From the NCBI GenBank assembly GCA_002841335.1, contig PHEY01000001.1:496964-560963 (forward strand): 64,000 nt of DNA. Direction: 5' to 3'. The stretch comes from Actinobacteria bacterium HGW-Actinobacteria-2. GTDB lineage: Bacteria; Actinomycetota; Actinomycetes; Propionibacteriales; Propionibacteriaceae. The position numbers and the translations under genes were made by a program. Below are positions 1-64,000 of the stretch, one piece after another (position 1 is the stretch's first letter; every line of letters begins with the position of its first letter). The notes below the pieces were generated by a model. That model did not search any database, was not told the DNA's origin, and was given only the letters and a program-made list of their open reading frames with translations.

Positions 1-32
1 ACAAGAACGCAGTACTCCGGCACGAAAGACAG

Positions 33-64
33 CGACGCCCCACCGCTGGTGCGGTGGGGCGTCG
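33..64 (-). terminator. Terminator hairpin after rpsA
   Basis: A perfect 14-bp stem (33-46 with 51-64) closes a TGGT loop, 14 bases beyond the rpsA stop codon. The stem is very GC-rich. The T-rich tail on the minus strand is short and interrupted, so termination strength is uncertain, but position and stem length fit an intrinsic terminator. Confidence 0.75.
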
Positions 65-78
65 TCGTCAGAAGGTGA

Positions 79-1533
79 TCAGCGACCGCCGGTGAGCTTC
101 TCCCGCAGAGCCTGCAGGGCCTCGTCAGAGGCGAGCGAGCCTTCGGGGGCCTCGTCGACCGAGCCGGCGGAGTAAGCCGCCGTGCTGGCCTCGGTGACCG
201 CAGCCTGCACGTCGGCAGCCTCGGCCTCCTCGACCTGCTTCTTGTGAGCGAGCCAGCGGGCCTGAGCCTCGGCGTACTGCTGCTCCCAAGCGCGCTGCTG
301 CTCCTCGTAGCCGGGCTTCCACTCCTGGGTTTCGGGATCGAAGCCCTCGGGGTAGATGTAGTTGCCCTGCTCGTCGTAGGACGCGGTCATGCCGTACAGC
401 GACGGATCGAAATCGTCCGCAGCGACGTCGACACCCTCGTTGGCCTGCTTGAGGCTCAGCGAGATGCGACGACGCTCCAGGTCGATGTCGATGATCTTGA
501 CCATGACATCGTCGTTGACGGTGACGACCTGCTCGGGAATCTCCACGTGACGCTCGGCAAGCTCCGAGACGTGCACCAGGCCCTCGATGCCCTCTTCGAC
601 GCGGACGAACGCACCGAACGGCACCAGCTTGGTGACCTTGCCCGGAACGATCTGACCGATCTGGTGGGTACGAGCGAAGGTCTGCCACGGGTCTTCCTGG
701 GTCGCCTTCAGCGACAGGGAGACGCGCTCGCGATCCATGTCGACATCCAGCACCTCGACGGTGACCTCATCGCCAACCTCGACAACCTCGGACGGGTGAT
801 CGATGTGCTTCCAGCTCAGCTCGGAGACGTGCACCAGGCCGTCCACCCCGCCCAGATCGACGAACGCGCCGAAGTTGACGATGGAGGAGACCACACCCTT
901 GCGGATCTGGCCCTTGGTGAGCTGGTTGAGGAAGGTGTGACGCACCTCCGACTGGGTCTGCTCCAGCCACGCCCGGCGAGACAGCACCACGTTGTTGCGG
1001 TTCTTGTCCAACTCGATGATCTTGGCCTCGAGCTCGGCGCCGACGTACGGCTGCAGGTCGCGCACCCGGCGCATCTCCACCAGGGAAGCCGGCAGGAAGC
1101 CGCGCAGGCCGATGTCGATGATCAGACCGCCCTTGACGACCTCGATCACGCGGCCGCTGACCACGCCGTCCTCTTCCTTGACCTTCTCGATCTGGCCCCA
1201 GGCCCGTTCGTACTGAGCGCGCTTCTTGCTCAGGATCAGCCGGCCTTCTTTGTCTTCCTTCTGCTGAACCAGGGCCTCGACCTCATCACCGACAGAGACC
1301 ACCTCGAAGGGGTCAACGTCGTGCTTGATGGAGAGTTCCTTGGAAGGAATGACACCTTCAGTCTTGTAACCGATGTCGAGCAGGACTTCGTCCCGATCGA
1401 CCTTGACGACGGTGCCGGTGACGATGTCGCCGTCATTGAAGTACTTGATGGTCGCGTCGACTGCTTCAAGGAAAGCTTCCGGCGATGCGAAATCGTCGAC
1501 CGCGACGCTGAGCGCCTCGTTGGTTGAGGTCAT
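79..1533 (-). CDS. rpsA: 30S ribosomal protein S1
   Basis: Ribosomal protein S1 binds mRNA on the small subunit and helps initiation on structured or weak-RBS messages. The 484-residue product shows four successive S1 (OB-fold) domains, starting near residues 35, 122, 207 and 294, the last two with the GAFV-GLVHVSEL signature typical of the high-affinity RNA-binding repeats. A long acidic, Glu/Ala/Gln-rich tail (about 370-484) ends in LREKLTGGR. Four S1 domains is the usual actinobacterial number, against six in E. coli. It lies head-to-head with the cap-like gene at 1768, has its own promoter at 1682-1711 and is followed by a hairpin. The polA/rpsA/pdtaR neighbourhood matches mycobacterial gene order. 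Confidence 0.97.
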   Translation of the reverse strand: MTSTNEALSVAVDDFASPEAFLEAVDATIKYFNDGDIVTGTVVKVDRDEVLLDIGYKTEGVIPSKELSIKHDVDPFEVVSVGDEVEALVQQKEDKEGRLILSKKRAQYERAWGQIEKVKEEDGVVSGRVIEVVKGGLIIDIGLRGFLPASLVEMRRVRDLQPYVGAELEAKIIELDKNRNNVVLSRRAWLEQTQSEVRHTFLNQLTKGQIRKGVVSSIVNFGAFVDLGGVDGLVHVSELSWKHIDHPSEVVEVGDEVTVEVLDVDMDRERVSLSLKATQEDPWQTFARTHQIGQIVPGKVTKLVPFGAFVRVEEGIEGLVHVSELAERHVEIPEQVVTVNDDVMVKIIDIDLERRRISLSLKQANEGVDVAADDFDPSLYGMTASYDEQGNYIYPEGFDPETQEWKPGYEEQQRAWEQQYAEAQARWLAHKKQVEEAEAADVQAAVTEASTAAYSAGSVDEAPEGSLASDEALQALREKLTGGR

Positions 1534-1681
1534 GTAGTAGGGCTCCGATGAGTTGGATGTATTTAGGTGGCCGCACCCCGGCCCCGCTTCGATTGGATGG
1601 GCCAGGCTGCCCTGGAACGGTCCGCACGAAACAGCCCTGACCCACTAGGTCTGAGGTCCGGGCGGACGGAGTGCAGCCGCC

Positions 1682-1711
1682 AGCCTATCGACCCTCGCGC
1701 GGCAGGGTCAA
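1682..1711 (-). promoter_or_regulatory. Probable sigma-70-type promoter of rpsA
   Basis: On the minus strand a TTGACC -35 hexamer (1706-1711) is separated by 18 bp from a TAGGCT -10 hexamer (1682-1687). Both match actinobacterial housekeeping promoters well. Transcription would begin near 1675, giving an rpsA leader of about 140 nt. A second TAGGCT on the plus strand (1733-1738) may serve the divergent gene at 1768, but it has no clear -35. Confidence 0.6.
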
Positions 1712-1767
1712 TCTGACTCCCACTCGGGGGGTTAGGCTAATGCCCGAGGCCAAAGGAGGACCTGACC

Positions 1768-2337
1768 ATGAGCGGTACCGCCATTATCCACGACGCGACT
1801 CTGACCCCCACCAAGCTCGAGTTGCTGGCGACCTGGTTGCCTGAGCAGCCGTGGTTCAACGGGGACGCTGCCGACCTCGAACGCGTTGCCGCCTACCGCT
1901 TCGTCGACCCTGACGGCGAGGTCGGGATCGAGACGATTCTGGTCCGTTCCGGCGGGGTCACCTACCAGGTGCCGCTCACCTACCGTGCCGAGCCACTCGC
2001 CGAGGCTGCTCCCCACCTGATCGGCACCATGGAGCACTCGGCGCTGGGTACCCGATATGCCTATGACGCGGTCGGCGACCCGGTCTATGTGGTCGAACTG
2101 ATGCGGGTGATCCACGAAGGCGACACCGAGGCCGAGCTGTCGCGCGGCGAGAAGTCCATGACGGTCGAAGGCAGCGGGATCACTCTGGTGTCCAACGCTG
2201 CCGGCGAGATGATCCGGATCATCCGGACGCTCGACAACACCCACGTGCCCACCGTGCCCACTCCGCTGGGCTGGCTCACCGGCCGCTGGTCGGACGCCGA
2301 GGGCGACCAGGAACAGATGCTGGCCATCCTGCGCTGA
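1768..2337 (+). CDS. Maltokinase N-terminal cap-like protein
   Basis: This 189-residue soluble protein resembles the stand-alone form of the N-terminal cap domain found on actinobacterial maltokinases. It has the recurrent pattern of a conserved Tyr-rich core (TYQVPLTYR), a GTMEHS segment, and a closing WLTGRW motif. No kinase catalytic motifs are present, so it cannot itself phosphorylate sugar, and its function is unknown. A strong ribosome binding site (AAAGGAGG, 1753-1760) sits eight bases before the ATG and fixes the start. It runs opposite to rpsA and converges with polA across about 30 bp. The family assignment is from recalled sequence features and is moderately sure. Confidence 0.72.
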   Translation: MSGTAIIHDATLTPTKLELLATWLPEQPWFNGDAADLERVAAYRFVDPDGEVGIETILVRSGGVTYQVPLTYRAEPLAEAAPHLIGTMEHSALGTRYAYDAVGDPVYVVELMRVIHEGDTEAELSRGEKSMTVEGSGITLVSNAAGEMIRIIRTLDNTHVPTVPTPLGWLTGRWSDAEGDQEQMLAILR

Positions 2338-2345
2338 GCGCGCGT

Positions 2346-2361
2346 GCCCTGAACTCAGGGC
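2346..2361. terminator. Short convergent hairpin between the cap-like gene and polA
   Basis: GCCCTGA and TCAGGGC form a 7-bp inverted repeat with a two-base centre in the 31-bp gap between two convergent stop codons. There is no T-run on either side. It may act as a weak bidirectional terminator or be coincidental. Confidence 0.3.
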
Positions 2362-2368
2362 GCTGGAC

Positions 2369-5071
2369 TCAGTGCGCGGCCTCGTGCCAGCTGCGTCCGG
2401 TACCGACCGACACCTCCAGCGGCACGACCATCTCCACGGCGTGGCCCATCTTGTCGCGGACCAGCTCCTCCAGAGCGTCCCGCTCACCGGGAGCGACCTC
2501 GAACACCAGTTCGTCGTGCACCTGGAGCAGCATTCGGCTGCGTAGACCTTGGGCGGCCAGGGCCGACTCCACGTCCAGCATCGCCACCTTGATGATGTCG
2601 GCGGCCGAGCCCTGGATCGGGGCGTTCAGGGCGGCCCGCTCGGCCATCTCCCGACGCTGACGGTTGGACGAGTTCAGGTCGGGCAGGTAGCGACGACGGC
2701 CGAGGATGGTTTCGGTGTAGCCGGTACGGCGGGCCTCGGCGACGATCTGTTGCAGGTAGTCACGCACATGACCGAAACGCTCGAAGTACTCATCCATCAG
2801 GCCACGGGCCTCCGACACCTCCACCTTGAGCTGTTGGCTGAGGCCGTAGGCGCTCAGCCCGTACGCCAGGCCGTAGTTCATCGCCTTCACCTTGGCCCGC
2901 TGCGCCTGGCTCACCTCATCGGCCCCCACCCCGAACACACGCGAAGCCATGATCGTGTGGAAGTCCTCACCACTGGCGAAGGCCTCGATCAGCCCGGCGT
3001 CGGCCGAGGAGTCGGCCATGATCCGCATCTCGATCTGGGAGTAGTCGGCGGTCAGCAGCGTCTCGTAGCCGTCGGCGACGACAAAGGCCTCGCGGATTCG
3101 ACGTCCGGCTTCGGTACGAATCGGGATGTTCTGCAGGTTCGGGTCGGTGGACGACAACCGCCCGGTGGCAGCAATGGTCTGCACGTAGGTGGTGTGGATA
3201 CGCGAGTCGGGAGATACCGCCTTCTGCAGACCCTCGACGGTCTGGCGCAGTCGGATCTGGTCGCGGTGGCGCAGCAGATGGGCCAGGAAGGGATGCTCGG
3301 TGCGGGCGTACAGCGTCTCCAACGACTCCGCGTCGGTGGTGTAGCCGGTGAGGGTCTTGCGGGTCTTGGGCATGCCCAGTTCGTCGAACAGCACCGCCTG
3401 TAACTGCTTGGGCGACCCCAGGTTGATCGAGCGCCCCAGCACCGCGTAGGCATCGGCTTCGGCAGCCGCAACGGCCGCGTCGAAGTCGACGTGCAGGCGA
3501 TCGAGGTAGTCGATGTCGACCGCGATGCCGGTGGCCTCCATCCGGGCCAGCGTCCGGGTCAACGGCAGCTCCACCTCGCGCAGCAACGTGGCTCCGCCCT
3601 GGGACTCCAGTTCGGCCTCCAGGGTCGTGGCCAGATCGATCACCGCACGAGCGCGGACCATGGCGTCAGACGAGGTGGTGTCGGTGTCGAAGACGAAGGC
3701 GGCCTGGTCGGACTCGGCTGCCCCCGAACCCGAGACGGACAACTCACGACGCAGGTGCCGGGCGGTCAGGTCAGCCAGGTCGTAGGTGCGTTGGTCGGGA
3801 CGCAGCAAGTAGGCCGCCAGGCCGGTGTCACTGACCAGACCGGCCAGGTCCCAGCCGCGGGCCCAGATGGCCAGCAGCGGCCCCTTGGCATCATGCATGG
3901 CCTTCTCCGCGGTGGGGTCGGCCAACCAGTCGGCCAGCGCCTGGTCGTCGTCGGGGCTGACCTCGGCGGTGTCGATCCACGCCGCCGACCCGTCGGCGCA
4001 GGCCAGCGCCAACCCGGTCAGATCACCGGTGCCCGCGCGCCAACTCCCGATCGGGTCCACCCCGACCACGCCGGAACGGGCATGCGCGTCCAGCCACGCC
4101 CGGACGGTGCCGGCGGTCAGCACCTCGCCGGTCACCTCGAAGCCGCCTTCACTGGTCAGATCCGCCGCCGGCAGAGTCTCCATCAGCCGGTCACGCAGCA
4201 CCCGGAACTCCAGCCCGTCGAAGACGGTGTGAACCGCTTCCCGATCCCAGTCGCGGCGCAGAAGCTCTCCGACCGAGACGTCCAGGCTCAGATCCCCGAC
4301 CAGTGCGTTCAGTTCCCGGTTGCGGGTGACGTCGTCCAGGTGCGCCCGCAAGGACTCGCCTGCCTTGCCCGGCAGGTCGTCGGCATGCCGCAGCAGATTC
4401 TCCAGGCCGTCGTAGGCGTCCAACCACTTGGCGGCGGTCTTGGGCCCGACCCCGGGCACCCCGGGCAGGTTGTCGCTGGTCTCCCCCACCAGCGCGGCCA
4501 GCTCGGGGTAGCGAGCCGGCGCAACCAGGTACTTCTCGGTAACTGCGGCCGGGGTCAGCCGGGCCAGATCGGAGACGCCCTTACGCGGGTACAGCACGGT
4601 CACCTGATCGTTGACCAGCTGCAAGGTGTCCCGGTCACCGGTGCAGATCAGGACGCGCAATCCGTCGGCGGCAGCTCGCTTGGCGAGGGTGGCGATGATG
4701 TCGTCGGCCTCGTAGCCCTCGACCTCGACGTGGGTGACGTTGAGGGCGTCCAGCACCTCTTTGATCAGCGACACCTGGCCGGCGAACTCGGCCGGCGAAG
4801 CGGCACGAGTGCCCTTGTAGTCGGGGTATCGCTCGGTCCGGAAGGTGTGCCGAGAGACGTCGAAGGCGACCGCGAGGTGGGTCGGCTGTTCGTCACGCAA
4901 CACATTGATCAGCATCGAGGTGAAGCCGTAGACCGCGTTGGTGTGCTGCCCGGTGCTGGTGGCGAAGTTCTCCACCGGCAAGGCGAAGAAGGCCCGGTAG
5001 GCCACCGAATGCCCATCGATCAGGAGCAGGGTGCCGGCCGAGGAGTCTGCAGATGCGGGAGGGTTCGTCAC
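2369..5071 (-). CDS. polA: DNA polymerase I
   Basis: Replicative gap-filling and repair polymerase with 5' nuclease activity. The 900-residue product has an N-terminal 5'-3' exonuclease domain (about 10-300, beginning LLLIDGHSVAYRAFFALP), a 3'-5' exonuclease-like domain (about 310-490), and the family A polymerase domain with motif A (DYSQIE, near 675), motif B (near 725) and motif C (VHDELVFEV, near 850). The proofreading domain lacks the DxE metal motif (it reads GVDPIGS), as in other actinobacterial PolA, so proofreading is probably absent. The frame stays open far upstream, but homology starts at the GTG at 5071. This leaves a short gap to the divergent thioesterase gene, where the upstream extension would otherwise overlap it. 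Confidence 0.96.
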   Translation of the reverse strand: MTNPPASADSSAGTLLLIDGHSVAYRAFFALPVENFATSTGQHTNAVYGFTSMLINVLRDEQPTHLAVAFDVSRHTFRTERYPDYKGTRAASPAEFAGQVSLIKEVLDALNVTHVEVEGYEADDIIATLAKRAAADGLRVLICTGDRDTLQLVNDQVTVLYPRKGVSDLARLTPAAVTEKYLVAPARYPELAALVGETSDNLPGVPGVGPKTAAKWLDAYDGLENLLRHADDLPGKAGESLRAHLDDVTRNRELNALVGDLSLDVSVGELLRRDWDREAVHTVFDGLEFRVLRDRLMETLPAADLTSEGGFEVTGEVLTAGTVRAWLDAHARSGVVGVDPIGSWRAGTGDLTGLALACADGSAAWIDTAEVSPDDDQALADWLADPTAEKAMHDAKGPLLAIWARGWDLAGLVSDTGLAAYLLRPDQRTYDLADLTARHLRRELSVSGSGAAESDQAAFVFDTDTTSSDAMVRARAVIDLATTLEAELESQGGATLLREVELPLTRTLARMEATGIAVDIDYLDRLHVDFDAAVAAAEADAYAVLGRSINLGSPKQLQAVLFDELGMPKTRKTLTGYTTDAESLETLYARTEHPFLAHLLRHRDQIRLRQTVEGLQKAVSPDSRIHTTYVQTIAATGRLSSTDPNLQNIPIRTEAGRRIREAFVVADGYETLLTADYSQIEMRIMADSSADAGLIEAFASGEDFHTIMASRVFGVGADEVSQAQRAKVKAMNYGLAYGLSAYGLSQQLKVEVSEARGLMDEYFERFGHVRDYLQQIVAEARRTGYTETILGRRRYLPDLNSSNRQRREMAERAALNAPIQGSAADIIKVAMLDVESALAAQGLRSRMLLQVHDELVFEVAPGERDALEELVRDKMGHAVEMVVPLEVSVGTGRSWHEAAH

Positions 5072-5114
5072 AGTCCGGCACTCTACCGGCGACCACTGAC
5101 CATGCGGGGCGCTG

Positions 5115-5537
5115 ATGTGCCATCGTTGGCGGGTGAACGTTCCTGACTGGTTCGAAGGCCTGTCCAGCCCATTGGACGAAAAGATGGGCACCGAGTGGAT
5201 CGAGATCTCGCCGACCCGCGCGGTGGGTCGCTGCCCGGTCGCCGGGAACACCCAACCGTTCGGGCTGTGGCACGGGGGTGCGTCCTGCGTGATGGCCGAG
5301 AGCCTGGCCTCACTGGCCGCAGCCGCCGAGGTGGGCCCGGACGGCGCCGTCACCGGGGTCGACATCAACGCCACTCATCTGCGCAGCGTGAAGGACGGCT
5401 GGATCACCGGGACCGCGACCGCCATTCGGATCGGCGGCACCCTGGCCACCTACGACGTCAGCCTGGTCGCGGATTCCGGCGAGCAGGTGTGTGCCGCACG
5501 GATCACCGTGTTCCTGCGGCGCAACCCAAAGGCCTGA
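5115..5537 (+). CDS. Hotdog-fold thioesterase, PaaI family
   Basis: A 140-residue hotdog-fold acyl-CoA thioesterase of the PaaI/YdiI type. It carries the family pattern: NTQPFGLWHGGASCVMAESLAS around the catalytic region, then GVDINATHLRSV and a closing RITVFLRR strand. Substrate cannot be told from sequence; small aromatic or hydroxybenzoyl thioesters are usual for relatives. A GTG at 5133 is an alternative start and fits homolog length equally well; neither has a clear ribosome binding site. It is divergent from polA. Its stop codon directly abuts the stop of pdtaR inside a palindrome. Confidence 0.88.
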   Translation: MCHRWRVNVPDWFEGLSSPLDEKMGTEWIEISPTRAVGRCPVAGNTQPFGLWHGGASCVMAESLASLAAAAEVGPDGAVTGVDINATHLRSVKDGWITGTATAIRIGGTLATYDVSLVADSGEQVCAARITVFLRRNPKA

Positions 5538-5546
5538 TCAGGCCTT
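5529..5546. repeat. 18-bp perfect palindrome spanning two abutting stop codons
   Basis: AAGGCCTGA followed by its exact reverse complement TCAGGCCTT. The central TGA (5535-5537) ends the thioesterase gene and the TCA (5538-5540) is the stop of pdtaR on the other strand, so both proteins end in Lys-Ala. There is no spacer between the convergent genes. It could form a compact hairpin in either transcript. Confidence 0.8.
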
Positions 5547-6170
5547 CATCGGGCGTTGTTTGCCACCGGCCTTGGAGTGCTCGATGACGCCCTCGGCCAC
5601 TTCGCGCATCGACTTGCGCAGGTCCATGGCAGTCTTCTGGATCCACCGGAAGGCCTCCGGCTCGGTGAGCCCCAGCCCCTCCTGCAGCAGCCCCTTGGCC
5701 TGATCGACGGCCTTGCGGGAAGCGAACCGCTCCTCTAGGTCGGCGACCTCGGCCTCCACCGCGCGGATCTCGGCGAACCGACCGATCGCGATCTCGATGG
5801 CCGGCACTACATCGGAGGAATCGAAAGGCTTGACGACGTACGCCATCGCGCCGGCGTCCCGGGCGCGCTCGACCAACTCGCGCTGGCTGAAGGCGGTCAG
5901 CATTACCACCGGCGCAATCCGTTCCTCGGCGATCTGTGCGGCCGCGGTGATCCCGTCCATCTTGGGCATCTTGACGTCCATCACCACCAGGTCGGGCTGT
6001 AACTCACGCGCCAACCGGAGAGCTTCCTCCCCGTCGGAGGCCTCAGCGATCACGCGATAACCCTCTTCAGTCAGGAGCTCGACGAGGTCGAGACGAATGA
6101 CCGCCTCATCCTCGGCAACCAAGACCCGCAGCCCGCCCTCGGTCGCAGAACCCTCGAGTGCGTCAACCAT
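5538..6170 (-). CDS. pdtaR: Response regulator with ANTAR RNA-binding domain (PdtaR type)
   Basis: A two-component regulator acting after transcription starts: receiver domain (about 15-125) with phospho-acceptor Asp near 62 (VVMDVKMPKMDG) and conserved Lys near 112 (YVVKPF), a helical linker, and a C-terminal ANTAR domain (about 150-205; RKAVDQAKGLLQ...EAFRWIQKTAMDLRKSM). ANTAR proteins bind paired RNA hexaloops and prevent termination. It matches mycobacterial PdtaR (Rv1626) in architecture, and the nearby polA and rpsA repeat the M. tuberculosis gene order. An ATG at 6188 is possible, but AGGAG sits seven bases before the ATG at 6170, which I prefer (210 residues). The partner kinase PdtaS is not in the window. 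Confidence 0.92.
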   Translation of the reverse strand: MVDALEGSATEGGLRVLVAEDEAVIRLDLVELLTEEGYRVIAEASDGEEALRLARELQPDLVVMDVKMPKMDGITAAAQIAEERIAPVVMLTAFSQRELVERARDAGAMAYVVKPFDSSDVVPAIEIAIGRFAEIRAVEAEVADLEERFASRKAVDQAKGLLQEGLGLTEPEAFRWIQKTAMDLRKSMREVAEGVIEHSKAGGKQRPMKA

Positions 6171-6270
6171 GTTCTTGCTCCTGACCATTGCTCGGTGCGT
6201 GTGTGTGGATCGAGGGTATCGTGCGTGCGACAGGTGATGCCAAAGTTGTGGCAGAATCTCCTCTGCCCCT

Positions 6271-6353
6271 GCCGGGGTGGCGGAATGGTATACGCGGACG
6301 GCTCAAACCCGTCTGCCCATTAGGGCGTAGGGGTTCGACTCCCCTCCTCGGCA
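6271..6353 (+). tRNA. tRNA-Leu (CAA anticodon)
   Basis: An 83-nt class II tRNA. The acceptor stem GCCGGGG pairs with CCTCGGC, with A as discriminator. The anticodon stem GACGG/CCGTC encloses the loop CTCAAAC, giving anticodon CAA (reads UUG leucine codons). A variable arm follows, and the T loop is GTTCGACTC. The CCA end is not encoded (next bases CTG). It stands alone between pdtaR and the lipase gene. Confidence 0.95.
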
Positions 6354-6372
6354 CTGTTGATGGATGCGCTGG

Positions 6373-8073
6373 TCAGCCGCAGGTGTTGACCGCGGGCTGG
6401 CCGGCGAATCTGGCTGAGAGCCAATTCAGTGAATCGGTCAGTTGCGGTGCATCCGCCCGAGCCGGGCTCAGATGACCCAACCCGGGATAGCGGCGGTACT
6501 CCACCACCTGACCGATGTGGCAGCGCCCGGCCACAGCCAGATCGGTGATCGAACTGGCCACCACCTGGTCGTCGGCGCCCTGGGTGACAAACAGCGGCAC
6601 CGGCACCATACCGGTCGCATTCTGGCTGAGCCGGACGCCCAACGCACCGCTGGACGGCGAAGCCGACCAGGCCCCGTGCGCCCCGATCACCGCCGCCCAG
6701 TTGGTCACGGCCCAGCCAGCCGTGCCGCATCGGGCCGACACCTCCGCGGCCAGGAACTGCTCAGGCATCGACAGGTAGTCCGACACGTGAACCTCGGGGT
6801 AGGCGGCGGCATAGCTGGTCAGGACGTAGGAAGGCAGTTCCGTGGGAGCCCCGCGAGCCACCTGATCGGCGATCACCGTCGCCGGATCGAAGATCGGAGC
6901 GTCCACGGCGACCCCGACCAACGTCACCTCCGGCGCATAGGACGCCTGCAGCTGACCGGCCCACAGCGCACTGTGAGCGCCCTGGGAGAACCCCCAGACC
7001 ACTGCTCCGCCCAGCCGAACGCCGGGCACCTGCCCAACCGCACGGATACCGTCGAGGATCGCCTGGCCGCCGTCGGCACCGATCAGCACGCTGGGAGCGC
7101 CGGACACGCCCTGCCCCACACCATCAGGGGCGAACACCGCATAGCCGGAGGACAACAACCGGGGGACGATCTCCAGCCCACCCTTGGCCAGTCCGATGAC
7201 CGACGGCGCGCAGTCCACCGCCGAGCCGGTCTCGCCGTGCGCCCACACCACCAGCGGCAGCGAATCGCCCGCGGTTGAGCCCGGCACGAACAACACCCCA
7301 CTGGCGAGCACGGCAACACCCTGGACGTCGGTGGTGGCGTACAGCAATCGGATCGCCGATCCGGACGTGCCGACCGGATCGGTCGCAACGGCCCGCAGCA
7401 ACTGACCTGGTATCGGCTTCTGCGGAAGGTCGACGTGGTAGAAGTCGGAGGCGCTGGGCCGTCCGCCGTCGGCATTGATGCCCGCCAGGATCAGCCCGGT
7501 CGCCGCGAGCAGCGCGATCAGACGCCCGATCACTCGATGATGTTCGGTCGACCGTCCGAATCCGGTGGGCGGGTACCACAGGTCGATCAGCAGGCCACCG
7601 CCGACCAGGACCATTCGAGCACCCAACATCAGCGACATCGGGTACGTCACCGCGTCCACCCACAGACCGGAGACCAGGCCGAAGATCAGCGTCACCACGC
7701 CGGTGATCAGCGACACCAGCATCCCGCCGGTGGCCGCCCCGACCAGCAAGCTCGGCAGCGGCGCGGTCGAGATCAGGCCTGACCAGATCTCCAACATGCC
7801 GGTGGCGATGAGCAGCAGGCCGACCACCACTCCGACCGCTATCAGCGGAATCTGGGGCCAGACGATCAGCAGAGCCGCGCCCCCGAGGTACATCGCGCCC
7901 AGGATCCAGCGGGCCGGGGCGTCACGGGTGCCCTGCACGCTTTCGGCCACCGCCGCGATCACCAAGGCTCCGACCAGGATCAGCACCAGGAGGGTTTCGG
8001 ACGCAAACGGGCGCAGCAGAAGCAAGCTGCCTGCGAGCATGCTCAGCAACCCCATGGCAGCGCGAACCATCAT
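6373..8073 (-). CDS. HdeD-like membrane domain fused to an extracytoplasmic lipase/esterase
   Basis: A 566-residue two-part protein. Residues about 1-210 form seven or so hydrophobic helices of the DUF308/HdeD type. The rest is an alpha/beta hydrolase of the secretory lipase family: nucleophile Ser near 361 in GFSQGAHS, Asp near 499 (GADDQVV) and His near 531 (GLGHLS). Cysteines in VDCAP, ARCGT, GRCHI and the terminal NTCG could form disulfides, which with the preceding last helix suggests the hydrolase faces outside. Substrate is unknown. An ATG at 8094 is possible, but GGAGGGGG lies before the ATG at 8073. It follows pyk on the same strand with an 86-bp gap. Confidence 0.85.
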   Translation of the reverse strand: MMVRAAMGLLSMLAGSLLLLRPFASETLLVLILVGALVIAAVAESVQGTRDAPARWILGAMYLGGAALLIVWPQIPLIAVGVVVGLLLIATGMLEIWSGLISTAPLPSLLVGAATGGMLVSLITGVVTLIFGLVSGLWVDAVTYPMSLMLGARMVLVGGGLLIDLWYPPTGFGRSTEHHRVIGRLIALLAATGLILAGINADGGRPSASDFYHVDLPQKPIPGQLLRAVATDPVGTSGSAIRLLYATTDVQGVAVLASGVLFVPGSTAGDSLPLVVWAHGETGSAVDCAPSVIGLAKGGLEIVPRLLSSGYAVFAPDGVGQGVSGAPSVLIGADGGQAILDGIRAVGQVPGVRLGGAVVWGFSQGAHSALWAGQLQASYAPEVTLVGVAVDAPIFDPATVIADQVARGAPTELPSYVLTSYAAAYPEVHVSDYLSMPEQFLAAEVSARCGTAGWAVTNWAAVIGAHGAWSASPSSGALGVRLSQNATGMVPVPLFVTQGADDQVVASSITDLAVAGRCHIGQVVEYRRYPGLGHLSPARADAPQLTDSLNWLSARFAGQPAVNTCG

Positions 8074-8159
8074 GCGCTTCCCCCTCCGCGCCATGGCTGC
8101 ACTCTAATATCTGGAGCGCCCGTTGCCAAAGCCGCCTTCGAGGCAAGGAAACCTCAGGT

Positions 8160-9566
8160 TCAAGCCATCTCGTAAACGCGCAGGGAATTCGTCTGGTAAA
8201 TCGTCCGGCCCGGGTTGCCCGCCACGATCACCACACGATCGCCACGCTTGAGGAAACCGGTGCGGGTCAGCGCGTCCTGCACCGAGGCGACCATCGAGTC
8301 GGTGTCGGTGTACTCCGGCGTGACGAAGGACTGAACGCCCCAGCACAGGGTGAGTTCCTGCGCCGTCTTCGGTAGCGGGGTGAACGCCATGATCGGCACC
8401 TCGGAGCGCAAACGCGCCAAGCGGTGTGGAGTATCTCCCGAAATAGTGAACGCAGCGAGATATTTCGCGTTCACCCGCTCAGCGACTTCCACCGCCGCCT
8501 TGGAAATCACCCCGGGCGTGGTGTGCGGATTCCAGGCCAAAGCCCGGATCTTGTCCAGGCCCTCCGCCTCGGTACGACTAATGATTCGCGACATCACCTC
8601 GACGGCCTGGATCGCGTAGTCGCCAACCGCGGTCTCGCCCGAAAGCATCAACGCATCAGCGCCGTCCAGGATGGCGTTGGCCACGTCGGAGGCTTCGGCA
8701 CGCGTCGGACGGTGCGCGGTGATCATCGACTCCAGAATCTGGGTGGCCACGATCACCGGCTTGGCCCAGATCCGGGCGGCGTCGACGATCCGCTTCTGCG
8801 CGGAAGGAACATCCTCCAGCGGCAGCTCCACCCCGAGGTCGCCGCGGGCGACCATGAACGCGTCGAAGGTGTCGATCACCGCGTCGAGGTTCTCCAGGGC
8901 CTGAGGCTTCTCCAGCTTGGCGATCACCGGCACCTGACGTCCTTCGGACTCCATCACCTTGCGCACCGGATCGATATCGGAGGCACTACGGACGAACGAC
9001 AGGGCGACCATGTCGACGCCGTGGCGCAGTGCCCAGCGCAGATCGCGCTCGTCCTTCTCGCTCAGCGCCGGCACGCTCACCGGTACCCCGGGCAGGTTGA
9101 TGCCCTTGTGGTCGGACACCTTGCCGCCGACCAGTACCTCGGTCACCACATCGGTGTCGGTGACTTCGAGGGCAACCAACTCGATCGCGCCGTCGTTGAT
9201 CAGAATCTGGTCGCCCACCGAGACGTCATCGGTGAGGGTCTTCAGCGTGGTCGAGGCGCGCTCAGCGGTGCCCTCGACCTCCTCGATGGTGATGATGAAA
9301 CGCTGGCCGGGAACGAGTTCGGCCGAGCCGTTCTCGAAGTTCCCCAGACGGATCTTGGGGCCCTGCAGGTCGGCCAGGATACCGACCGGCCGTCCGGCGA
9401 TGCGGGCCGCATCGCGGATCCACTCCACCCGCTGGGCATGCAGCACGTGGTCACCGTGGCTCATGTTGAGCCGGGCGATGTTCATGCCTGCGTTGACCAG
9501 CTCGACCAGCTTCTCAGCGGAGTCGGTGGCGGGGCCGATGGTGCAAATAATCTTCGCTCTACGCAC
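8160..9566 (-). CDS. pyk: Pyruvate kinase
   Basis: Converts phosphoenolpyruvate and ADP to pyruvate and ATP in lower glycolysis; cytoplasmic tetramer. The 468-residue length is normal. The sequence opens RRAKIICTIGPATDS and carries NIARLNMSHG, the active-site loop IAKLEKPQALENL, the substrate loop MVARGDLGVELP, and MLSGETAVGDY, followed by the C-terminal allosteric domain ending with an NSLRVYEMA tail. The start is GTG at 9566. A 33-bp gap separates it from the upstream pseudouridine synthase gene, so the two may be co-transcribed. Confidence 0.97.
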   Translation of the reverse strand: MRRAKIICTIGPATDSAEKLVELVNAGMNIARLNMSHGDHVLHAQRVEWIRDAARIAGRPVGILADLQGPKIRLGNFENGSAELVPGQRFIITIEEVEGTAERASTTLKTLTDDVSVGDQILINDGAIELVALEVTDTDVVTEVLVGGKVSDHKGINLPGVPVSVPALSEKDERDLRWALRHGVDMVALSFVRSASDIDPVRKVMESEGRQVPVIAKLEKPQALENLDAVIDTFDAFMVARGDLGVELPLEDVPSAQKRIVDAARIWAKPVIVATQILESMITAHRPTRAEASDVANAILDGADALMLSGETAVGDYAIQAVEVMSRIISRTEAEGLDKIRALAWNPHTTPGVISKAAVEVAERVNAKYLAAFTISGDTPHRLARLRSEVPIMAFTPLPKTAQELTLCWGVQSFVTPEYTDTDSMVASVQDALTRTGFLKRGDRVVIVAGNPGRTIYQTNSLRVYEMA

Positions 9567-9599
9567 GAAGCCAGGCTACCGAGCCTGTCGCGAAGCCGC

Positions 9600-10532
9600 C
9601 TAAGAATCCCTACGTACGGTTACCAACGCCTGCGCCAGATCCGTGGTGTATGGGGAAGTGAATCTGACCAGTTCGCCGCTGCGGGGATGATTGAAGGCCA
9701 GCTCGACGGCATGCAGCCACTGACGGCTCAGCCCCAGGCGCGCCGCCAGCACCGGGTCCCCGCCATAGGTGGGATCGCCGACACACGGATGGTGGATGGC
9801 CTGCATGTGCACCCGGATCTGGTGAGTGCGGCCGGTCTCCAGATGGACCTCCAGCAGGGTCACCGCCCGGAAAGCCTCCAACATCCGGTAGTGGGTGACG
9901 CTGTGTCGTCCGCCATCGATCACGGCCATCTTGTAGTCCGCCCCCGGATGACGCCCGATCGGTGCGTCGATGGTGCCCTCCAGCGGGTCAGGAAGGCCTT
10001 GTACCAGCGTGTGATAGACCTTCTCGACCGTTCGGGAGCGGAAGGCCCGCTTCAGTGCGGTGTAGGCCGGTTCACTTTTGGCGACCACCATCAAGCCGGA
10101 CGTACCGACGTCCAGGCGTTGGACGATGCCCTGCCGCTCGGCTGCGCCCGAGGTCGAGATCCGAAAGCCGGCGGCGGCCAGGTGCTCCACCACTGACGGC
10201 CCCTCCCAGCCCAGGCTGGGATGCGCGGCCACTCCCGGCGGCTTGTCCACCACGACGATGTCGGGGTCGTCGTAGACGATGCCGATGCCGGCCACTTCCC
10301 GAGGGGTGACCGACACGACCGGCGCGGTCTCGATCTCGACTTCGAGGAGGTCTCCGGCCACCACCCGGTGAGACTTGGCGACCGGAGTGGAGTTGATCTG
10401 CACCAGGCCGCGGCTCAGCAGGTCTTCGATCCGGCTGCGGGACAGCCCGCTCATCCGAGCGGCGGCCGCGTCGACGCGTTCGCCGTCCAGCCCGTCGGGG
10501 ACCAGCCAGACGCTAGCCACCGGCCGTCCCAT
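9600..10532 (-). CDS. RluA-family pseudouridine synthase (RluD-like)
   Basis: Isomerises uridine to pseudouridine in RNA, probably 23S rRNA. The 310-residue protein has an N-terminal S4 RNA-binding domain (about 15-75; [20 protein letters not shown]) and a catalytic domain with the essential Asp near 135 in [16 protein letters not shown] and the [10 protein letters not shown] motif. These mark the RluA family; the exact target cannot be fixed. It overlaps the end of lspA by about 20 nt on the same strand, and a GTG at 10520 would shorten that overlap. The lspA-rluD pairing is common in bacteria, including actinobacteria. Confidence 0.92.
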
Positions 10533-11076
10533 CGGCGTCGGGATCGACGTCGTCGTGGGAGTCGGACTGCTGGCTCACCGGTGCCCCGTCGAGCCCGACC
10601 TTGGTGATCATGCTCAGCCACACCACCAGCACCGCCGCCGAGGTGATGAAGATGTCGGCGATGTTGAGGATCGCGAAGTAGGGCAGCTGGATGAAATCGA
10701 CCACGTGGCCCTGGAACGGGGCTGGGGGCCGGAAGAGTCGATCCCACAGGTTTCCCGCGATCCCGGCCGCGAGCAGCCCACCGGTGACCGCCCAGCCCAT
10801 ATGCCGGACGCGGGGGATGCCCCACCCGACCACGGCGATCAGGGCGGCGATGGCGACACAGGTGAGAACGGCGGTGAAACCCTCCCCCATGCTGAATGCG
10901 GCGCCCGGGTTGCCGATCAGCTGCAGCGTGACCAGCCCGCCCAACAGCGGAATCGGGTGCTGCGGGTCCAGATTGGCCAGGGCCACGGCCTTCGCTACTT
11001 GATCGATCGTGAGCCCGAGCACGCCGATGACGGCCGCTGGCACCCAATAGCGCACTGCGGACCGAGGACGTACCAA
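10513..11076 (-). CDS. lspA: Lipoprotein signal peptidase II
   Basis: Integral membrane aspartic protease that removes signal peptides from diacylglyceryl-modified prolipoproteins. Four membrane segments are visible. The two catalytic aspartates are in GNLWDRLF (near 109) and LNIADIF (near 136), with the conserved NPGAAFSM and [11 protein letters not shown] segments. The acidic C-terminal tail ([15 protein letters not shown]) is lineage specific. The start is unsure: the frame is open upstream over the DksA-like gene, and I favour TTG at 11076 or GTG at 11055, which give a normal short cytoplasmic lead before the first helix. GGAGGAAC lies 19 nt before the TTG, further than ideal. Confidence 0.9.
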
Positions 11077-11084
11077 CTGATCGG

Positions 11085-11522
11085 CTATCGCCGTTCCTCC
11101 CGCTGCTTGCAGGCCATGCACATCGTGGCCCGCGGGAAGACCTGCAGCCGATCCTTGCCGATCGGCTGGCCGCACGACTCGCAGATGCCGTAGTTGCCGG
11201 CCTCGAACAGGCGGTAGGCCTGTTGGGCCTGTTCCAACATCTCGCGCGCATTTTGGACCATGGACATCTCCTGGTCACGTTCGAAGTTCGACGAGCCGAC
11301 ATCGGCCGGGTCGCGGCCGGCGCCATCGCCGCCATCCTCGAAGAGGTCGGCCAAGCCGGCCTCGGCAACTTCGATCGCCTTCTCCATCCGAGAGATCTCT
11401 GCGAGAAGCTCCTCGCGGATCTCCTCGATCTCCTCCTCAGTCCACGGATCGTCGCCCTCGGCAACGGGGATGGAGGTAACGGGAGCCTTGGGGGTGGCCC
11501 CCCGACGCTGGGCCGGTGGCAT
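11085..11522 (-). CDS. TraR/DksA-family zinc finger protein
   Basis: A 145-residue member of the DksA/TraR family, small proteins that often enter the RNA polymerase secondary channel. A long helical hairpin (about 25-105, rich in Glu and Arg) precedes a C4 zinc finger (ICESCGQ ... TMCMACK). The coiled-coil tip lacks an obvious DksA-type DxxDxA motif, so ppGpp co-regulator activity is not implied. AGGAGGG eight bases before the ATG at 11522 settles the start. It lies between wag31 and lspA, the usual actinobacterial place, except that the ileS often found here in other actinobacteria is absent. Confidence 0.9.
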   Translation of the reverse strand: MPPAQRRGATPKAPVTSIPVAEGDDPWTEEEIEEIREELLAEISRMEKAIEVAEAGLADLFEDGGDGAGRDPADVGSSNFERDQEMSMVQNAREMLEQAQQAYRLFEAGNYGICESCGQPIGKDRLQVFPRATMCMACKQREERR

Positions 11523-11568
11523 GTTTAGATCCCTCCTGCTGTGATCACTGGGGATGGAGAGTACCAGC

Positions 11569-11601
11569 AAAAAGCGCCCCGATCTTTCGACCGGGGCGCT
11601 T
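11569..11601 (-). terminator. Intrinsic terminator of wag31
   Basis: AAGCGCCCC (11572-11580) pairs with GGGGCGCTT (11593-11601) around a roughly 12-base loop and is followed on the minus strand by a T-run. It lies 17 bp after the wag31 stop and before the DksA-like gene, separating the two transcription units. Confidence 0.85.
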
Positions 11602-11617
11602 CAGGCTGTAGCAGTGT

Positions 11618-12619
11618 TTAGCGACCGTCACCCAGCAGGGCATCCAGGCGCGGGGTGGCCGAACCGGAGCTTGCCTCGTTGAGAACGTCGGGAGCGTTGG
11701 CCGGCTCGATCCGGCCCTCGCCCAGCGTCCGCAGCTGGCTCTGCAGGTGGTTGGTCAGCAGCGAACGGTAGTTGTTCTCGAAGGACCGCAGCTGATCAAC
11801 CTTCACCTTGAGGGAGTCACGCTCGTTCTCCAACTTGGTGAAGATCTCCGCGCGGCGGGCCTCGGCTTCGCCAGCGACCTGATCGGCGCGCTGCTGAGCT
11901 TCAGCAGTGAGCTTCTCTGCGTTGACGCGAGCCTCGGACTCGATCCGGTCCGCACGGGTGCGGGCATCGGTGAGAGTTTCGTGGGCCTTGCGGTTGGCGC
12001 TGTCGATGACGTTCTCGGCCTCGGCGCGAGCCGTGGACAGAATCCGCTGGGACTCGGTCTGGGACTCGCCCACCAGGCGCTCTGCCTGTTCGGTGGCCAT
12101 CTGCAGCAGACGAGTAACTGCGGGCGACGCCTCGGCAGAGGTGGTCACCACGATGTTCTCGATCTTGCCCGAGGAGATCACGCTGCCGCCGACCGGCATG
12201 TGCGCCGCGGCGTCGCCGGCCTGCCGGAGGTTGTTGACCTCTGAACGCAGGGATTCGATCTCGGACTGCGCACGAGCCAGCTCCTCGCGGGCCGAGCCGA
12301 GCTCCTGGCTACGCCGGTTGAGCTCCTCGGTCTTGCCGGCCAAGTCGTTGCGCGCATTGTTCAGCTCGGCGTCGCGCCGCTGCAGCTCCGCCGCGTTGCG
12401 CTCGTTGGCGCCGTTGTCGCTGCTCGGGACGAAGACAGACGAGGGCTGGCTGCTGCTCAGCGCCTCGACCTGCTGCTTCAGCGCAGAGTTCTCATCGGTG
12501 AGCTGGGCGAGCGTGGCCTCGACCTTGTCGACGAAGTTGTCGACGTCGACCGGCTCATAGCCGTTTCTCCGCGCCAAATGAAAGCGGGTCTGGCGGACCT
12601 GCTCCAGGGTCAGGGTCAT
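11618..12619 (-). CDS. wag31: Polar growth protein DivIVA / Wag31
   Basis: A coiled-coil scaffold that recognises curved membrane at poles and septa and organises wall growth. The 333-residue protein has the N-terminal DivIVA membrane-binding segment (LTLEQVRQTRFHLARRNGYEPVDVDNFVDKVEATL, about residues 3-37), a first coiled coil to about 150 with a Ser/Asn-rich break, then a long Ala/Glu/Arg coiled coil (about 165-290). GAGGT precedes the ATG by a few bases. It is the last gene of the dcw region, with its own promoter (12679-12708) and terminator. The long size and the linker after the first coil are typical of actinobacterial Wag31. Confidence 0.95.
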   Translation of the reverse strand: MTLTLEQVRQTRFHLARRNGYEPVDVDNFVDKVEATLAQLTDENSALKQQVEALSSSQPSSVFVPSSDNGANERNAAELQRRDAELNNARNDLAGKTEELNRRSQELGSAREELARAQSEIESLRSEVNNLRQAGDAAAHMPVGGSVISSGKIENIVVTTSAEASPAVTRLLQMATEQAERLVGESQTESQRILSTARAEAENVIDSANRKAHETLTDARTRADRIESEARVNAEKLTAEAQQRADQVAGEAEARRAEIFTKLENERDSLKVKVDQLRSFENNYRSLLTNHLQSQLRTLGEGRIEPANAPDVLNEASSGSATPRLDALLGDGR

Positions 12620-12678
12620 TGCTCACCTCACGTGCTCGGTTACGAACCCGGCATGCCGGGCCTCGTTAGGTCTATCTC

Positions 12679-12708
12679 AGGCTAGTGCAGCCCGAATGCT
12701 CAATCCAA
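12679..12708 (-). promoter_or_regulatory. Probable promoter of wag31
   Basis: Minus-strand hexamers TTGGAT (12703-12708) and TAGCCT (12679-12684) are spaced by 18 bp, about 60 bp upstream of the wag31 ATG. Both match housekeeping consensus moderately. It would let wag31 be expressed independently of ftsZ-sepF. Confidence 0.5.
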
Positions 12709-13008
12709 CAACCGATCGTATTGGGCGTCTCGGGGGTAAACCGGAGGTCCAGACATTTCCCACCCTAGCGGGGCCGCGGTTGGACCGATCCGGCGTACAA
12801 CCGCCTGCCAGAGGCGGAAATGCAGCTCAGCGAGGCTGTGGGAGAGGCCGAGTAGATCGGTCAGGCGACCATCCAGCATTCAGGATCACAGAGTGAGGGA
12901 ATCCGCTGTCGGATGTGCCACGGCCCACCCGCAGCTCCCCGAACAGCTACCCCACCACCTGCCCGCGGGGCTTCCAGCAGGCCCGCCGACACACGCCGCA
13001 GGGCGGGC
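12709..13008. other. Gene-free stretch where yggT is normally found
   Basis: These 300 bases between sepF and the wag31 promoter hold no convincing gene on either strand. A 66-codon plus-strand frame (12696-12896) has no ribosome binding site and no recognisable sequence. GCCCGCC and GGCGGGC (12981-12987 and 13002-13008) form an inverted repeat immediately after the sepF stop, possibly a weak terminator. A smaller hairpin lies at 12801-12817. I found no hydrophobic YggT-like reading frame. Confidence 0.6.
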
Positions 13009-13485
13009 TCAGGACTGGTTGAAGAACCCGCCGGCGAGCCGCTCCTTGTCCTCGGCGGTCACCGAGACGTTGTGCGGCGAGAGCAGGAAGACCTTGCTGG
13101 TGATCCGTTCGATGCTGCCCCGCAGCCCGAAGATCAAACCGGCGGAGAAGTCGACCAGCCGCTTGGCGTCGGCCTCCTCCATGTCGGAGACGTTCATGAT
13201 CACCGGCACGCCGTCGCGGAAGTTCTCCCCGATAGTGCGGGCTTCGTTGTACGTGCGGGGATGCACAGTGATGATCCGACTGATGTCGGCCACCCGGGTC
13301 TGTTCGCGCGGCGGACGACGGGTCTCAAGTTCAGTGACCTTCGCACCAGCGTCGGACGCCTTGGCCAGCTCACGCGGCGCGGGCACCTGCTCGGTGGCCT
13401 CGTCGGCAGCGATGTCGGTCTCGGTGTACTCCTCGTCAGAGACCAAGCCGAGCCACACGGCCGCCTTTCTCAAGCCATCAGCCAT
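13009..13485 (-). CDS. sepF: Cell division protein SepF
   Basis: SepF anchors FtsZ to the membrane, replacing FtsA in actinobacteria. The 158-residue protein has an N-terminal amphipathic membrane-binding helix ([14 protein letters not shown]), an acidic variable linker (to about 65), and the SepF core (about 70-150) with [25 protein letters not shown], the FtsZ-binding dimer domain. The start is the ATG at 13485, preceded by a GGGGGCAGGA element; the longer upstream frame runs antisense-like through intergenic sequence and yfiH and has no support. Neighbours are yfiH upstream and, after a gap, wag31. Confidence 0.95.
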
Positions 13486-13570
13486 TGTCCTGCCCCCTTG
13501 GGTTGCCATACTCGAAAAAAACTGTAACCCGCAGGTCCGCTCAGAGTCCGGAACCGGCCGACGACACGCG

Positions 13571-14287
13571 TCAAGACCGCGTCGGCAACCAGACCACCCC
13601 GGCCTGTCGACCAGATGACGCCCCGTCGCGGCGATAGGAGTGCAAACTCGGCGTGGTCCGAGTGCAGGGGTCGGCCAGCACCACTTCGCAGCCCAACTCG
13701 ACCAGCTGCGCCTCAGCGGCCGCGCCCAGGTCGAGGCTTGGCGTGCCCCAGCTGGTCTGCGCCCAGGCGGCGGGAAGACGTTCGCTGATCTGGTCACGCA
13801 ACTGCGCCGGCACCTCGTAGCAAGCGCCGCAGATGTGCGGCCCCACCCAGGCCCTCAGACCATCGCCCCCGAGGGCGCGGATGGCGGCCACCGTCTCGGC
13901 CAACACCCCGGCAGCCAGACCCACTCGTCCGGCATGAGCGGCGGCGACAACGGAGTTGGCCTGATCGACGAACAACACCGGCAGGCAGTCCGCGGCCCGC
14001 ACGGCCACGGCCAGCCCTCGCGCAGTCGTGACCAGGGCATCGGCTTGTTCGACGGCAACATCGCGAGGATCGGATGCCGCATCCACCAGCAGTACCCGGG
14101 CGCTGTGCACCTGATAGGCGTTGAGAACCGGAACCCCGAGCTCAGCCTCCGCCTGTTCCCAGCCGGCACCGCGCCACCGATCAGGGCTGCCCAGGGTGAG
14201 GTCCAAGCGGCCGCCGTCGGCGGACACTGCGTCGAAGAAGGCGATCCCGACGCCGTCGACGTCGGGATCGTTGCGAAAGCTGAACAT
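13571..14287 (-). CDS. YfiH/LACC1-family purine nucleoside phosphorylase
   Basis: Multicopper-oxidase-like fold enzyme now known in several species as an adenosine deaminase/purine nucleoside phosphorylase; formerly called polyphenol oxidase YlmD. The 238 residues include the zinc-site elements [10 protein letters not shown] (His), [10 protein letters not shown] (Cys) and [13 protein letters not shown] (His). An 18-bp spacer to the end of ftsZ suggests co-transcription, and this is its standard place in Gram-positive dcw clusters. Its link to division is unproven. The yggS gene often found next in line is absent. Confidence 0.9.
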
Positions 14288-14306
14288 CGGTGTGGCGGCC
14301 GACTGC

Positions 14307-15443
14307 CTACTTCAGGAAGTCGGGCACGTCGAGTTCGTCGTCAGCGATCGGGGCCGGACGCGGCGCAGGCGCCGGCATGGCCACCTCAGCGGTCTGGTCA
14401 TCGACTTCGACGATCGGTGTCTCCACGACAGGAGCCACCACGGGCTTCCTGGGCTCCACCTTGGGTTCCAACCGCGGGGCCCGCCGCGGCGGCGCTCCCC
14501 CGTCGAATCCGGCCGCGATCACCGTCACCCGGACCTCGTCGCCCAAGGCGTCGTCGATCACCGTGCCGAAGATGATGTTGGCGTCCTCGTGAGCCGCTGC
14601 TTCGATCAGGTTGGCCGCAGCCGACACCTCGAACAGGCCCAGGTCGGAGCCACCAGCGATCGAGAGCAGGACGCCGTGTGCACCGTCGATGCTGGCTTCC
14701 AGCAACGGCGACGACACCGCCATCTCCGCAGCCGCCCGGGCGCGGTCCTCACCGCGAGCCGAACCGATGCCCATCAACGCCGATCCGGCGTTGGACATGA
14801 CCGCCTTCACGTCGGCGAAGTCGAGGTTGATCAGACCCGGCGTGGTGATCAGGTCGGTGATGCCGGACACGCCCTGCATCAGCACCTGATCGGCCTGCCG
14901 GAAAGCGTCCAGGATGGCGACGTGATGATCGGTCATCTCCAGCAACTTGTCGTTGGGAATGACGATCAGGGTGTCGACCTCGTCCCGCAGCACGGCGATG
15001 CCGTCCTCGGCCTGGCCCGACCGACGTCGGCCCTCGAAGCTGAACGGACGGGTGACCACACCGATGGTGAGCGCACCCAGCGAGCGCGCGATCCGCGCAA
15101 CCACCGGTGCGCCGCCGGTGCCGGTACCACCGCCTTCGCCGGCGGTGACAAAGACCATGTCGGCACCCTTGAGCACCTCTTCGATCTCATCGGAATGATC
15201 TTCGGCCGCCTGGCGACCCTTGGACGGGTCCGCTCCGGCGCCGAGTCCGCGGGTGAGATCGCGGCCGATGTCGAGCTTGACATCAGCATCGCTCATCAAC
15301 AGCGCTTGAGCGTCGGTGTTCACCGCAATGAACTCAACGCCACGCAAGCCGGATTCGATCATCCGGTTCACTGCGTTGACGCCACCGCCGCCAACTCCCA
15401 CGACCTTGATAATGGCCAGGTAATTCTGGGAGGCAGTTGCCAC
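14307..15443 (-). CDS. ftsZ: Cell division GTPase FtsZ
   Basis: Tubulin homolog that polymerises into the Z ring. The 378-residue product has [17 protein letters not shown] at the N terminus, the tubulin signature [11 protein letters not shown], the T7 loop region with NLDFADV, a variable proline-rich linker (about 310-360), and a C-terminal peptide [11 protein letters not shown] that binds SepF and FtsW in relatives. GTG at 15443 is preceded by GAGGGTGGG, while a second GTG at 15458 in the same frame would add five residues. A 169-bp gap to ftsQ probably holds an ftsZ promoter. Confidence 0.97.
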
Positions 15444-15627
15444 GTGACCCACCCTCACTTGCTATGGAGAAACAAACTTCGGTCCGGCGAAGCCCAGGCG
15501 GGGAAGAACGTGCTCCGGCGTGTTCACAGGCTAGGAGAGTGCTTTTGGGCTTGTCCAAGAATGGTCAAGGCACCGGCGAGTCCCTCAAGTGCGACTCTAG
15601 AGTTCCCCTCCCGGGGGACCTCGGCCC

Positions 15628-16347
15628 TCAGCGGTAGGTCGGGAAGCCTGGAGCGGATACGTCGAACACGGTCCCCGATTTCGCGAGCAGATTGTCCAGA
15701 ACCTGTGATTTCAATCCTGACTGCTCCGCGCTCCCCCAGATCACCCGGTCGCCGTCCTTGAGCCGCAGCTCGATGGCGTCGCGGGTGGACGCCACCACAC
15801 GGTCCACCCGCGCAGCAGTGTCGGGGCTGAGCGCGCTGTACACCGTGCCCACGTCCACCAGCAGTTGTTGATCGTTGGTGGGCGCGTCCACCAACACCAG
15901 ACCGCCAGGACGATCGCTCACCGTCTGAAAGACCACTCCGGTGGCGTCAGCGAGCAGGTAGCCGTTGTCCGTGGCGATCGCCAACCGCGCACGGCGCTCG
16001 ACGATGGCGATGCTCACCGCGTTCGGCCAACTGCGCACGACGGTGACGTCTGCCACGGCCGGTACTGCGGCGAGCCGATCGGCGGCAGCGGTGATGTCGA
16101 CTCGGGCCAGCGGCGTGCCCAGCACAATCCCCGACGTGGCCACGACATCGTTCTTCGCCAGCACCTTCAGCCCACTCACCTGGATCTGTCGGGTCGAAAG
16201 CACCGGCGAGAAGGCAACCACATAGACCCCTGCCGCCAACACCACCACGATCAGCGCGGCCACCAGGCCGCCAACGATCCGGTGGCGGCGACGATCATCC
16301 CTGCGGCTCTTCAGCCTGGAGGTGGCGTCGCTGACCCGGGCGCTCAC
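15628..16347 (-). CDS. ftsQ: Cell division protein FtsQ (DivIB)
   Basis: Bitopic divisome protein that joins FtsL and FtsB and controls septal synthesis. The 239-residue protein has a basic cytoplasmic head, one membrane helix (about 24-46), a POTRA domain (STRQIQVSGLKVLAKNDVV..., about 53-122) and a C-terminal beta domain ending GFPTYR. GTG at 16347 overlaps the murC stop as GTGA, suggesting coupled translation. Length and order (murC-ftsQ-ftsZ) are standard. Confidence 0.93.
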   Translation of the reverse strand: MSARVSDATSRLKSRRDDRRRHRIVGGLVAALIVVVLAAGVYVVAFSPVLSTRQIQVSGLKVLAKNDVVATSGIVLGTPLARVDITAAADRLAAVPAVADVTVVRSWPNAVSIAIVERRARLAIATDNGYLLADATGVVFQTVSDRPGGLVLVDAPTNDQQLLVDVGTVYSALSPDTAARVDRVVASTRDAIELRLKDGDRVIWGSAEQSGLKSQVLDNLLAKSGTVFDVSAPGFPTYR

Positions 16348-17765
16348 GGCACCGGCCTCGCATTCAACGCTTCACACAGCCGCGGACCAACCTGAGTGAC
16401 GCTGCCGGCACCGATGGTGACCACCAGGTCACCGGGGCGAACCACGGCAGCCAGTGCCGCCACACCGTCATCGACCGACTCCGCATAGCTGACCGACTCC
16501 GCCCCCACCCGCGAGCGGACGGCAGTGGCCACCAACTCGCCGGTGACCCCGGGAATCGGGTCCTCCCGGGCCGGATAGATGCCCAACACGACCACGTGAT
16601 CGGCCAGGCTCAGCGATTGGCCGAACTCGTCGGCGAAATCGCGAGTACGGGTGAACAGGTGCGGTTGGAAACAGGCCACCAGCCGTCCCTGGCCCACCAT
16701 GGCGCGAGCCGCGGTCAGGGTCGCGGTGACCTCGGTGGGATGGTGGGCGTAGTCGTCGAAGACCCGGACACCGTGCACCTCGCCGACCGGTTGGAAACGT
16801 CGGGCAGTACCGGCGAAGCGCCCGGCCGCAGCGCGCAACGCAGGCCCGGGCACCCCCAGCAACCGGCCCACGGCATACGCCGCGGCCGCGTTGAGAAGGT
16901 TGTAGCGCCCAGGGACGGCCAGGGCGAGGTCACCGGCATCGTCAGCAGCGCTCAGCTGGGCGGTGCTCCCCCGTCCGACGAAGCCGACGTCACTGAGCCG
17001 GACGTCGGCCTCGACGCTCTCACCGAAGGTGATGATCTGCTTGCCGCTCGCCCGAATCGCCGGCGCCAGCGCCCGCGCGCCAGGATCGTCCGCGCTCAGC
17101 ACCACAGCCCGCACCGCATCGGCGGTAGCCAACGCCACGAAACCAGCCGCGTAGTTCTCCGCAGTACCCCAGTTGTCGAGGTGGTCGGCCTCGACATTGG
17201 TGATCACCACGATCTCGGCCGGGTACTGACGGAAGGACCCGTCGCTCTCGTCGGCCTCCACCACGAAGGCCTCACCGGCACCGAGTCGGTAGCTGCGTCC
17301 GGTGCCGGTCAACGGCGAACCCACCACGTAGCTGGGGTCGGCACCGGCCTCGGCCAACAGAGTGGCGATCATCGCGCTGGTGGTGGTCTTGCCGTGGGTG
17401 CCGGTGACGGCCACTCCGCGCCGGCCCACCATCAGCGCTGCCAACGCGGCGCTGCGATGCCACACCCGCAGGCCCCGACGACGCGCCTCGGCCAACTCCG
17501 GGTTGGTCTCGCGCACCGCGCTGGACACCACCACGGTGTCCGCGGCGCCGAGTTGGGCGGGGTCATGGCCGACGAAGGTGCGCACACCCGCAGCGGTCAG
17601 CGCCGCCAGCGCAGGTGAGGCCACCTGATCACTGCCACTGGTGGGGACGCCGAGCTCGGCGTACATCGCAGCGATGCCGGACATGCCGGCTCCACCGGCG
17701 GCAATGAAGTGCACCGCGCCCAGCTGGGCCGCGGGCACCACAGCGACGGGTTCGATCAGCGGCAT
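16344..17765 (-). CDS. murC: UDP-N-acetylmuramate--L-alanine ligase
   Basis: Adds L-alanine to UDP-MurNAc, the first amino acid of the peptidoglycan stem. The 473-residue product shows the Rossmann start HFIAAGGAGMSGIA, an intact ATP P-loop GTHGKTTTS, VEADESDGSF, and the C-terminal domain with FDDYAHHPTE and VVLGIYPAREDP. All key Mur-ligase residues look intact, unlike in the nearby murD. The frame is open further upstream, but the ATG at 17765 is the homologous start and sits just after the murG stop at 17770. Confidence 0.96.
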   Translation of the reverse strand: MPLIEPVAVVPAAQLGAVHFIAAGGAGMSGIAAMYAELGVPTSGSDQVASPALAALTAAGVRTFVGHDPAQLGAADTVVVSSAVRETNPELAEARRRGLRVWHRSAALAALMVGRRGVAVTGTHGKTTTSAMIATLLAEAGADPSYVVGSPLTGTGRSYRLGAGEAFVVEADESDGSFRQYPAEIVVITNVEADHLDNWGTAENYAAGFVALATADAVRAVVLSADDPGARALAPAIRASGKQIITFGESVEADVRLSDVGFVGRGSTAQLSAADDAGDLALAVPGRYNLLNAAAAYAVGRLLGVPGPALRAAAGRFAGTARRFQPVGEVHGVRVFDDYAHHPTEVTATLTAARAMVGQGRLVACFQPHLFTRTRDFADEFGQSLSLADHVVVLGIYPAREDPIPGVTGELVATAVRSRVGAESVSYAESVDDGVAALAAVVRPGDLVVTIGAGSVTQVGPRLCEALNARPVP

Positions 17766-17769
17766 CGGA

Positions 17770-18876
17770 TCAGTCTTCACTCCCGGCCAGGCTGAGCACC
17801 AATTGCGCCAGTGCATGAGCCGCCCCCGACGGCGCCAACGCCAGGCAGGTGTCCGACATCAGGCGCATCCGAGTCGGGTCGGCGAACAACGACAACACCT
17901 CATTGACCAGGCGATCTGCGGTCAAGTCGGCGTCGTCGACGCGGAGCCCGGCCCGCGCGTTCACCAGGAAGTCGGCATTGCGCGCCTGTTCGCCGTTTCC
18001 GTGCGCCAGTGGGACGAAGATGGTCGGCAAGCCGGTCATGGCCGTCTCCATCACCGTGGCCGCGCCGGAGCGCCCCACCATCAGATCCGCAGCGGCATAG
18101 GCCAGCCCCATCTCGTCAACGAAGGCCAACGGACGGTAGATCGCCCCCGTGGTGGCATCGGTGATCTGGTGATTGGCTTCGGAGAAGTTCGCCGCACCCA
18201 GCACGTGCAGGACGCTGACGCCGGCGGCCAGCAGCCGCGCCGCGGCGGCCTCGGTGGCTCGGTTGATGCTGCGGGCACCTTGGGATCCACCCGAGACCAA
18301 GAGCACCGGGCCGGTCGCAGGCAACTCGAAGGTGGTCCGTGCTTCGCTGCGACGAGCCGCTCGGTTGAGGTCGGCGATGGCTGAACGTACCGGAAGACCC
18401 AGCATCTGGGCGTGCGGCAGGTCGGTTGCCGGGAAGGTCGTGACCACGTGAGGGGTGAACAACGCCGCTACGCGGTTGGCCAGTCCGGCCACTGCATTGC
18501 CTTCGTGGACCACCAGCGGAATCCGCTCCTGTCGGGCCGCGAGGTACACCGGGAGGGACACATAACCGCCGAAACCGACCACGACGTGCGCGTGATGGCC
18601 TCGTAGTAGCGCTCGGGCTTCCGCGGTGGCCTTGCGTAGCCGTACCGGCACCCGGAGCAGATCGCCGGACGGGCGGCGCGGCAGCGGCACCGGAGAGATC
18701 AGCGCCAACTCCAACCCGGCCTCAGGAATGACCCGGGACTCCAGGCCTTTGGGGGTGCCGATGCACAAGATGTCGACGTCAGCGAGGTGTCGCAATTGTT
18801 CAGCGGTGGCGATCAACGGTGACGTGTGGCCGGCGGTTCCCCCACCGGCCATAACCACTCGGATCGGACCGCTCAC
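17770..18876 (-). CDS. murG: UDP-GlcNAc:lipid I N-acetylglucosaminyltransferase
   Basis: Peripheral membrane GT-B transferase that converts lipid I to lipid II. The 368 residues include the N-terminal GGGTAGHTSPL loop, GFGGYVSLPV, the second-domain motif VSGGSQGARSIN, and the UDP-GlcNAc-binding segment RSGAATVMETAMTGLPTIFVPL with NGEQARNAD. GTG at 18876 overlaps the ftsW stop as GTGA. Order ftsW-murG-murC is canonical. Confidence 0.97.
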   Translation of the reverse strand: MSGPIRVVMAGGGTAGHTSPLIATAEQLRHLADVDILCIGTPKGLESRVIPEAGLELALISPVPLPRRPSGDLLRVPVRLRKATAEARALLRGHHAHVVVGFGGYVSLPVYLAARQERIPLVVHEGNAVAGLANRVAALFTPHVVTTFPATDLPHAQMLGLPVRSAIADLNRAARRSEARTTFELPATGPVLLVSGGSQGARSINRATEAAAARLLAAGVSVLHVLGAANFSEANHQITDATTGAIYRPLAFVDEMGLAYAAADLMVGRSGAATVMETAMTGLPTIFVPLAHGNGEQARNADFLVNARAGLRVDDADLTADRLVNEVLSLFADPTRMRLMSDTCLALAPSGAAHALAQLVLSLAGSED

Positions 18877-20141
18877 GATCTGCCTGCCTTTGCTGTGGCC
18901 ACCAGCGCCTTCCCCCGGCGCCGTCGATGCTTGCGAGCATACGCTCGCGCGCCGGGTTCGTTTCGCGCGCAGGCGAGGAGGACGCCCAGGGCCATCAGGT
19001 TGGCCAGCAGCGCTGAGCCACCGTAGGACAGGAACGGCAGCGGCACTCCGAGCACCGGAACCATCCGCAGCACCACCGCGATGTTCAGCAGTGCCTGGAT
19101 CATGAACCAGCTCGTCACGCCGGCCGCGGTGTACCGGGTGAACTTGTCGTCGGAACGCATCGCGATCCGGAAGCCGGCATAACCGAGGGCGACGAACAAC
19201 GCCAGCACGATCAGGGTGCCGACCAGGCCGAGCTCCTCACCGATCACAGCGAACACGTAGTCGGTGTGGGATTCCACCAGACCGCCCCACTTCTGCCGAC
19301 TGGCGCCCAGCCCGAGCCCCCACCAGCCGCCCGAGGCCAGCGCGACGATGGCGGTGATCGGTTGATGGTTCACCCCGAGGGGATCGGCAGTGGGGTTCAG
19401 GAAGCCGACGATGCGGTTCATCCGGTTCGGCGAGGCGATCACCAGGCCCACCACGCCGAGCGCCACCGTCCCGATCACCCCGGTGATCACCTTCAGCGAA
19501 GCCCCCACGTACCACAAGGTGGCCAGCACCAACGCACCCATGATCATGCCGGTGCCGAGGTCGTCCTGAAGCACCACGAGCACGATCAGCAGCAGCGACA
19601 CCGGCAGGAACGGGATCAGCAGCTGCCAGGGATCACTGAGGCGTTTGCCCTTGCGAGCCATGATGTCGGCACCCCACATCACGATCGCCAGCTTGCCCAA
19701 CTCCGAGGGCTGGATCCGGAACCATGGGTTGCCGAACTGCACCCAGTTGGTGTTGCCGTTCATCGAGTGGCCCAGCGGAGTGAAAGTCAGGATCTGCAAC
19801 AGCAGAGAGCCGAGGATCAGTGCCCAAGCGATCACCTTGAGGTGACGGGGCCCGAACCTGGCCAGGATGAACGCGCCGACACCACCCAGCGCCAGGAACA
19901 TCACCTGACGCTTGACGAAGTAGTAGGCGTCACCCCACTGGGTGAAGCCGTAGACGCTGGAAGCCGACAGCACCATCACCATGCCCAAGGTGAGCAGCAG
20001 GATGGCAGGGATGAGCACCAAGTAGAAGCTGGCCATCGGATGGGCCAGCCAATCGAGCACGAGACTTCGCCGACGTCGTAAATCTTGAGACGTCGATTGA
20101 GTACCGTGACGATCCACAATGGGGGAAGCCAGGATCGCCAA
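18873..20141 (-). CDS. ftsW: SEDS-family peptidoglycan polymerase FtsW
   Basis: Septal glycosyltransferase that polymerises lipid II together with FtsI. The 422-residue membrane protein has about ten helices, the SEDS signature region PFRIQPSELGKLA-like (FRIQPSELGKLAIVMWGADIMARK), QDDLGTGMI and the C-terminal VLPLPFLSYGGSALLANL-type motif. A basic cytoplasmic tail follows. The start appears to be TTG at 20141, because AGGGGG lies about eight bases before it and no better codon is near. The basic head extends about 35 residues before helix one. Confidence 0.95.
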   Translation of the reverse strand: MAILASPIVDRHGTQSTSQDLRRRRSLVLDWLAHPMASFYLVLIPAILLLTLGMVMVLSASSVYGFTQWGDAYYFVKRQVMFLALGGVGAFILARFGPRHLKVIAWALILGSLLLQILTFTPLGHSMNGNTNWVQFGNPWFRIQPSELGKLAIVMWGADIMARKGKRLSDPWQLLIPFLPVSLLLIVLVVLQDDLGTGMIMGALVLATLWYVGASLKVITGVIGTVALGVVGLVIASPNRMNRIVGFLNPTADPLGVNHQPITAIVALASGGWWGLGLGASRQKWGGLVESHTDYVFAVIGEELGLVGTLIVLALFVALGYAGFRIAMRSDDKFTRYTAAGVTSWFMIQALLNIAVVLRMVPVLGVPLPFLSYGGSALLANLMALGVLLACARNEPGARAYARKHRRRRGKALVATAKAGRS

Positions 20142-20153
20142 CGAGTCTGCCCC

Positions 20154-20303
20154 CTATCCGGTCAGCTCCGAAGCTGCAGCGGCGACATCATCGCTCTGCG
20201 CTGCCTGGTCGGAAAAGATGTCATCGTCGGCGCAGCCGAAACCCAGCAGCGCGACGAGCTCGGACTGAGCCCGGGACGCTGCCTGATTCACCGCTGTGCG
20301 CAT
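20154..20303 (-). CDS. Possible 49-residue ORF between the truncated murD and ftsW
   Basis: An ATG-to-TAG frame of 49 codons ends 12 bases before the ftsW start. The acidic, Ala-rich product (begins MRTAVNQAASRAQ, ends ASELTG) matches nothing I recognise and is not a piece of the MurD C-terminal domain. GGGGA lies 12 bases before the ATG, a poor fit. It may be a real small gene, a leader for ftsW, or chance in a 252-bp gap. Confidence 0.25.
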   Translation of the reverse strand: MRTAVNQAASRAQSELVALLGFGCADDDIFSDQAAQSDDVAAAASELTG

Positions 20304-20393
20304 AGCTCAATGATTCCCCGAATCGCTCACCAGGAGCGGAATCTCGGCTGCGTGTCGCCTCATCAGGTCGACAATCGACCAGATCGGGATTCG

Positions 20394-21422
20394 TCAGCGC
20401 TCACCCAGGACGAAGCGCCGCAGGCCGTCGGCCACTGCCTGCGGGGGCACCCCGAAAGATCGCGCCAAGGCTGCTGCGGCCAGTGCGTTGGCCACCGTGG
20501 CGGGCTCATCGGAGGCCAGATCGGAGAGTTTGGCGATCTCGATGGCCGAATCCCGCCGCTGAGCGATGAACGCCCGGTCGACCAGCACATCGTCGACCAC
20601 ACCCACCATGGACGGCGCCGGGATGCCGAGGGTGAAGCCGATGGCGCGCGCTCCCTCGATCACATCGGCCTCTTCGACCAGACGTTCAGTGGCCGGATCG
20701 TCGACGTTGTAGACGCACGAGTGTCGGAGCCGCTGATAGATCAGGCCGGTATCGGCGGCATAGCCGGCCATCGGGTCGCCGTCGGCGGTGTCGGCGTACC
20801 AGTCCAACCGGTCGGTGCCCAGGTTCAGCACCGCAGCCGAGTGCAAGCTCAGGCTGTTGGTCCAGTGCAGCTGTGCGCTGGACAACTCCACCGCGAACAC
20901 ATCGTAAGGAGTCTCGTCGAGCACCGCCTCGACCACCGGACGTCCGATGTTACCGACCACGGCCACCGACAATCCGGCCGCCGACAGCATCGACTCCAGC
21001 ATGGTGATCGTGGTGGTCCTGCCGTGAGTTCCGGTGACGCCCAGCCACGGCACGTGGCGGTCGGGCGCGCTCATTCGCCAGGCCAGTTCCACCTCGCCCC
21101 AGATCGGGATCCCGCGGTCACGCGCCTGCGCCAACAGCGGGGCGGACGGACGCCAGCCCGGTGAGGCGACCACCAGATCGACGTCGGTGGGCAGCTGTGC
21201 GGTGGCGCCGGCACCGAGGCGCACCTGAGCGTCCAGAACCTCCAACACGGTGGCCTTCTCGGCATAGTCGGCCGAGTCGGCCTCATCCAGCACCCTCACC
21301 TGGGCGCCGAGTTCGAGCAGACCATCGGCCGCGGCGAAGCCCGACCGGCCCAGCCCGGCAACGACGACCCGGGCCTGCGACCAGTCCGAGAGCCGGTCAG
21401 CGGTGTCGATCCATGGGCTCAC
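20394..21422 (-). pseudogene. murD: Truncated, catalytically degenerate MurD (UDP-MurNAc-L-alanine--D-glutamate ligase)
   Basis: Occupies the murD slot between mraY and ftsW, but encodes 342 residues where MurD normally has 440-490. Domain 1 ([33 protein letters not shown]) and the central domain are in frame with no internal stop. Conserved catalytic positions are changed: the P-loop reads GTHGRTTT (Lys to Arg135), ELSSFQ is ELSSAQ (Ala183), DHLD is DRLD (Arg205) and the carbamylated Lys is Thr225. Translation stops right after [10 protein letters not shown], removing the whole C-terminal ligase domain with its DSKATNP motif, which I cannot find downstream in any frame. The start GTG overlaps the mraY stop (GTGA). 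It is either a decaying gene or a retained pseudoenzyme; MurD activity must come from elsewhere. Confidence 0.85.
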
Positions 21423-22492
21423 TGCTGCCCCACGACCCATTCGGCGTAGAACAGGCCGAGGCCGACCGCCACGAACAGTCCGCAGATGATCCAGAACCGG
21501 ATGGTGATGGTGACTTCCTTCCAGCCCATCAGTTCGAAGTGGTGTTGCAGCGGCGCCATCTTGAACAGTCGCTTGCCCCCGGAGAGCTTGAACCAGCCGA
21601 CCTGGAGCACCACCGAAAGGGTGATGATCACGAACAGGCCTGCGATGATCACCATCAGCAACTCGGTGCGGGTGAGCACCGACAGTCCGGCGAGCGCCCC
21701 ACCGATGGCCAGCGAGCCGGTATCGCCCATGAAGATCTTGGCCGGCGAGGCGTTCCACCACAGGAAGCCGAAACAGGCGCCGGCAAGGGCTATCGACACC
21801 ACCGCCAGGTCGTAGGGGTCGCGCACTTCGTAGCACTGCGGCCCGGCACCGGACGCCAGCGAACAGCTCTGCCCGTACTGCCAGATGTTCACGATGGCGT
21901 AGGCGGCCAGCACCATCGCGGCCGCACCGGTGGCCAGACCGTCCAGGCCGTCGGTGAGGTTGGCTGCGTTCGACCAGGCCGCGATCAAGAAGACGATCCA
22001 GATCACCGCTGCCCACGGCGCGAGCGGCAGCCAGTTGATGTCGCGCAGGAAGGAGATCGCCGGGCTGGCCGGAGTGAGTCCGCGGTTGTCCTTGAACATC
22101 AGCGCGAGCACCGCGAAGGTCACCGCCACCAGACCCTGCAGCGTCAGTTTCATCGGCGCACTCAAGCCCAATGAGCGAGCCTTGCTGATCTTGATCCAGT
22201 CGTCGGCGAATCCCACCAGGCCCAGGCCGGTGAACAGCCCGATCAGCAGCAAGCCGGACGCTGTCGGCACCGTCCAGGTGATCAGGTGGGCAACGGCGTA
22301 GGCGATGATCACGCTCAGGATGATCACCAGGCCGCCCATGGTCGGGGTGCCACGCTTGGTGTGATGGCTGGTGGGGCCGTCATCGCGGATGAACTGACCG
22401 TAGCCACGTCTGACCAGGAACCGGATGGCATAGCGGGTACCCAGCAGGGTGCCCACCATGCCGAGCGCGCCGGCCAACAGAATGCTTCTCAT
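21419..22492 (-). CDS. mraY: Phospho-N-acetylmuramoyl-pentapeptide transferase
   Basis: Polytopic enzyme that transfers phospho-MurNAc-pentapeptide to undecaprenyl phosphate, making lipid I. The 357-residue protein has about ten helices and the catalytic motifs [23 protein letters not shown] and [11 protein letters not shown]. All look intact. ATG at 22492 overlaps the murF stop as ATGA. Its own stop overlaps the GTG of the truncated murD. Confidence 0.97.
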
Positions 22493-23913
22493 CGCTCACT
22501 CTCCGCGCCCGCGCCGTCAACGAGGCGCTGGGCCACAGCCTCCAACGCTAGCCCCCTGGAGGCCTTTACCAGGACAACATCGCCGGGACGAACCATGCTC
22601 AGCGCCGCCTGCTCGGCCGCCGCCGCATCGGCCACCTGGGTAGCCATCAAGCCCGTGCCCGCAGCACCGGCGGCCAGGTCGGACGCTTGCTGGCCCACCG
22701 CGATCAACACGTCGACGCCCAACTCAGCGGCCAACTCCCCCACCTGACGGTGTCGCGCCGCCGTGTCGGGACCGAGCTCCAACATGTCCCCCAAGATCGC
22801 CACCAGCCGACCGGACGGACGTCGCAACCCGGCCAGGGACTGCAGCGCCGCCGCCATCGAATCGGGGTTGGCGTTGTAGGCGTCGTTGATGATCAGCCCG
22901 CCATCGGGCAGGTCGTGAAGCTCCATTCGCCAGCGGGACTTCGCCTCGGCCCGGCTGACGGCGGCCGCTGCCGACTCCAGGTCCAGCCCGACGGTTAGCG
23001 CCGCGGTGAGCGCGGCCAGGGCGTTCGACACCTGATGCGCGCCGCTCACCTGCAGGCTCACCGGCGCGGTGCCGACCACCGCGCCGGCGGCATGAACGAC
23101 GAAGCGGTAGCGCAATCGGTCGTCGCTTTCGGCCTGCTCGCTCCACACCCGAAGCTCGCCGAAGGTGGGCTCGGCGCCGAGAGCGAAAGTCGCGATCCGT
23201 GCGGACGTCCGCGCAGCCATCGCCGACACCAGCGCATCCTCGGCGTTCAGCACCGCCCAACCGTCACTCGGCAACGCCTCCACCAGTTCGGCCTTGGCAC
23301 GCGCAATCGTGGCCACGTCACCGAACTCGCCGAGATGTGCCTGGCCGACGTTGACCACCACCCCGATCTGCGGGGGCACCACGCCACACAGCCAGGAGAC
23401 ATGCCCGATGCCGCGGGCACCGAACTCACTGACCAGGAACCGAGTGTCAGCTCCGACCCGGGTAGCGGTGAGGGGCACACCGATCTCGTTGTTCTGCGAA
23501 CCGGCCGGTGCCACCGTGGGTCCGGCGGCGTCCAGGATCTGCGCCAGCAGGTCTTTGGTGCTGGTCTTGCCTGAGGACCCGGTGATTCCCACCGTGACCA
23601 GCCCGTCGTCCACCGCGCTGCGCACCACGGCGGTGCCCAGGGCGGCCAAGGCGGCAGTCGGGTCGGCGACCACCAGCATCGTGCCAGCGGCATCCAGCGG
23701 TCGGGAGACCAGTGCGGCGGCAGCGCCGGCGGCCAACACCGCGGGGACGAAGTCGTGGCCGTCCACACGCTCACCCGGCAGCGCCACGAACAGGCAGCCC
23801 GGACTGACCTTGCGGGAGTCGATGATCACCTCGGGGCCGATCAGCACCGACGGATCACCGACGATCTGAGCCTCGACCAGTTCTGCCACCTGCGCCGCTG
23901 TCAGCGGTTTCAT
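22489..23913 (-). CDS. murF: UDP-MurNAc-tripeptide--D-alanyl-D-alanine ligase
   Basis: Adds D-Ala-D-Ala to complete the UDP-MurNAc-pentapeptide. The 474 residues contain an N-terminal substrate domain ([12 protein letters not shown]), an intact ATP loop [30 protein letters not shown], and the C-terminal motif [17 protein letters not shown], which marks MurF. The ATG at 23913 overlaps the murE stop (ATGA); the upstream in-frame extension has no support. Confidence 0.97.
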
Positions 23914-25436
23914 GCCTCGTCCTCCTGATGACCTGCCAACCGACCCCACTGCTCGATCAGCGCGGTCACGTCATCGAAGGGGATCGTCCGGTCAGCCAAC
24001 TGCTGGCCGGTCTCGTGCCCCTTACCCAATACCGCGACCCAATCCTCTGGGCCGGCGAGTCGCAATGCCACCGCGATCGCGTCGCCACGCTGACCTCCAT
24101 CGACCACCTGCGCGCCGGTGCGCTCGGCTTCCTCGCGGGCGCCGGCCAGCACGGCGGCCCGAATGGCCTCCGGATCCTCGCTGCGCGGGTTGTCGTCGGT
24201 GACCACCACCACCTGCGCCCCACGCGCCGCCGCGGCGCCCATGGGGCCGCGTTTGGCCTGGTCACGGTCACCGCCACAGCCCAGCACGGCCACCGTCCGT
24301 CCGGACGGCAGCGCGGCCAGCGCGGCGGCCACCGATTCCGGAGTGTGCGCGAAGTCGACCACCGCGTGGGGTGCCTGCGGCCCCAGATCGACCACCTGCA
24401 TTCGTCCCGGAATCGCAGCGGAGGCCAGGCCCGGCAGGGCCTGGTCGAGATCGACGCCGGCCACCTCCAGCATGGCCGCAGCGGTGGTGGCGTTTCGCTG
24501 GTTGAAGTCGCCGAGCAGCCCCAAGGTGAACTCCCGCACACCACGGGGCGTTCGCAGCTGAACCCGACTCCCGCCCGCAGCCACCGGCTGAGCGTCGAGC
24601 ACGAAGTAGTCGGCCTCAGCACCGGCGCCGGTGGTGACCGAGCGCAGACCCGCAGCCCGCACCTCCGCGGCCAACCGGCGTCCGAAATCGTCGTCGATGT
24701 TGATCACAGCCGCACGTGAATGCCCATCGCGGAACAGTCGGGCCTTGGCCTGGAAGTAGTCCTCCTGATCGCGGTGGAAATCGAGGTGATCGCGACCCAG
24801 GTTGGTGAAGCCGGCCACGTCGAAGATCAGTTCGTCGGTGCGACCCAGCGCGAGCGCATGCGAGGACACCTCCATGGCCACCGAATCGGCCCCATGCTGC
24901 AACAGATAGGCCAGCAGGCCCTGCAGGTCGGGAGACTCCGGCGTGGTCACCGTGGTGCGGCTGGAGATCAGCGTCTGGCCGTCCAGCCGGAAGCCGAGCG
25001 TGCCGATGGTGCCCACCCGGTGGCCGGCCGCGGCCAGACCCGCGGCCAACAAGAACGTGGTCGAGGTCTTGCCCGTGGTGCCGGTCACTCCGAGCAGCGC
25101 CAGCTCCGTGCCGGGGTGCTGGTAGATCGCAGCCGCAGCGCCGGCCATCAGCGCACGGGGATCGTCCACAACGACCGCCACAGCAGAAGCCGGAAGCAGC
25201 CCAGCGCCGGACGGGTCGGTCAGGATCGCGACCGCGCCGGCGGTCAGTGCCTGGGTAGCGAACTTGGCGCCGTGGGTGGCTGTGCCCGGCAGGGCGACGT
25301 ACAGATCACCTGGCCGAATGGCGCGTGAGTCGAGACTGACCCCACTGATCGGGACGTCCGGCGCTCCCGCGAAAAGGGAGGCCAAAGACACCGGCCTCAG
25401 CTGGTCCGGACGAAGGCTCGATCCCGATGCGGTCAT
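23910..25436 (-). CDS. murE: UDP-MurNAc-tripeptide synthetase, diaminopimelate type
   Basis: Adds the third stem residue. The 508-residue protein has an intact P-loop GVTGTTGKTSTTFLL, the SSHALALGR segment (MEVSSHALALGRTDEL) and the C-terminal VVDFAHTPESVAAAL. The substrate motif reads DDNPRSEDP; the Arg of DNPR selects a diaminopimelic acid rather than lysine, which fits a DAP-type wall (LL- versus meso-DAP cannot be told here). AGGG lies nine bases before the ATG at 25436; a TTG three codons upstream is less likely. A 24-bp gap separates it from ftsI. Confidence 0.97.
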   Translation of the reverse strand: MTASGSSLRPDQLRPVSLASLFAGAPDVPISGVSLDSRAIRPGDLYVALPGTATHGAKFATQALTAGAVAILTDPSGAGLLPASAVAVVVDDPRALMAGAAAAIYQHPGTELALLGVTGTTGKTSTTFLLAAGLAAAGHRVGTIGTLGFRLDGQTLISSRTTVTTPESPDLQGLLAYLLQHGADSVAMEVSSHALALGRTDELIFDVAGFTNLGRDHLDFHRDQEDYFQAKARLFRDGHSRAAVINIDDDFGRRLAAEVRAAGLRSVTTGAGAEADYFVLDAQPVAAGGSRVQLRTPRGVREFTLGLLGDFNQRNATTAAAMLEVAGVDLDQALPGLASAAIPGRMQVVDLGPQAPHAVVDFAHTPESVAAALAALPSGRTVAVLGCGGDRDQAKRGPMGAAAARGAQVVVVTDDNPRSEDPEAIRAAVLAGAREEAERTGAQVVDGGQRGDAIAVALRLAGPEDWVAVLGKGHETGQQLADRTIPFDDVTALIEQWGRLAGHQEDEA

Positions 25437-25460
25437 CGACGACAACCCTAGTGGTTTTGA

Positions 25461-27299
25461 TCAGGGCTTGATCGGCAAGTCAGGCGCCGGAGTCGTCGAC
25501 TGCGGGATCCCGTAGCGCGCCATCGACACCTTCATCATTTCCTGCACCACCGGTCCGGCGACGTCCGAACCGAACTGCCCACGGGCAGGGTTGTCGATGA
25601 CGGCGTAGACGAGCACCTGAGGGTTCTCGATCGGCGCCACGCTGATCGCCGAGGCCACCAGGCCGCGGTAGCAGCCGCACTTGGTGTCGAACTTCTTCGC
25701 GGTACCGGTCTTGGCTCCCACGCGGTAGCCGGGCACGTCGAACCGGCGATTGTTCTGCGCCATGGCTTCCATCATCGACAGCGTCTTGTTGGCCGCATCA
25801 GCCGACACCACCCGATGGGCCTGACCCGAGGTCAGCTTGGTGGTCGTCCCGTTGGCGTCGGTCGTGCTCGCGACCAGTTGCAGCGGGGTGTACACCCCAC
25901 CGTTGGCGATTGCACCCACCGCTGCGGCCATCTGCACCATGGTCACGCTCTCGGCGCTACCGCCGAAGGCTTGGCCGTCACGCGCCCAGTCCGCCATGTC
26001 GGCGGCAGGAATCGAGCCGGTCGCCTCGCCGGGAAGACCCACCTTGGTCTTGGCGCCCAACCCGAAGGAAACCATGTAGTCGTGCTGCGACTGCTTGGAG
26101 GCCCGCCGGGCCATCAAGATGGTGCCGATGTTGGACGACTTCGCCACGATCCCCCGTGCGCGCAGCTTGATGGTGCCGTGCGACCACGCGTCCTTGACCA
26201 TGCTGTCGCCGGACTTGATCTGGTCCGGGATGGTGACCACCTCGTCCGGATCGACCAAGTTCTGATCGAGCAGGGAGGCGAAGGTGAGCACCTTCTGCAC
26301 GCTGCCGGGGGTGTAGGAGGCCGTCACCGCCGGGTTACCGAGGGCATTGGCACTGGCCTTGCCGTACTGGGCAGGGTCAAAGCTCGGCGCCACCGCCATC
26401 GCCAGCACCTCGCCGGTCTTCGGATTGGTGATGACCACCGCTCCCCAGTTTCCGCCGGTACGGATCATCTGGTTGGCCAGGGCCTGCTCGGCCGACCACT
26501 GCAGACCCGGGTCGAGGGTCAGCGCGTAGCTCTGCCCGTTGATCGCCGGCACCAGGGTGTAGGCGCCCATCGGAATGCGTTCGCCCCCCGCCGAACGCTG
26601 GTACACCTCTTTGCCGGGGGTGCCGGACAAGGTGGAGTTCAAGACGTACTCCAGCCCGCCCGCGCCGACGCCTTGGGCGTTCACGTAGCCGATGACATTG
26701 GCTGCCAACGTGCCGTTGGGATAGCGACGAGTCGGCGTGCTCTGCCCCGAGATCCCGACCAGGCCGGCATCGCTCACCGCTTGCAGCAGCGCGCGGTAGG
26801 TCGCCGCCGGGACGCTGGTCTTGAGCACCACGTAGCCGCTGTTGGGGTTGTCCGCGAGCTTGGGAAGGTAGACCTCCGGGGTATCGCCCAGGAACTGGGA
26901 CAGCAGTGCAGCCAGCCGTGCCGGAGCTCCGGCAGCGGTTTGCTTGTCCTTGGCGGTCATGCCGGCATTCATCCGACCGTTGGTGGCGATCATCTTCGGG
27001 CTCGCCGTCACCATCACCGTGTCGTCGGTGAATGCCAGCACCTCGCCGTTACGGCCGGTGATGGCACCGCGCATCGCCGGCAAGGGCTGAGTGACGGTCG
27101 ACTGCTCGGTCGCCTTGAGCGCCACCGAGCTGCCGTCAATCGCCTGCACTTGGACGGCCCGTCCGGCGGCCAGCGAGAAGACCACGCCCACCAGGATCAA
27201 CAGGATCCGCAGCCGCGGCACCGAGGCGGCGACCGGCAGCTTACTGCGGGCCTTGCGCTTGGCGGGTTTGTTGAAGAAGCGATCCAGCGGCTTACTCAT
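25461..27299 (-). CDS. ftsI: Septal penicillin-binding protein 2/3 (FtsI, PbpB)
   Basis: Transpeptidase that crosslinks septal peptidoglycan with FtsW. The 612-residue protein has a basic cytoplasmic head, one membrane anchor (LRILLILVGVVFSLAAG, about 30-47), a dimerisation domain, and the transpeptidase domain with catalytic Ser in SYTPGSVQKVLTF (SxxK), KSSNIGT (SxN) and GAKTGTAKK (KTG). No PASTA repeats follow. The ATG overlaps the ftsL stop (ATGA). Confidence 0.96.
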   Translation of the reverse strand: MSKPLDRFFNKPAKRKARSKLPVAASVPRLRILLILVGVVFSLAAGRAVQVQAIDGSSVALKATEQSTVTQPLPAMRGAITGRNGEVLAFTDDTVMVTASPKMIATNGRMNAGMTAKDKQTAAGAPARLAALLSQFLGDTPEVYLPKLADNPNSGYVVLKTSVPAATYRALLQAVSDAGLVGISGQSTPTRRYPNGTLAANVIGYVNAQGVGAGGLEYVLNSTLSGTPGKEVYQRSAGGERIPMGAYTLVPAINGQSYALTLDPGLQWSAEQALANQMIRTGGNWGAVVITNPKTGEVLAMAVAPSFDPAQYGKASANALGNPAVTASYTPGSVQKVLTFASLLDQNLVDPDEVVTIPDQIKSGDSMVKDAWSHGTIKLRARGIVAKSSNIGTILMARRASKQSQHDYMVSFGLGAKTKVGLPGEATGSIPAADMADWARDGQAFGGSAESVTMVQMAAAVGAIANGGVYTPLQLVASTTDANGTTTKLTSGQAHRVVSADAANKTLSMMEAMAQNNRRFDVPGYRVGAKTGTAKKFDTKCGCYRGLVASAISVAPIENPQVLVYAVIDNPARGQFGSDVAGPVVQEMMKVSMARYGIPQSTTPAPDLPIKP

Positions 27300-27862
27300 C
27301 CCTGCGCTCCGGGGGTGGTGGCCGCAGCTGCGGCGGCTGCGGCGGCCGCCTGCTCGGCAGCCTTCGTTGCCGCAGCAGCAGCCTCCTGTCGGGCCTTGCG
27401 GTCAGCCTCGGCCTGCTTGATCGCCGCCACTTGGGCCGCCGCCTCAGCATCACTCAGGTACCGCACACCGGGCACCTCGTCACCCAACACCGGGCGCGGA
27501 TTCCCGAACACCTTGCCGTCACTCAAGCGCATCGGCACCGCATTCGGATTGGGACGCATCCCGAGGTCCTGTGCGGCGATGGCCAGGTGGCTGATCGAGC
27601 GCGCATTGGCCACCTGAGCTTCCAGCTGGGAGACCCGGTTGGCCAGCGCATTGGCCTGGTGCTGCTTGGCCTGAACGGCGAAAGCCTGCTCCTGCAGGAC
27701 GGTGGTGAGCACCACCATCGCGGTCATCCCGATGGCGATGAGCACCGCCATCATCACGACGAACGGCAGCGTCGTGGGCCGAAGCTGCGGCGGAGCTACC
27801 GCCCGCAGTGTCGGCTTACGCGCTGATTCCCGGCCCGGACGGGGGGCTAGCTGGGCCGTCAT
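27296..27862 (-). CDS. ftsL: FtsL-like septum formation protein
   Basis: A 188-residue bitopic protein in the ftsL position between rsmH and ftsI. A Pro/Arg-rich cytoplasmic head is followed by one membrane helix (FVVMMAVLIAIGMTAMVVLTTVL, about 34-57), then a leucine-zipper-like periplasmic helix (QANALANRVSQLEAQVANARS) as in FtsL/FtsB partners. The last 50 residues are a low-complexity Ala/Lys/Glu run ending in about ten alanines and TTPGAQG, unusual in length. The start overlaps the rsmH stop by one base (TGATG). Assignment rests on topology and position, since FtsL sequences diverge widely. Confidence 0.85.
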   Translation of the reverse strand: MTAQLAPRPGRESARKPTLRAVAPPQLRPTTLPFVVMMAVLIAIGMTAMVVLTTVLQEQAFAVQAKQHQANALANRVSQLEAQVANARSISHLAIAAQDLGMRPNPNAVPMRLSDGKVFGNPRPVLGDEVPGVRYLSDAEAAAQVAAIKQAEADRKARQEAAAAATKAAEQAAAAAAAAAATTPGAQG

Positions 27863-28833
27863 CAGTTCACCTCCGGATTGCGAATGACTGCTCGAAGCCG
27901 GGCCGAGGCGGCCCGCGGGTTGGCTGCGGTTTCAGTGGGAGACGGACGCTCAGCGCCGCGGGTCAACAGTTGGAACTTGGCGCGATACTCCGCAGGCACC
28001 TCAGGCACGCCGACCGGAACCCGATCAGTCGTCACCTTGGCGAAAGCCCGCTTGACCAGGCGATCCTCACCGGAGTGGTAGGCCAGCACCGCCAGCCGTC
28101 CGGACGGAGCCAGCGCAGCCAAGGCCGCCGGCAACACCCCGCCCAGTGATCCGAGTTCGTCATTGACCACGATTCGCAGCGCCTGGAACGTCCGCTTGGC
28201 CGGATGTCCCCCGGTGTGCCGAGCTGCCGCCGGAATCGCGTCGGCGATCACCGGGACCAACTCGCCCGAGGTACGGAACTCTCGCGTGGCTCGGGCGGCG
28301 ACGATGGCCGCCGCAATCCGGCCGGCGAAACGCTCCTCGCCGAACTCGCGCAGGATCCGAGCCAGGTCCGACTCGCTCCAGGTGTTGATGATGGTCGCCG
28401 CGCTCAGCTCTTGGGTGGGCGTCATCCGCATGTCCAAGGGCGCATCTGTGGCGTAGGCGAAGCCGCGTGCGGTGGCGTCGATCTGGAGCGACGACAGGCC
28501 CAGGTCAAGAAGCATGGCCTGGACGGACGGCACTCCGGCTTCGTCCAGCACCTCGGGCAGCTCGTGGTAGATGGCCTGGAACAGTTGCACTCGATCGCCG
28601 AAGTCGGCCAGTCGCTCGGCAGCGATGGCCAAGGCGTTGGGGTCGCGATCGATTCCGATCAACTGCGCGTTCGGGCAGGCCGCCAGCACCAGGCGGGCAT
28701 GACCCCCCAAGCCCAGAGTGCCGTCGACATAGATCGACCCCGGCTCACTCAGGGCCGGGGCCAAGATCTCCAGGATGCGTTGCGCGAGCACGGGGATATG
28801 GGTGGCGGCGGCGATGCCTCCGGCTGCACTCAT
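27862..28833 (-). CDS. rsmH: 16S rRNA (cytosine1402-N4)-methyltransferase
   Basis: SAM-dependent enzyme that N4-methylates C1402 in the decoding centre of 16S rRNA. The 323 residues start with HIPVLAQRILEIL and contain the SAM loop YVDGTLGLGGHARLVL, IGIDRDPNALAIA, LLDLGLSSLQID, and the C-terminal YHSGEDRLVKRAF. Length is normal. It is the second gene of the dcw cluster, 140 bp after mraZ, and is coupled to ftsL downstream. Confidence 0.96.
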   Translation of the reverse strand: MSAAGGIAAATHIPVLAQRILEILAPALSEPGSIYVDGTLGLGGHARLVLAACPNAQLIGIDRDPNALAIAAERLADFGDRVQLFQAIYHELPEVLDEAGVPSVQAMLLDLGLSSLQIDATARGFAYATDAPLDMRMTPTQELSAATIINTWSESDLARILREFGEERFAGRIAAAIVAARATREFRTSGELVPVIADAIPAAARHTGGHPAKRTFQALRIVVNDELGSLGGVLPAALAALAPSGRLAVLAYHSGEDRLVKRAFAKVTTDRVPVGVPEVPAEYRAKFQLLTRGAERPSPTETAANPRAASARLRAVIRNPEVN

Positions 28834-28973
28834 CTCGACCCGTCCGATCCGTATTGCGGCTCGTGCGGAGTGGTTCCAGTCCGCTGGGCACGATTCCTGG
28901 CACCGGGGAAGGTGCGCCAGGCGATCGACCCAGCGGGCTGAAGCCGCGCCCGCACGAACTCCGACGTGGTGGT

Positions 28974-29402
28974 TCAGCCTTCTGAAGGCATTCCCTCGTC
29001 CAAGGCCGCAAAGGCCTCCTCTTGCGCTGCGGAGTAATCAGCCCAGGCGGCCTGGTCCCACACTTCAAGCCGGTTGAAGGCACCAATCACGACGATCTCC
29101 TTCTCCAGCCCGGCGTAAGTACGAAGCGGGGGTGGAATGACCACCCGGCCCTGACTATCCGGCAGTTCGTCCGAGGCTCCGGAAGCCACCATGCGCTGGT
29201 AGTCCCGCACTCCACGGACTGTGGAGGGCCCGTTCGCAGTGTTGGCGACTTCGGCCAGAAAGGCCTCGGTCGGCCAGATCGCCAAACAACGATCCTGCTG
29301 ACGAGTGATGACAAGGCCGGTAGCCAACTGTTCGCGGAACTTCGCGGGCAGAAAGAACCGTCCCTTGTCGTCGAGCTTGGGGGTGTAGGTGCCGAGAAAC
29401 AT
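28974..29402 (-). CDS. mraZ: Transcriptional regulator MraZ
   Basis: Ring-forming DNA-binding protein that controls the dcw operon from a repeat operator. The 142 residues contain two tandem AbrB-like half-domains, each with a DxxxR signature: LDDKGRFFLPAKFR (about 9-22) and DSQGRVVIPPPLR (about 80-92). AAGGGAG lies nine bases before the ATG. The GTGG array at 29421-29460, directly upstream, is the likely autoregulatory operator. First gene of the cluster. Confidence 0.95.
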   Translation of the reverse strand: MFLGTYTPKLDDKGRFFLPAKFREQLATGLVITRQQDRCLAIWPTEAFLAEVANTANGPSTVRGVRDYQRMVASGASDELPDSQGRVVIPPPLRTYAGLEKEIVVIGAFNRLEVWDQAAWADYSAAQEEAFAALDEGMPSEG

Positions 29403-29420
29403 GGCGCCAACTCCCTTCGC

Positions 29421-29460
29421 TCTCCTCCACTACGCGCCACCATACTCCACTTTCCTCCAC
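29421..29460 (-). promoter_or_regulatory. MraZ operator: four GTGG repeats at 10-bp spacing
   Basis: Read on the minus strand there are four GTGGA/GTGGC units spaced exactly 10 bp apart (CCAC on the plus strand at 29427-29430, 29437-29440, 29447-29450 and 29457-29460), ending 19 bp before the mraZ ATG. Known MraZ boxes are short GTG-rich repeats on a 10-bp period. A TATGGT that could be a -10 element lies inside the array, so binding would block transcription. Confidence 0.75.
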
Positions 29461-29549
29461 TTGCCACCCCTGAAAGCGGATTTCCCCACCTTTTTCCGGA
29501 CGGAAGCATGCGCACCCGGCCGCGCAGCCCCGTGCGCATTCGGGCATGC

Positions 29550-29576
29550 AAAAAGGGCGGTGGATCTCCACCGCCC
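29550..29576 (-). terminator. Intrinsic terminator after the DUF3040 gene
   Basis: On the minus strand GGGCGGTGG and CACCGCCC form a tight hairpin followed by TTTTTGC. It lies about 106 bp past the DUF3040 stop and before the mraZ operator, so mraZ must be transcribed from its own promoter between 29403 and 29550. The rest of the 29403-29681 gap holds no gene. Confidence 0.85.
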
Positions 29577-29681
29577 CAACCACTCCACTCTCCCCCACTG
29601 GCTCACCACGAGCCCCGGCGCCGATCACGTCATCGCGCGCGCCAGCAGCGTCCCGGAGGACGTACGAAAAGGGAGATCGAC

Positions 29682-30041
29682 CTAGTTCAGGTCGTCGTCA
29701 CGTCGGCGTCGGTTGTCCCGACGCGGAGCCGCACCCGGCTCGAACCCGGACTCATGGACGCCGGCACCATCATGGTCACCCGGCTGTCGCCAGGCCGTGA
29801 TCGCCACCGCCGTCGCGGCAAGCATCACCACGAAACCGGCCACGCTCACCAACGGATGCACTTCCATGCCGATCACCAGAACGGCCACTCCGACAGCGAA
29901 GGCAATCCCAGCCAGGATCACGGTTCGCTGGTACCAGCCGCGTTGATGTCCGCGCAGCGCATTGGCCAAACGCGGATCCTCGGCGGCCAACGCCGCTTCC
30001 ATCTGCTCAAGGAGCTTCTGCTCCTCTTCCGACAGCGCCAT
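29682..30041 (-). CDS. DUF3040 membrane protein
   Basis: A 119-residue protein of the actinobacterial DUF3040 family. It has the family opening ALSEEEQKLLEQMEAALAAEDPRLANALRG, two adjacent membrane helices (about 45-63 and 69-88), and a charged Arg/Asp-rich C-terminal tail. Function is unknown. AAGGAGGTGG directly before the ATG at 30041 fixes the start. DUF3040 genes often lie near mraZ and dinB in actinobacteria, as here. Confidence 0.88.
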   Translation of the reverse strand: MALSEEEQKLLEQMEAALAAEDPRLANALRGHQRGWYQRTVILAGIAFAVGVAVLVIGMEVHPLVSVAGFVVMLAATAVAITAWRQPGDHDGAGVHESGFEPGAAPRRDNRRRRDDDLN

Positions 30042-30125
30042 GACCACCTCCTTCAACGCCCGAGTAGGGAATGTATCGCCAGTCTAGGCGCGGGGGGTGC
30101 ATTTCGGAACCGAAACCGCCTTAGC

Positions 30126-31304
30126 TCAGATGCTGATGCCCCGATGAGGCCCGGTCAGGGTTGCCCGGGTGGCCGCGCGCGAACCGAAGGTGCGATTCAC
30201 CTTGTCGGCCGCGCTTTCCAGGGCATCCCACCCCACCTCGGGATCATCTAGCCGCGGCTGGCGCCACACCCGAGTCCGCTCAACCAGGCCAGTCACCCGC
30301 ACTCCGACTCTGCGCAGGCACTGCCGCGACGGCGGCAGCCGCCCGTACAACCGCAGCGCCGCCTCATACAGCTCACCAGTGAGATCGGTCGGTTCGGCCA
30401 GCGCCACCGAGACCGAACGGGTACCGAAGTCGGCATAGCGGACGTGGAACGTCACCGTGCGTCCGACCACACCGGCCGCGCGCATCCGGGTGGCCACCTT
30501 GTCGCAGACCCGCAGGATTTCCGCGCGCACCTCGGCGACATCACTCAGGTCGCGGCCGAAAGTCTCCTGGCAGCCCACACCGCGCTCGCCGGGACGCGCC
30601 CAGTGCTGCCGCCCACCGTCGCGGCCCCAGGCGATTTCGGCCAGCATGGCACCGGCGTGCCGGCCGAACGTTTGCCGAAGCGTCGGACGCGGCACGGCGG
30701 CCAGGTCGCCGATCGTCTCCACCCCGAGGCGGTGCAGCCGCGCAGCGGTGGACTCACCGACGCCGACCAGCCGCTCCACCGGCAGCGGGTGCAGGAAGTC
30801 GACGACGTGATCGGGCTCAATCTCGACCAGCCCGTCCGGCTTTGCCGCCACCGAAGCCATCTTGGCGATCAATCGGTTCGGCCCGATACCCACCGAGCAG
30901 CTCAGCCGCTGCTCGTCCCAGACCATGGCGCGCGCCCGCTGCCCGATCTCCACCGCAGTGCCCTGGGTGCGCCGAGCCGTGGTGAGGTCGAGGTACGCCT
31001 CATCGATCGAGGCCATCTCGACCCGCGGTGTGATGGTTTCCAGAATCGCCCGAACGCCGGCTGAGGCTTCGGTGTAGTCGGCGAAGTCGGGCCGAAGGGC
31101 CACCGCGTGCGGACACAGCCGCCGCGCCACGGACACCGCCATCCCACCACGCACCCCGAAGGCGCGGGCCGGGTAGTTGGCCGACAGCACCACCCCGCGC
31201 CGCTCACCACCAACCCACACCGGCACATCGACCAACTCCGGATGCCGTCGCAACTCCACCGCGGCATAGAAGGCATCCATGTCGACGTGCATGATCACCG
31301 CCAT
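30126..31304 (-). CDS. dinB: DNA polymerase IV (Y family)
   Basis: Translesion polymerase. The 392 residues carry the catalytic carboxylates in HVDMDAFYAAVE (Asp near 8) and MASIDEAYLDLT (Asp-Glu near 105), YPARAFGVRGGM, the helix-hairpin-helix region RLHRLGVETIGDLAAV, and a little-finger domain. The C terminus (RGISI) has no clear clamp-binding QxxLF motif, which is unusual. ATG at 31304 overlaps the stop of the HEPN gene (ATGA), so the two are coupled; the longer upstream frame is not coding. The pair is preceded by a LexA-type box. Confidence 0.93.
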   Translation of the reverse strand: MAVIMHVDMDAFYAAVELRRHPELVDVPVWVGGERRGVVLSANYPARAFGVRGGMAVSVARRLCPHAVALRPDFADYTEASAGVRAILETITPRVEMASIDEAYLDLTTARRTQGTAVEIGQRARAMVWDEQRLSCSVGIGPNRLIAKMASVAAKPDGLVEIEPDHVVDFLHPLPVERLVGVGESTAARLHRLGVETIGDLAAVPRPTLRQTFGRHAGAMLAEIAWGRDGGRQHWARPGERGVGCQETFGRDLSDVAEVRAEILRVCDKVATRMRAAGVVGRTVTFHVRYADFGTRSVSVALAEPTDLTGELYEAALRLYGRLPPSRQCLRRVGVRVTGLVERTRVWRQPRLDDPEVGWDALESAADKVNRTFGSRAATRATLTGPHRGISI

Positions 31305-31750
31305 CAGGCCGTGCCCCGCTCCGCGGTCACCGACGCCAGCCGTCGGCGCACCAACTCCAGAAAGGTCTCCGCGTCCCGCACCAAATCGTCGGCTTCCCGT
31401 GCCGACAACTGGTAGCGCCGCTGTACTGCGGCCTGCAGTTTGCCGGTCGCTTGATCGAAGCACGCTGCCCACTCGCCGAACTCCGGCGCCCACCGTGGCA
31501 ACGACCGCCAAATCAGGGCAGCATCGCCCGCCCGCCCCGTGCGCGCGACAGCCAAGGCCAGCGCCGCCCAGCCGGCCGCCATCAGTGCAGCTCGAAATCG
31601 ATCCGCCACGGTGTCGGCAACCTCGGCGGCAGCCAGCGCGGCTCGTGCTCGCGTCAACTGCTGCTCCATCTGCCGCACCTCCACCAGCAGGCCATAGCGC
31701 GGGCAGGGCCACCGGGTCGAGGGGTGACCCGCCCGCGCCGGTTCGAACAA
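31304..31750 (-). CDS. SAV_6107-type HEPN domain protein
   Basis: A 148-residue, all-helical protein resembling the HEPN-domain family named after Streptomyces SAV_6107, which is often found beside dinB in actinobacteria. The core runs from about residue 28 (MEQQLTRARAALAAAEVADTVADRF) to the end, with LPRWAPEFGEWAACFDQATGKLQAA. The RNase-type RxxxxxxH motif of toxin HEPN proteins is absent. Start is TTG at 31750 with AAGGA upstream, or an ATG at 31669. It overlaps dinB and sits behind the LexA box, which suggests a role in DNA damage response. Confidence 0.75.
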   Translation of the reverse strand: MFEPARAGHPSTRWPCPRYGLLVEVRQMEQQLTRARAALAAAEVADTVADRFRAALMAAGWAALALAVARTGRAGDAALIWRSLPRWAPEFGEWAACFDQATGKLQAAVQRRYQLSAREADDLVRDAETFLELVRRRLASVTAERGTA

Positions 31751-31794
31751 CGCATCCTTGAGTGGACCTTCCCCAGCCCTGCTCCGGTTCGTTT

Positions 31795-31810
31795 TCGAAC
31801 GTCTTTTCGA
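31795..31810 (-). promoter_or_regulatory. LexA-type SOS box upstream of HEPN-dinB
   Basis: The plus strand reads TCGAAC-GTCT-TTTCGA; the actinobacterial/Gram-positive SOS consensus is TCGAAC-N4-GTTCGA, so 11 of 12 fixed positions match. It is 45 bp before the TTG start of the HEPN gene, and also within 80 bp of the divergent DUF4126 gene. An adjoining GTTCG-TTTT-CGAAC inverted repeat overlaps it on one side. Confidence 0.7.
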
Positions 31811-31888
31811 ATAACTCCATCATGGCCTGCCGTCCCGCGCTCGTCAAGCCCGACACGTCCGCCTCGCCTCGACCGCTAAGCTCCCGCC

Positions 31889-32482
31889 ATGGAACTGGTT
31901 GCGCTCACCTTCGCCAGCGGTTGGACCAGCGGCATCAACGCCTACGCCACGGTCCTGGTGCTCGGCCTGCTGGGTCGGTTCGCCGGCGTCGCCGACGTCC
32001 CTGCCGGGCTTCAGCGCACCGACGTCCTGATCGTGGTGGGCATCCTCGCTGCTTTGGAGTTCTTCGCCGACAAGATCCCCTACCTCGACTCGATCTGGGA
32101 CGGCATCTCCACCTTCATTCGACCGATCGCCGGCGCCGTCATCGGCGCCCTCATTGCCGGCGCCAACGGTGACCTGCTCACCTTGACCCTCGCCTCGCTC
32201 GGTGGCGTGACTGCCCTGCTCAGCCATGCGGTCAAGTCCGGCCTGCGCCTGGCGGTGAACACCTCACCAGAGCCGGCCAGCAACCTCGGCGCCTCACTCA
32301 CCGGCGATGTCGCGGTGGTGTCGGTGGCTTCACTTGCCGCGCTCTACCCGGTCCCGGCAGCAATCATCGCCGGGATCCTGCTGCTGGCCACCATCGTGTT
32401 GCTGATCTTCGCCTTCACCCGGATTCGCAAGGGTTGGCGGGCGCTCGGCAACTGGATGACCAAGCGCGCCGAAGCGTCCTGA
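31889..32482 (+). CDS. DUF4126 membrane protein
   Basis: A 197-residue polytopic protein of the DUF4126 family. It has about four or five hydrophobic segments with the family's conserved start LTFASGWTSGINAYATVLVLGLLGR, the FADKIPYLDSIWDGISTFIRP segment, and VKSGLRLAVNTSPEPASN, then a C-terminal pair of helices. Function unknown; the Asn/Gly-rich re-entrant pattern hints at a transport or channel role, but that is speculative. It is divergent from HEPN-dinB and converges on the transglutaminase gene with one base between stops. Confidence 0.85.
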   Translation: MELVALTFASGWTSGINAYATVLVLGLLGRFAGVADVPAGLQRTDVLIVVGILAALEFFADKIPYLDSIWDGISTFIRPIAGAVIGALIAGANGDLLTLTLASLGGVTALLSHAVKSGLRLAVNTSPEPASNLGASLTGDVAVVSVASLAALYPVPAAIIAGILLLATIVLLIFAFTRIRKGWRALGNWMTKRAEAS

Positions 32483-32483
32483 G

Positions 32484-33329
32484 CTACGACAGCAGGGTCA
32501 TCTCGACCTGGACGAAGAGCTCTGAGGAGCCCGTCCCGGAGTACACACCCTTGAGCGGCGGGACGTCGAAGTAGTCGCGGCCCACCCCGATCTCGACGTG
32601 GAACTCCCCCGGTGGTCCGTCATTGGTCGGGTCCAGGCCCACCCATTCACCGTCCCAGTACTGCAGCCAGGCGTGCGACTCGCCGATCCGCGACTCCCCC
32701 ACCACCGGACGTACCGACGGCATCACGTAGCCCGAGACGTAGCGAGCCGGAATCCCGACCGAGCGCAAGGCGCCCAAGCCCAGGTGCACCAGGTCCTGGC
32801 AGACACCGGCGCGGCGCTCCCACACCGCGCTGGCGCTGGTGTTGACCTCGGTCGACCCCGGGACGTACGCGACTCGCTCGCGAATCGCGGAGATGATCGT
32901 CGCGGCCGCCGCGCTGGGTAGTTCGCTCCGCCGTGCCGCTTCGGCCGCCACCTTGCGCAGCTCCGGGCCCGGGTCGACGTGTCCAGTGATGGTCAGCATC
33001 TCGACCTGCTCATCGAGGAACCGCGGGTCACGCAACTGGTCCCAGCTCAGACCCTGGCCACGTCCGGTGCGGTCGCCAACTTCGATGGTGCTGGTGGCGA
33101 CCACAGTGAGCTCAGTGTGCGGCTCCGACACCTCGAAGGAGGTCACCTGGGTACCCCAATAGTCGAGGTAGGAGTGCGTCCAGGCCACCGGGCTGATGTC
33201 GATCCGGGTGGCTTGCACCTGCTGGTCCCGGGTGGCGCGCGGCGTCATCCGAACCTCGTTGTGTGACGTGGTCACCGTTCCGGCATAGCGGTAGCCGGTG
33301 TGGTGCACGATCCGCAGCTGCCGACCCAT
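32484..33329 (-). CDS. Transglutaminase-like cysteine protease family protein
   Basis: A 281-residue cytoplasmic protein with the N-terminal beta domain (LRIVHHTGYRYAGTV..., SYLDYWGTQVTSFEV) and a transglutaminase-core domain whose triad is Cys in RRAGVCQDLVHLGL, His in GESHAWLQYW, and Asp in VGLDPTND. Such enzymes act as peptidases or isopeptide-forming enzymes. GGAGG precedes the ATG at 33329, which overlaps the alpha-E gene stop (TGATG). It is the third gene of a conserved ATP-grasp/alpha-E/transglutaminase cassette of unresolved product. Confidence 0.9.
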   Translation of the reverse strand: MGRQLRIVHHTGYRYAGTVTTSHNEVRMTPRATRDQQVQATRIDISPVAWTHSYLDYWGTQVTSFEVSEPHTELTVVATSTIEVGDRTGRGQGLSWDQLRDPRFLDEQVEMLTITGHVDPGPELRKVAAEAARRSELPSAAAATIISAIRERVAYVPGSTEVNTSASAVWERRAGVCQDLVHLGLGALRSVGIPARYVSGYVMPSVRPVVGESRIGESHAWLQYWDGEWVGLDPTNDGPPGEFHVEIGVGRDYFDVPPLKGVYSGTGSSELFVQVEMTLLS

Positions 33330-34249
33330 CAACTTCCTCCGCTCCAGTTGGCCACCGTGACCCCGCTGAAGTAACGCTCGGTGAGCGCCTCGCTCACCTG
33401 ATTGCAGGTGCGCTGCAGTTCGGCCATCCGCAAGCCCAAGTCGTCCAGTACCCGCGCCGGGTCGCGATACTCCAATCCCGAGCGGGCCGTGCCCAACAAT
33501 CGGGTGGCTTCGTCCTCATAACCCCGGGTGCTGGCGGCCAGATCGAGTTGGCGCAGGGCGACCTCGGCCGCCCGAAGGTTGTGCACCACCGAGCGCGGGA
33601 ACTGTCGATCCAACAGCACGAACTCGGCCGCCTCTCGCGGCGTGGTCACGCCCCCGTACGACCGGACGAAGGCGTGATGGGCACCGCAGCCGCGCAGCAC
33701 GTTGTTCCATGCGCCCTGGGTGCTGATCGCCAACGCGATGGTGATCAGACGTGCGGTCATGTCGACCCGCTCGATGCTGCGACCGAGAGTGAGGAACAAC
33801 CAGCCCTCGTCGTGGCTCATGGTCTGGTCGGCAGTACCGGTGATCACTGCGCAACGCTCGCGCACCAGTCGGAACGCGGCCGTGGCGCGCATCCGCTGCA
33901 GCCGTCCGCCCTTCACCGAGTTCCAGGTGGTGTTGATCGCCTCCCAGACCTCGCTGGACACCGTCTCGCGGGCCCGGCGGGCCGCCTCGCGGGCGCCGGT
34001 CAGGGCGACCGCCACCGACGCCGGCGATGCCGTGTCGTAGATCAGCGGCCGCAGCACCTCGGTCTCGCCGGACGACGCCACCGGCGCCCCCATCACGACC
34101 AGCAGAGTCGCAGCGGCATCATCGGGGTCGACCGAGGGATCATCGGCCAGCAACTGCTGGTGCATCTCGACGATCCGGCAGGTGTCCTCGGCCCGCTCCA
34201 GGTAGCGGCCGATCCAGAACAACGACTCCGCGATCCGGCTGAGCATCAT
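33329..34249 (-). CDS. Alpha-E domain protein
   Basis: A 306-residue all-helical protein with the alpha-E signature at the N terminus (MLSRIAESLFWIGRYLERAEDTCRIVEMH) and the internal WLFLTLGRSIERVDMTARLI repeat. The family has no known catalytic activity. It is always found with circularly permuted ATP-grasp proteins and transglutaminase-like proteins, and overlaps both neighbours here by 1-4 bases, which indicates translational coupling and probably a complex. Confidence 0.92.
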   Translation of the reverse strand: MMLSRIAESLFWIGRYLERAEDTCRIVEMHQQLLADDPSVDPDDAAATLLVVMGAPVASSGETEVLRPLIYDTASPASVAVALTGAREAARRARETVSSEVWEAINTTWNSVKGGRLQRMRATAAFRLVRERCAVITGTADQTMSHDEGWLFLTLGRSIERVDMTARLITIALAISTQGAWNNVLRGCGAHHAFVRSYGGVTTPREAAEFVLLDRQFPRSVVHNLRAAEVALRQLDLAASTRGYEDEATRLLGTARSGLEYRDPARVLDDLGLRMAELQRTCNQVSEALTERYFSGVTVANWSGGS

Positions 34250-35805
34250 GGCTCGCTTCTGGTCTGTTGTTGCTGCGCCTGTTGGGCGGCCAGCCGCTCC
34301 TCGCCGAGATCACCCAACGGAACCGGGGTGACGATCTCGCGTCCGCGGCGCCGACGGCGCTTGCCCCGGACGCCGTCGCGTGCCAGCACCCAGGTGTCCT
34401 TCGAGCCACCGCCCTGGCTGGAGTTGACGATCAACTCCCCCTCAGGCAGCGCCACTCGGGTCAGACCTCCAGGCAGGACGTAGATGTCATCTCCGGAGTT
34501 CACCGCGAAAGGCCGCAGGTCCACATGGCGCGGTTCCATCCGCCCTTCGATCATCGTGGGCACCGTCGACAACTGCACCACCGGCTGGGCGATCCAACCG
34601 CGCGGATCCTTCTGGATCCGGGAACGCAGCGCGTCCAACTGTTTGGGGGTGGCCTTGGGCCCGATCACGATGCCCTTGCCACCAGAGCCGTCGACCGGCT
34701 TCAGCACCAGCTCGTCCAGCCGATCCAACACTTCCTCGCGGTGGGTCGAGTCCTCCAGGCGCCAGGTGTCGACGCTGGCCAGGGCAGGTTCCTCACCCAG
34801 GTAGTAGCGGATCAGATCCGGGATGTAGGTGTAAACAAGCTTGTCATCGGCCACTCCGTTGCCCACGGCATTGGCGATGGTGACGTTGCCGGCACGCGCG
34901 GCGGTGATCAGCCCCGCGCAGCCGAGGATCGAGTCGGCGCGGAACTGGGCCGGGTCGAGGAACTCGTCGTCAACCCTGCGATAGATCACGTGCACCGGTC
35001 GCAGGCCCTGGGTGGTGCGCACCGAGACGCGTCCGCCGTGGCAGACCAGGTCACGACCTTCGACCAGCTCCACCCCCATCATCCGGGCCAGCAAGGCATG
35101 CTCGAAGTACGCCGAGTTGAACACCCCCGGCGTGAGTACGACCACGGTCGGATCCTTCACCCCTGAGGGCGCCGCGGCGCGCAGAGCGGCCAGGAGTTGC
35201 AGCGGGTAGCCCTCGACCGGGCGAATGCGGTGACGGCTGGTCACCTCCGGGAGTGCGGAGAACATCGCCCGCCGGTTGGTCATCACGTAGGACACTCCAG
35301 ACGGCACCCGGACGTTGTCCTCCAGCACCCGGAAGCGTCCCACTTCGTCGCGGACCAGGTCGATACCGGCAACCTGACAGCGCACCCCGTTCGCCGGCCG
35401 GATCCCCGCCACCACTCGGTGATAGTGCGGCGAACTGACCACCACACGACGCGGGATCACCCCGTCACGAAAGGCCCGGCCTTCGCCGTAGACATCGGCA
35501 AGAAATGCCTCCAGCGCGCGCACTCGCTGCGCCACGCCGGCCTCGACCTCGGCCCATTCCTCGGCCAGCAGCACGCGCGGCACGATGTCGAGCGGGAATG
35601 GCCGTTCCTCTCCCCCGATGTCGAAGGTGACACCTTGATCGAGGTAGGTGGATTTCAGGTAGTCAGCCCGGGAGCGGATCTCGTCAGAATCGAGTTTCGC
35701 CAGCTGCCGCAGCACCGAGCCATAAGCCACACGCACACCGCCGGCCCCGACGACTTCGTCAAACGCACGCGGGGTACCGGCGTAGTCACGAAACAACAGG
35801 CTCAC
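34246..35805 (-). CDS. Circularly permuted type 2 ATP-grasp protein
   Basis: A 519-residue predicted amide- or peptide-bond-forming enzyme. Visible elements are GGEERPFPLDIVPRVL, RVLEDNVRVPSGVSYVMTNR, VVVLTPGVFNSAYFEHALLAR, HVIYRRVDDEFLDP, the glycine-rich VDGSGGKGIVIGPKA loop and LRPFAVNSGDDIYVLPGGLTRVAL. These are characteristic of the family linked to alpha-E proteins. The frame is open to 35835, but the GTG at 35805 fits homolog starts (SLLFRDYAG). First gene of the cassette; the basic tail GKRRRRRGRE is local. Confidence 0.92.
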   Translation of the reverse strand: MSLLFRDYAGTPRAFDEVVGAGGVRVAYGSVLRQLAKLDSDEIRSRADYLKSTYLDQGVTFDIGGEERPFPLDIVPRVLLAEEWAEVEAGVAQRVRALEAFLADVYGEGRAFRDGVIPRRVVVSSPHYHRVVAGIRPANGVRCQVAGIDLVRDEVGRFRVLEDNVRVPSGVSYVMTNRRAMFSALPEVTSRHRIRPVEGYPLQLLAALRAAAPSGVKDPTVVVLTPGVFNSAYFEHALLARMMGVELVEGRDLVCHGGRVSVRTTQGLRPVHVIYRRVDDEFLDPAQFRADSILGCAGLITAARAGNVTIANAVGNGVADDKLVYTYIPDLIRYYLGEEPALASVDTWRLEDSTHREEVLDRLDELVLKPVDGSGGKGIVIGPKATPKQLDALRSRIQKDPRGWIAQPVVQLSTVPTMIEGRMEPRHVDLRPFAVNSGDDIYVLPGGLTRVALPEGELIVNSSQGGGSKDTWVLARDGVRGKRRRRRGREIVTPVPLGDLGEERLAAQQAQQQQTRSEP

Positions 35806-35853
35806 CTTCGCGACGATACGAGCGCCGTGTTTCAAAAAGATGCCATCGGCGTT

Positions 35854-36426
35854 TCAGAGCGACGGCGGAACGCCCACCACCGACTCGTCGCTGAGATCCT
35901 CGGGCGCGGCGAACCGCCGTCCGGGGACGATGGTGATCACCTTGGTACCGGTCAGCCAGTCGTACAGCGTGTGCCCGTTGCGGACGAACAACGAGGTCAG
36001 GTAGGCGACGGGGACGCCGACCGCGAAGAGGACGCCGATCCCAGCTTCGGGACCGGGTGCGGTGATCAGTGCCAAGATCGCGAACTGCGCCAACGCCCAC
36101 GGCAGGCCCAGCTTGAGCAGGCTGCGCGCCAGACAGCGCCACCATTCCACCCGGTCACCGGAGGGATCACGACGCAGTCGAAGCCCCACCCGATGTTTGC
36201 CGGGAGTGGCTTGGTACCGTCCGGCCTCCAGCACGGTCAAGGTGACGGTGACCGGCAGGACGACCAGCAGCATCGAAAACAAGCTGTAGCCGAAGGGGCC
36301 CAACCGCAGCGGGTTACCGGTGAATGCCAGGATCGCCAGCACTCCCCACACCAGCACCGCCCAACCCAGCATCAGCCCGATGTCGACCAGGGCGGCCAGG
36401 ACGCGTTGCCGCGGGTTCGCAGTCAC
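35854..36426 (-). CDS. RDD-family membrane protein
   Basis: A 190-residue membrane protein with the RDD-domain pattern: RQRVLAALVDIGLMLGWAVL (the first Arg-Asp pair), three to four helices, and a central TPGKHRVGLRLRRD motif, followed by NGHTLYDWLTGTKVI near the C terminus. Function is unknown for most members. The GTG at 36426 begins the homologous region; the longer frame upstream lacks a ribosome binding site. Same strand as the ATP-grasp cassette, with a 48-bp gap. Confidence 0.85.
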   Translation of the reverse strand: MTANPRQRVLAALVDIGLMLGWAVLVWGVLAILAFTGNPLRLGPFGYSLFSMLLVVLPVTVTLTVLEAGRYQATPGKHRVGLRLRRDPSGDRVEWWRCLARSLLKLGLPWALAQFAILALITAPGPEAGIGVLFAVGVPVAYLTSLFVRNGHTLYDWLTGTKVITIVPGRRFAAPEDLSDESVVGVPPSL

Positions 36427-36545
36427 GCCCGCAAGGGTACTTCTCCCACGCCCCGGTGGGCAGTGCCTGACGGTGATCGATCCTGGCTGCGGGCACTTCA
36501 ACCCCCTACTGGGTTGGCTGGCGGCCGGTGACTTAGGCTGACGGA

Positions 36546-37661
36546 ATGTCGACCTTCCACCTCGTCGAAGCGAATGCCGATCAAGAGAAAGCGATCGGCT
36601 GGGTTCACCGATTCAGTCAACTGATTTCGATCGAGATTCATGGTGAGGATCAGGCCGGTTCCTTGGAGAGCACCCGACTGGCGTCCACCGACGCCAGCAC
36701 CCGACTCAACGGCATCGTCCTCGCTCTCCCCGGACCTGCCCCGGCGGGGGGTCCGGTGGGTCGCTTCGGCCTTCCCCACGCTCCCGAGGACCTCGACGAC
36801 GTGTGGGGCGTGACGACCTTCCAGCTCCCCCTCAAAGACAATCTGCACTTGATCGACAACGCCTTCGTCCAGGTACGGGCCGACCGGCGGCGACTCGGTG
36901 TCGGCACCGCGATGGTGTCGCACCTGCGACGAGCCGCCGAACTGCACGGACGCAACACGGTGGTGATGTGGAGCGATCACCGTCCCGGCGCCGAGGTGTC
37001 CGACTGGGTGGACGCCCCGCAGGGCACCGGGCGAGTACCCCGTGATCCAGCGACCCGCTTCGCCCTGAGTCAAGGATTCCAGCTGGCGCAGGTCGAACGG
37101 CAGTCCCGCCTGTTCCTGCCGGTGGATCTGGAACTGTTGGCCGCGCTCAGCGCCGAGGCCCGAGCCGCCGCGGAGCCTGGCTATCGACTGGTGTCGTGGT
37201 CGGGCCCCACCCCCACCGAGTATCTCGACGCCGTCGCCGCCGCCAACCACGCCATCTCCGCTGACGCGCCCAACGGCGAGATCGACTGGGAGCCCGAGCA
37301 GTGGGACGCCGCCCGGGTACAGGAAGCCGATGAGCGGCTGGCGCGCTCGGGCACCGCATTTCACACCCTGGCGCTCAGCGACTCCGGTGAGCCGGCAGGC
37401 CTGACCACGATCTTCGTCGAGCGCGGAGAGCCGAATCACGGATACCAGTTCAACACCGTGGTTCTCGGCCGCCACCGGGGCCATCGCCTCGGCCTGTGGC
37501 TGAAGACCACCAACCTGGCGGCCGTCGTTGCCGCCCACCCCGAGCTGCCCCACCTCGACACTTGGAATGCCGACGAGAACGGCTACATGCTCGCGATCAA
37601 CGTCGCGATGGGCTTCCGGGTGTGGTCGATCGGAGGCGGCTGGCAGCGCGTCCTCGCCTAG
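36546..37661 (+). CDS. GNAT-family N-acetyltransferase
   Basis: A 371-residue protein with a tandem GNAT arrangement. The first domain carries the acetyl-CoA loop ADRRRLGVGTAMVSHLRRAAE (about 115-135); the second has GEPNHGYQFNTVVLGRHRGHRLGLWLKTTNL (about 295-325). The second loop matches the R/QxxGxG/A pattern, so both halves may bind acetyl-CoA. Layout resembles mycothiol synthase-like double GNATs, but substrate is unknown. Its stop overlaps the stop of the convergent PanE-like gene through a shared CTAG. Confidence 0.85.
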   Translation: MSTFHLVEANADQEKAIGWVHRFSQLISIEIHGEDQAGSLESTRLASTDASTRLNGIVLALPGPAPAGGPVGRFGLPHAPEDLDDVWGVTTFQLPLKDNLHLIDNAFVQVRADRRRLGVGTAMVSHLRRAAELHGRNTVVMWSDHRPGAEVSDWVDAPQGTGRVPRDPATRFALSQGFQLAQVERQSRLFLPVDLELLAALSAEARAAAEPGYRLVSWSGPTPTEYLDAVAAANHAISADAPNGEIDWEPEQWDAARVQEADERLARSGTAFHTLALSDSGEPAGLTTIFVERGEPNHGYQFNTVVLGRHRGHRLGLWLKTTNLAAVVAAHPELPHLDTWNADENGYMLAINVAMGFRVWSIGGGWQRVLA

Positions 37662-38575
37662 CCGAAGCGACGCGGTGGCAACGCTGTGCCGGCCCTCAGC
37701 AACTGAACCAGCAGGTCGTTCACCGGAGTCGGCACGCCATGACGGCGGCCCCACTGCGAGACCCGACCGCCGAAGATGTCCACTTCCGTGGGACGACCCG
37801 CCAACGCGTCCTGCGCCATCGAGGTGTAGTTGTCCGGTCCAAGGCCGGCCAGCACCTCCAGCCAGGCGTCCAGGTCCCGCTCGTCCAGGGCCACCCCTTG
37901 GGCGTTTGCGACCGCGATCACCTCGCGCTGGGCGGCGATCATCGCCTCCCGTGCTGGCGAGCCGACGACCTGAAAGGCCGAATACGGGGCTCCGAGGACG
38001 GCGGAGACCTGGTTGATGCCCACGTTGATCAGGAACTTCCACCACAGCTGATGGCGCATGTCCGCGGGAATTACATAGTCGATCCCGGCGGTCTGCAGGA
38101 TCTCCGCCACCCGCCGCACGGACGGGCCGGGCTCGCCGAGGTTGGTCGGCTCGCCGAACACCACGCGACCCAGCGAGGTGTAGCTGACTTCTCTCCCGTG
38201 GCGGACGGCATCGATCCCCACGGTCAACGCCAGCAGCACCGTGGCCTGCGGAAGGGCCGCAGCGATCACCGCTTCGCTGTCGACGCCGTTGAGCAAACTC
38301 AGAATCACCGTGTCCGGCCCGACCCGAGGCCGCAGCAGGTCGATGGCCTGGTCGAGGGCCGGGCTCTTCACCGCCACGATAGCCAGATCAGCAGGTTCGT
38401 CGACCCCACCGGTGATCGGGAAGTCGTAGGCGACTCCGTTCACCAGAGTGGCCGTGCCGCGATACCGCTCAGCTCGCTGTTGGTCGACGACGACACGGAC
38501 GTCCAGACCCGCCGCCAGCATCCGGCTGCCATAGCCGGCACCCACGGCGCCGAGGCCGACCAGATCGACCCGCAT
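37658..38575 (-). CDS. Ketopantoate reductase-like protein (PanE/ApbA family)
   Basis: A 305-residue NADPH-dependent 2-dehydropantoate 2-reductase family protein, possibly making pantoate for CoA. It has the Rossmann loop VDLVGLGAVGAGYGSRML, LAIVAVKSPALDQAI, LLNGVDSE, and the catalytic Lys/Asn motif LWWKFLINVGINQVSAVLGAPY. Family members vary in substrate, so panE is not certain. It begins one base after the map stop and looks like the last gene of a secY-adk-map unit, where infA usually lies. Confidence 0.85.
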   Translation of the reverse strand: MRVDLVGLGAVGAGYGSRMLAAGLDVRVVVDQQRAERYRGTATLVNGVAYDFPITGGVDEPADLAIVAVKSPALDQAIDLLRPRVGPDTVILSLLNGVDSEAVIAAALPQATVLLALTVGIDAVRHGREVSYTSLGRVVFGEPTNLGEPGPSVRRVAEILQTAGIDYVIPADMRHQLWWKFLINVGINQVSAVLGAPYSAFQVVGSPAREAMIAAQREVIAVANAQGVALDERDLDAWLEVLAGLGPDNYTSMAQDALAGRPTEVDIFGGRVSQWGRRHGVPTPVNDLLVQLLRAGTALPPRRFG

Positions 38576-38576
38576 G

Positions 38577-39419
38577 TCAGTCGCTCAGCGGCGCGAAGGC
38601 GGCGCCGCGCGCCTTCAACTCGGCCTCACCGCCGTCTTCTGCGGTCAGCACCCACAAGCCTGCCGGCAGCACCGCAACGGTGTGTTCCCAGTGGGCGGCC
38701 GCCGAGCCGTCCCGGCTGACCACGGTCCATTCGTCGTCAAGATTGGCGGTAGCCGCCGAGCCGAGAGTGACCATTGGCTCCACCGCGAGGCACACCCCTT
38801 TGATGATCAACTCGCCCCGTCCGGCGCGCCCCACGTTCGGGACGTCCGGGGGTTCGTGCATGGCCCGACCGATGCCGTGGCCGGTGTATTCGGCGACCAC
38901 GCCATAGCCGGCGCGGCGGGCGCGCAGCGAGCCTTCGACGGCGGCGGAGATATCGCCGATCCGTCCACCCACGCGGGCCGCTGCGACTCCGTCCCACATC
39001 GCTGTCCGGGTGGCCTCGCTCAACGCGGCGCGTTCGGGCGCGAGCTCGCCGATGCCGAAGGTGATCGCCGAGTCGCCGTGCCAGCCGGCCACCGAGGCGC
39101 CGAAGTCGATGCTGACCAGGTCCCCGTTCACCAGGGTGCGGTCACCAGGAATGCCGTGGACGATCTCGTCATTGACCGAGATGCAGGTCACCGCGGGAAA
39201 GGGCGGCATCCCAAAGGAACTGCCATAGCCGAGGAAGGACGACACTGCACCGGCGGCAGCGATGCGCTCGCGGGCCAACTGGTCGAGTTCGCCGGTAGTG
39301 ATGCCGGGTCCGGCCGCTTCCCGCAGGGTCTTCAGGACGTCAGCGACCACCAGCCCGGCAGCCCGCATCGCCTTGATCTGCTCCGGCGACTTGACTTCGA
39401 TCGATCGTGCCCGCCGCAC
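38577..39419 (-). CDS. map: Methionine aminopeptidase, type I
   Basis: Removes the initiator methionine from nascent proteins; dinuclear metalloenzyme. The 280 residues carry the metal ligands in SIDFGASVAGWHGDSAITF (two Asp), GHGIGRAMHEPPDVPN (His), AVEPMVTLG (Glu) and WEHTVAVL (Glu). GTG start at 39419, two bases after the adk stop. No N-terminal SH3-binding or zinc extension, so it is the short MetAP1a form. secY-adk-map order is canonical. Confidence 0.95.
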   Translation of the reverse strand: MRRARSIEVKSPEQIKAMRAAGLVVADVLKTLREAAGPGITTGELDQLARERIAAAGAVSSFLGYGSSFGMPPFPAVTCISVNDEIVHGIPGDRTLVNGDLVSIDFGASVAGWHGDSAITFGIGELAPERAALSEATRTAMWDGVAAARVGGRIGDISAAVEGSLRARRAGYGVVAEYTGHGIGRAMHEPPDVPNVGRAGRGELIIKGVCLAVEPMVTLGSAATANLDDEWTVVSRDGSAAAHWEHTVAVLPAGLWVLTAEDGGEAELKARGAAFAPLSD

Positions 39420-39421
39420 GG

Positions 39422-39994
39422 CTAGCTCAGCTTCACCGACAGCGCATGGGTGATGCGTTCGCTCACCTCATCGATGCTGCCGATACCGTCCACTTCCACC
39501 AACAAGCCGCGCTCGGCATAGGTGGCCAGCAGTGGGTCGGTGGCGTCGTGGTAGACCGCCATGCGGTGGCGAATGGTCTCGGCGTTGTCGTCGGCGCGGC
39601 CTTCGATCTCTGCACGCTTCAACAGCCGCGAGACCAACAGGTCTGTCTCTGCGGTCAACGAGATGACCGCGTCGAGGTGCTCCCCCGATGCCTGCATGGT
39701 GGCGTCCAGCGCCTCCACTTGGCCGGCGGTTCGGGGGTAGCCGTCGAGCAGCCAGCCCTGCGCCGCATCGTCGAGTCGGAGCCGTTCGGCCACGATGGCG
39801 TTGGTGATCTCGTCGGGCACGTAGCCGCCGGAGGACATGATCGCCGACACCTGCTGACCGAGCGGGGTCTGGTTCTTCACGTGATAGCGGAAGATCTCAC
39901 CGGTGGAGATCGCCGGAATGCCGAAATGGGCCGCGACGCCGCAGGCTTGGGTGCCTTTGCCAACGCCGGGTGGACCCATGATCAGCAGTCTCAC
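39422..39994 (-). CDS. adk: Adenylate kinase
   Basis: Interconverts ATP, ADP and AMP. The 190-residue protein has the P-loop [12 protein letters not shown], the AMP-binding region with [25 protein letters not shown] and a short LID domain ([19 protein letters not shown]) without zinc cysteines. That is the usual short-LID actinobacterial form. GTG at 39994 overlaps the secY stop (GTGA). Confidence 0.96.
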
Positions 39995-41313
39995 CGCAGG
40001 AACCCCTCATAGTTGCGCTGCTGCAACTGGCTCTGGACCTGCTTGACCGTGTCCAGACCCACGCCCACGATGATCAGGATGGAGGTGCCACCGAAGGGGA
40101 AGTTGTTCTGGGTGCCGAAGATCACGAAGGCGATCGCCGGAATCAGCGAGACGATCCCCAGGTAGAGCGCACCGGGCGCGGTCAGCCGCGAGAGCACGAA
40201 GGCCAGGTAACGCTCGGTCGGTCCGCCGGCACGGATGCCGGGGATGAACCCGCCGTACTTCTTCATGTTGTCGCTCACTTCGACCGGGTCGAAGGTGATC
40301 GACACGTAGAAGTAGGCGAAGAAGATGATCAGCAGGAAGAAGACCACTTCGTAGACCCAGCTGCCGTTGGCCATGTAGGTCTGGATCCACAGCGACACCG
40401 GGTTGGGCGCATCGGCCGTGCCCGGCTGGAACTGCGCGTACAGCATGGGCAGGTAGAGGATCGAGGAGGCGAAGATCACCGGGATGACGCCGGCTTGGTT
40501 GACCTTGATCGGGATGTAGGTGGTCGACCCACCGATCAGCTTGCGGCCGACCATCCGTTTGGCGTACTGAACCGGGATCCGCCGTTGCGCTTGCTCCATG
40601 AAGACGACCGCGAGCATCACCAGCAGACCGACGGCGATCGTGGCGATGAAGATGAACCAGCCCTGCGCGCCCTCGCGGGTCGTCTTGATGGCCCACAGCG
40701 ACGCCGGGAACTGCGCGGCGATCTGAGTGAAGATCATCACCGACATGCCGTTGCCGATACCCCGGTCGGTGATCAACTCGCCCAGCCACATGATCACGCC
40801 GGTGCCGGCGGTCATGGTGAGAATCATCGTGATGATCGGGAAGATCCCCTTGTCGTAGACCAGGTCTTGGGAGCAGTTGGGGAACAGTTGCCCGGTGACA
40901 GCCAAGGTGACGAAAGCGGTTGAGTTCAGCACCGCCAGCACGATGGTGAGGTAGCGGGTGTACTGGGTGATCTTGGCGGTGCCGGAGGCACCCTCCTTCT
41001 TCAGCGCTTCCAACCGCGGAATGACCACGGTGAGCAACTGAAGGATGATGCTCGCGGTGATGTAGGGCATGATCCCCAGCGCAAAGATCGCCAGCTGCAG
41101 CAAAGCGCCACCGGAGAACAGCTGGATCATCGAGTACAGGCCGGCGGAATCGCTGGCAGCCGCGCCAGCGCGGCACTCATTGACCGCCACCATGTTGACG
41201 TTGGGGGTGGGGATCACCGAGCCGAGTCGGAAGACCGCCAGAATCATCAACGTGAACAGGATCTTCCTGCGCAGGTCGGGCGTGCGTAACGCGTTACCAA
41301 AAGCGGAGAGCAT
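39991..41313 (-). CDS. secY: Protein translocase subunit SecY
   Basis: Channel-forming subunit of the SecYEG translocon. The 440-residue protein has ten hydrophobic helices and typical motifs: [23 protein letters not shown] near the start, [34 protein letters not shown], and the C-terminal [27 protein letters not shown] stands about 12 bases before the ATG. A 216-bp gap with a strong hairpin separates it from rplO, so it may have separate transcription from the spc operon. Confidence 0.97.
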
Positions 41314-41467
41314 TGCCGAACCTAACTCCTCATCATGTGTCTACTCGGTGCCTGACCGGACGAACCGAGCCGCACCCGGGCAACCTCCGCAACTGTAGCA
41401 AGGTCGCCCGGTTTTCCCGACCTGAACGGCAAGGTCGACACCCGCCGTTCGAATGTGCCACAAGCGC

Positions 41468-41496
41468 TGAGGGCCAGCCGACATGGCTGGCCCTCA
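41468..41496. terminator. 12-bp perfect hairpin between rplO and secY
   Basis: TGAGGGCCAGCC (41468-41479) pairs perfectly with GGCTGGCCCTCA (41485-41496) over a five-base loop. It lies 34 bp past the rplO stop in a 216-bp gene-free gap. No T-run follows on the minus strand, so it may be an attenuator, an RNA processing site or a mRNA-stability element rather than a full terminator. Nothing else is recognisable in the gap. Confidence 0.6.
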
Positions 41497-41529
41497 ATCG
41501 ACTTGTGTGTCACCGGGAGAGTCCCGGCC

Positions 41530-41970
41530 TCAGAGCTCGATGGCGCTGCCGCCGGCAGCTTCGATCTTGCTCTTCGCGGTGGCGGAGAACGCGTGCGCGC
41601 TCACCGTGATCGCCACCGTGATCTCGCCATTGCCCAGTACCTTCACCGGCTGGCCGTCGCGAACCGCTCCGGCAGCCACCAGGTCGGCCGGGCCGACCTC
41701 GCCGCCACCGGGGAACAGCTCGGCCAAACGCGCCACGTTGACGATCTGGTACTCCACCCGGAACGGGTTGTTGAAACCACGCAGCTTGGGCAACCGCATG
41801 TGCAGCGGCATCTGCCCGCCCTCGAAATTCTCCGGGGTGTTCTTGCGTGCGCCGGTGCCCTTCGTGCCCCGGCCAGCGGTCTTGCCCTTGGAGCCTTCAC
41901 CGCGACCCACACGGGTCTTCGCGGTCTTGGCGCCCGGAGCCGGACGCAGGTGATGAACCTTCAGTGCCAT
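41530..41970 (-). CDS. rplO: 50S ribosomal protein L15
   Basis: Large-subunit protein that assembles late and contacts 23S rRNA. The 146-residue sequence opens [36 protein letters not shown], the glycine- and lysine-rich rRNA-binding arm typical of L15, and ends [16 protein letters not shown] at 41970 is the homologous start; it sits one base after the rpmD stop. Last ribosomal gene of the spc operon before secY. Confidence 0.96.
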
Positions 41971-41971
41971 G

Positions 41972-42154
41972 TCACTCGACCTCCTCGACGGCGACCAGGT
42001 GCGGAATGGCATTGACCATGCCGCGAATTTCGGGCCGGTCCTCCTTCACCACCACGTCGCCAATGCGCTTCAAACCCAGCGAACGCAGGGTCTCACGCTG
42101 ATTCTGCTTGCCACCGATCCCCGAACGGACCTGGGTCACCTTCAGCCGTGCCAT
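41972..42154 (-). CDS. rpmD: 50S ribosomal protein L30
   Basis: Small 60-residue large-subunit protein. The sequence [35 protein letters not shown] matches the bacterial L30 fold at its usual length, ending in VAVEEVE. The ATG overlaps the rpsE stop by one base, indicating coupled translation. Confidence 0.95.
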
Positions 42155-42768
42155 CAGTGAGCCCCCTCCGCACGAGCGCGCAGGATCGCTGCGGGGGTGA
42201 CGTCCTCAACCGACAGCCCGCGGCGCTTGGCCACGGCTTCCGGCTCTTCCAGGCTCTGCAGCGCGGCCACCGTGGCATGCACCACGTTGATCGCGTTGTC
42301 CGAGCCCAGCGACTTCGCCAACACATCATGGACGCCGGCGCACTCGAGCACAGCGCGAGCCGAGCCACCAGCGATGACGCCGGTACCCGGCGAAGCCGGA
42401 CGCAGCATCACGACGCCTGCAGCCTTCTCGCCCTGAACCGGATGCGGGATGGTGCCCTGGATGCGCGGCACGCGGAAGAAGTGCTTCTTAGCCTCTTCCA
42501 CGCCCTTGGCGATCGCTGCGGGCACTTCCTTGGCCTTGCCGTAGCCGACGCCGACGGTACCGTCACCATCGCCCACCACAACCAGAGCGGTGAAGCTGAA
42601 GCGCCGACCACCCTGAACGACCTTGGCCACCCGGTTGATCGCGACTACGCGCTCCAGATAGTTGCTCTTTTCCTTCTCAGCAGCCACGTCCCGGCCACGA
42701 CGGTCTTCGCGGCCGCGACGCTGCTCACCGCCCGCGGCATTACCGCCGCGGCGCTGGGTTCCATTCAT
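42154..42768 (-). CDS. rpsE: 30S ribosomal protein S5
   Basis: Small-subunit protein important for decoding accuracy and mRNA unwinding. The 204-residue product has a basic, Gly-rich N-terminal extension (to about 35), then [31 protein letters not shown] with the GG loop, and the C-terminal [28 protein letters not shown]-terminal extension and length are normal for actinobacteria. Confidence 0.97.
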
Positions 42769-42791
42769 CGCTTGATTACCTTTCCGATCCG

Positions 42792-43169
42792 TCAGAATCC
42801 GAGACCGGCCTCGCGAGCGCTGTCAGCCAGCGCCGCGATCCGTCCGTGGTACTTGTTGCCTGCACGGTCGAAGACCACATCCTCGACTCCGGCCTTCTTG
42901 GCGCGCTCAGCGACCAACTTGCCCACCTGGACAGCCTTGGCCGACTTGTCGCCGGACTCCTTGCGGAGCTCCAACGACGAAGCCGAAGCCAGGGTGACCC
43001 CAGCGGCGTCGTCGATCACCTGAGCACTGATGTGCCGGCTGGAGCGGAACACCACCAGGCGCGGACGCTCGGAGGTCCCGGCAATCTTCTTGCGGCCCCG
43101 GGCCTGTCGACGCAGCCGCGCCGCGGCCTTGTCGGCCATGCCCTTGTTGTCGGACAGCGAGATAGCCAT
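42792..43169 (-). CDS. rplR: 50S ribosomal protein L18
   Basis: Binds 5S rRNA and links it to the large subunit. The 125 residues include the basic lead [39 protein letters not shown] and the C-terminal [25 protein letters not shown] signature. The start is the ATG at 43169, which overlaps the rplF stop; a GTG one codon earlier is possible. Confidence 0.96.
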
Positions 43170-43711
43170 CACTTACCAGCCTTTCCAACCTTGCGGCGAA
43201 CCCGTTCGCCGGCGTAGCGCACGCCCTTGCCCTTGTACGGCTCGGGCTTGCGGATCTTGCGGATGTTCGCAGCCACTTCGCCGACGGCCTGCTTGTCGAT
43301 GCCGTACACGGTGAACTTCGTGTTGGTTTCGACAGAGAAGGAGATCCCTTCCGGCGCCTTGACGATCACCGGGTGCGAGAAGCCGAGGGCGAACTCCAAC
43401 TCCTGCGGGCTCTTCAGCGTGACGCGGTAACCCACGCCGACGATTTCGAGCTTCTTCTCATAGCCAGCGGTGACACCGGTGACCATGTTGGCCACCAAGG
43501 TGCGAGTGAGGCCGTGCAACGACCGGCTCTGGCGCTCATCGTTGGGACGAGTCACCTGCAGTTCGCCGGACTCGCTGCGCTCCACCTTGATCGGCTCGGC
43601 GACAACGTGCTCCAGGCTCCCCTTGGGGCCCTTCACCGAAACCTTCTGACCGTCCAGGACCACGTCGACCCCAGCGGGGACGGTGATCGGGAGTCTGCCA
43701 ATTCGAGACAT
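43169..43711 (-). CDS. rplF: 50S ribosomal protein L6
   Basis: Large-subunit protein near the sarcin-ricin loop. The 180 residues show [26 protein letters not shown], the second repeat [57 protein letters not shown], typical of L6. Normal length; 18-bp gap to rpsH. Confidence 0.97.
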
Positions 43712-43729
43712 CTGTTCAGCTCCTTCCGG

Positions 43730-44137
43730 TCACCAGACGTAAGCGAGGACTTCGCCGCCAACGCTGCGGGCCTTCGCGTCCTTGTCGGTCAGCAGGCCCT
43801 GGGAAGTCGAGATGATCGCGACTCCCAGGCCACCGAGGACCTTCGGCAGCGCCGTCGACTTGGCGTACACGCGCAGGCCGGGCTTGGAGATACGGCGGAC
43901 ACCGGCGATCGAACGCTCCCGGTTCTGTCCGTACTTCAAAGTGAGCTTCAGGGTCTTGCCGACTTCGCCGGCCGCCGGTTCGAGCACCTCAAAGCCGGCG
44001 ATGTAGCCCTGCGCCTTGAGGATCTCGGCGATTCCCACCTTGATCTTGCTATGCGGCATGGACGTGGTCTCGTGGTACGCCTGATTGGCGTTCCGCAGCC
44101 GCGTCAGCATGTCCGCGATCGGATCGGTCATGGTCAT
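43730..44137 (-). CDS. rpsH: 30S ribosomal protein S8
   Basis: Primary 16S rRNA-binding protein and, in E. coli, the translational repressor of the spc operon. The 135 residues open [22 protein letters not shown] and end [17 protein letters not shown], with the RNA-binding [10 protein letters not shown] motif. ATG at 44137 (or two codons later) is the homologous start; the longer frame upstream is not supported. Confidence 0.96.
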
Positions 44138-44219
44138 GGCAGTTGATGACTCTTTCTCGCCACGGTTTCCGTGCAATCACGGACCTTCAGCGGGTTGTGG
44201 TTGAACCTGATGTCGTTAC

Positions 44220-44405
44220 TCACCAGGAGGACTTGATGACACCGGGCAGTTCGCCGGCGTGAGCGAGGTCGCGCACGCAGATCCGGCACAGGCCGAACTT
44301 GCGGTACACGGACTTCGGACGACCGCACTTGCTGCAGCGGGTGTAGGCACGGACGGCGAACTTCGGCTTGCGAGCCTGCTTCACCTTCAAAGCGGTTTTG
44401 GCCAT
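44220..44405 (-). CDS. rpsZ: 30S ribosomal protein S14, zinc-binding type
   Basis: A 61-residue S14 of the zinc (C+) type: [26 protein letters not shown] supplies the four cysteine ligands. It assembles into the 30S head. Many actinobacteria also keep a longer zinc-free S14 for zinc limitation, not seen here. The 82-bp gap to rpsH is longer than others in the operon. Confidence 0.96.
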
Positions 44406-44413
44406 GGGTCAGC

Positions 44414-45043
44414 TCACTTCTTCTTCTTGCCCTGGAAAGCAGGGCCCTTCTTCTTGGCGACCTTGGCCACTTCGTCGGCCGGTGCCTTGAACGGGAAGCC
44501 CAGCGCCTTCAGCAGCGCGCGGCCCTCATCGTCATTCGTCGCGGTGGTCACGAACGTGATGTCCATGCCCCGCAGCTTGTCGATCCGGTCCTGGTCGATC
44601 TCGTGGAACATCACCTGTTCGGTCAGACCGAAGGTGTAGTTGCCCTGACCGTCGAACTGGCGACCGCTGAGGCCGCGGAAGTCGCGGATACGCGGCAGTG
44701 CCAGGGTGAGCAGCCGATCGGCGAACTCCCACATCCGATCGCCACGCAGCGTGACGTGCGCGCCGATCGGCATGCCCTCACGCAGCTTGAACTGAGCGAT
44801 CGACTTGCGGGCCTTGGTGACCACCGGCTTCTGGCCGGTGATCGCAGTCAGGTCACGCACGGCGGCGTCGATGACCTTGGAGTCACGCGCAGCCTCGCCG
44901 ACGCCCATGTTCACCACGATCTTGGTCAGACCGGGGATCTGCATGACGTTGTCGTAGGAAAACTCCTCAGCCAGAGCCGGGGCGATCTCGGAGCGGTACT
45001 TCTCCTTGAGCCTCGGCAACGTCTTGGTCGCAGTGGCGGCCAT
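44414..45043 (-). CDS. rplE: 50S ribosomal protein L5
   Basis: 5S rRNA-binding protein contacting P-site tRNA. The 209 residues contain [59 protein letters not shown], and [25 protein letters not shown], followed by a Lys-rich tail [12 protein letters not shown] that exceeds most L5 proteins by about 20 residues. Confidence 0.97.
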
Positions 45044-45420
45044 CAGATCTCCTTCCCGGTCTTGCGGGCGACCCGGACGCTGCGCTCGGTGGTGTACTCC
45101 GAGCCGTCGGGACGACGCTTGGTGACCGTCTCGCGCTGGTAACCCACGCGGGTCACAACTTCCTTGCCAGAGACCTTGACCACCAGCTGCACGTTGGAGG
45201 CATCGATCGGCGCCTCCACCGTGACGATCCCGGCGGCGTTGTTCTGCCGGGTCTGGGTGTTCGGGGTCTCCCGCTTGTGCTTCTTGACCAGGTTCACGCC
45301 CTGGACAACCACCCGGCCGGCCTTCGGGTCGACAGCGATGATCTCGCCGATCCGACCCTTGTCCTTGCCGGCGATGACCTTGACGCGGTCACCCTTCTTC
45401 ACATGCATCGAGTTAGCCAT
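45043..45420 (-). CDS. rplX: 50S ribosomal protein L24
   Basis: Assembly-initiator protein of the large subunit. The 125 residues start with a KOW motif ([25 protein letters not shown]), then [28 protein letters not shown]. One-base overlap with rplE. Normal for actinobacteria. Confidence 0.96.
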
Positions 45421-45423
45421 GGC

Positions 45424-45792
45424 TCACAGCACCTCCGGGGCAAGCGAGATGATGCGCATGTACTTCTTCTCGCGCAGCTCGCGGCCGACCGGACCGAAGA
45501 TGCGGGTGCCGCGGGGCTCCCCGTCGTTCTTCAGGATCACGGCGGCGTTCTCATCGAACTTGATGTAGGAACCGTCGGGACGACGGGTTTCCTTCACCGT
45601 GCGGACGATGACGGCCTTGACCACCTCGCCCTTCTTCACGTTGCCGCCGGGGATGGCGTCCTTGACCGTGGCCACGATTCTGTCACCGAGGCCGGCGTAG
45701 CGACGCTTGGAGCCACCGAGCACACGGATGCAAAGGAGTTCCTTCGCACCGGTGTTGTCGGCGACCTTCAGTCGCGATTCCTGCTGGATCAT
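45424..45792 (-). CDS. rplN: 50S ribosomal protein L14
   Basis: Large-subunit protein at the intersubunit bridge B8. The 122-residue sequence opens [37 protein letters not shown] and ends [20 protein letters not shown]-like ([18 protein letters not shown]), the standard length and sequence. First gene after rpsQ in the spc part. Confidence 0.97.
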
Positions 45793-45808
45793 CTGTCAAA
45801 TCTCCTGA

Positions 45809-46090
45809 TCACTTGGCCTTTTCGAGGATCTCGATCACGCGCCAGCGCTTGGTAGCGCTCAGCGGACGGGTCTCCATCACTCGCACACGGTCACCGACAC
45901 CGGCCGCGTTGTCCTCGTCGTGCGCCTTCAGGCGCACCGAGGAGGTCATGACCTTGCCGTACAACGGGTGCTTGACCCGCTGCTCGACAGCGACCACCAC
46001 GGTCTTGTCCATCTTGTCCGACACCACGACGCCCTCACGGACCTTGCGGGCGCCCTCGCGGACTTCAGTCTTCTCGCTCATCTGACTCAC
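45809..46090 (-). CDS. rpsQ: 30S ribosomal protein S17
   Basis: Primary 16S rRNA-binding OB-fold protein. The 93 residues include [45 protein letters not shown] and [27 protein letters not shown] at 46090 overlaps the rpmC stop (GTGA) and has GAGGACA just before it; an ATG three codons in is the alternative. Confidence 0.96.
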
Positions 46091-46317
46091 TTGTCCTCAT
46101 CAGGTTCGGGCACGATCCCGAGGTTGCGCTCTTGCAGCACGGTGTAGATCCGCGCGATGTCCTTGCGGGCCTCGCGCAGCCGGCCGTGGGATTCGAGCTG
46201 GCCGGTGGCCGCGGCGAACCGCAACCCGAACAGCTCTTCCTTCAGCTCGGTGACCTTCGCATTGAGCTCGGCCCGGCTGAGGCCACGCAGGTCAGCAGCG
46301 GTAGCAGTCTTGGCCAT
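46087..46317 (-). CDS. rpmC: 50S ribosomal protein L29
   Basis: Helical-hairpin protein at the exit tunnel, docking site for trigger factor and SRP. The 76 residues read [55 protein letters not shown] with an acidic tail EPDEDK. Overlaps rplP by one base. Confidence 0.96.
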
Positions 46318-46736
46318 CAGATATCACCTACTTCCCGCTTGATGAAGCGAGCCTTGAACGGCAGCTTGTGAATGGCCAGTCGCATGGCTTCGCGTGCGAC
46401 CGGCTCCTCGACGCCGGACAGCTCGAAGAGCACACGTCCGGGCTTGATGTTGGCGATCCACCACTCCGGCGAACCCTTACCCGAACCCATCCGGGACTCG
46501 GCAGGGTGCTTGGTCATCGGGCGATCGGGGTACACGTTGATCCACACCTTGCCACCACGCTTGATGTGGCGGGTCATGGCGATACGAGCGCTCTCGATCT
46601 GACGGTTGGTGAGGTACGAGCTCTCCAGAGCCTGGATGCCGTATTCACCGAAAGCCAGCTTGGTGCCACCCTTGGCCATGCCATCGCGCTTCGGGTGGTG
46701 CTGCTTACGGTGCTTGACTCGACGGGGAATCAGCAT
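46317..46736 (-). CDS. rplP: 50S ribosomal protein L16
   Basis: Large-subunit protein beside the A-site tRNA elbow. The 139 residues start [38 protein letters not shown] and contain the arginine motif [26 protein letters not shown]. Standard length; two bases after rpsC. Confidence 0.97.
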
Positions 46737-46738
46737 GA

Positions 46739-47557
46739 TCAGGCTCCTGCGTTGGTCTCGACGGCTTCCGGCGCAGCAGCGCCTTCAGCAACGGCTTCGG
46801 CGCGACGGCGTCCGCCACGCTCGGGACGATCACCGCGAGGAGCGCCGCCATCACGACGCGGCCCGCGGGCCGGACGAGTGCGTCCACCGGCAGCGGCGCG
46901 AGCGGCCTTCTGCGCGGCCCGCTCTGCCCGGTTGCCCGAGACATCACCCTTGTAGATCCAGACCTTCACGCCGATCCGGCCGAAGGTGGTACGAGCCTCG
47001 TAGAAGCCGTAGTCGATGTCGGCGCGCAGGGTGTGCAGCGGCACACGGCCTTCGCGGTAGAACTCCGAACGGCTCATTTCCGCACCGCCCAGACGACCCG
47101 AGCACTGGATCCGGATACCGAGGGCACCGGCGCGCATCGCGGTCTGCTGTGCCTTGCGCATCGCGCGGCGGAAGGCCACGCGGGCGCCGAGCTGCTCGGC
47201 GATACCCTGGGCGACCAGCTGAGCGTCGGTCTCGGGGTTCTTCACCTCGAGGATGTTCAGCTGCACCTGCTTGCCGGTCACCTTCTCCAGCTCCGCACGC
47301 CAGCGCTCCGCCTCGGCGCCGTTACGGCCGATGACGATGCCCGGACGAGCCGCGTACAGGAAGATGGTGACCCGCTCGCTACGACGCTCGATCTCGACGC
47401 TGGAGATGCCGGCGCGCTCCAGGTTCTTGGCCAGGAAGCGACGGATCTTCACATCCTCGGCGACCAGCTCGGAGTAGTTCTTGTCGGCGTACCAACGCGT
47501 CTTGTGGTCGGTGGTGATCCCGAGGCGGAAGCCATTGGGGTTGATCTTTTGGCCCAT
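46739..47557 (-). CDS. rpsC: 30S ribosomal protein S3
   Basis: mRNA entry-channel protein with helicase role. The 272 residues contain an N-terminal KH domain ([32 protein letters not shown]) and C-terminal S3 domain ([31 protein letters not shown]). The last 50 residues are an Arg/Gly/Ala-rich extension ([27 protein letters not shown]) common in actinobacteria. Confidence 0.97.
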
Positions 47558-47559
47558 GC

Positions 47560-47958
47560 TCAGGCTCCCTTCTCGGTCTTCGGCTCGACGACGACGGTGA
47601 TATGGCTGGCGCGCTTCAGGATTCGGCTGGCCGAACCCTTGGCCCGCGGGCGGATCCGCCGCAGCGTCATGCCCTCGTCGACGAATGCCTGCGACACGAA
47701 CAGCTCCTCGGCGCGAAGGCCTTCGGTGCTCTCGGCGTTGGCAGTGGCGCTGGCCACCACCTTGTAAACGGGCTCAGAAGCCGCCTGCGGGGCGAACTTC
47801 AGCACGTTCAAGGCGTCGGTGACGTCCATTCCACGCACCAGGTCGACGACACGGCGAACCTTCAACGGGCTCATCCGCACGTGCCGGGCGATCGCGTAAG
47901 AACCGGGACGATCCCCGAGCAGGGAGGCGCGACGAGTGGGTCGCTCTTTGTTGCTCAT
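47560..47958 (-). CDS. rplV: 50S ribosomal protein L22
   Basis: Exit-tunnel protein whose hairpin lines the macrolide-sensitive constriction. The 132 residues include [40 protein letters not shown], and the loop [25 protein letters not shown]. Normal length; 28 bp after rpsS. Confidence 0.96.
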
Positions 47959-47986
47959 GGTTGTTTGCGTTCCTCTTCTCGCCCGC

Positions 47987-48268
47987 TCAGCGGCGGCGTG
48001 ACTTCTTGTCGTCCTTGATGTGCCCGCGGAAAGTGCGGGTGGGGGCGAATTCGCCCAGCTTGTGGCCGATCATCGCCTCGGTCACGAACACCGGCACATG
48101 CTTGCGGCCGTCATGCACCGCAATGGTGTGCCCGATCATGTCGGGGGTGATCATCGAGCGCCGCGACCAGGTCTTGATGACCTGCTTGGTGCCCTTCTCG
48201 TTCTGGGCGTCCACCTTCTTGACCAGATGGTCATCAACGAAGGGGCCCTTCTTCAGGCTGCGTGGCAT
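47987..48268 (-). CDS. rpsS: 30S ribosomal protein S19
   Basis: 30S head protein near the A site. The 93 residues open [38 protein letters not shown] and contain [36 protein letters not shown], all standard. Basic end KKSRRR. Confidence 0.97.
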
Positions 48269-48289
48269 TGGTTTACCTCACCTGTCCTA

Positions 48290-49126
<837 letters not shown>

Positions 49127-49159
49127 GAGTTCGTTTTCCTATCTCAGCTACCAAAGGCC

Positions 49160-49468
49160 CTAGACGTTGGCCCCGGAGAAGATGTCAATGCGCTGGCCCT
49201 CAGCGACGCTCACGATGGCGCGCTTGGTGTCCTTCTGCTTGCCCCAGCCGGCACGAGTGCGGCGGCGCTTGCCCTGGCGGTTCGCGGTGTTCACCGCGGT
49301 CACCTTGACCCCGAAGACAGCCTCGACCGCGATCTTGATCTCGGTCTTGTTGGCATCGGGGGCGACCAGGAACGTGTACTTGTTCTCGTCCAGCAGGCTG
49401 TACGCCTTCTCACTGACCACCGGGGCCAGCAGGATGTCGCGATGGTCGCGAATCTTCAGCTCGCTCAC
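49160..49468 (-). CDS. rplW: 50S ribosomal protein L23
   Basis: Tunnel-exit protein, docking point for trigger factor. The 102 residues include [63 protein letters not shown] start overlaps the rplD stop (GTGA). Confidence 0.96.
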
Positions 49469-50319
49469 TTGGTCTCCTCCTCGGACTCGGCCTTCTTCGC
49501 GGCCTTCTTCGGCTTGGCCTCGGCCTTCGCCTCGTCATCAGCCTTGGGCTCAGCGGCCTTCTTGGTGGCCTTCGGCTTCGTCTCGGCCTTGGCCTCGTCG
49601 TCAACCTTGGGCTCGGCCTTCTTGGTCGCGGCCTTCTTCGGCGCCTCGGCGACCGGCTCGGCCGGCGCTTCGACGACGGTGACCTCGCTGGCCCCCTTCA
49701 GCGGACCGGCCACGAAGGCGGCCAGGGCTGCGGTCGTGAAGACCACGTCGTCGTTGACCAGAACGTCGTAGGCGTTCAGCTGATCAACCGCGATCGCGTG
49801 GACGGTGGGCACGTTGCGCAGGCTCAGCCAGGCGACGTCCTCATCGCGGTCCAGCACGACCATGATCTTGGCGCCGGCGATAGCCGACAGCGCCTGCAGC
49901 GCCGCCTTGGTGGAGGGAACCTCACCGGTGACGATGCTCTCGATCACGTGCACGCGGCCCTCGCGAGCCCGATCGGACAATGCCCCGCGCAGAGCGGCGG
50001 CGATCATCTTCTTGGGGGTGCGCTGGGCGTAGCTACGCGGCTGCGGCCCGTGGACGACGCCACCGCCGGTCCACTGCGGTGCACGGCGCGATCCCTGACG
50101 GGCGCGGCCGGTGCCCTTCTGACGCCACGGCTTGGCCCCACCGCCGGAGACTTCGCCCCGGGTCTTGGTGGAGTGGGTGCCCTGGCGAGCGGCGGCCAGC
50201 TGGGCCACCACAACCTGGTGGATCAGCGGCACATTGGTCTGGGCATCGAAGATCGTGCCGGGAAGTTCGGCCTTGCCGGACTTGGTGCCGAGCACCTCGA
50301 CAGTACGAGTCTCGCTCAT
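49465..50319 (-). CDS. rplD: 50S ribosomal protein L4 with repetitive C-terminal extension
   Basis: Tunnel-lining protein; in E. coli it represses the S10 operon. Residues 1-227 are a normal L4: [62 protein letters not shown] and an FTTAALAAF end. A further 57-residue Lys/Ala/Glu tail follows, holding two near-identical 21-22 residue repeats, making the protein 284 rather than about 205-225 residues. ATG overlaps the rplC stop (ATGA). Confidence 0.96.
49489..49617 (-). repeat. Tandem duplication in the rplD tail
   Basis: Two adjoining 21- and 22-codon units encode [16 protein letters not shown] and [16 protein letters not shown], each followed by a Lys/Ala cluster. Units run 49555-49617 and 49489-49554. 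Similar DNA of the copies suggests expansion by slippage or recombination, and copy number may vary between strains. Confidence 0.8.
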
Positions 50320-50972
50320 GCCTTGGCCTCCTTCTTGGCAGCGGTGCGGACGACCACCAGCGCGCCCTTGGGGCCGGGCACGGAGCCCTTCACCAAGATC
50401 AGGCCGCGCTCAGCGTCCACAGCATGAATGGTCAGGTTCTGCACGGTGACCTTCTCCACACCCATCCGGCCGGCCATCCGGGTGCCCTTGAAGACGTGAC
50501 CGGGGGTCGCGCAGGCGCCGATGGAACCGGGCGAACGGTGCTTGCGGTGTACACCGTGGCTGGCGCGCAGACCGGAGAAGCCGTGACGCTTCATCACGCC
50601 TGCGGTGCCCTTGCCCTTGGTGACGCCGGTGACATCGACGATCTCGGCGGCGGCGAACACATCAGCGTTCAGCTCCTGGCCGAGGACGTAGGTGCTGGCG
50701 TCGGCGGTGCGCAGTTCGACCAGATGCTTGCGGGGAGTGACGCCCGCCTTCTCGAAGTGGCCCGCGGACGGCTTGGTGACCTTCTTGGCCTTGACCGCAC
50801 CAAAACCCAGCTGGACGGCGGCGTAGCCGTCGGTGTCGGGGGTGCGGACCTGAGTGACAACACAGGGGCCGGCCTGAATAACAGTGACCGGCACAACCTT
50901 GTTGTCGGTGTCCCATACCTGGGTCATGCCGAGCTTGGTGCCCAGCAGGCCCTTCACAGTTCGATCGCTCAT
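50316..50972 (-). CDS. rplC: 50S ribosomal protein L3
   Basis: Large-subunit assembly-initiating protein reaching the peptidyl transferase centre. The 218 residues include [89 protein letters not shown] with the glutamine-region loop. ATG at 50972 is the homologous start, 11 bp after rpsJ. Confidence 0.97.
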
Positions 50973-50983
50973 CTGGACTGACC

Positions 50984-51295
50984 TCACGGAAGCTTGATCT
51001 CGATGTCGACACCGGCCGGAAGATCGAGTCGCATCAGCGAATCAACCGTCTTCGGCGTCGGGTCGAGGATGTCAATGAGCCGCTTGTGGGTGCGCATTTC
51101 GAAGTGCTCGCGGCTGTCCTTGTACTTGTGCGGAGAACGGATCACACAGAACACGTTCTTCTCGGTCGGCAGAGGCACGGGGCCTGCGACCTTGGCGCCG
51201 GTACGGGTCACGGTGTCGACGATCTTCTTCGCCGAGGAGTCAATGACCTCGTGGTCGTAAGCCCGGAGTCTGATCCGGATCTTCTGTCCCGCCAC
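50984..51295 (-). CDS. rpsJ: 30S ribosomal protein S10
   Basis: 30S head protein and NusE transcription factor. The 103 residues include [72 protein letters not shown], all standard. First gene of the S10 operon. The 253 bp upstream, shared with the divergent EamA gene, must hold both promoters; I could not pick unambiguous hexamers. Confidence 0.97.
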
Positions 51296-51548
51296 TGGTT
51301 CGTCCTTCTTCTCGTCTTTCTCGTTCCGGCTGCATCTACCGGTTGAGGGTGTTACTCCGACCCCCGCGGTCGGGCGTGTCGGGCCGATCTGGGCCGCACA
51401 TGACCGTGTTTAGTGGGTCGTGGTAGGGCCCGGCACCAACGCGCCAGACGTGCCGGCAAGGCCGCCTTTTCAGGTGTCCTTGTCGGAGCAACCTGTCTAT
51501 CCTCCCACGCACGCGCTGCGGATGCCAAATCGCTACCGCAGGAGGAGA

Positions 51549-52559
51549 ATGCCGCTCATGCCTGCTTCAACTGCCGCTGCTTCGCATGCCCAGCGCCGCC
51601 TCGGCATAGGCATCGTACTGGGGTTGGCGGCGTCCCTGGCATTCGCCGCCTCCGGCACCTTCGTCCGGCCGCTGCTGAGCGCGGGCTGGACTCCCCTGGC
51701 GGCCGTGTTCTGGCGGGTGGTGGCCGCTTCGGTGTTGCTGCTTCCGCTCGGCTTCTGGGTGCTTCGTGGCCGCCTCACTCTCCTGCTGAAGGAGTGGAAG
51801 CTGATCGTCACCTTCGGTGTGTTGGCGGTGTCCGTCGCCCAGGGAATGTACTTCTCCGCGGTCTCCCGGATGAGCGTCAGTGTGGCCCTGCTGCTGGAGT
51901 ACATGGCCCCGGTCGCATTGGTCCTGCTGGCGTGGGCGCGGCAGCGTCACGCGCCTTCACGGCTGGTGCTGGGCGGCGCGGCCGCCAGCCTGGCCGGCCT
52001 GGTTTTCGTCCTGGATCTCACCGGCGCCCGCCTCGATGGGCTCGGCGTGTTGTACGGACTGGGCGCCATGGTCGGCGCGGCGGCCTACTTCGTCCTGGGG
52101 GCGCGGCCGTCGCAGCTTCCGGCTTTGGCGTTGCCGGCCTTCGGGCTGCCGGTGGGCGCGGTGTTCCTGGGCATCCTGGTCGCCACCGGAGTATTGCCGT
52201 ACGCCGCCCCGCTGGTGGACGTCGACCTCATGGGGGCTGCGGTGCCGTGGTGGGTGCCGTTCGGCGTGGTGGTGCTCTTCGCCACCGCGGCCGCGTACGC
52301 CCTCGGTGTCGCCGGGGTGTCATTGATGGGCGAGCGTCTGGCGAGCTTCGTGAGCCTGTCTGAAGTGTTGTTCGCCGCCCTGGTCGCCGCCCTCGTGCTG
52401 GGTGAGGTGCCGACCGGCATGCAGTTGGTCGGCGGCGTCCTGATCGTGGTCGGGGTGGTGTTGATCCGGATGTCCAGCGGAGATGCGCCGGCTGGCGTGC
52501 CGAGTCTGGTCGAGGAGATGGAGATCAGCCACGCAGAACCTCGCGCACCGCGCACGTAG
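51549..52559 (+). CDS. EamA/DMT-family transporter
   Basis: A 336-residue inner-membrane protein of the drug/metabolite transporter superfamily with ten predicted helices in two EamA repeats. The first repeat begins IGIVLGLAASLAFAASGTFVRPLLSAGWTPLAAVFWR; the second ends ALVLGEVPTGMQLVGGVLIVVGVVLI. Substrate is unknown; relatives export amino acids, metabolites or nucleobases. GGAGGAG directly before the ATG at 51549 fixes the start; the open frame to 51420 is not needed. Divergent from the S10 operon. Confidence 0.9.
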   Translation: MPLMPASTAAASHAQRRLGIGIVLGLAASLAFAASGTFVRPLLSAGWTPLAAVFWRVVAASVLLLPLGFWVLRGRLTLLLKEWKLIVTFGVLAVSVAQGMYFSAVSRMSVSVALLLEYMAPVALVLLAWARQRHAPSRLVLGGAAASLAGLVFVLDLTGARLDGLGVLYGLGAMVGAAAYFVLGARPSQLPALALPAFGLPVGAVFLGILVATGVLPYAAPLVDVDLMGAAVPWWVPFGVVVLFATAAAYALGVAGVSLMGERLASFVSLSEVLFAALVAALVLGEVPTGMQLVGGVLIVVGVVLIRMSSGDAPAGVPSLVEEMEISHAEPRAPRT

Positions 52560-52571
52560 GCACCACGCACG

Positions 52572-53159
52572 CTAGGCGGGCCGGTCCGGCAGTCCTCCCG
52601 CGCAAAGGGCCAGCGCATCCTGGGCACCTGTGAGGGCGTCGACCACCAGTGGCGCGGCCGCGGTCCATACCTCTGTGTAGTCGATCTCTCCGACCGAAGG
52701 ATCCGCCTGCCACGCCACCCGCTCAGTGTCCAGGTCGAACTGCGCATCCACCACTCGATTGTTGCCGCGCGGGTCGAGGCGGTGCCAGGTGCCATCCAGA
52801 TGGACCGCGACCAACCCATGAAGAACGAAACCGTCGCCGTTACGGAGGCGCTGATAGCACAGGCCAGCCGGTATGTTGCGACTCCTCAATAGAGCCACCA
52901 AGAGGTGCGCTTTCGAGAAGCACAACCCCACTCGCTCCGCAATCACCTCGGTGGCACTGAGTGTGATCCGATGATCGCCGGCGTCCACACTGTGAGCGAC
53001 CTGGTCACGCACCCATTCGAAGGCCGCCTGCGCGAACGCGACCTCGTCGGCGTCGGCAGGAAGAAGACACGTAGCTAGCTCGATCACAGAACTGGAGTCC
53101 GACTCGATGACCACGTCCGACCCCAGATACTGCGACGGACTCAGCGCTCGGAGTTTCAT
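52572..53159 (-). CDS. Small transglutaminase-like protein
   Basis: A 195-residue protein with a transglutaminase-like core. The triad is Cys in AERVGLCFSKAHLLVALLRS (near 117), His in FVLHGLVAVHL and Asp in WHRLDPRGNN. The first 60 residues are short and helical, without a signal peptide, so it is probably a cytoplasmic peptidase or related hydrolase. It is unlike the cassette transglutaminase at 32484. It lies just downstream of the SDR gene, with convergent EamA beyond. Confidence 0.85.
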   Translation of the reverse strand: MKLRALSPSQYLGSDVVIESDSSSVIELATCLLPADADEVAFAQAAFEWVRDQVAHSVDAGDHRITLSATEVIAERVGLCFSKAHLLVALLRSRNIPAGLCYQRLRNGDGFVLHGLVAVHLDGTWHRLDPRGNNRVVDAQFDLDTERVAWQADPSVGEIDYTEVWTAAAPLVVDALTGAQDALALCAGGLPDRPA

Positions 53160-53168
53160 CGCAAGCTC

Positions 53169-53902
53169 CTAACGCGGCATTCGCCGCCAGATCGAACGCG
53201 GCACGATGCGCGCCACGGCGAACATCACCCGTAGCTGCCAGGGAATCCATAGTTCCACTCCCCTGCCCCGGGCGATCCGAGCCACCACGGCATCGGCCAC
53301 CTGGTCGGGCGTCGAGGAGAACGGAGCGGGATCCATCCCCTGGGTCATCCGTCCGATGACGAACCCGGGACGGGCGATGATCAGGTGCACCCCACTGCCG
53401 TGCAGGCCGTCGGCCAGGCCGGAGGCGAAGCCGTCCAGGCCGGCCTTGGCCGAACCGTAGACGTAGTTGGCCCGCCGCACCCGCACGCCAGCCACCGAGG
53501 AGAACGCCACGATGGTGCCGCGCCCCCGGGCGCGCATGCGGTCGGCGAGCACGGTCAGAAGCGCCGGCTGGGCCACGAAGTCGGTGTGCAGCACCGCTGC
53601 GGCCGCAGTTGGGTCGCGTTCGGCCGCAGCCTGATCGCCGAGCACGCCGAAGGCCAGCACCGCCACGTCGAGGTCACCGAAGCGCTCCTCGATGTCGGTC
53701 ACCAGCGCCGCGTGAACGGCGACGTCGTCGGCATCGAACTCGACACTCTCCACCCGGACCGCCCCGGCCGCACGGCATGCAGCCACCGCGCCGTCCATCG
53801 AGCCCGGCCGAGCGGCCAACACCACCGTCGCGCCGGCGGCAAGCCGGGTCGCGACCGCGAGGCCGATCTCGCTGCGGCCTCCGAAGATCGCGACGACGCG
53901 GC

Positions 53903-53906
<4 letters not shown>
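53169..53906 (-). CDS. SDR oxidoreductase resembling DprE2
   Basis: A 245-residue short-chain dehydrogenase. Cofactor loop is IFGGRSEIGLAVATRL and the catalytic Tyr/Lys are in YVYGSAKAGLDGF. The unusual opening GGRSEIG and the C-terminal helix with IPWQLRVMFAVARIVPRSIWRRMPR resemble DprE2, the reductase that makes decaprenylphospho-arabinose in mycobacteria. No DprE1 is in the window, so the substrate is unsure. GTG at 53906 overlaps the gltX stop (GTGA). Confidence 0.8.
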
Positions 53907-55369
<1,463 letters not shown>

Positions 55370-55416
55370 GGCCGCAACAGCCTAGCCGAGGCAAGGGCCA
55401 CTCCCCCGTCGGCCGA

Positions 55417-56073
55417 TCAGACCTCGGCGTAGTAGTCGACGTTGGTCAGCGTGGGCCGGGAGTCGAACTCACGGTTCCATTCCACATTGATGCCATGGGC
55501 CGCGAGGACGGGCATCACCTCGTCGCGGAAGAACTCCACCGACACCTGCTCGAACCACCACTGCCGTCCCTCGGGAAGCAGCCGCTGATACTCCTCAGGG
55601 GGCAGGACCTGCTCCATCACCGCCCCGTAGGTCAGCTCGACGTGGCCGTGATCCAGCAGGTGCTCGGCGTCTGCTTGGTGATAGAAGACGTAGCCCCGGC
55701 GTGGAGTGGCGTCGGCCAAGAGCTCGGAGATGTCACGCGCCCCGCAGTCGGCGCAGCAGGAGAACGCCTCCAGTGCCAGGATCCCCTTGGCGTTGAGGTC
55801 GGCAAATGCCTTGGTCAGTGACGTGGTCGCCGCGTCGCCGAAGGACTGCTGCTGTTCCCGCCGCACGGCCAGGACGGTCTCGAAGGCCCGTCGCAGCGTG
55901 TGATCGGGCAGCCCGAACTGGTCACGCACCTCCTCGACGAAGTCGTCCGGATCAGCGAAGCCCAGGATCAGGAAACGCCACGCAGCGATCACCAGGCTGG
56001 CCTCGGGCCCGATGTCCAGCCCGAGGTCCTCCGGCAAGCGGATCTCGTCCGGGGGTTGGTTGAAGGAGTACAT
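55417..56073 (-). CDS. DUF6891-like hypothetical protein
   Basis: A 218-residue soluble protein. The central region FSCCADCGARDISELL followed by RGYVFYHQADAEHLLDHGHVELTYG is typical of DUF6891 proteins of actinobacteria; CCxxCG could bind a metal. The N-terminal EVRDQFGLPDHTLRRAFETVLAVRREQQQSF and C-terminal NVEWNREFDSRPTLTN are family-like. Function is unknown. It is divergent from glnS across 137 bp. Confidence 0.75.
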   Translation of the reverse strand: MYSFNQPPDEIRLPEDLGLDIGPEASLVIAAWRFLILGFADPDDFVEEVRDQFGLPDHTLRRAFETVLAVRREQQQSFGDAATTSLTKAFADLNAKGILALEAFSCCADCGARDISELLADATPRRGYVFYHQADAEHLLDHGHVELTYGAVMEQVLPPEEYQRLLPEGRQWWFEQVSVEFFRDEVMPVLAAHGINVEWNREFDSRPTLTNVDYYAEV

Positions 56074-56210
56074 GAAGACAGCCTGCTGGGTGTCGGTGAC
56101 GCGGCGGTTACGCCGGTTTTGCGATCTGACGCCGTCGGCGAGACGAACGCACCGATCACGCGGGGCGGCAGCGTCAAATGCAGAGCCCCGGCCGTGCTAG
56201 CTTGTCGAGC

Positions 56211-57896
56211 ATGACCGAGACCGGCTCCTACAGCGATTTCATCCGCGACCGGGTCCGCAAGGACATCGACGAGGGAACCTACGGCGGACGGGTCCAGACG
56301 CGCTTCCCTCCTGAACCGAACGGCTACCTGCACATCGGTCATGCCAAGGCCATCACCGTCGACTTCGGCACCGCCGAGCAGTTCGGCGGCATCTGCAACC
56401 TGCGGCTGGACGACACCAACCCCGACACCGAGGAAGCCGAGTACTTCACCTCGATCCTGGACGACATCGCCTGGCTGGGCTACACCCCAGGCTCGGTGCT
56501 GCACGCCTCGGACTACTTCGGCCAGCTGTACGAGTGGGCCGAACTGCTGGTCGAGCGCGGCCTGGCCTATGTCGACGACCAGGACGGCGAGACCATCTCC
56601 GCTCAGCGCGGCGGCTTCGGCAAGGCGGGCATCAACAGCCCCTTCCGTGATCGTCCGGCCGAGGAGAACCTCGACCTGCTCCGGCGGATGAAGGCCGGCG
56701 AGTTCGAAGACGGCTCGCGGGTGCTGCGGGCCAAGATCGACATGAACCACGAGAACATGGCACTGCGCGATCCAGTGATGTACCGCATCCGGCACTCCCA
56801 CCATTTCCGCACCGGCGACCAATGGTGCATCTACCCCACCTATGACTGGGCCCACGGGCAGTCCGACGCCATCGAGAAGGTGACCCACTCCATCTGCACG
56901 CTGGAGTTCGACACCCATCGTCCGCTGTACGACTGGTACCTGGAGCAGCTGCCGTTGCCGGCAGAGAAGCCCCAGCAGATCGAGTTCGCCCGCCTGGAGC
57001 TGACCCACACCATCACCAGCAAGCGCCGGTTGGCCAAGCTGGTCGGCGATGGCACCGTGGACGGTTGGGACGATCCCCGGATGCCCACGCTGCGTGGCCT
57101 GCGGCGGCGCGGCTATCCGGCTGCTGCGCTGCGGGCGTTCTGCACCGAGGTCGGCACCACCCGTACCAACAGCCGTCAGAACATCGAAGCGCTCGAGTCC
57201 TACGTCCGACGCGAGCTGAACACCCATGCGCAGCGGCGGATGGCGGTGCTGCGCCCGTTGCGGGTGGTCATCGACAACTGGCCGCTCGATGCCGACGGAT
57301 CGCCGGTCACCGAGCATTTCGAGGTGGGCAACAACCCGGAGAACCCTGACGACGGCACCCGCATGGTCGCTTTCTCCGGCGAACTCTTCATCGAGGCCGA
57401 CGACTTCGCCGAGGTGCCCCCGCCGAAGTTCTTCCGGCTGTCGCTGGGCCGCGAGGTCCGCCTGCGCGGCGCCTACCTGATCACCGCCACCAGCGTGGAG
57501 ACCGACGCCGAGGGCAACCCGGTCTGCGTCCATGTCACCTACGATCCGGCCACCCGTGGCGGGGACGCCCCGGATGGCCGCAAGGTGAAGTCGACCATGC
57601 ACTGGGTCTCGGCTCCCCATGCCATCGATGTGGACGTGGCGCTCTACGAGCGGTTGTTCACCGCGCCGGTTCCCGGTGAGACCACCGGCGAGGCCCTCGA
57701 CGATCTGAACCCTGCCTCACGGACGGTGCTGCACGGCTGCAAGGCCGAGGCGTCATTGGCCGACATCGCACCCGGCCAGGTGGTTCAGTTCGAGCGGCTG
57801 GGCTACTTCGCCGCCGATCTCGACCAGACCGGGCTGTTTCACCGTACGGTGGGGCTGCGCGATGAATGGGCTTCCATTCAGAAGCGTCAGGGCTGA
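56211..57896 (+). CDS. glnS: Glutaminyl-tRNA synthetase
   Basis: Directly charges tRNA-Gln. The 561 residues match the bacterial GlnRS plan end to end: TRFPPEPNGYLHIGHAKAIT (HIGH), LRLDDTNPDTEEAEY, WCIYPTYDWAHGQSDAIE, a KMSKS-like ITSKRRLAKLV, WDDPRMPTLRGLRRRGY, and two C-terminal beta barrels with DGRKVKSTMHWVSAPHA. Close relatives are proteobacterial and Deinococcus enzymes. ATG at 56211 is the homologous start. Most actinobacteria lack this gene and use GatCAB instead. Confidence 0.96.
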   Translation: MTETGSYSDFIRDRVRKDIDEGTYGGRVQTRFPPEPNGYLHIGHAKAITVDFGTAEQFGGICNLRLDDTNPDTEEAEYFTSILDDIAWLGYTPGSVLHASDYFGQLYEWAELLVERGLAYVDDQDGETISAQRGGFGKAGINSPFRDRPAEENLDLLRRMKAGEFEDGSRVLRAKIDMNHENMALRDPVMYRIRHSHHFRTGDQWCIYPTYDWAHGQSDAIEKVTHSICTLEFDTHRPLYDWYLEQLPLPAEKPQQIEFARLELTHTITSKRRLAKLVGDGTVDGWDDPRMPTLRGLRRRGYPAAALRAFCTEVGTTRTNSRQNIEALESYVRRELNTHAQRRMAVLRPLRVVIDNWPLDADGSPVTEHFEVGNNPENPDDGTRMVAFSGELFIEADDFAEVPPPKFFRLSLGREVRLRGAYLITATSVETDAEGNPVCVHVTYDPATRGGDAPDGRKVKSTMHWVSAPHAIDVDVALYERLFTAPVPGETTGEALDDLNPASRTVLHGCKAEASLADIAPGQVVQFERLGYFAADLDQTGLFHRTVGLRDEWASIQKRQG

Positions 57897-57961
57897 TCAG
57901 ACCCATCATCTGAGCAATTTCACCGTCCTCCACCAGCGGCACTTCTGCGTAAGCTCGACCC

Positions 57962-58873
57962 ATGCCCTCGTCGCAGATCACTGACCGCCTCCCACCGCTG
58001 CGGCTCCCGGATCTGAGCGGAACCACGGCCGTTGTCACCGGAGCGAGCGCCGGGATCGGACGTGCCACGGCCACGGCCCTTGCCCACGCGGGCGCCGAAG
58101 TGATCCTTGCCGTCCGCAACCCGGTCAAGGCGGCTGCCGTGGCCGATGCCATCGTCGCGGCGATGCCCACCGCCCAGGTGCGTGTCGAGGAGGTGGAACT
58201 CGGCTCACTGGCCAGCATCGAGACGTTCGCCGAACGCATCGGCACGAGTCGCGTGCACCTGCTGATCAACAACGCCGGCCTGTCCAGCGCGGACGCCAAT
58301 GACCTCACCGCCGACGGCTTCGATCTCCAGGTGGGAGTCAACTTCCTGGGCGCCTATGCGCTCACCTGCCGGTTGTGGCCGGCCCTGGTGTCCGGCTCGG
58401 GGCGAGTGGTCATGCTGGGCTCGATGATGGCGACGCGCGGACGGATCACCCCCGAACTCGGCCGACCCACCGGCTCGACGGTCACCTCCTACTCAGACTC
58501 CAAACTCGCCGCTGTGGTCTTCGCCCAGGAGCTGCGCCGGCGCGCCCAGGCGTCTGGCTCACCGGTCTCTGCCGTGGCTGCGCACCCCGGCTGGGCCCAG
58601 ACCGACATCTTCGCGACCAATGGCCCGCCTGCTCCGGTCACCTGGGTGGCCAGGGCGATGCGGTGGATTCAATCCCCCACGGACGGATCACAGCCGGTCC
58701 TGCTGGCCGCCACCGCGGTTGATCCCGCGCCGTACTACGGACCGGTGCGGCACGGTGGACTGTCCGGTGCGGCCGGGCCGGTCAAGCTCCCGGCCGGCGC
58801 CGAAGTGGCGGGCGTTGGACCGATCGTCGTGGAAAGCGCGGCTCACCTGACCGGTTGCCTGCTGCCGCTCTAG
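57962..58873 (+). CDS. SDR-family oxidoreductase
   Basis: A 303-residue short-chain dehydrogenase of the retinol-dehydrogenase/WWOX-like type. NAD(P) loop VVTGASAGIGRATATAL, then LLINNAGLSS, and the catalytic YSDSKLAAVVFAQELRR. C-terminal region TDGSQPVLLAATAVDPAPYYGPVRHGG is typical of that subgroup. Substrate unknown. Follows glnS by 65 bp on the same strand. Confidence 0.88.
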   Translation: MPSSQITDRLPPLRLPDLSGTTAVVTGASAGIGRATATALAHAGAEVILAVRNPVKAAAVADAIVAAMPTAQVRVEEVELGSLASIETFAERIGTSRVHLLINNAGLSSADANDLTADGFDLQVGVNFLGAYALTCRLWPALVSGSGRVVMLGSMMATRGRITPELGRPTGSTVTSYSDSKLAAVVFAQELRRRAQASGSPVSAVAAHPGWAQTDIFATNGPPAPVTWVARAMRWIQSPTDGSQPVLLAATAVDPAPYYGPVRHGGLSGAAGPVKLPAGAEVAGVGPIVVESAAHLTGCLLPL

Positions 58874-58882
58874 AGTGTCGGC

Positions 58883-59815
58883 ATGCAGTCCACCGTCACC
58901 GTCACCGTCGTCGGCGAAGCGCTCATCGACATCGTTATCCCCACCTTTGGTGAGCCGGCCGAGCACATCGGCGGCAGCCCCGCCAATGTGGCCATCGGCC
59001 TGGCTCGTCTCGGCCACCCCACTCAACTGGCCACCCACATCGGCACCGACGCCCGCGGTCGACGGATCGGTGAAGCCTTGGCTGCGGAGGGCGTCAGCAT
59101 GGTGCCCGGCAGCCAAAGCGCGGCGCGCACCCCAACCGCGACCGCACGCCTGGATGTCGCGGGCGTCGCCACGTACGAGTTCGATCTGGACTGGCGCCTC
59201 GACCCGGCTAGTCTCGACTCCTCCGCCGCAGGGCATTTCCACACCGGCTCGATTGCCGCGACCCTCGCTCCTGGCGGCGCCGGGGTCGCGACCGCGATGG
59301 CTGCGGCACGTCGCCATTCCACGGTCTCCTACGACCCCAATGTTCGCCCCTCACTGATGGGCAGCCCGGCTGAGGTCCGACCGGTTATCGAACATCTGGT
59401 CGGCCTCTCCGATGTGGTGAAGGCGTCCGAAGAGGACCTCGAATGGCTGTATCCGGGCAAGCCGCTCCCCCAGGTGCTCGCCGACTGGGCGGTGCTCGGC
59501 CCGGCGCTGGTCGCCGTGACGCGTGGCGGTGAGGACGCCCTGATCCTGGTCGGTGGTGAACTCAGCGACCGGCGTCCGTTGCCTTCGGCGGTCGTCGACA
59601 CCGTGGGCGCCGGCGACTCGTTCATGGCCGGGTTGATCTCCGGCCTGGTGGACGGCGGTTACCTGGGTAGTGCCGAGGCGCGCGAACGCCTGCGTTTCGC
59701 CCACTTCGACCAACTGGCCGCGGCCGTGGACCGCGCCCTGGCCTGCGCAGCGATCACGGTGTCGCGCGCAGGGGCCAATCCCCCGACGCGCGCGGAGCTG
59801 ACGATCGACGTCTGA
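58883..59815 (+). CDS. PfkB-family carbohydrate kinase
   Basis: A 310-residue ribokinase-like sugar kinase. N-terminal signature is VVGEALIDIVIP...EHIGGSPANVAIGLARLGHPTQL, and the C-terminal ATP/catalytic motif is VVDTVGAGDSFMAGLISGL with the catalytic Asp. The IGGSPANVA start suggests fructokinase specificity, not proven. Starts nine bases after the SDR stop, so possibly co-transcribed; a bidirectional hairpin follows. Confidence 0.9.
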   Translation: MQSTVTVTVVGEALIDIVIPTFGEPAEHIGGSPANVAIGLARLGHPTQLATHIGTDARGRRIGEALAAEGVSMVPGSQSAARTPTATARLDVAGVATYEFDLDWRLDPASLDSSAAGHFHTGSIAATLAPGGAGVATAMAAARRHSTVSYDPNVRPSLMGSPAEVRPVIEHLVGLSDVVKASEEDLEWLYPGKPLPQVLADWAVLGPALVAVTRGGEDALILVGGELSDRRPLPSAVVDTVGAGDSFMAGLISGLVDGGYLGSAEARERLRFAHFDQLAAAVDRALACAAITVSRAGANPPTRAELTIDV

Positions 59816-59832
59816 GACTGCCTGGCAAAAGC

Positions 59833-59866
59833 AACAGCGCCGGCCCCCGAGGGGACCGGCGCTGTT
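59833..59866. terminator. Bidirectional terminator between pfkB-type kinase and tuf
   Basis: AACAGCGCCGG (59833-59843) pairs with CCGGCGCTGTT (59856-59866) between two convergent stops. T-rich runs follow on both strands (GTTGCTTTTG on the minus strand and TGTTTCAGCCTTT on the plus), so it can stop both transcripts. Confidence 0.85.
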
Positions 59867-59884
59867 TCAGCCTTTAGGCCAAGA

Positions 59885-61045
<1,161 letters not shown>

Positions 61046-61149
61046 CTCACGGCCCGTGCCTTCGCACGGACCGCACCAAGTCTTCTCTACGCGCCGATCT
61101 GAGTCAAACTCAGCGCGGCCGCAGTTTGTCGGTGCGTCCTGAGCTGGGC

Positions 61150-63264
<2,115 letters not shown>

Positions 63265-63322
63265 GTCGGGCTCAACCTTCCATTTCCGCTGCGCCCTGCC
63301 TCCAGGACGCCGTTTTCACCGG

Positions 63323-63354
63323 ACAGGGCACGGCGTTGGTGTGCCGTGCCCTGT
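63323..63354. terminator. 12-bp perfect hairpin between rpsG and fusA
   Basis: ACAGGGCACGGC (63323-63334) pairs perfectly with GCCGTGCCCTGT (63343-63354) over an eight-base loop, 24 bp after the rpsG stop. No T-run follows, so it may be an attenuator, processing site or stability element rather than a terminator. It resembles the rplO-secY hairpin in form. Confidence 0.6.
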
Positions 63355-63377
63355 TGGAGTTCATGAGCTGGTGAGGG

Positions 63378-63848
63378 TCACCAGCGGTAGTGGGCGAACG
63401 CGCGGTTCGCCTCGGCCATTTTGTGAGTGTCCTCACGACGCTTCACCGAAGCACCCAAACCGTTGGAAGCGTCCAGCAGTTCGTTCATCAGACGCTCGGT
63501 CATGGTCTTCTCGCGACGCTGCCGAGAGAAGCTCACCAGCCAACGCAGAGCCAGAGTGTTGGCGCGAGCCGGCTTGACCTCGATCGGCACCTGGTAGGTG
63601 GCGCCACCAACACGGCGGCTCTTCACTTCCAGGGTCGGACGAATGTTGTCCAGCGCCTTCTTGAGCGTCTGCACCGGATCGACACCGGTCTTGGCCCGGG
63701 TACCTTCCAGCGCGTCGTAGACGATGCTCTGCGCGGTGGTCTTCTTGCCGTCGAGCAGGATCTTGCTGACCAGCTGGGAAACCAGCGGCGAGCCGTAGAC
63801 CGGATCAACGACAACCGGACGCTTCGGGGCGGGACCCTTGCGAGGCAT
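63378..63848 (-). CDS. rpsG: 30S ribosomal protein S7
   Basis: Primary 30S head-organising protein; represses str translation in E. coli. The 156 residues open [40 protein letters not shown] and contain [31 protein letters not shown]. Normal. ATG shares a base with the rpsL stop (TAATG). Confidence 0.97.
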
Positions 63849-64000
63849 TACTTCTCCTTCTTCGCGCCGTAACGGCTGCGGGCCTGCTTGCGGTTCTTCA
63901 CACCCTGGGTGTCGAGCGAGCCGCGGATGATCTTGTAACGAACACCGGGCAAGTCCTTCACACGACCGCCGCGGACGAGCACCATCGAGTGCTCCTGCAG
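63848..64000 (-). CDS. rpsL: 30S ribosomal protein S12 (3' end only)
   Basis: The last 50 codons and TAA stop of rpsL, cut by the window edge. The visible residues [20 protein letters not shown], then [30 protein letters not shown], include the conserved [12 protein letters not shown] loop where streptomycin-resistance changes arise. The TAA overlaps the rpsG ATG, indicating coupled translation. Confidence 0.97.

Follow-up and report, generated by a model that had tools for sequence, protein, structure and literature searches.

Recurrent truncation of the dcw cluster MurD in Propionibacteriales and its probable retention as a pseudoenzyme beside MurL and MurD2

The murD gene of the dcw cluster in the 64-kb window (the whole stretch of DNA that was analysed) was found to encode a truncated, non-catalytic protein of 342 amino acids that comprises the N-terminal and central domains, as judged from profile, Pfam, alignment, dN/dS and predicted-fold evidence. 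Since truncation at the same place was seen in 20 further genomes, it is not a chance event. The observation made in an initial annotation of the window was confirmed and proved larger than first stated, and its interpretation was supported. The best overall explanation, which we consider probable from the sequence comparisons, is that the protein has been retained as a pseudoenzyme and performs a docking or regulatory function for which MurD2 is no substitute.

The truncated gene (positions 20394..21422, minus strand) was an intact frame of 342 codons with a GTG start, and its GTGA overlapped the stop codon of mraY (21419..22492, minus strand), both as initially claimed; ftsW (18873..20141, minus strand) was the downstream gene. 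Alignment to E. coli MurD bore out the four active-site substitutions that had been listed, namely Arg135 (codon AGG, 21018..21020, minus strand) in place of the P-loop Lys, Ala183 opposite the Phe of SSFQ, Arg205 opposite the His of EDH and Thr225 opposite the Lys of AAK. The protein scored 188.1 bits against the murD profile TIGR01087, below the curated cut-off of 211.95, and matched positions 1-302 of 441. Pfam detected the N-terminal domain of MurD and the middle domain of Mur ligases, with no match to Mur_ligase_C, and the DSKATNP part of murD was gone from the mraY-ftsW locus. Judged as a MurD ligase, the protein therefore had the N-terminal and central fold and lacked the C-terminal domain, the catalytic residues and a score above the cut-off; the predicted structure of what remained was a complete fold (pLDDT 95.8). 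The claim that the C-terminal domain was absent stood, but the claim that no trace of it remained did not, since a match to the MurD of a relative revealed a decayed remnant of the last 69 codons (20154..20363, minus strand). The remnant, at 20157-20363, was 62% identical to the last 69 residues of the G008 MurD and contained one internal stop; it included a 49-codon open stretch (20154-20303), and its reading frame stopped at 20154, 12 nt before ftsW.

An assembly fault was considered and judged unlikely, since the window sits within a 684-kb contig and the same truncated form, 74% identical, was present in an independent sister MAG. This separately assembled locus, L063, belongs to MAG G748 (same matches as G004), which is 89% complete. 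The initial annotation had allowed that a full-length murD in close relatives would point to an artefact in this copy. Full-length genes were indeed found in genomes of the same genus (G008, G015, G019 and G021), but the artefact reading was not borne out because L063 and 19 other MurL-bearing genomes shared the truncation.

It had also been proposed that another enzyme must add D-glutamate, and a profile search of the genome (G000) agreed with this. A second, full-length murD with intact ligand sites was found on contig C13 (L001:1438-2784), where it scored 278.9-279.8 bits over profile positions 1-439 and appeared to be of the MurD2 kind. The ORF just before it matched the MurL profile NF041275 (E = 5.9e-88, positions 9-441 of 447). 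Its score of 295 bits was below the profile cut-off of 700 bits, a Xanthomonadales cut-off that no genome reached in either set searched (391 within the order, 393 outside it). There was no match to murI, the glutamate racemase gene, in this genome; of the 60 genomes in the same search, G000 being one of them, 53 passed the murI cut-off. Because no murI match was found and the MurL and MurD2 genes are neighbours, the sequence evidence suggests that the known MurL/MurD2 route most likely carries out the D-Glu step in G000.

The available text of PMC8788868 describes MurL and MurD2 as an alternative peptidoglycan pathway in Xanthomonas oryzae, Micromonospora and Salinispora, and the roles of the MurD2 specificity sites were taken from it. 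The genes in G000 resembled that pathway in adjoining one another, in the lack of a racemase match and, by motif match rather than structure, in having Arg at the position of E. coli Lys348 and Leu, not Lys, at that of Lys319. They differed from it in the low MurL score relative to the Xanthomonadales cut-off and in the third specificity site of MurD2 (the Glu197 position, that is the Glu at the Asp182 position in MurD2), where the motif match gave Asp instead of Glu. MurD2 proteins of the G000 branch that have Asp at this site might accept D-Glu too. Propionibacteriales are absent from the distribution given in the available text of PMC8788868, to which the present results would add this order, and a retained dcw MurD is not mentioned in that text.

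Within the order, MurL matches were obtained in 26 of 391 genomes, 24 of them strong (>280 bits) and two weak. The weak MurL-like proteins (about 104 bits; G252 and G296), which possibly represent another family, occurred in genomes that kept murI and a full-length MurD. No strong-MurL genome had a murI match over the cut-off (0/24), and weak murI matches of 22-28 bits were seen in five (G049, G242, G275, G279 and G346). Of the 24 strong-MurL genomes, 23 had a readable mraY-ftsW interval (G331 was left out), and in 20 of these, G000 included, it contained an intact ORF whose MurD product was truncated at the C-terminus. The remaining three (G286, G308 and G310) had a full-length dcw MurD with its catalytic motifs together with MurL, MurD2 and no murI match, and perhaps represent an early stage. 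L063 provided the 21st truncated MurD. Neither murI, MurL, MurD2 nor a full-length murD was found in its MAG, and the absence of MurL and MurD2 is perhaps due to the 89% completeness. Among 80 similar loci from named genomes there were 77 full-length ORFs, one truncated ORF (L063) and two that were cut by contig ends. G033, G038, G041, G044, G047, G053, G056 and G059 also had two copies of murD, the second of them full-length and above the family cut-off, but in these cases profile P0002 gave no MurL match. G030, of the same family (90% complete, 540 contigs), had murI but no convincing murD match (best E = 2.6e-17), perhaps because of an assembly gap.

All 21 truncated proteins ended 4 to 35 residues past the final Gly-Leu of the central domain, 18 of them within 10 residues. 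On a tree of the neighbouring MraY, FtsW and MurG proteins, which was a quick reconstruction with SH-aLRT support only and full-length rows chosen by similarity (98 loci; 21 truncated, 76 full-length and one undetermined), the state changed between truncated and full-length 12 times, at least 11 of which were forced by starred branches. The MurL/MurD2 pairs likewise fell on separate branches; the G000 pair, itself a long branch in the MurL/MurD2 tree, was placed beside pairs from families that do not belong to the order, at a distance from most of those of Nocardioides.

Outside the order, 16 of 393 genomes carried MurL, and the dcw locus was readable at least in part in 15 of these (G416 was left out, and the G634 contig ends inside the interval). 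A truncated MurD of this kind was found in none of the 15. At this locus a full-length MurD was kept in three genomes, MurL-MurD2 stood in its place in two, a C-terminal remnant alone was left in two, and there was no MurD match in eight. A truncated MurD elsewhere in the 16 genomes was looked for with profile A2, which gave 465 and 418 bits on its positive controls (G143 and G188). The strong matches, at 173-179 bits, were the full-length MurDs of G444, G475 and G648, and scores were otherwise 59 bits or lower. Since none of the 15 outside genomes keeps such a protein, the retained job is not universal. In G412 (L258) and G536 (L264), MurL and MurD2 occupied the position of murD within the dcw cluster, in the mraY-ftsW interval. 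The possibility that the 1-kb mraY-murL gap of G412 held a degraded MurD was rejected, as the gap contained an unrelated ORF. The opposite remnant, only a C-terminal MurD piece after mraY, was seen in G560 (L267:6293-6625) and G634 (L269).

To be a pseudoenzyme rather than a fresh pseudogene, as had been preferred from the outset, the protein should show purifying selection as well as loss of catalytic residues, and both were observed. The dN/dS ratio of the truncated MurDs of G000 and L063 was 0.23 (bootstrap 95% interval 0.16-0.31), as against 0.94 (0.44-2.2) for the 49-codon C-terminal remnant of the same two genomes, which served as a neutral control. Across 10 pairs of truncated ORFs the ratio ranged from 0.14 to 0.40, compared with 0.05-0.22 in six pairs of full-length MurDs, and the observed ratio was reached by none of 300 neutral simulations in each of five pairs. 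The dN/dS ratio of mraY between G000 and L063 was 0.05. The truncated MurD thus evolves faster than its neighbours, which indicates that the constraint on it is partly relaxed. The active-site losses were many and differed between lineages. The P-loop motif was lost from 19 of the 21 truncated proteins; since the other two, those of G290 and G336, were truncated yet had the motif, truncation can apparently come first.

Conservation of 95% or more across 70 distinct full-length MurDs defined 113 sites, each of which was scored as kept when 90% or more of the truncated proteins (n = 21) conserved it. None of the 13 ligand sites, which we take to be those of E. coli MurD, was kept, compared with 58 of the 100 other conserved sites. 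Asn158, Glu179 and Ser182 were kept in 24%, 33% and 19% of the truncated proteins, respectively, and the values for the SPG loop were 0.67, 0.52 and 0.57. Codons 243-296 (20535..20696, minus strand) were near-invariant, with 20 of 22 conserved sites kept; this region was chosen after looking at the data, so the Fisher p value is descriptive. Pooled pN/pS in five truncated pairs was 0.11 in this segment and 0.27-0.34 elsewhere. In three full-length pairs the segment had a value of 0.03 and the rest 0.15-0.18, so it evolves most slowly in full-length MurDs too.

MurD2 showed the opposite pattern. Identity to full-length MurD at the 22 segment sites was 0.98 in 76 full-length proteins, 0.93 in 28 from other orders and 0.16 in 39 MurD2s; the sites were picked as conserved in truncated MurD, whose value of 1.00 arises by construction, and it is the MurD2 value that is informative. 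The segment was not conserved in MurD2, in which the corresponding stretch was also shorter. At the 13 ligand sites, identity was 0.19 in truncated MurD and 0.83 in MurD2. Because these site-identity patterns are opposite, truncated MurD and MurD2 appear to be complementary successors of the full-length enzyme.

These results can be accommodated in a scheme in which the presence of a MurL/MurD2 pair would have allowed murI to be lost and would have freed the dcw MurD from catalysis, after which the front of its C-terminal domain was deleted and its active site decayed. The N-terminal and central domains are still under selection, as shown by dN/dS, recurrence and the site pattern, and selection on these domains suggests that MurD in this order also serves a non-catalytic purpose for which MurD2 does not stand in. 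That job would most likely be a docking or regulatory contact made through a face that includes residues 243-296, possibly with components of the machinery for division or for lipid II. A role of this kind, close to the divisome or the lipid II machinery, is the mechanism that our analysis supports best, with the partner itself a matter of inference.

A different role for the protein would be to bind MurD2 or MurL and so serve the new route as an activator or a subunit without catalytic activity. Pseudoenzyme partners that support an active relative are a known pattern, and the truncated MurD co-occurred with MurL in 20 of 21 genomes. Nevertheless, the same kind of truncated MurD was found beside MurL/MurD2 pairs of clearly different branches, segment 243-296 was equally conserved in full-length MurDs of genomes in which no MurL was found, and the 15 MurL genomes read outside the order do without the protein; we therefore regard this role as unlikely. 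Binding of UDP-MurNAc-L-Ala, with the protein acting as a sensor or carrier, would be compatible with the intact N-terminal fold of the predicted structure and with the retention of Asn158, Glu179 and Ser182 in the G000 copy. The low frequencies of these three residues among the 21 truncated proteins, the erosion of the SPG loop and the widespread loss of the P-loop make it very unlikely.

Retention of the ORF solely for reasons of DNA or translation, such as mraY-ftsW coupling or an ftsW promoter, would fit the mraY overlap and the GACAC element upstream of ftsW, both of which persist in most truncated loci. However, selection acted on the amino acids, with pN/pS far below neutral while silent sites changed freely, and an element that falls within the end of the ORF or close to it does not need 342 codons, so we give this reading very little credence. 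It is less probable still that the gene is a decaying pseudogene caught ahead of its first stop codon. Such decay would account for the missing active-site residues and domain, and for dN/dS values above those of mraY and of the full-length pairs, but it is hard to reconcile with 21 intact ORFs that arose through about a dozen separate losses and remained constrained, next to a truly dead piece that behaves neutrally; unless that remnant is a misleading control, its dN/dS already refutes this reading.

Pseudoenzymes are inactive relatives of enzymes that are kept for non-catalytic work. The truncated MurD is like them in its lost active site and continued purifying selection; it is unlike them in that it is no duplicate but the original gene, which was displaced, and in having about a dozen origins with loss of the same domain. 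If the protein is retained for docking or regulation, a wider proposal can be made, on which our opinion is evenly balanced: that actinobacterial MurD is both a ligase and a docking or control platform, located around residues 243-296, which ties precursor synthesis to the division machinery, and that displacement by MurL/MurD2 split these jobs about a dozen times in Propionibacteriales. Were this true, the genomes would hold natural separation-of-function mutants, MurD2 having the chemistry without the platform and truncated MurD the platform without the chemistry. Contacts that favour a docking role have been described. According to the available text of PMC3605390, fragment complementation in M. 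tuberculosis linked Mur ligases, MurD included, to FtsZ, FtsW, FtsQ, Wag31, SepF, PknA and PknB, and MurD to MurI, with no Mur-Mur contacts; a correction to its Figure 5 has since appeared (PMC10965061). In Thermotoga maritima, MurG binds MurD (as cited in the available text of PMC6420597). It has long been asked whether Mur ligases form working complexes with the machinery of the membrane and of division, which is hard to address because their activity is essential. Since catalysis seems to have been taken off the dcw MurD, removal or alteration of the truncated gene would test a non-catalytic role alone. Among the matches listed from the open-licence literature, none described a dcw MurD that was truncated or non-catalytic; MurL and MurD2 were already known, and the pruning of the dcw MurD about a dozen times to a two-domain protein under selection is new as far as was searched.

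The DNA behind the deletion may have been kept for another reason, as it contains a GACAC element and probably also the promoter of ftsW. A motif match identified CGACACGC, a putative WhiA-type GACAC element, at 20350..20357 (minus strand), approximately 217 nt upstream of ftsW. It fell in the C-terminal MurD codons, in the region of the H-[AG]-P motif of full-length genes. The codon CGA was used at this site in 60 of 64 full-length genes with the motif, compared with 183 of 2,242 Arg codons overall; the motif was absent from six further full-length genes. Scored for presence only, CGACACGC occurred in the 420 nt ahead of ftsW in 70 of 75 full-length loci and in 18 of the 21 truncated ones. 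CGACACGC was not enriched across the 64-kb window, where four copies were found against 9.3 expected (chance level from window shuffles, about 9 per 64 kb on both strands). According to the available text of PMC3781837, WhiA binds a GACAC motif 269 bp upstream of ftsW in Streptomyces venezuelae. The element described here is similarly placed in the dcw operon; it differs in being known from its sequence, whereas WhiA binds the S. venezuelae site, and in outliving the coding sequence that held it. DNA junction alignments did not place the edges of the deletion. The recurrent deletion seems to have the retained protein as its left limit and a putative ftsW control element as its right limit. The GACAC element was embedded in C-terminal murD codons and persisted once that coding region was dead, which suggests that a regulatory DNA element here survived the coding sequence around it.
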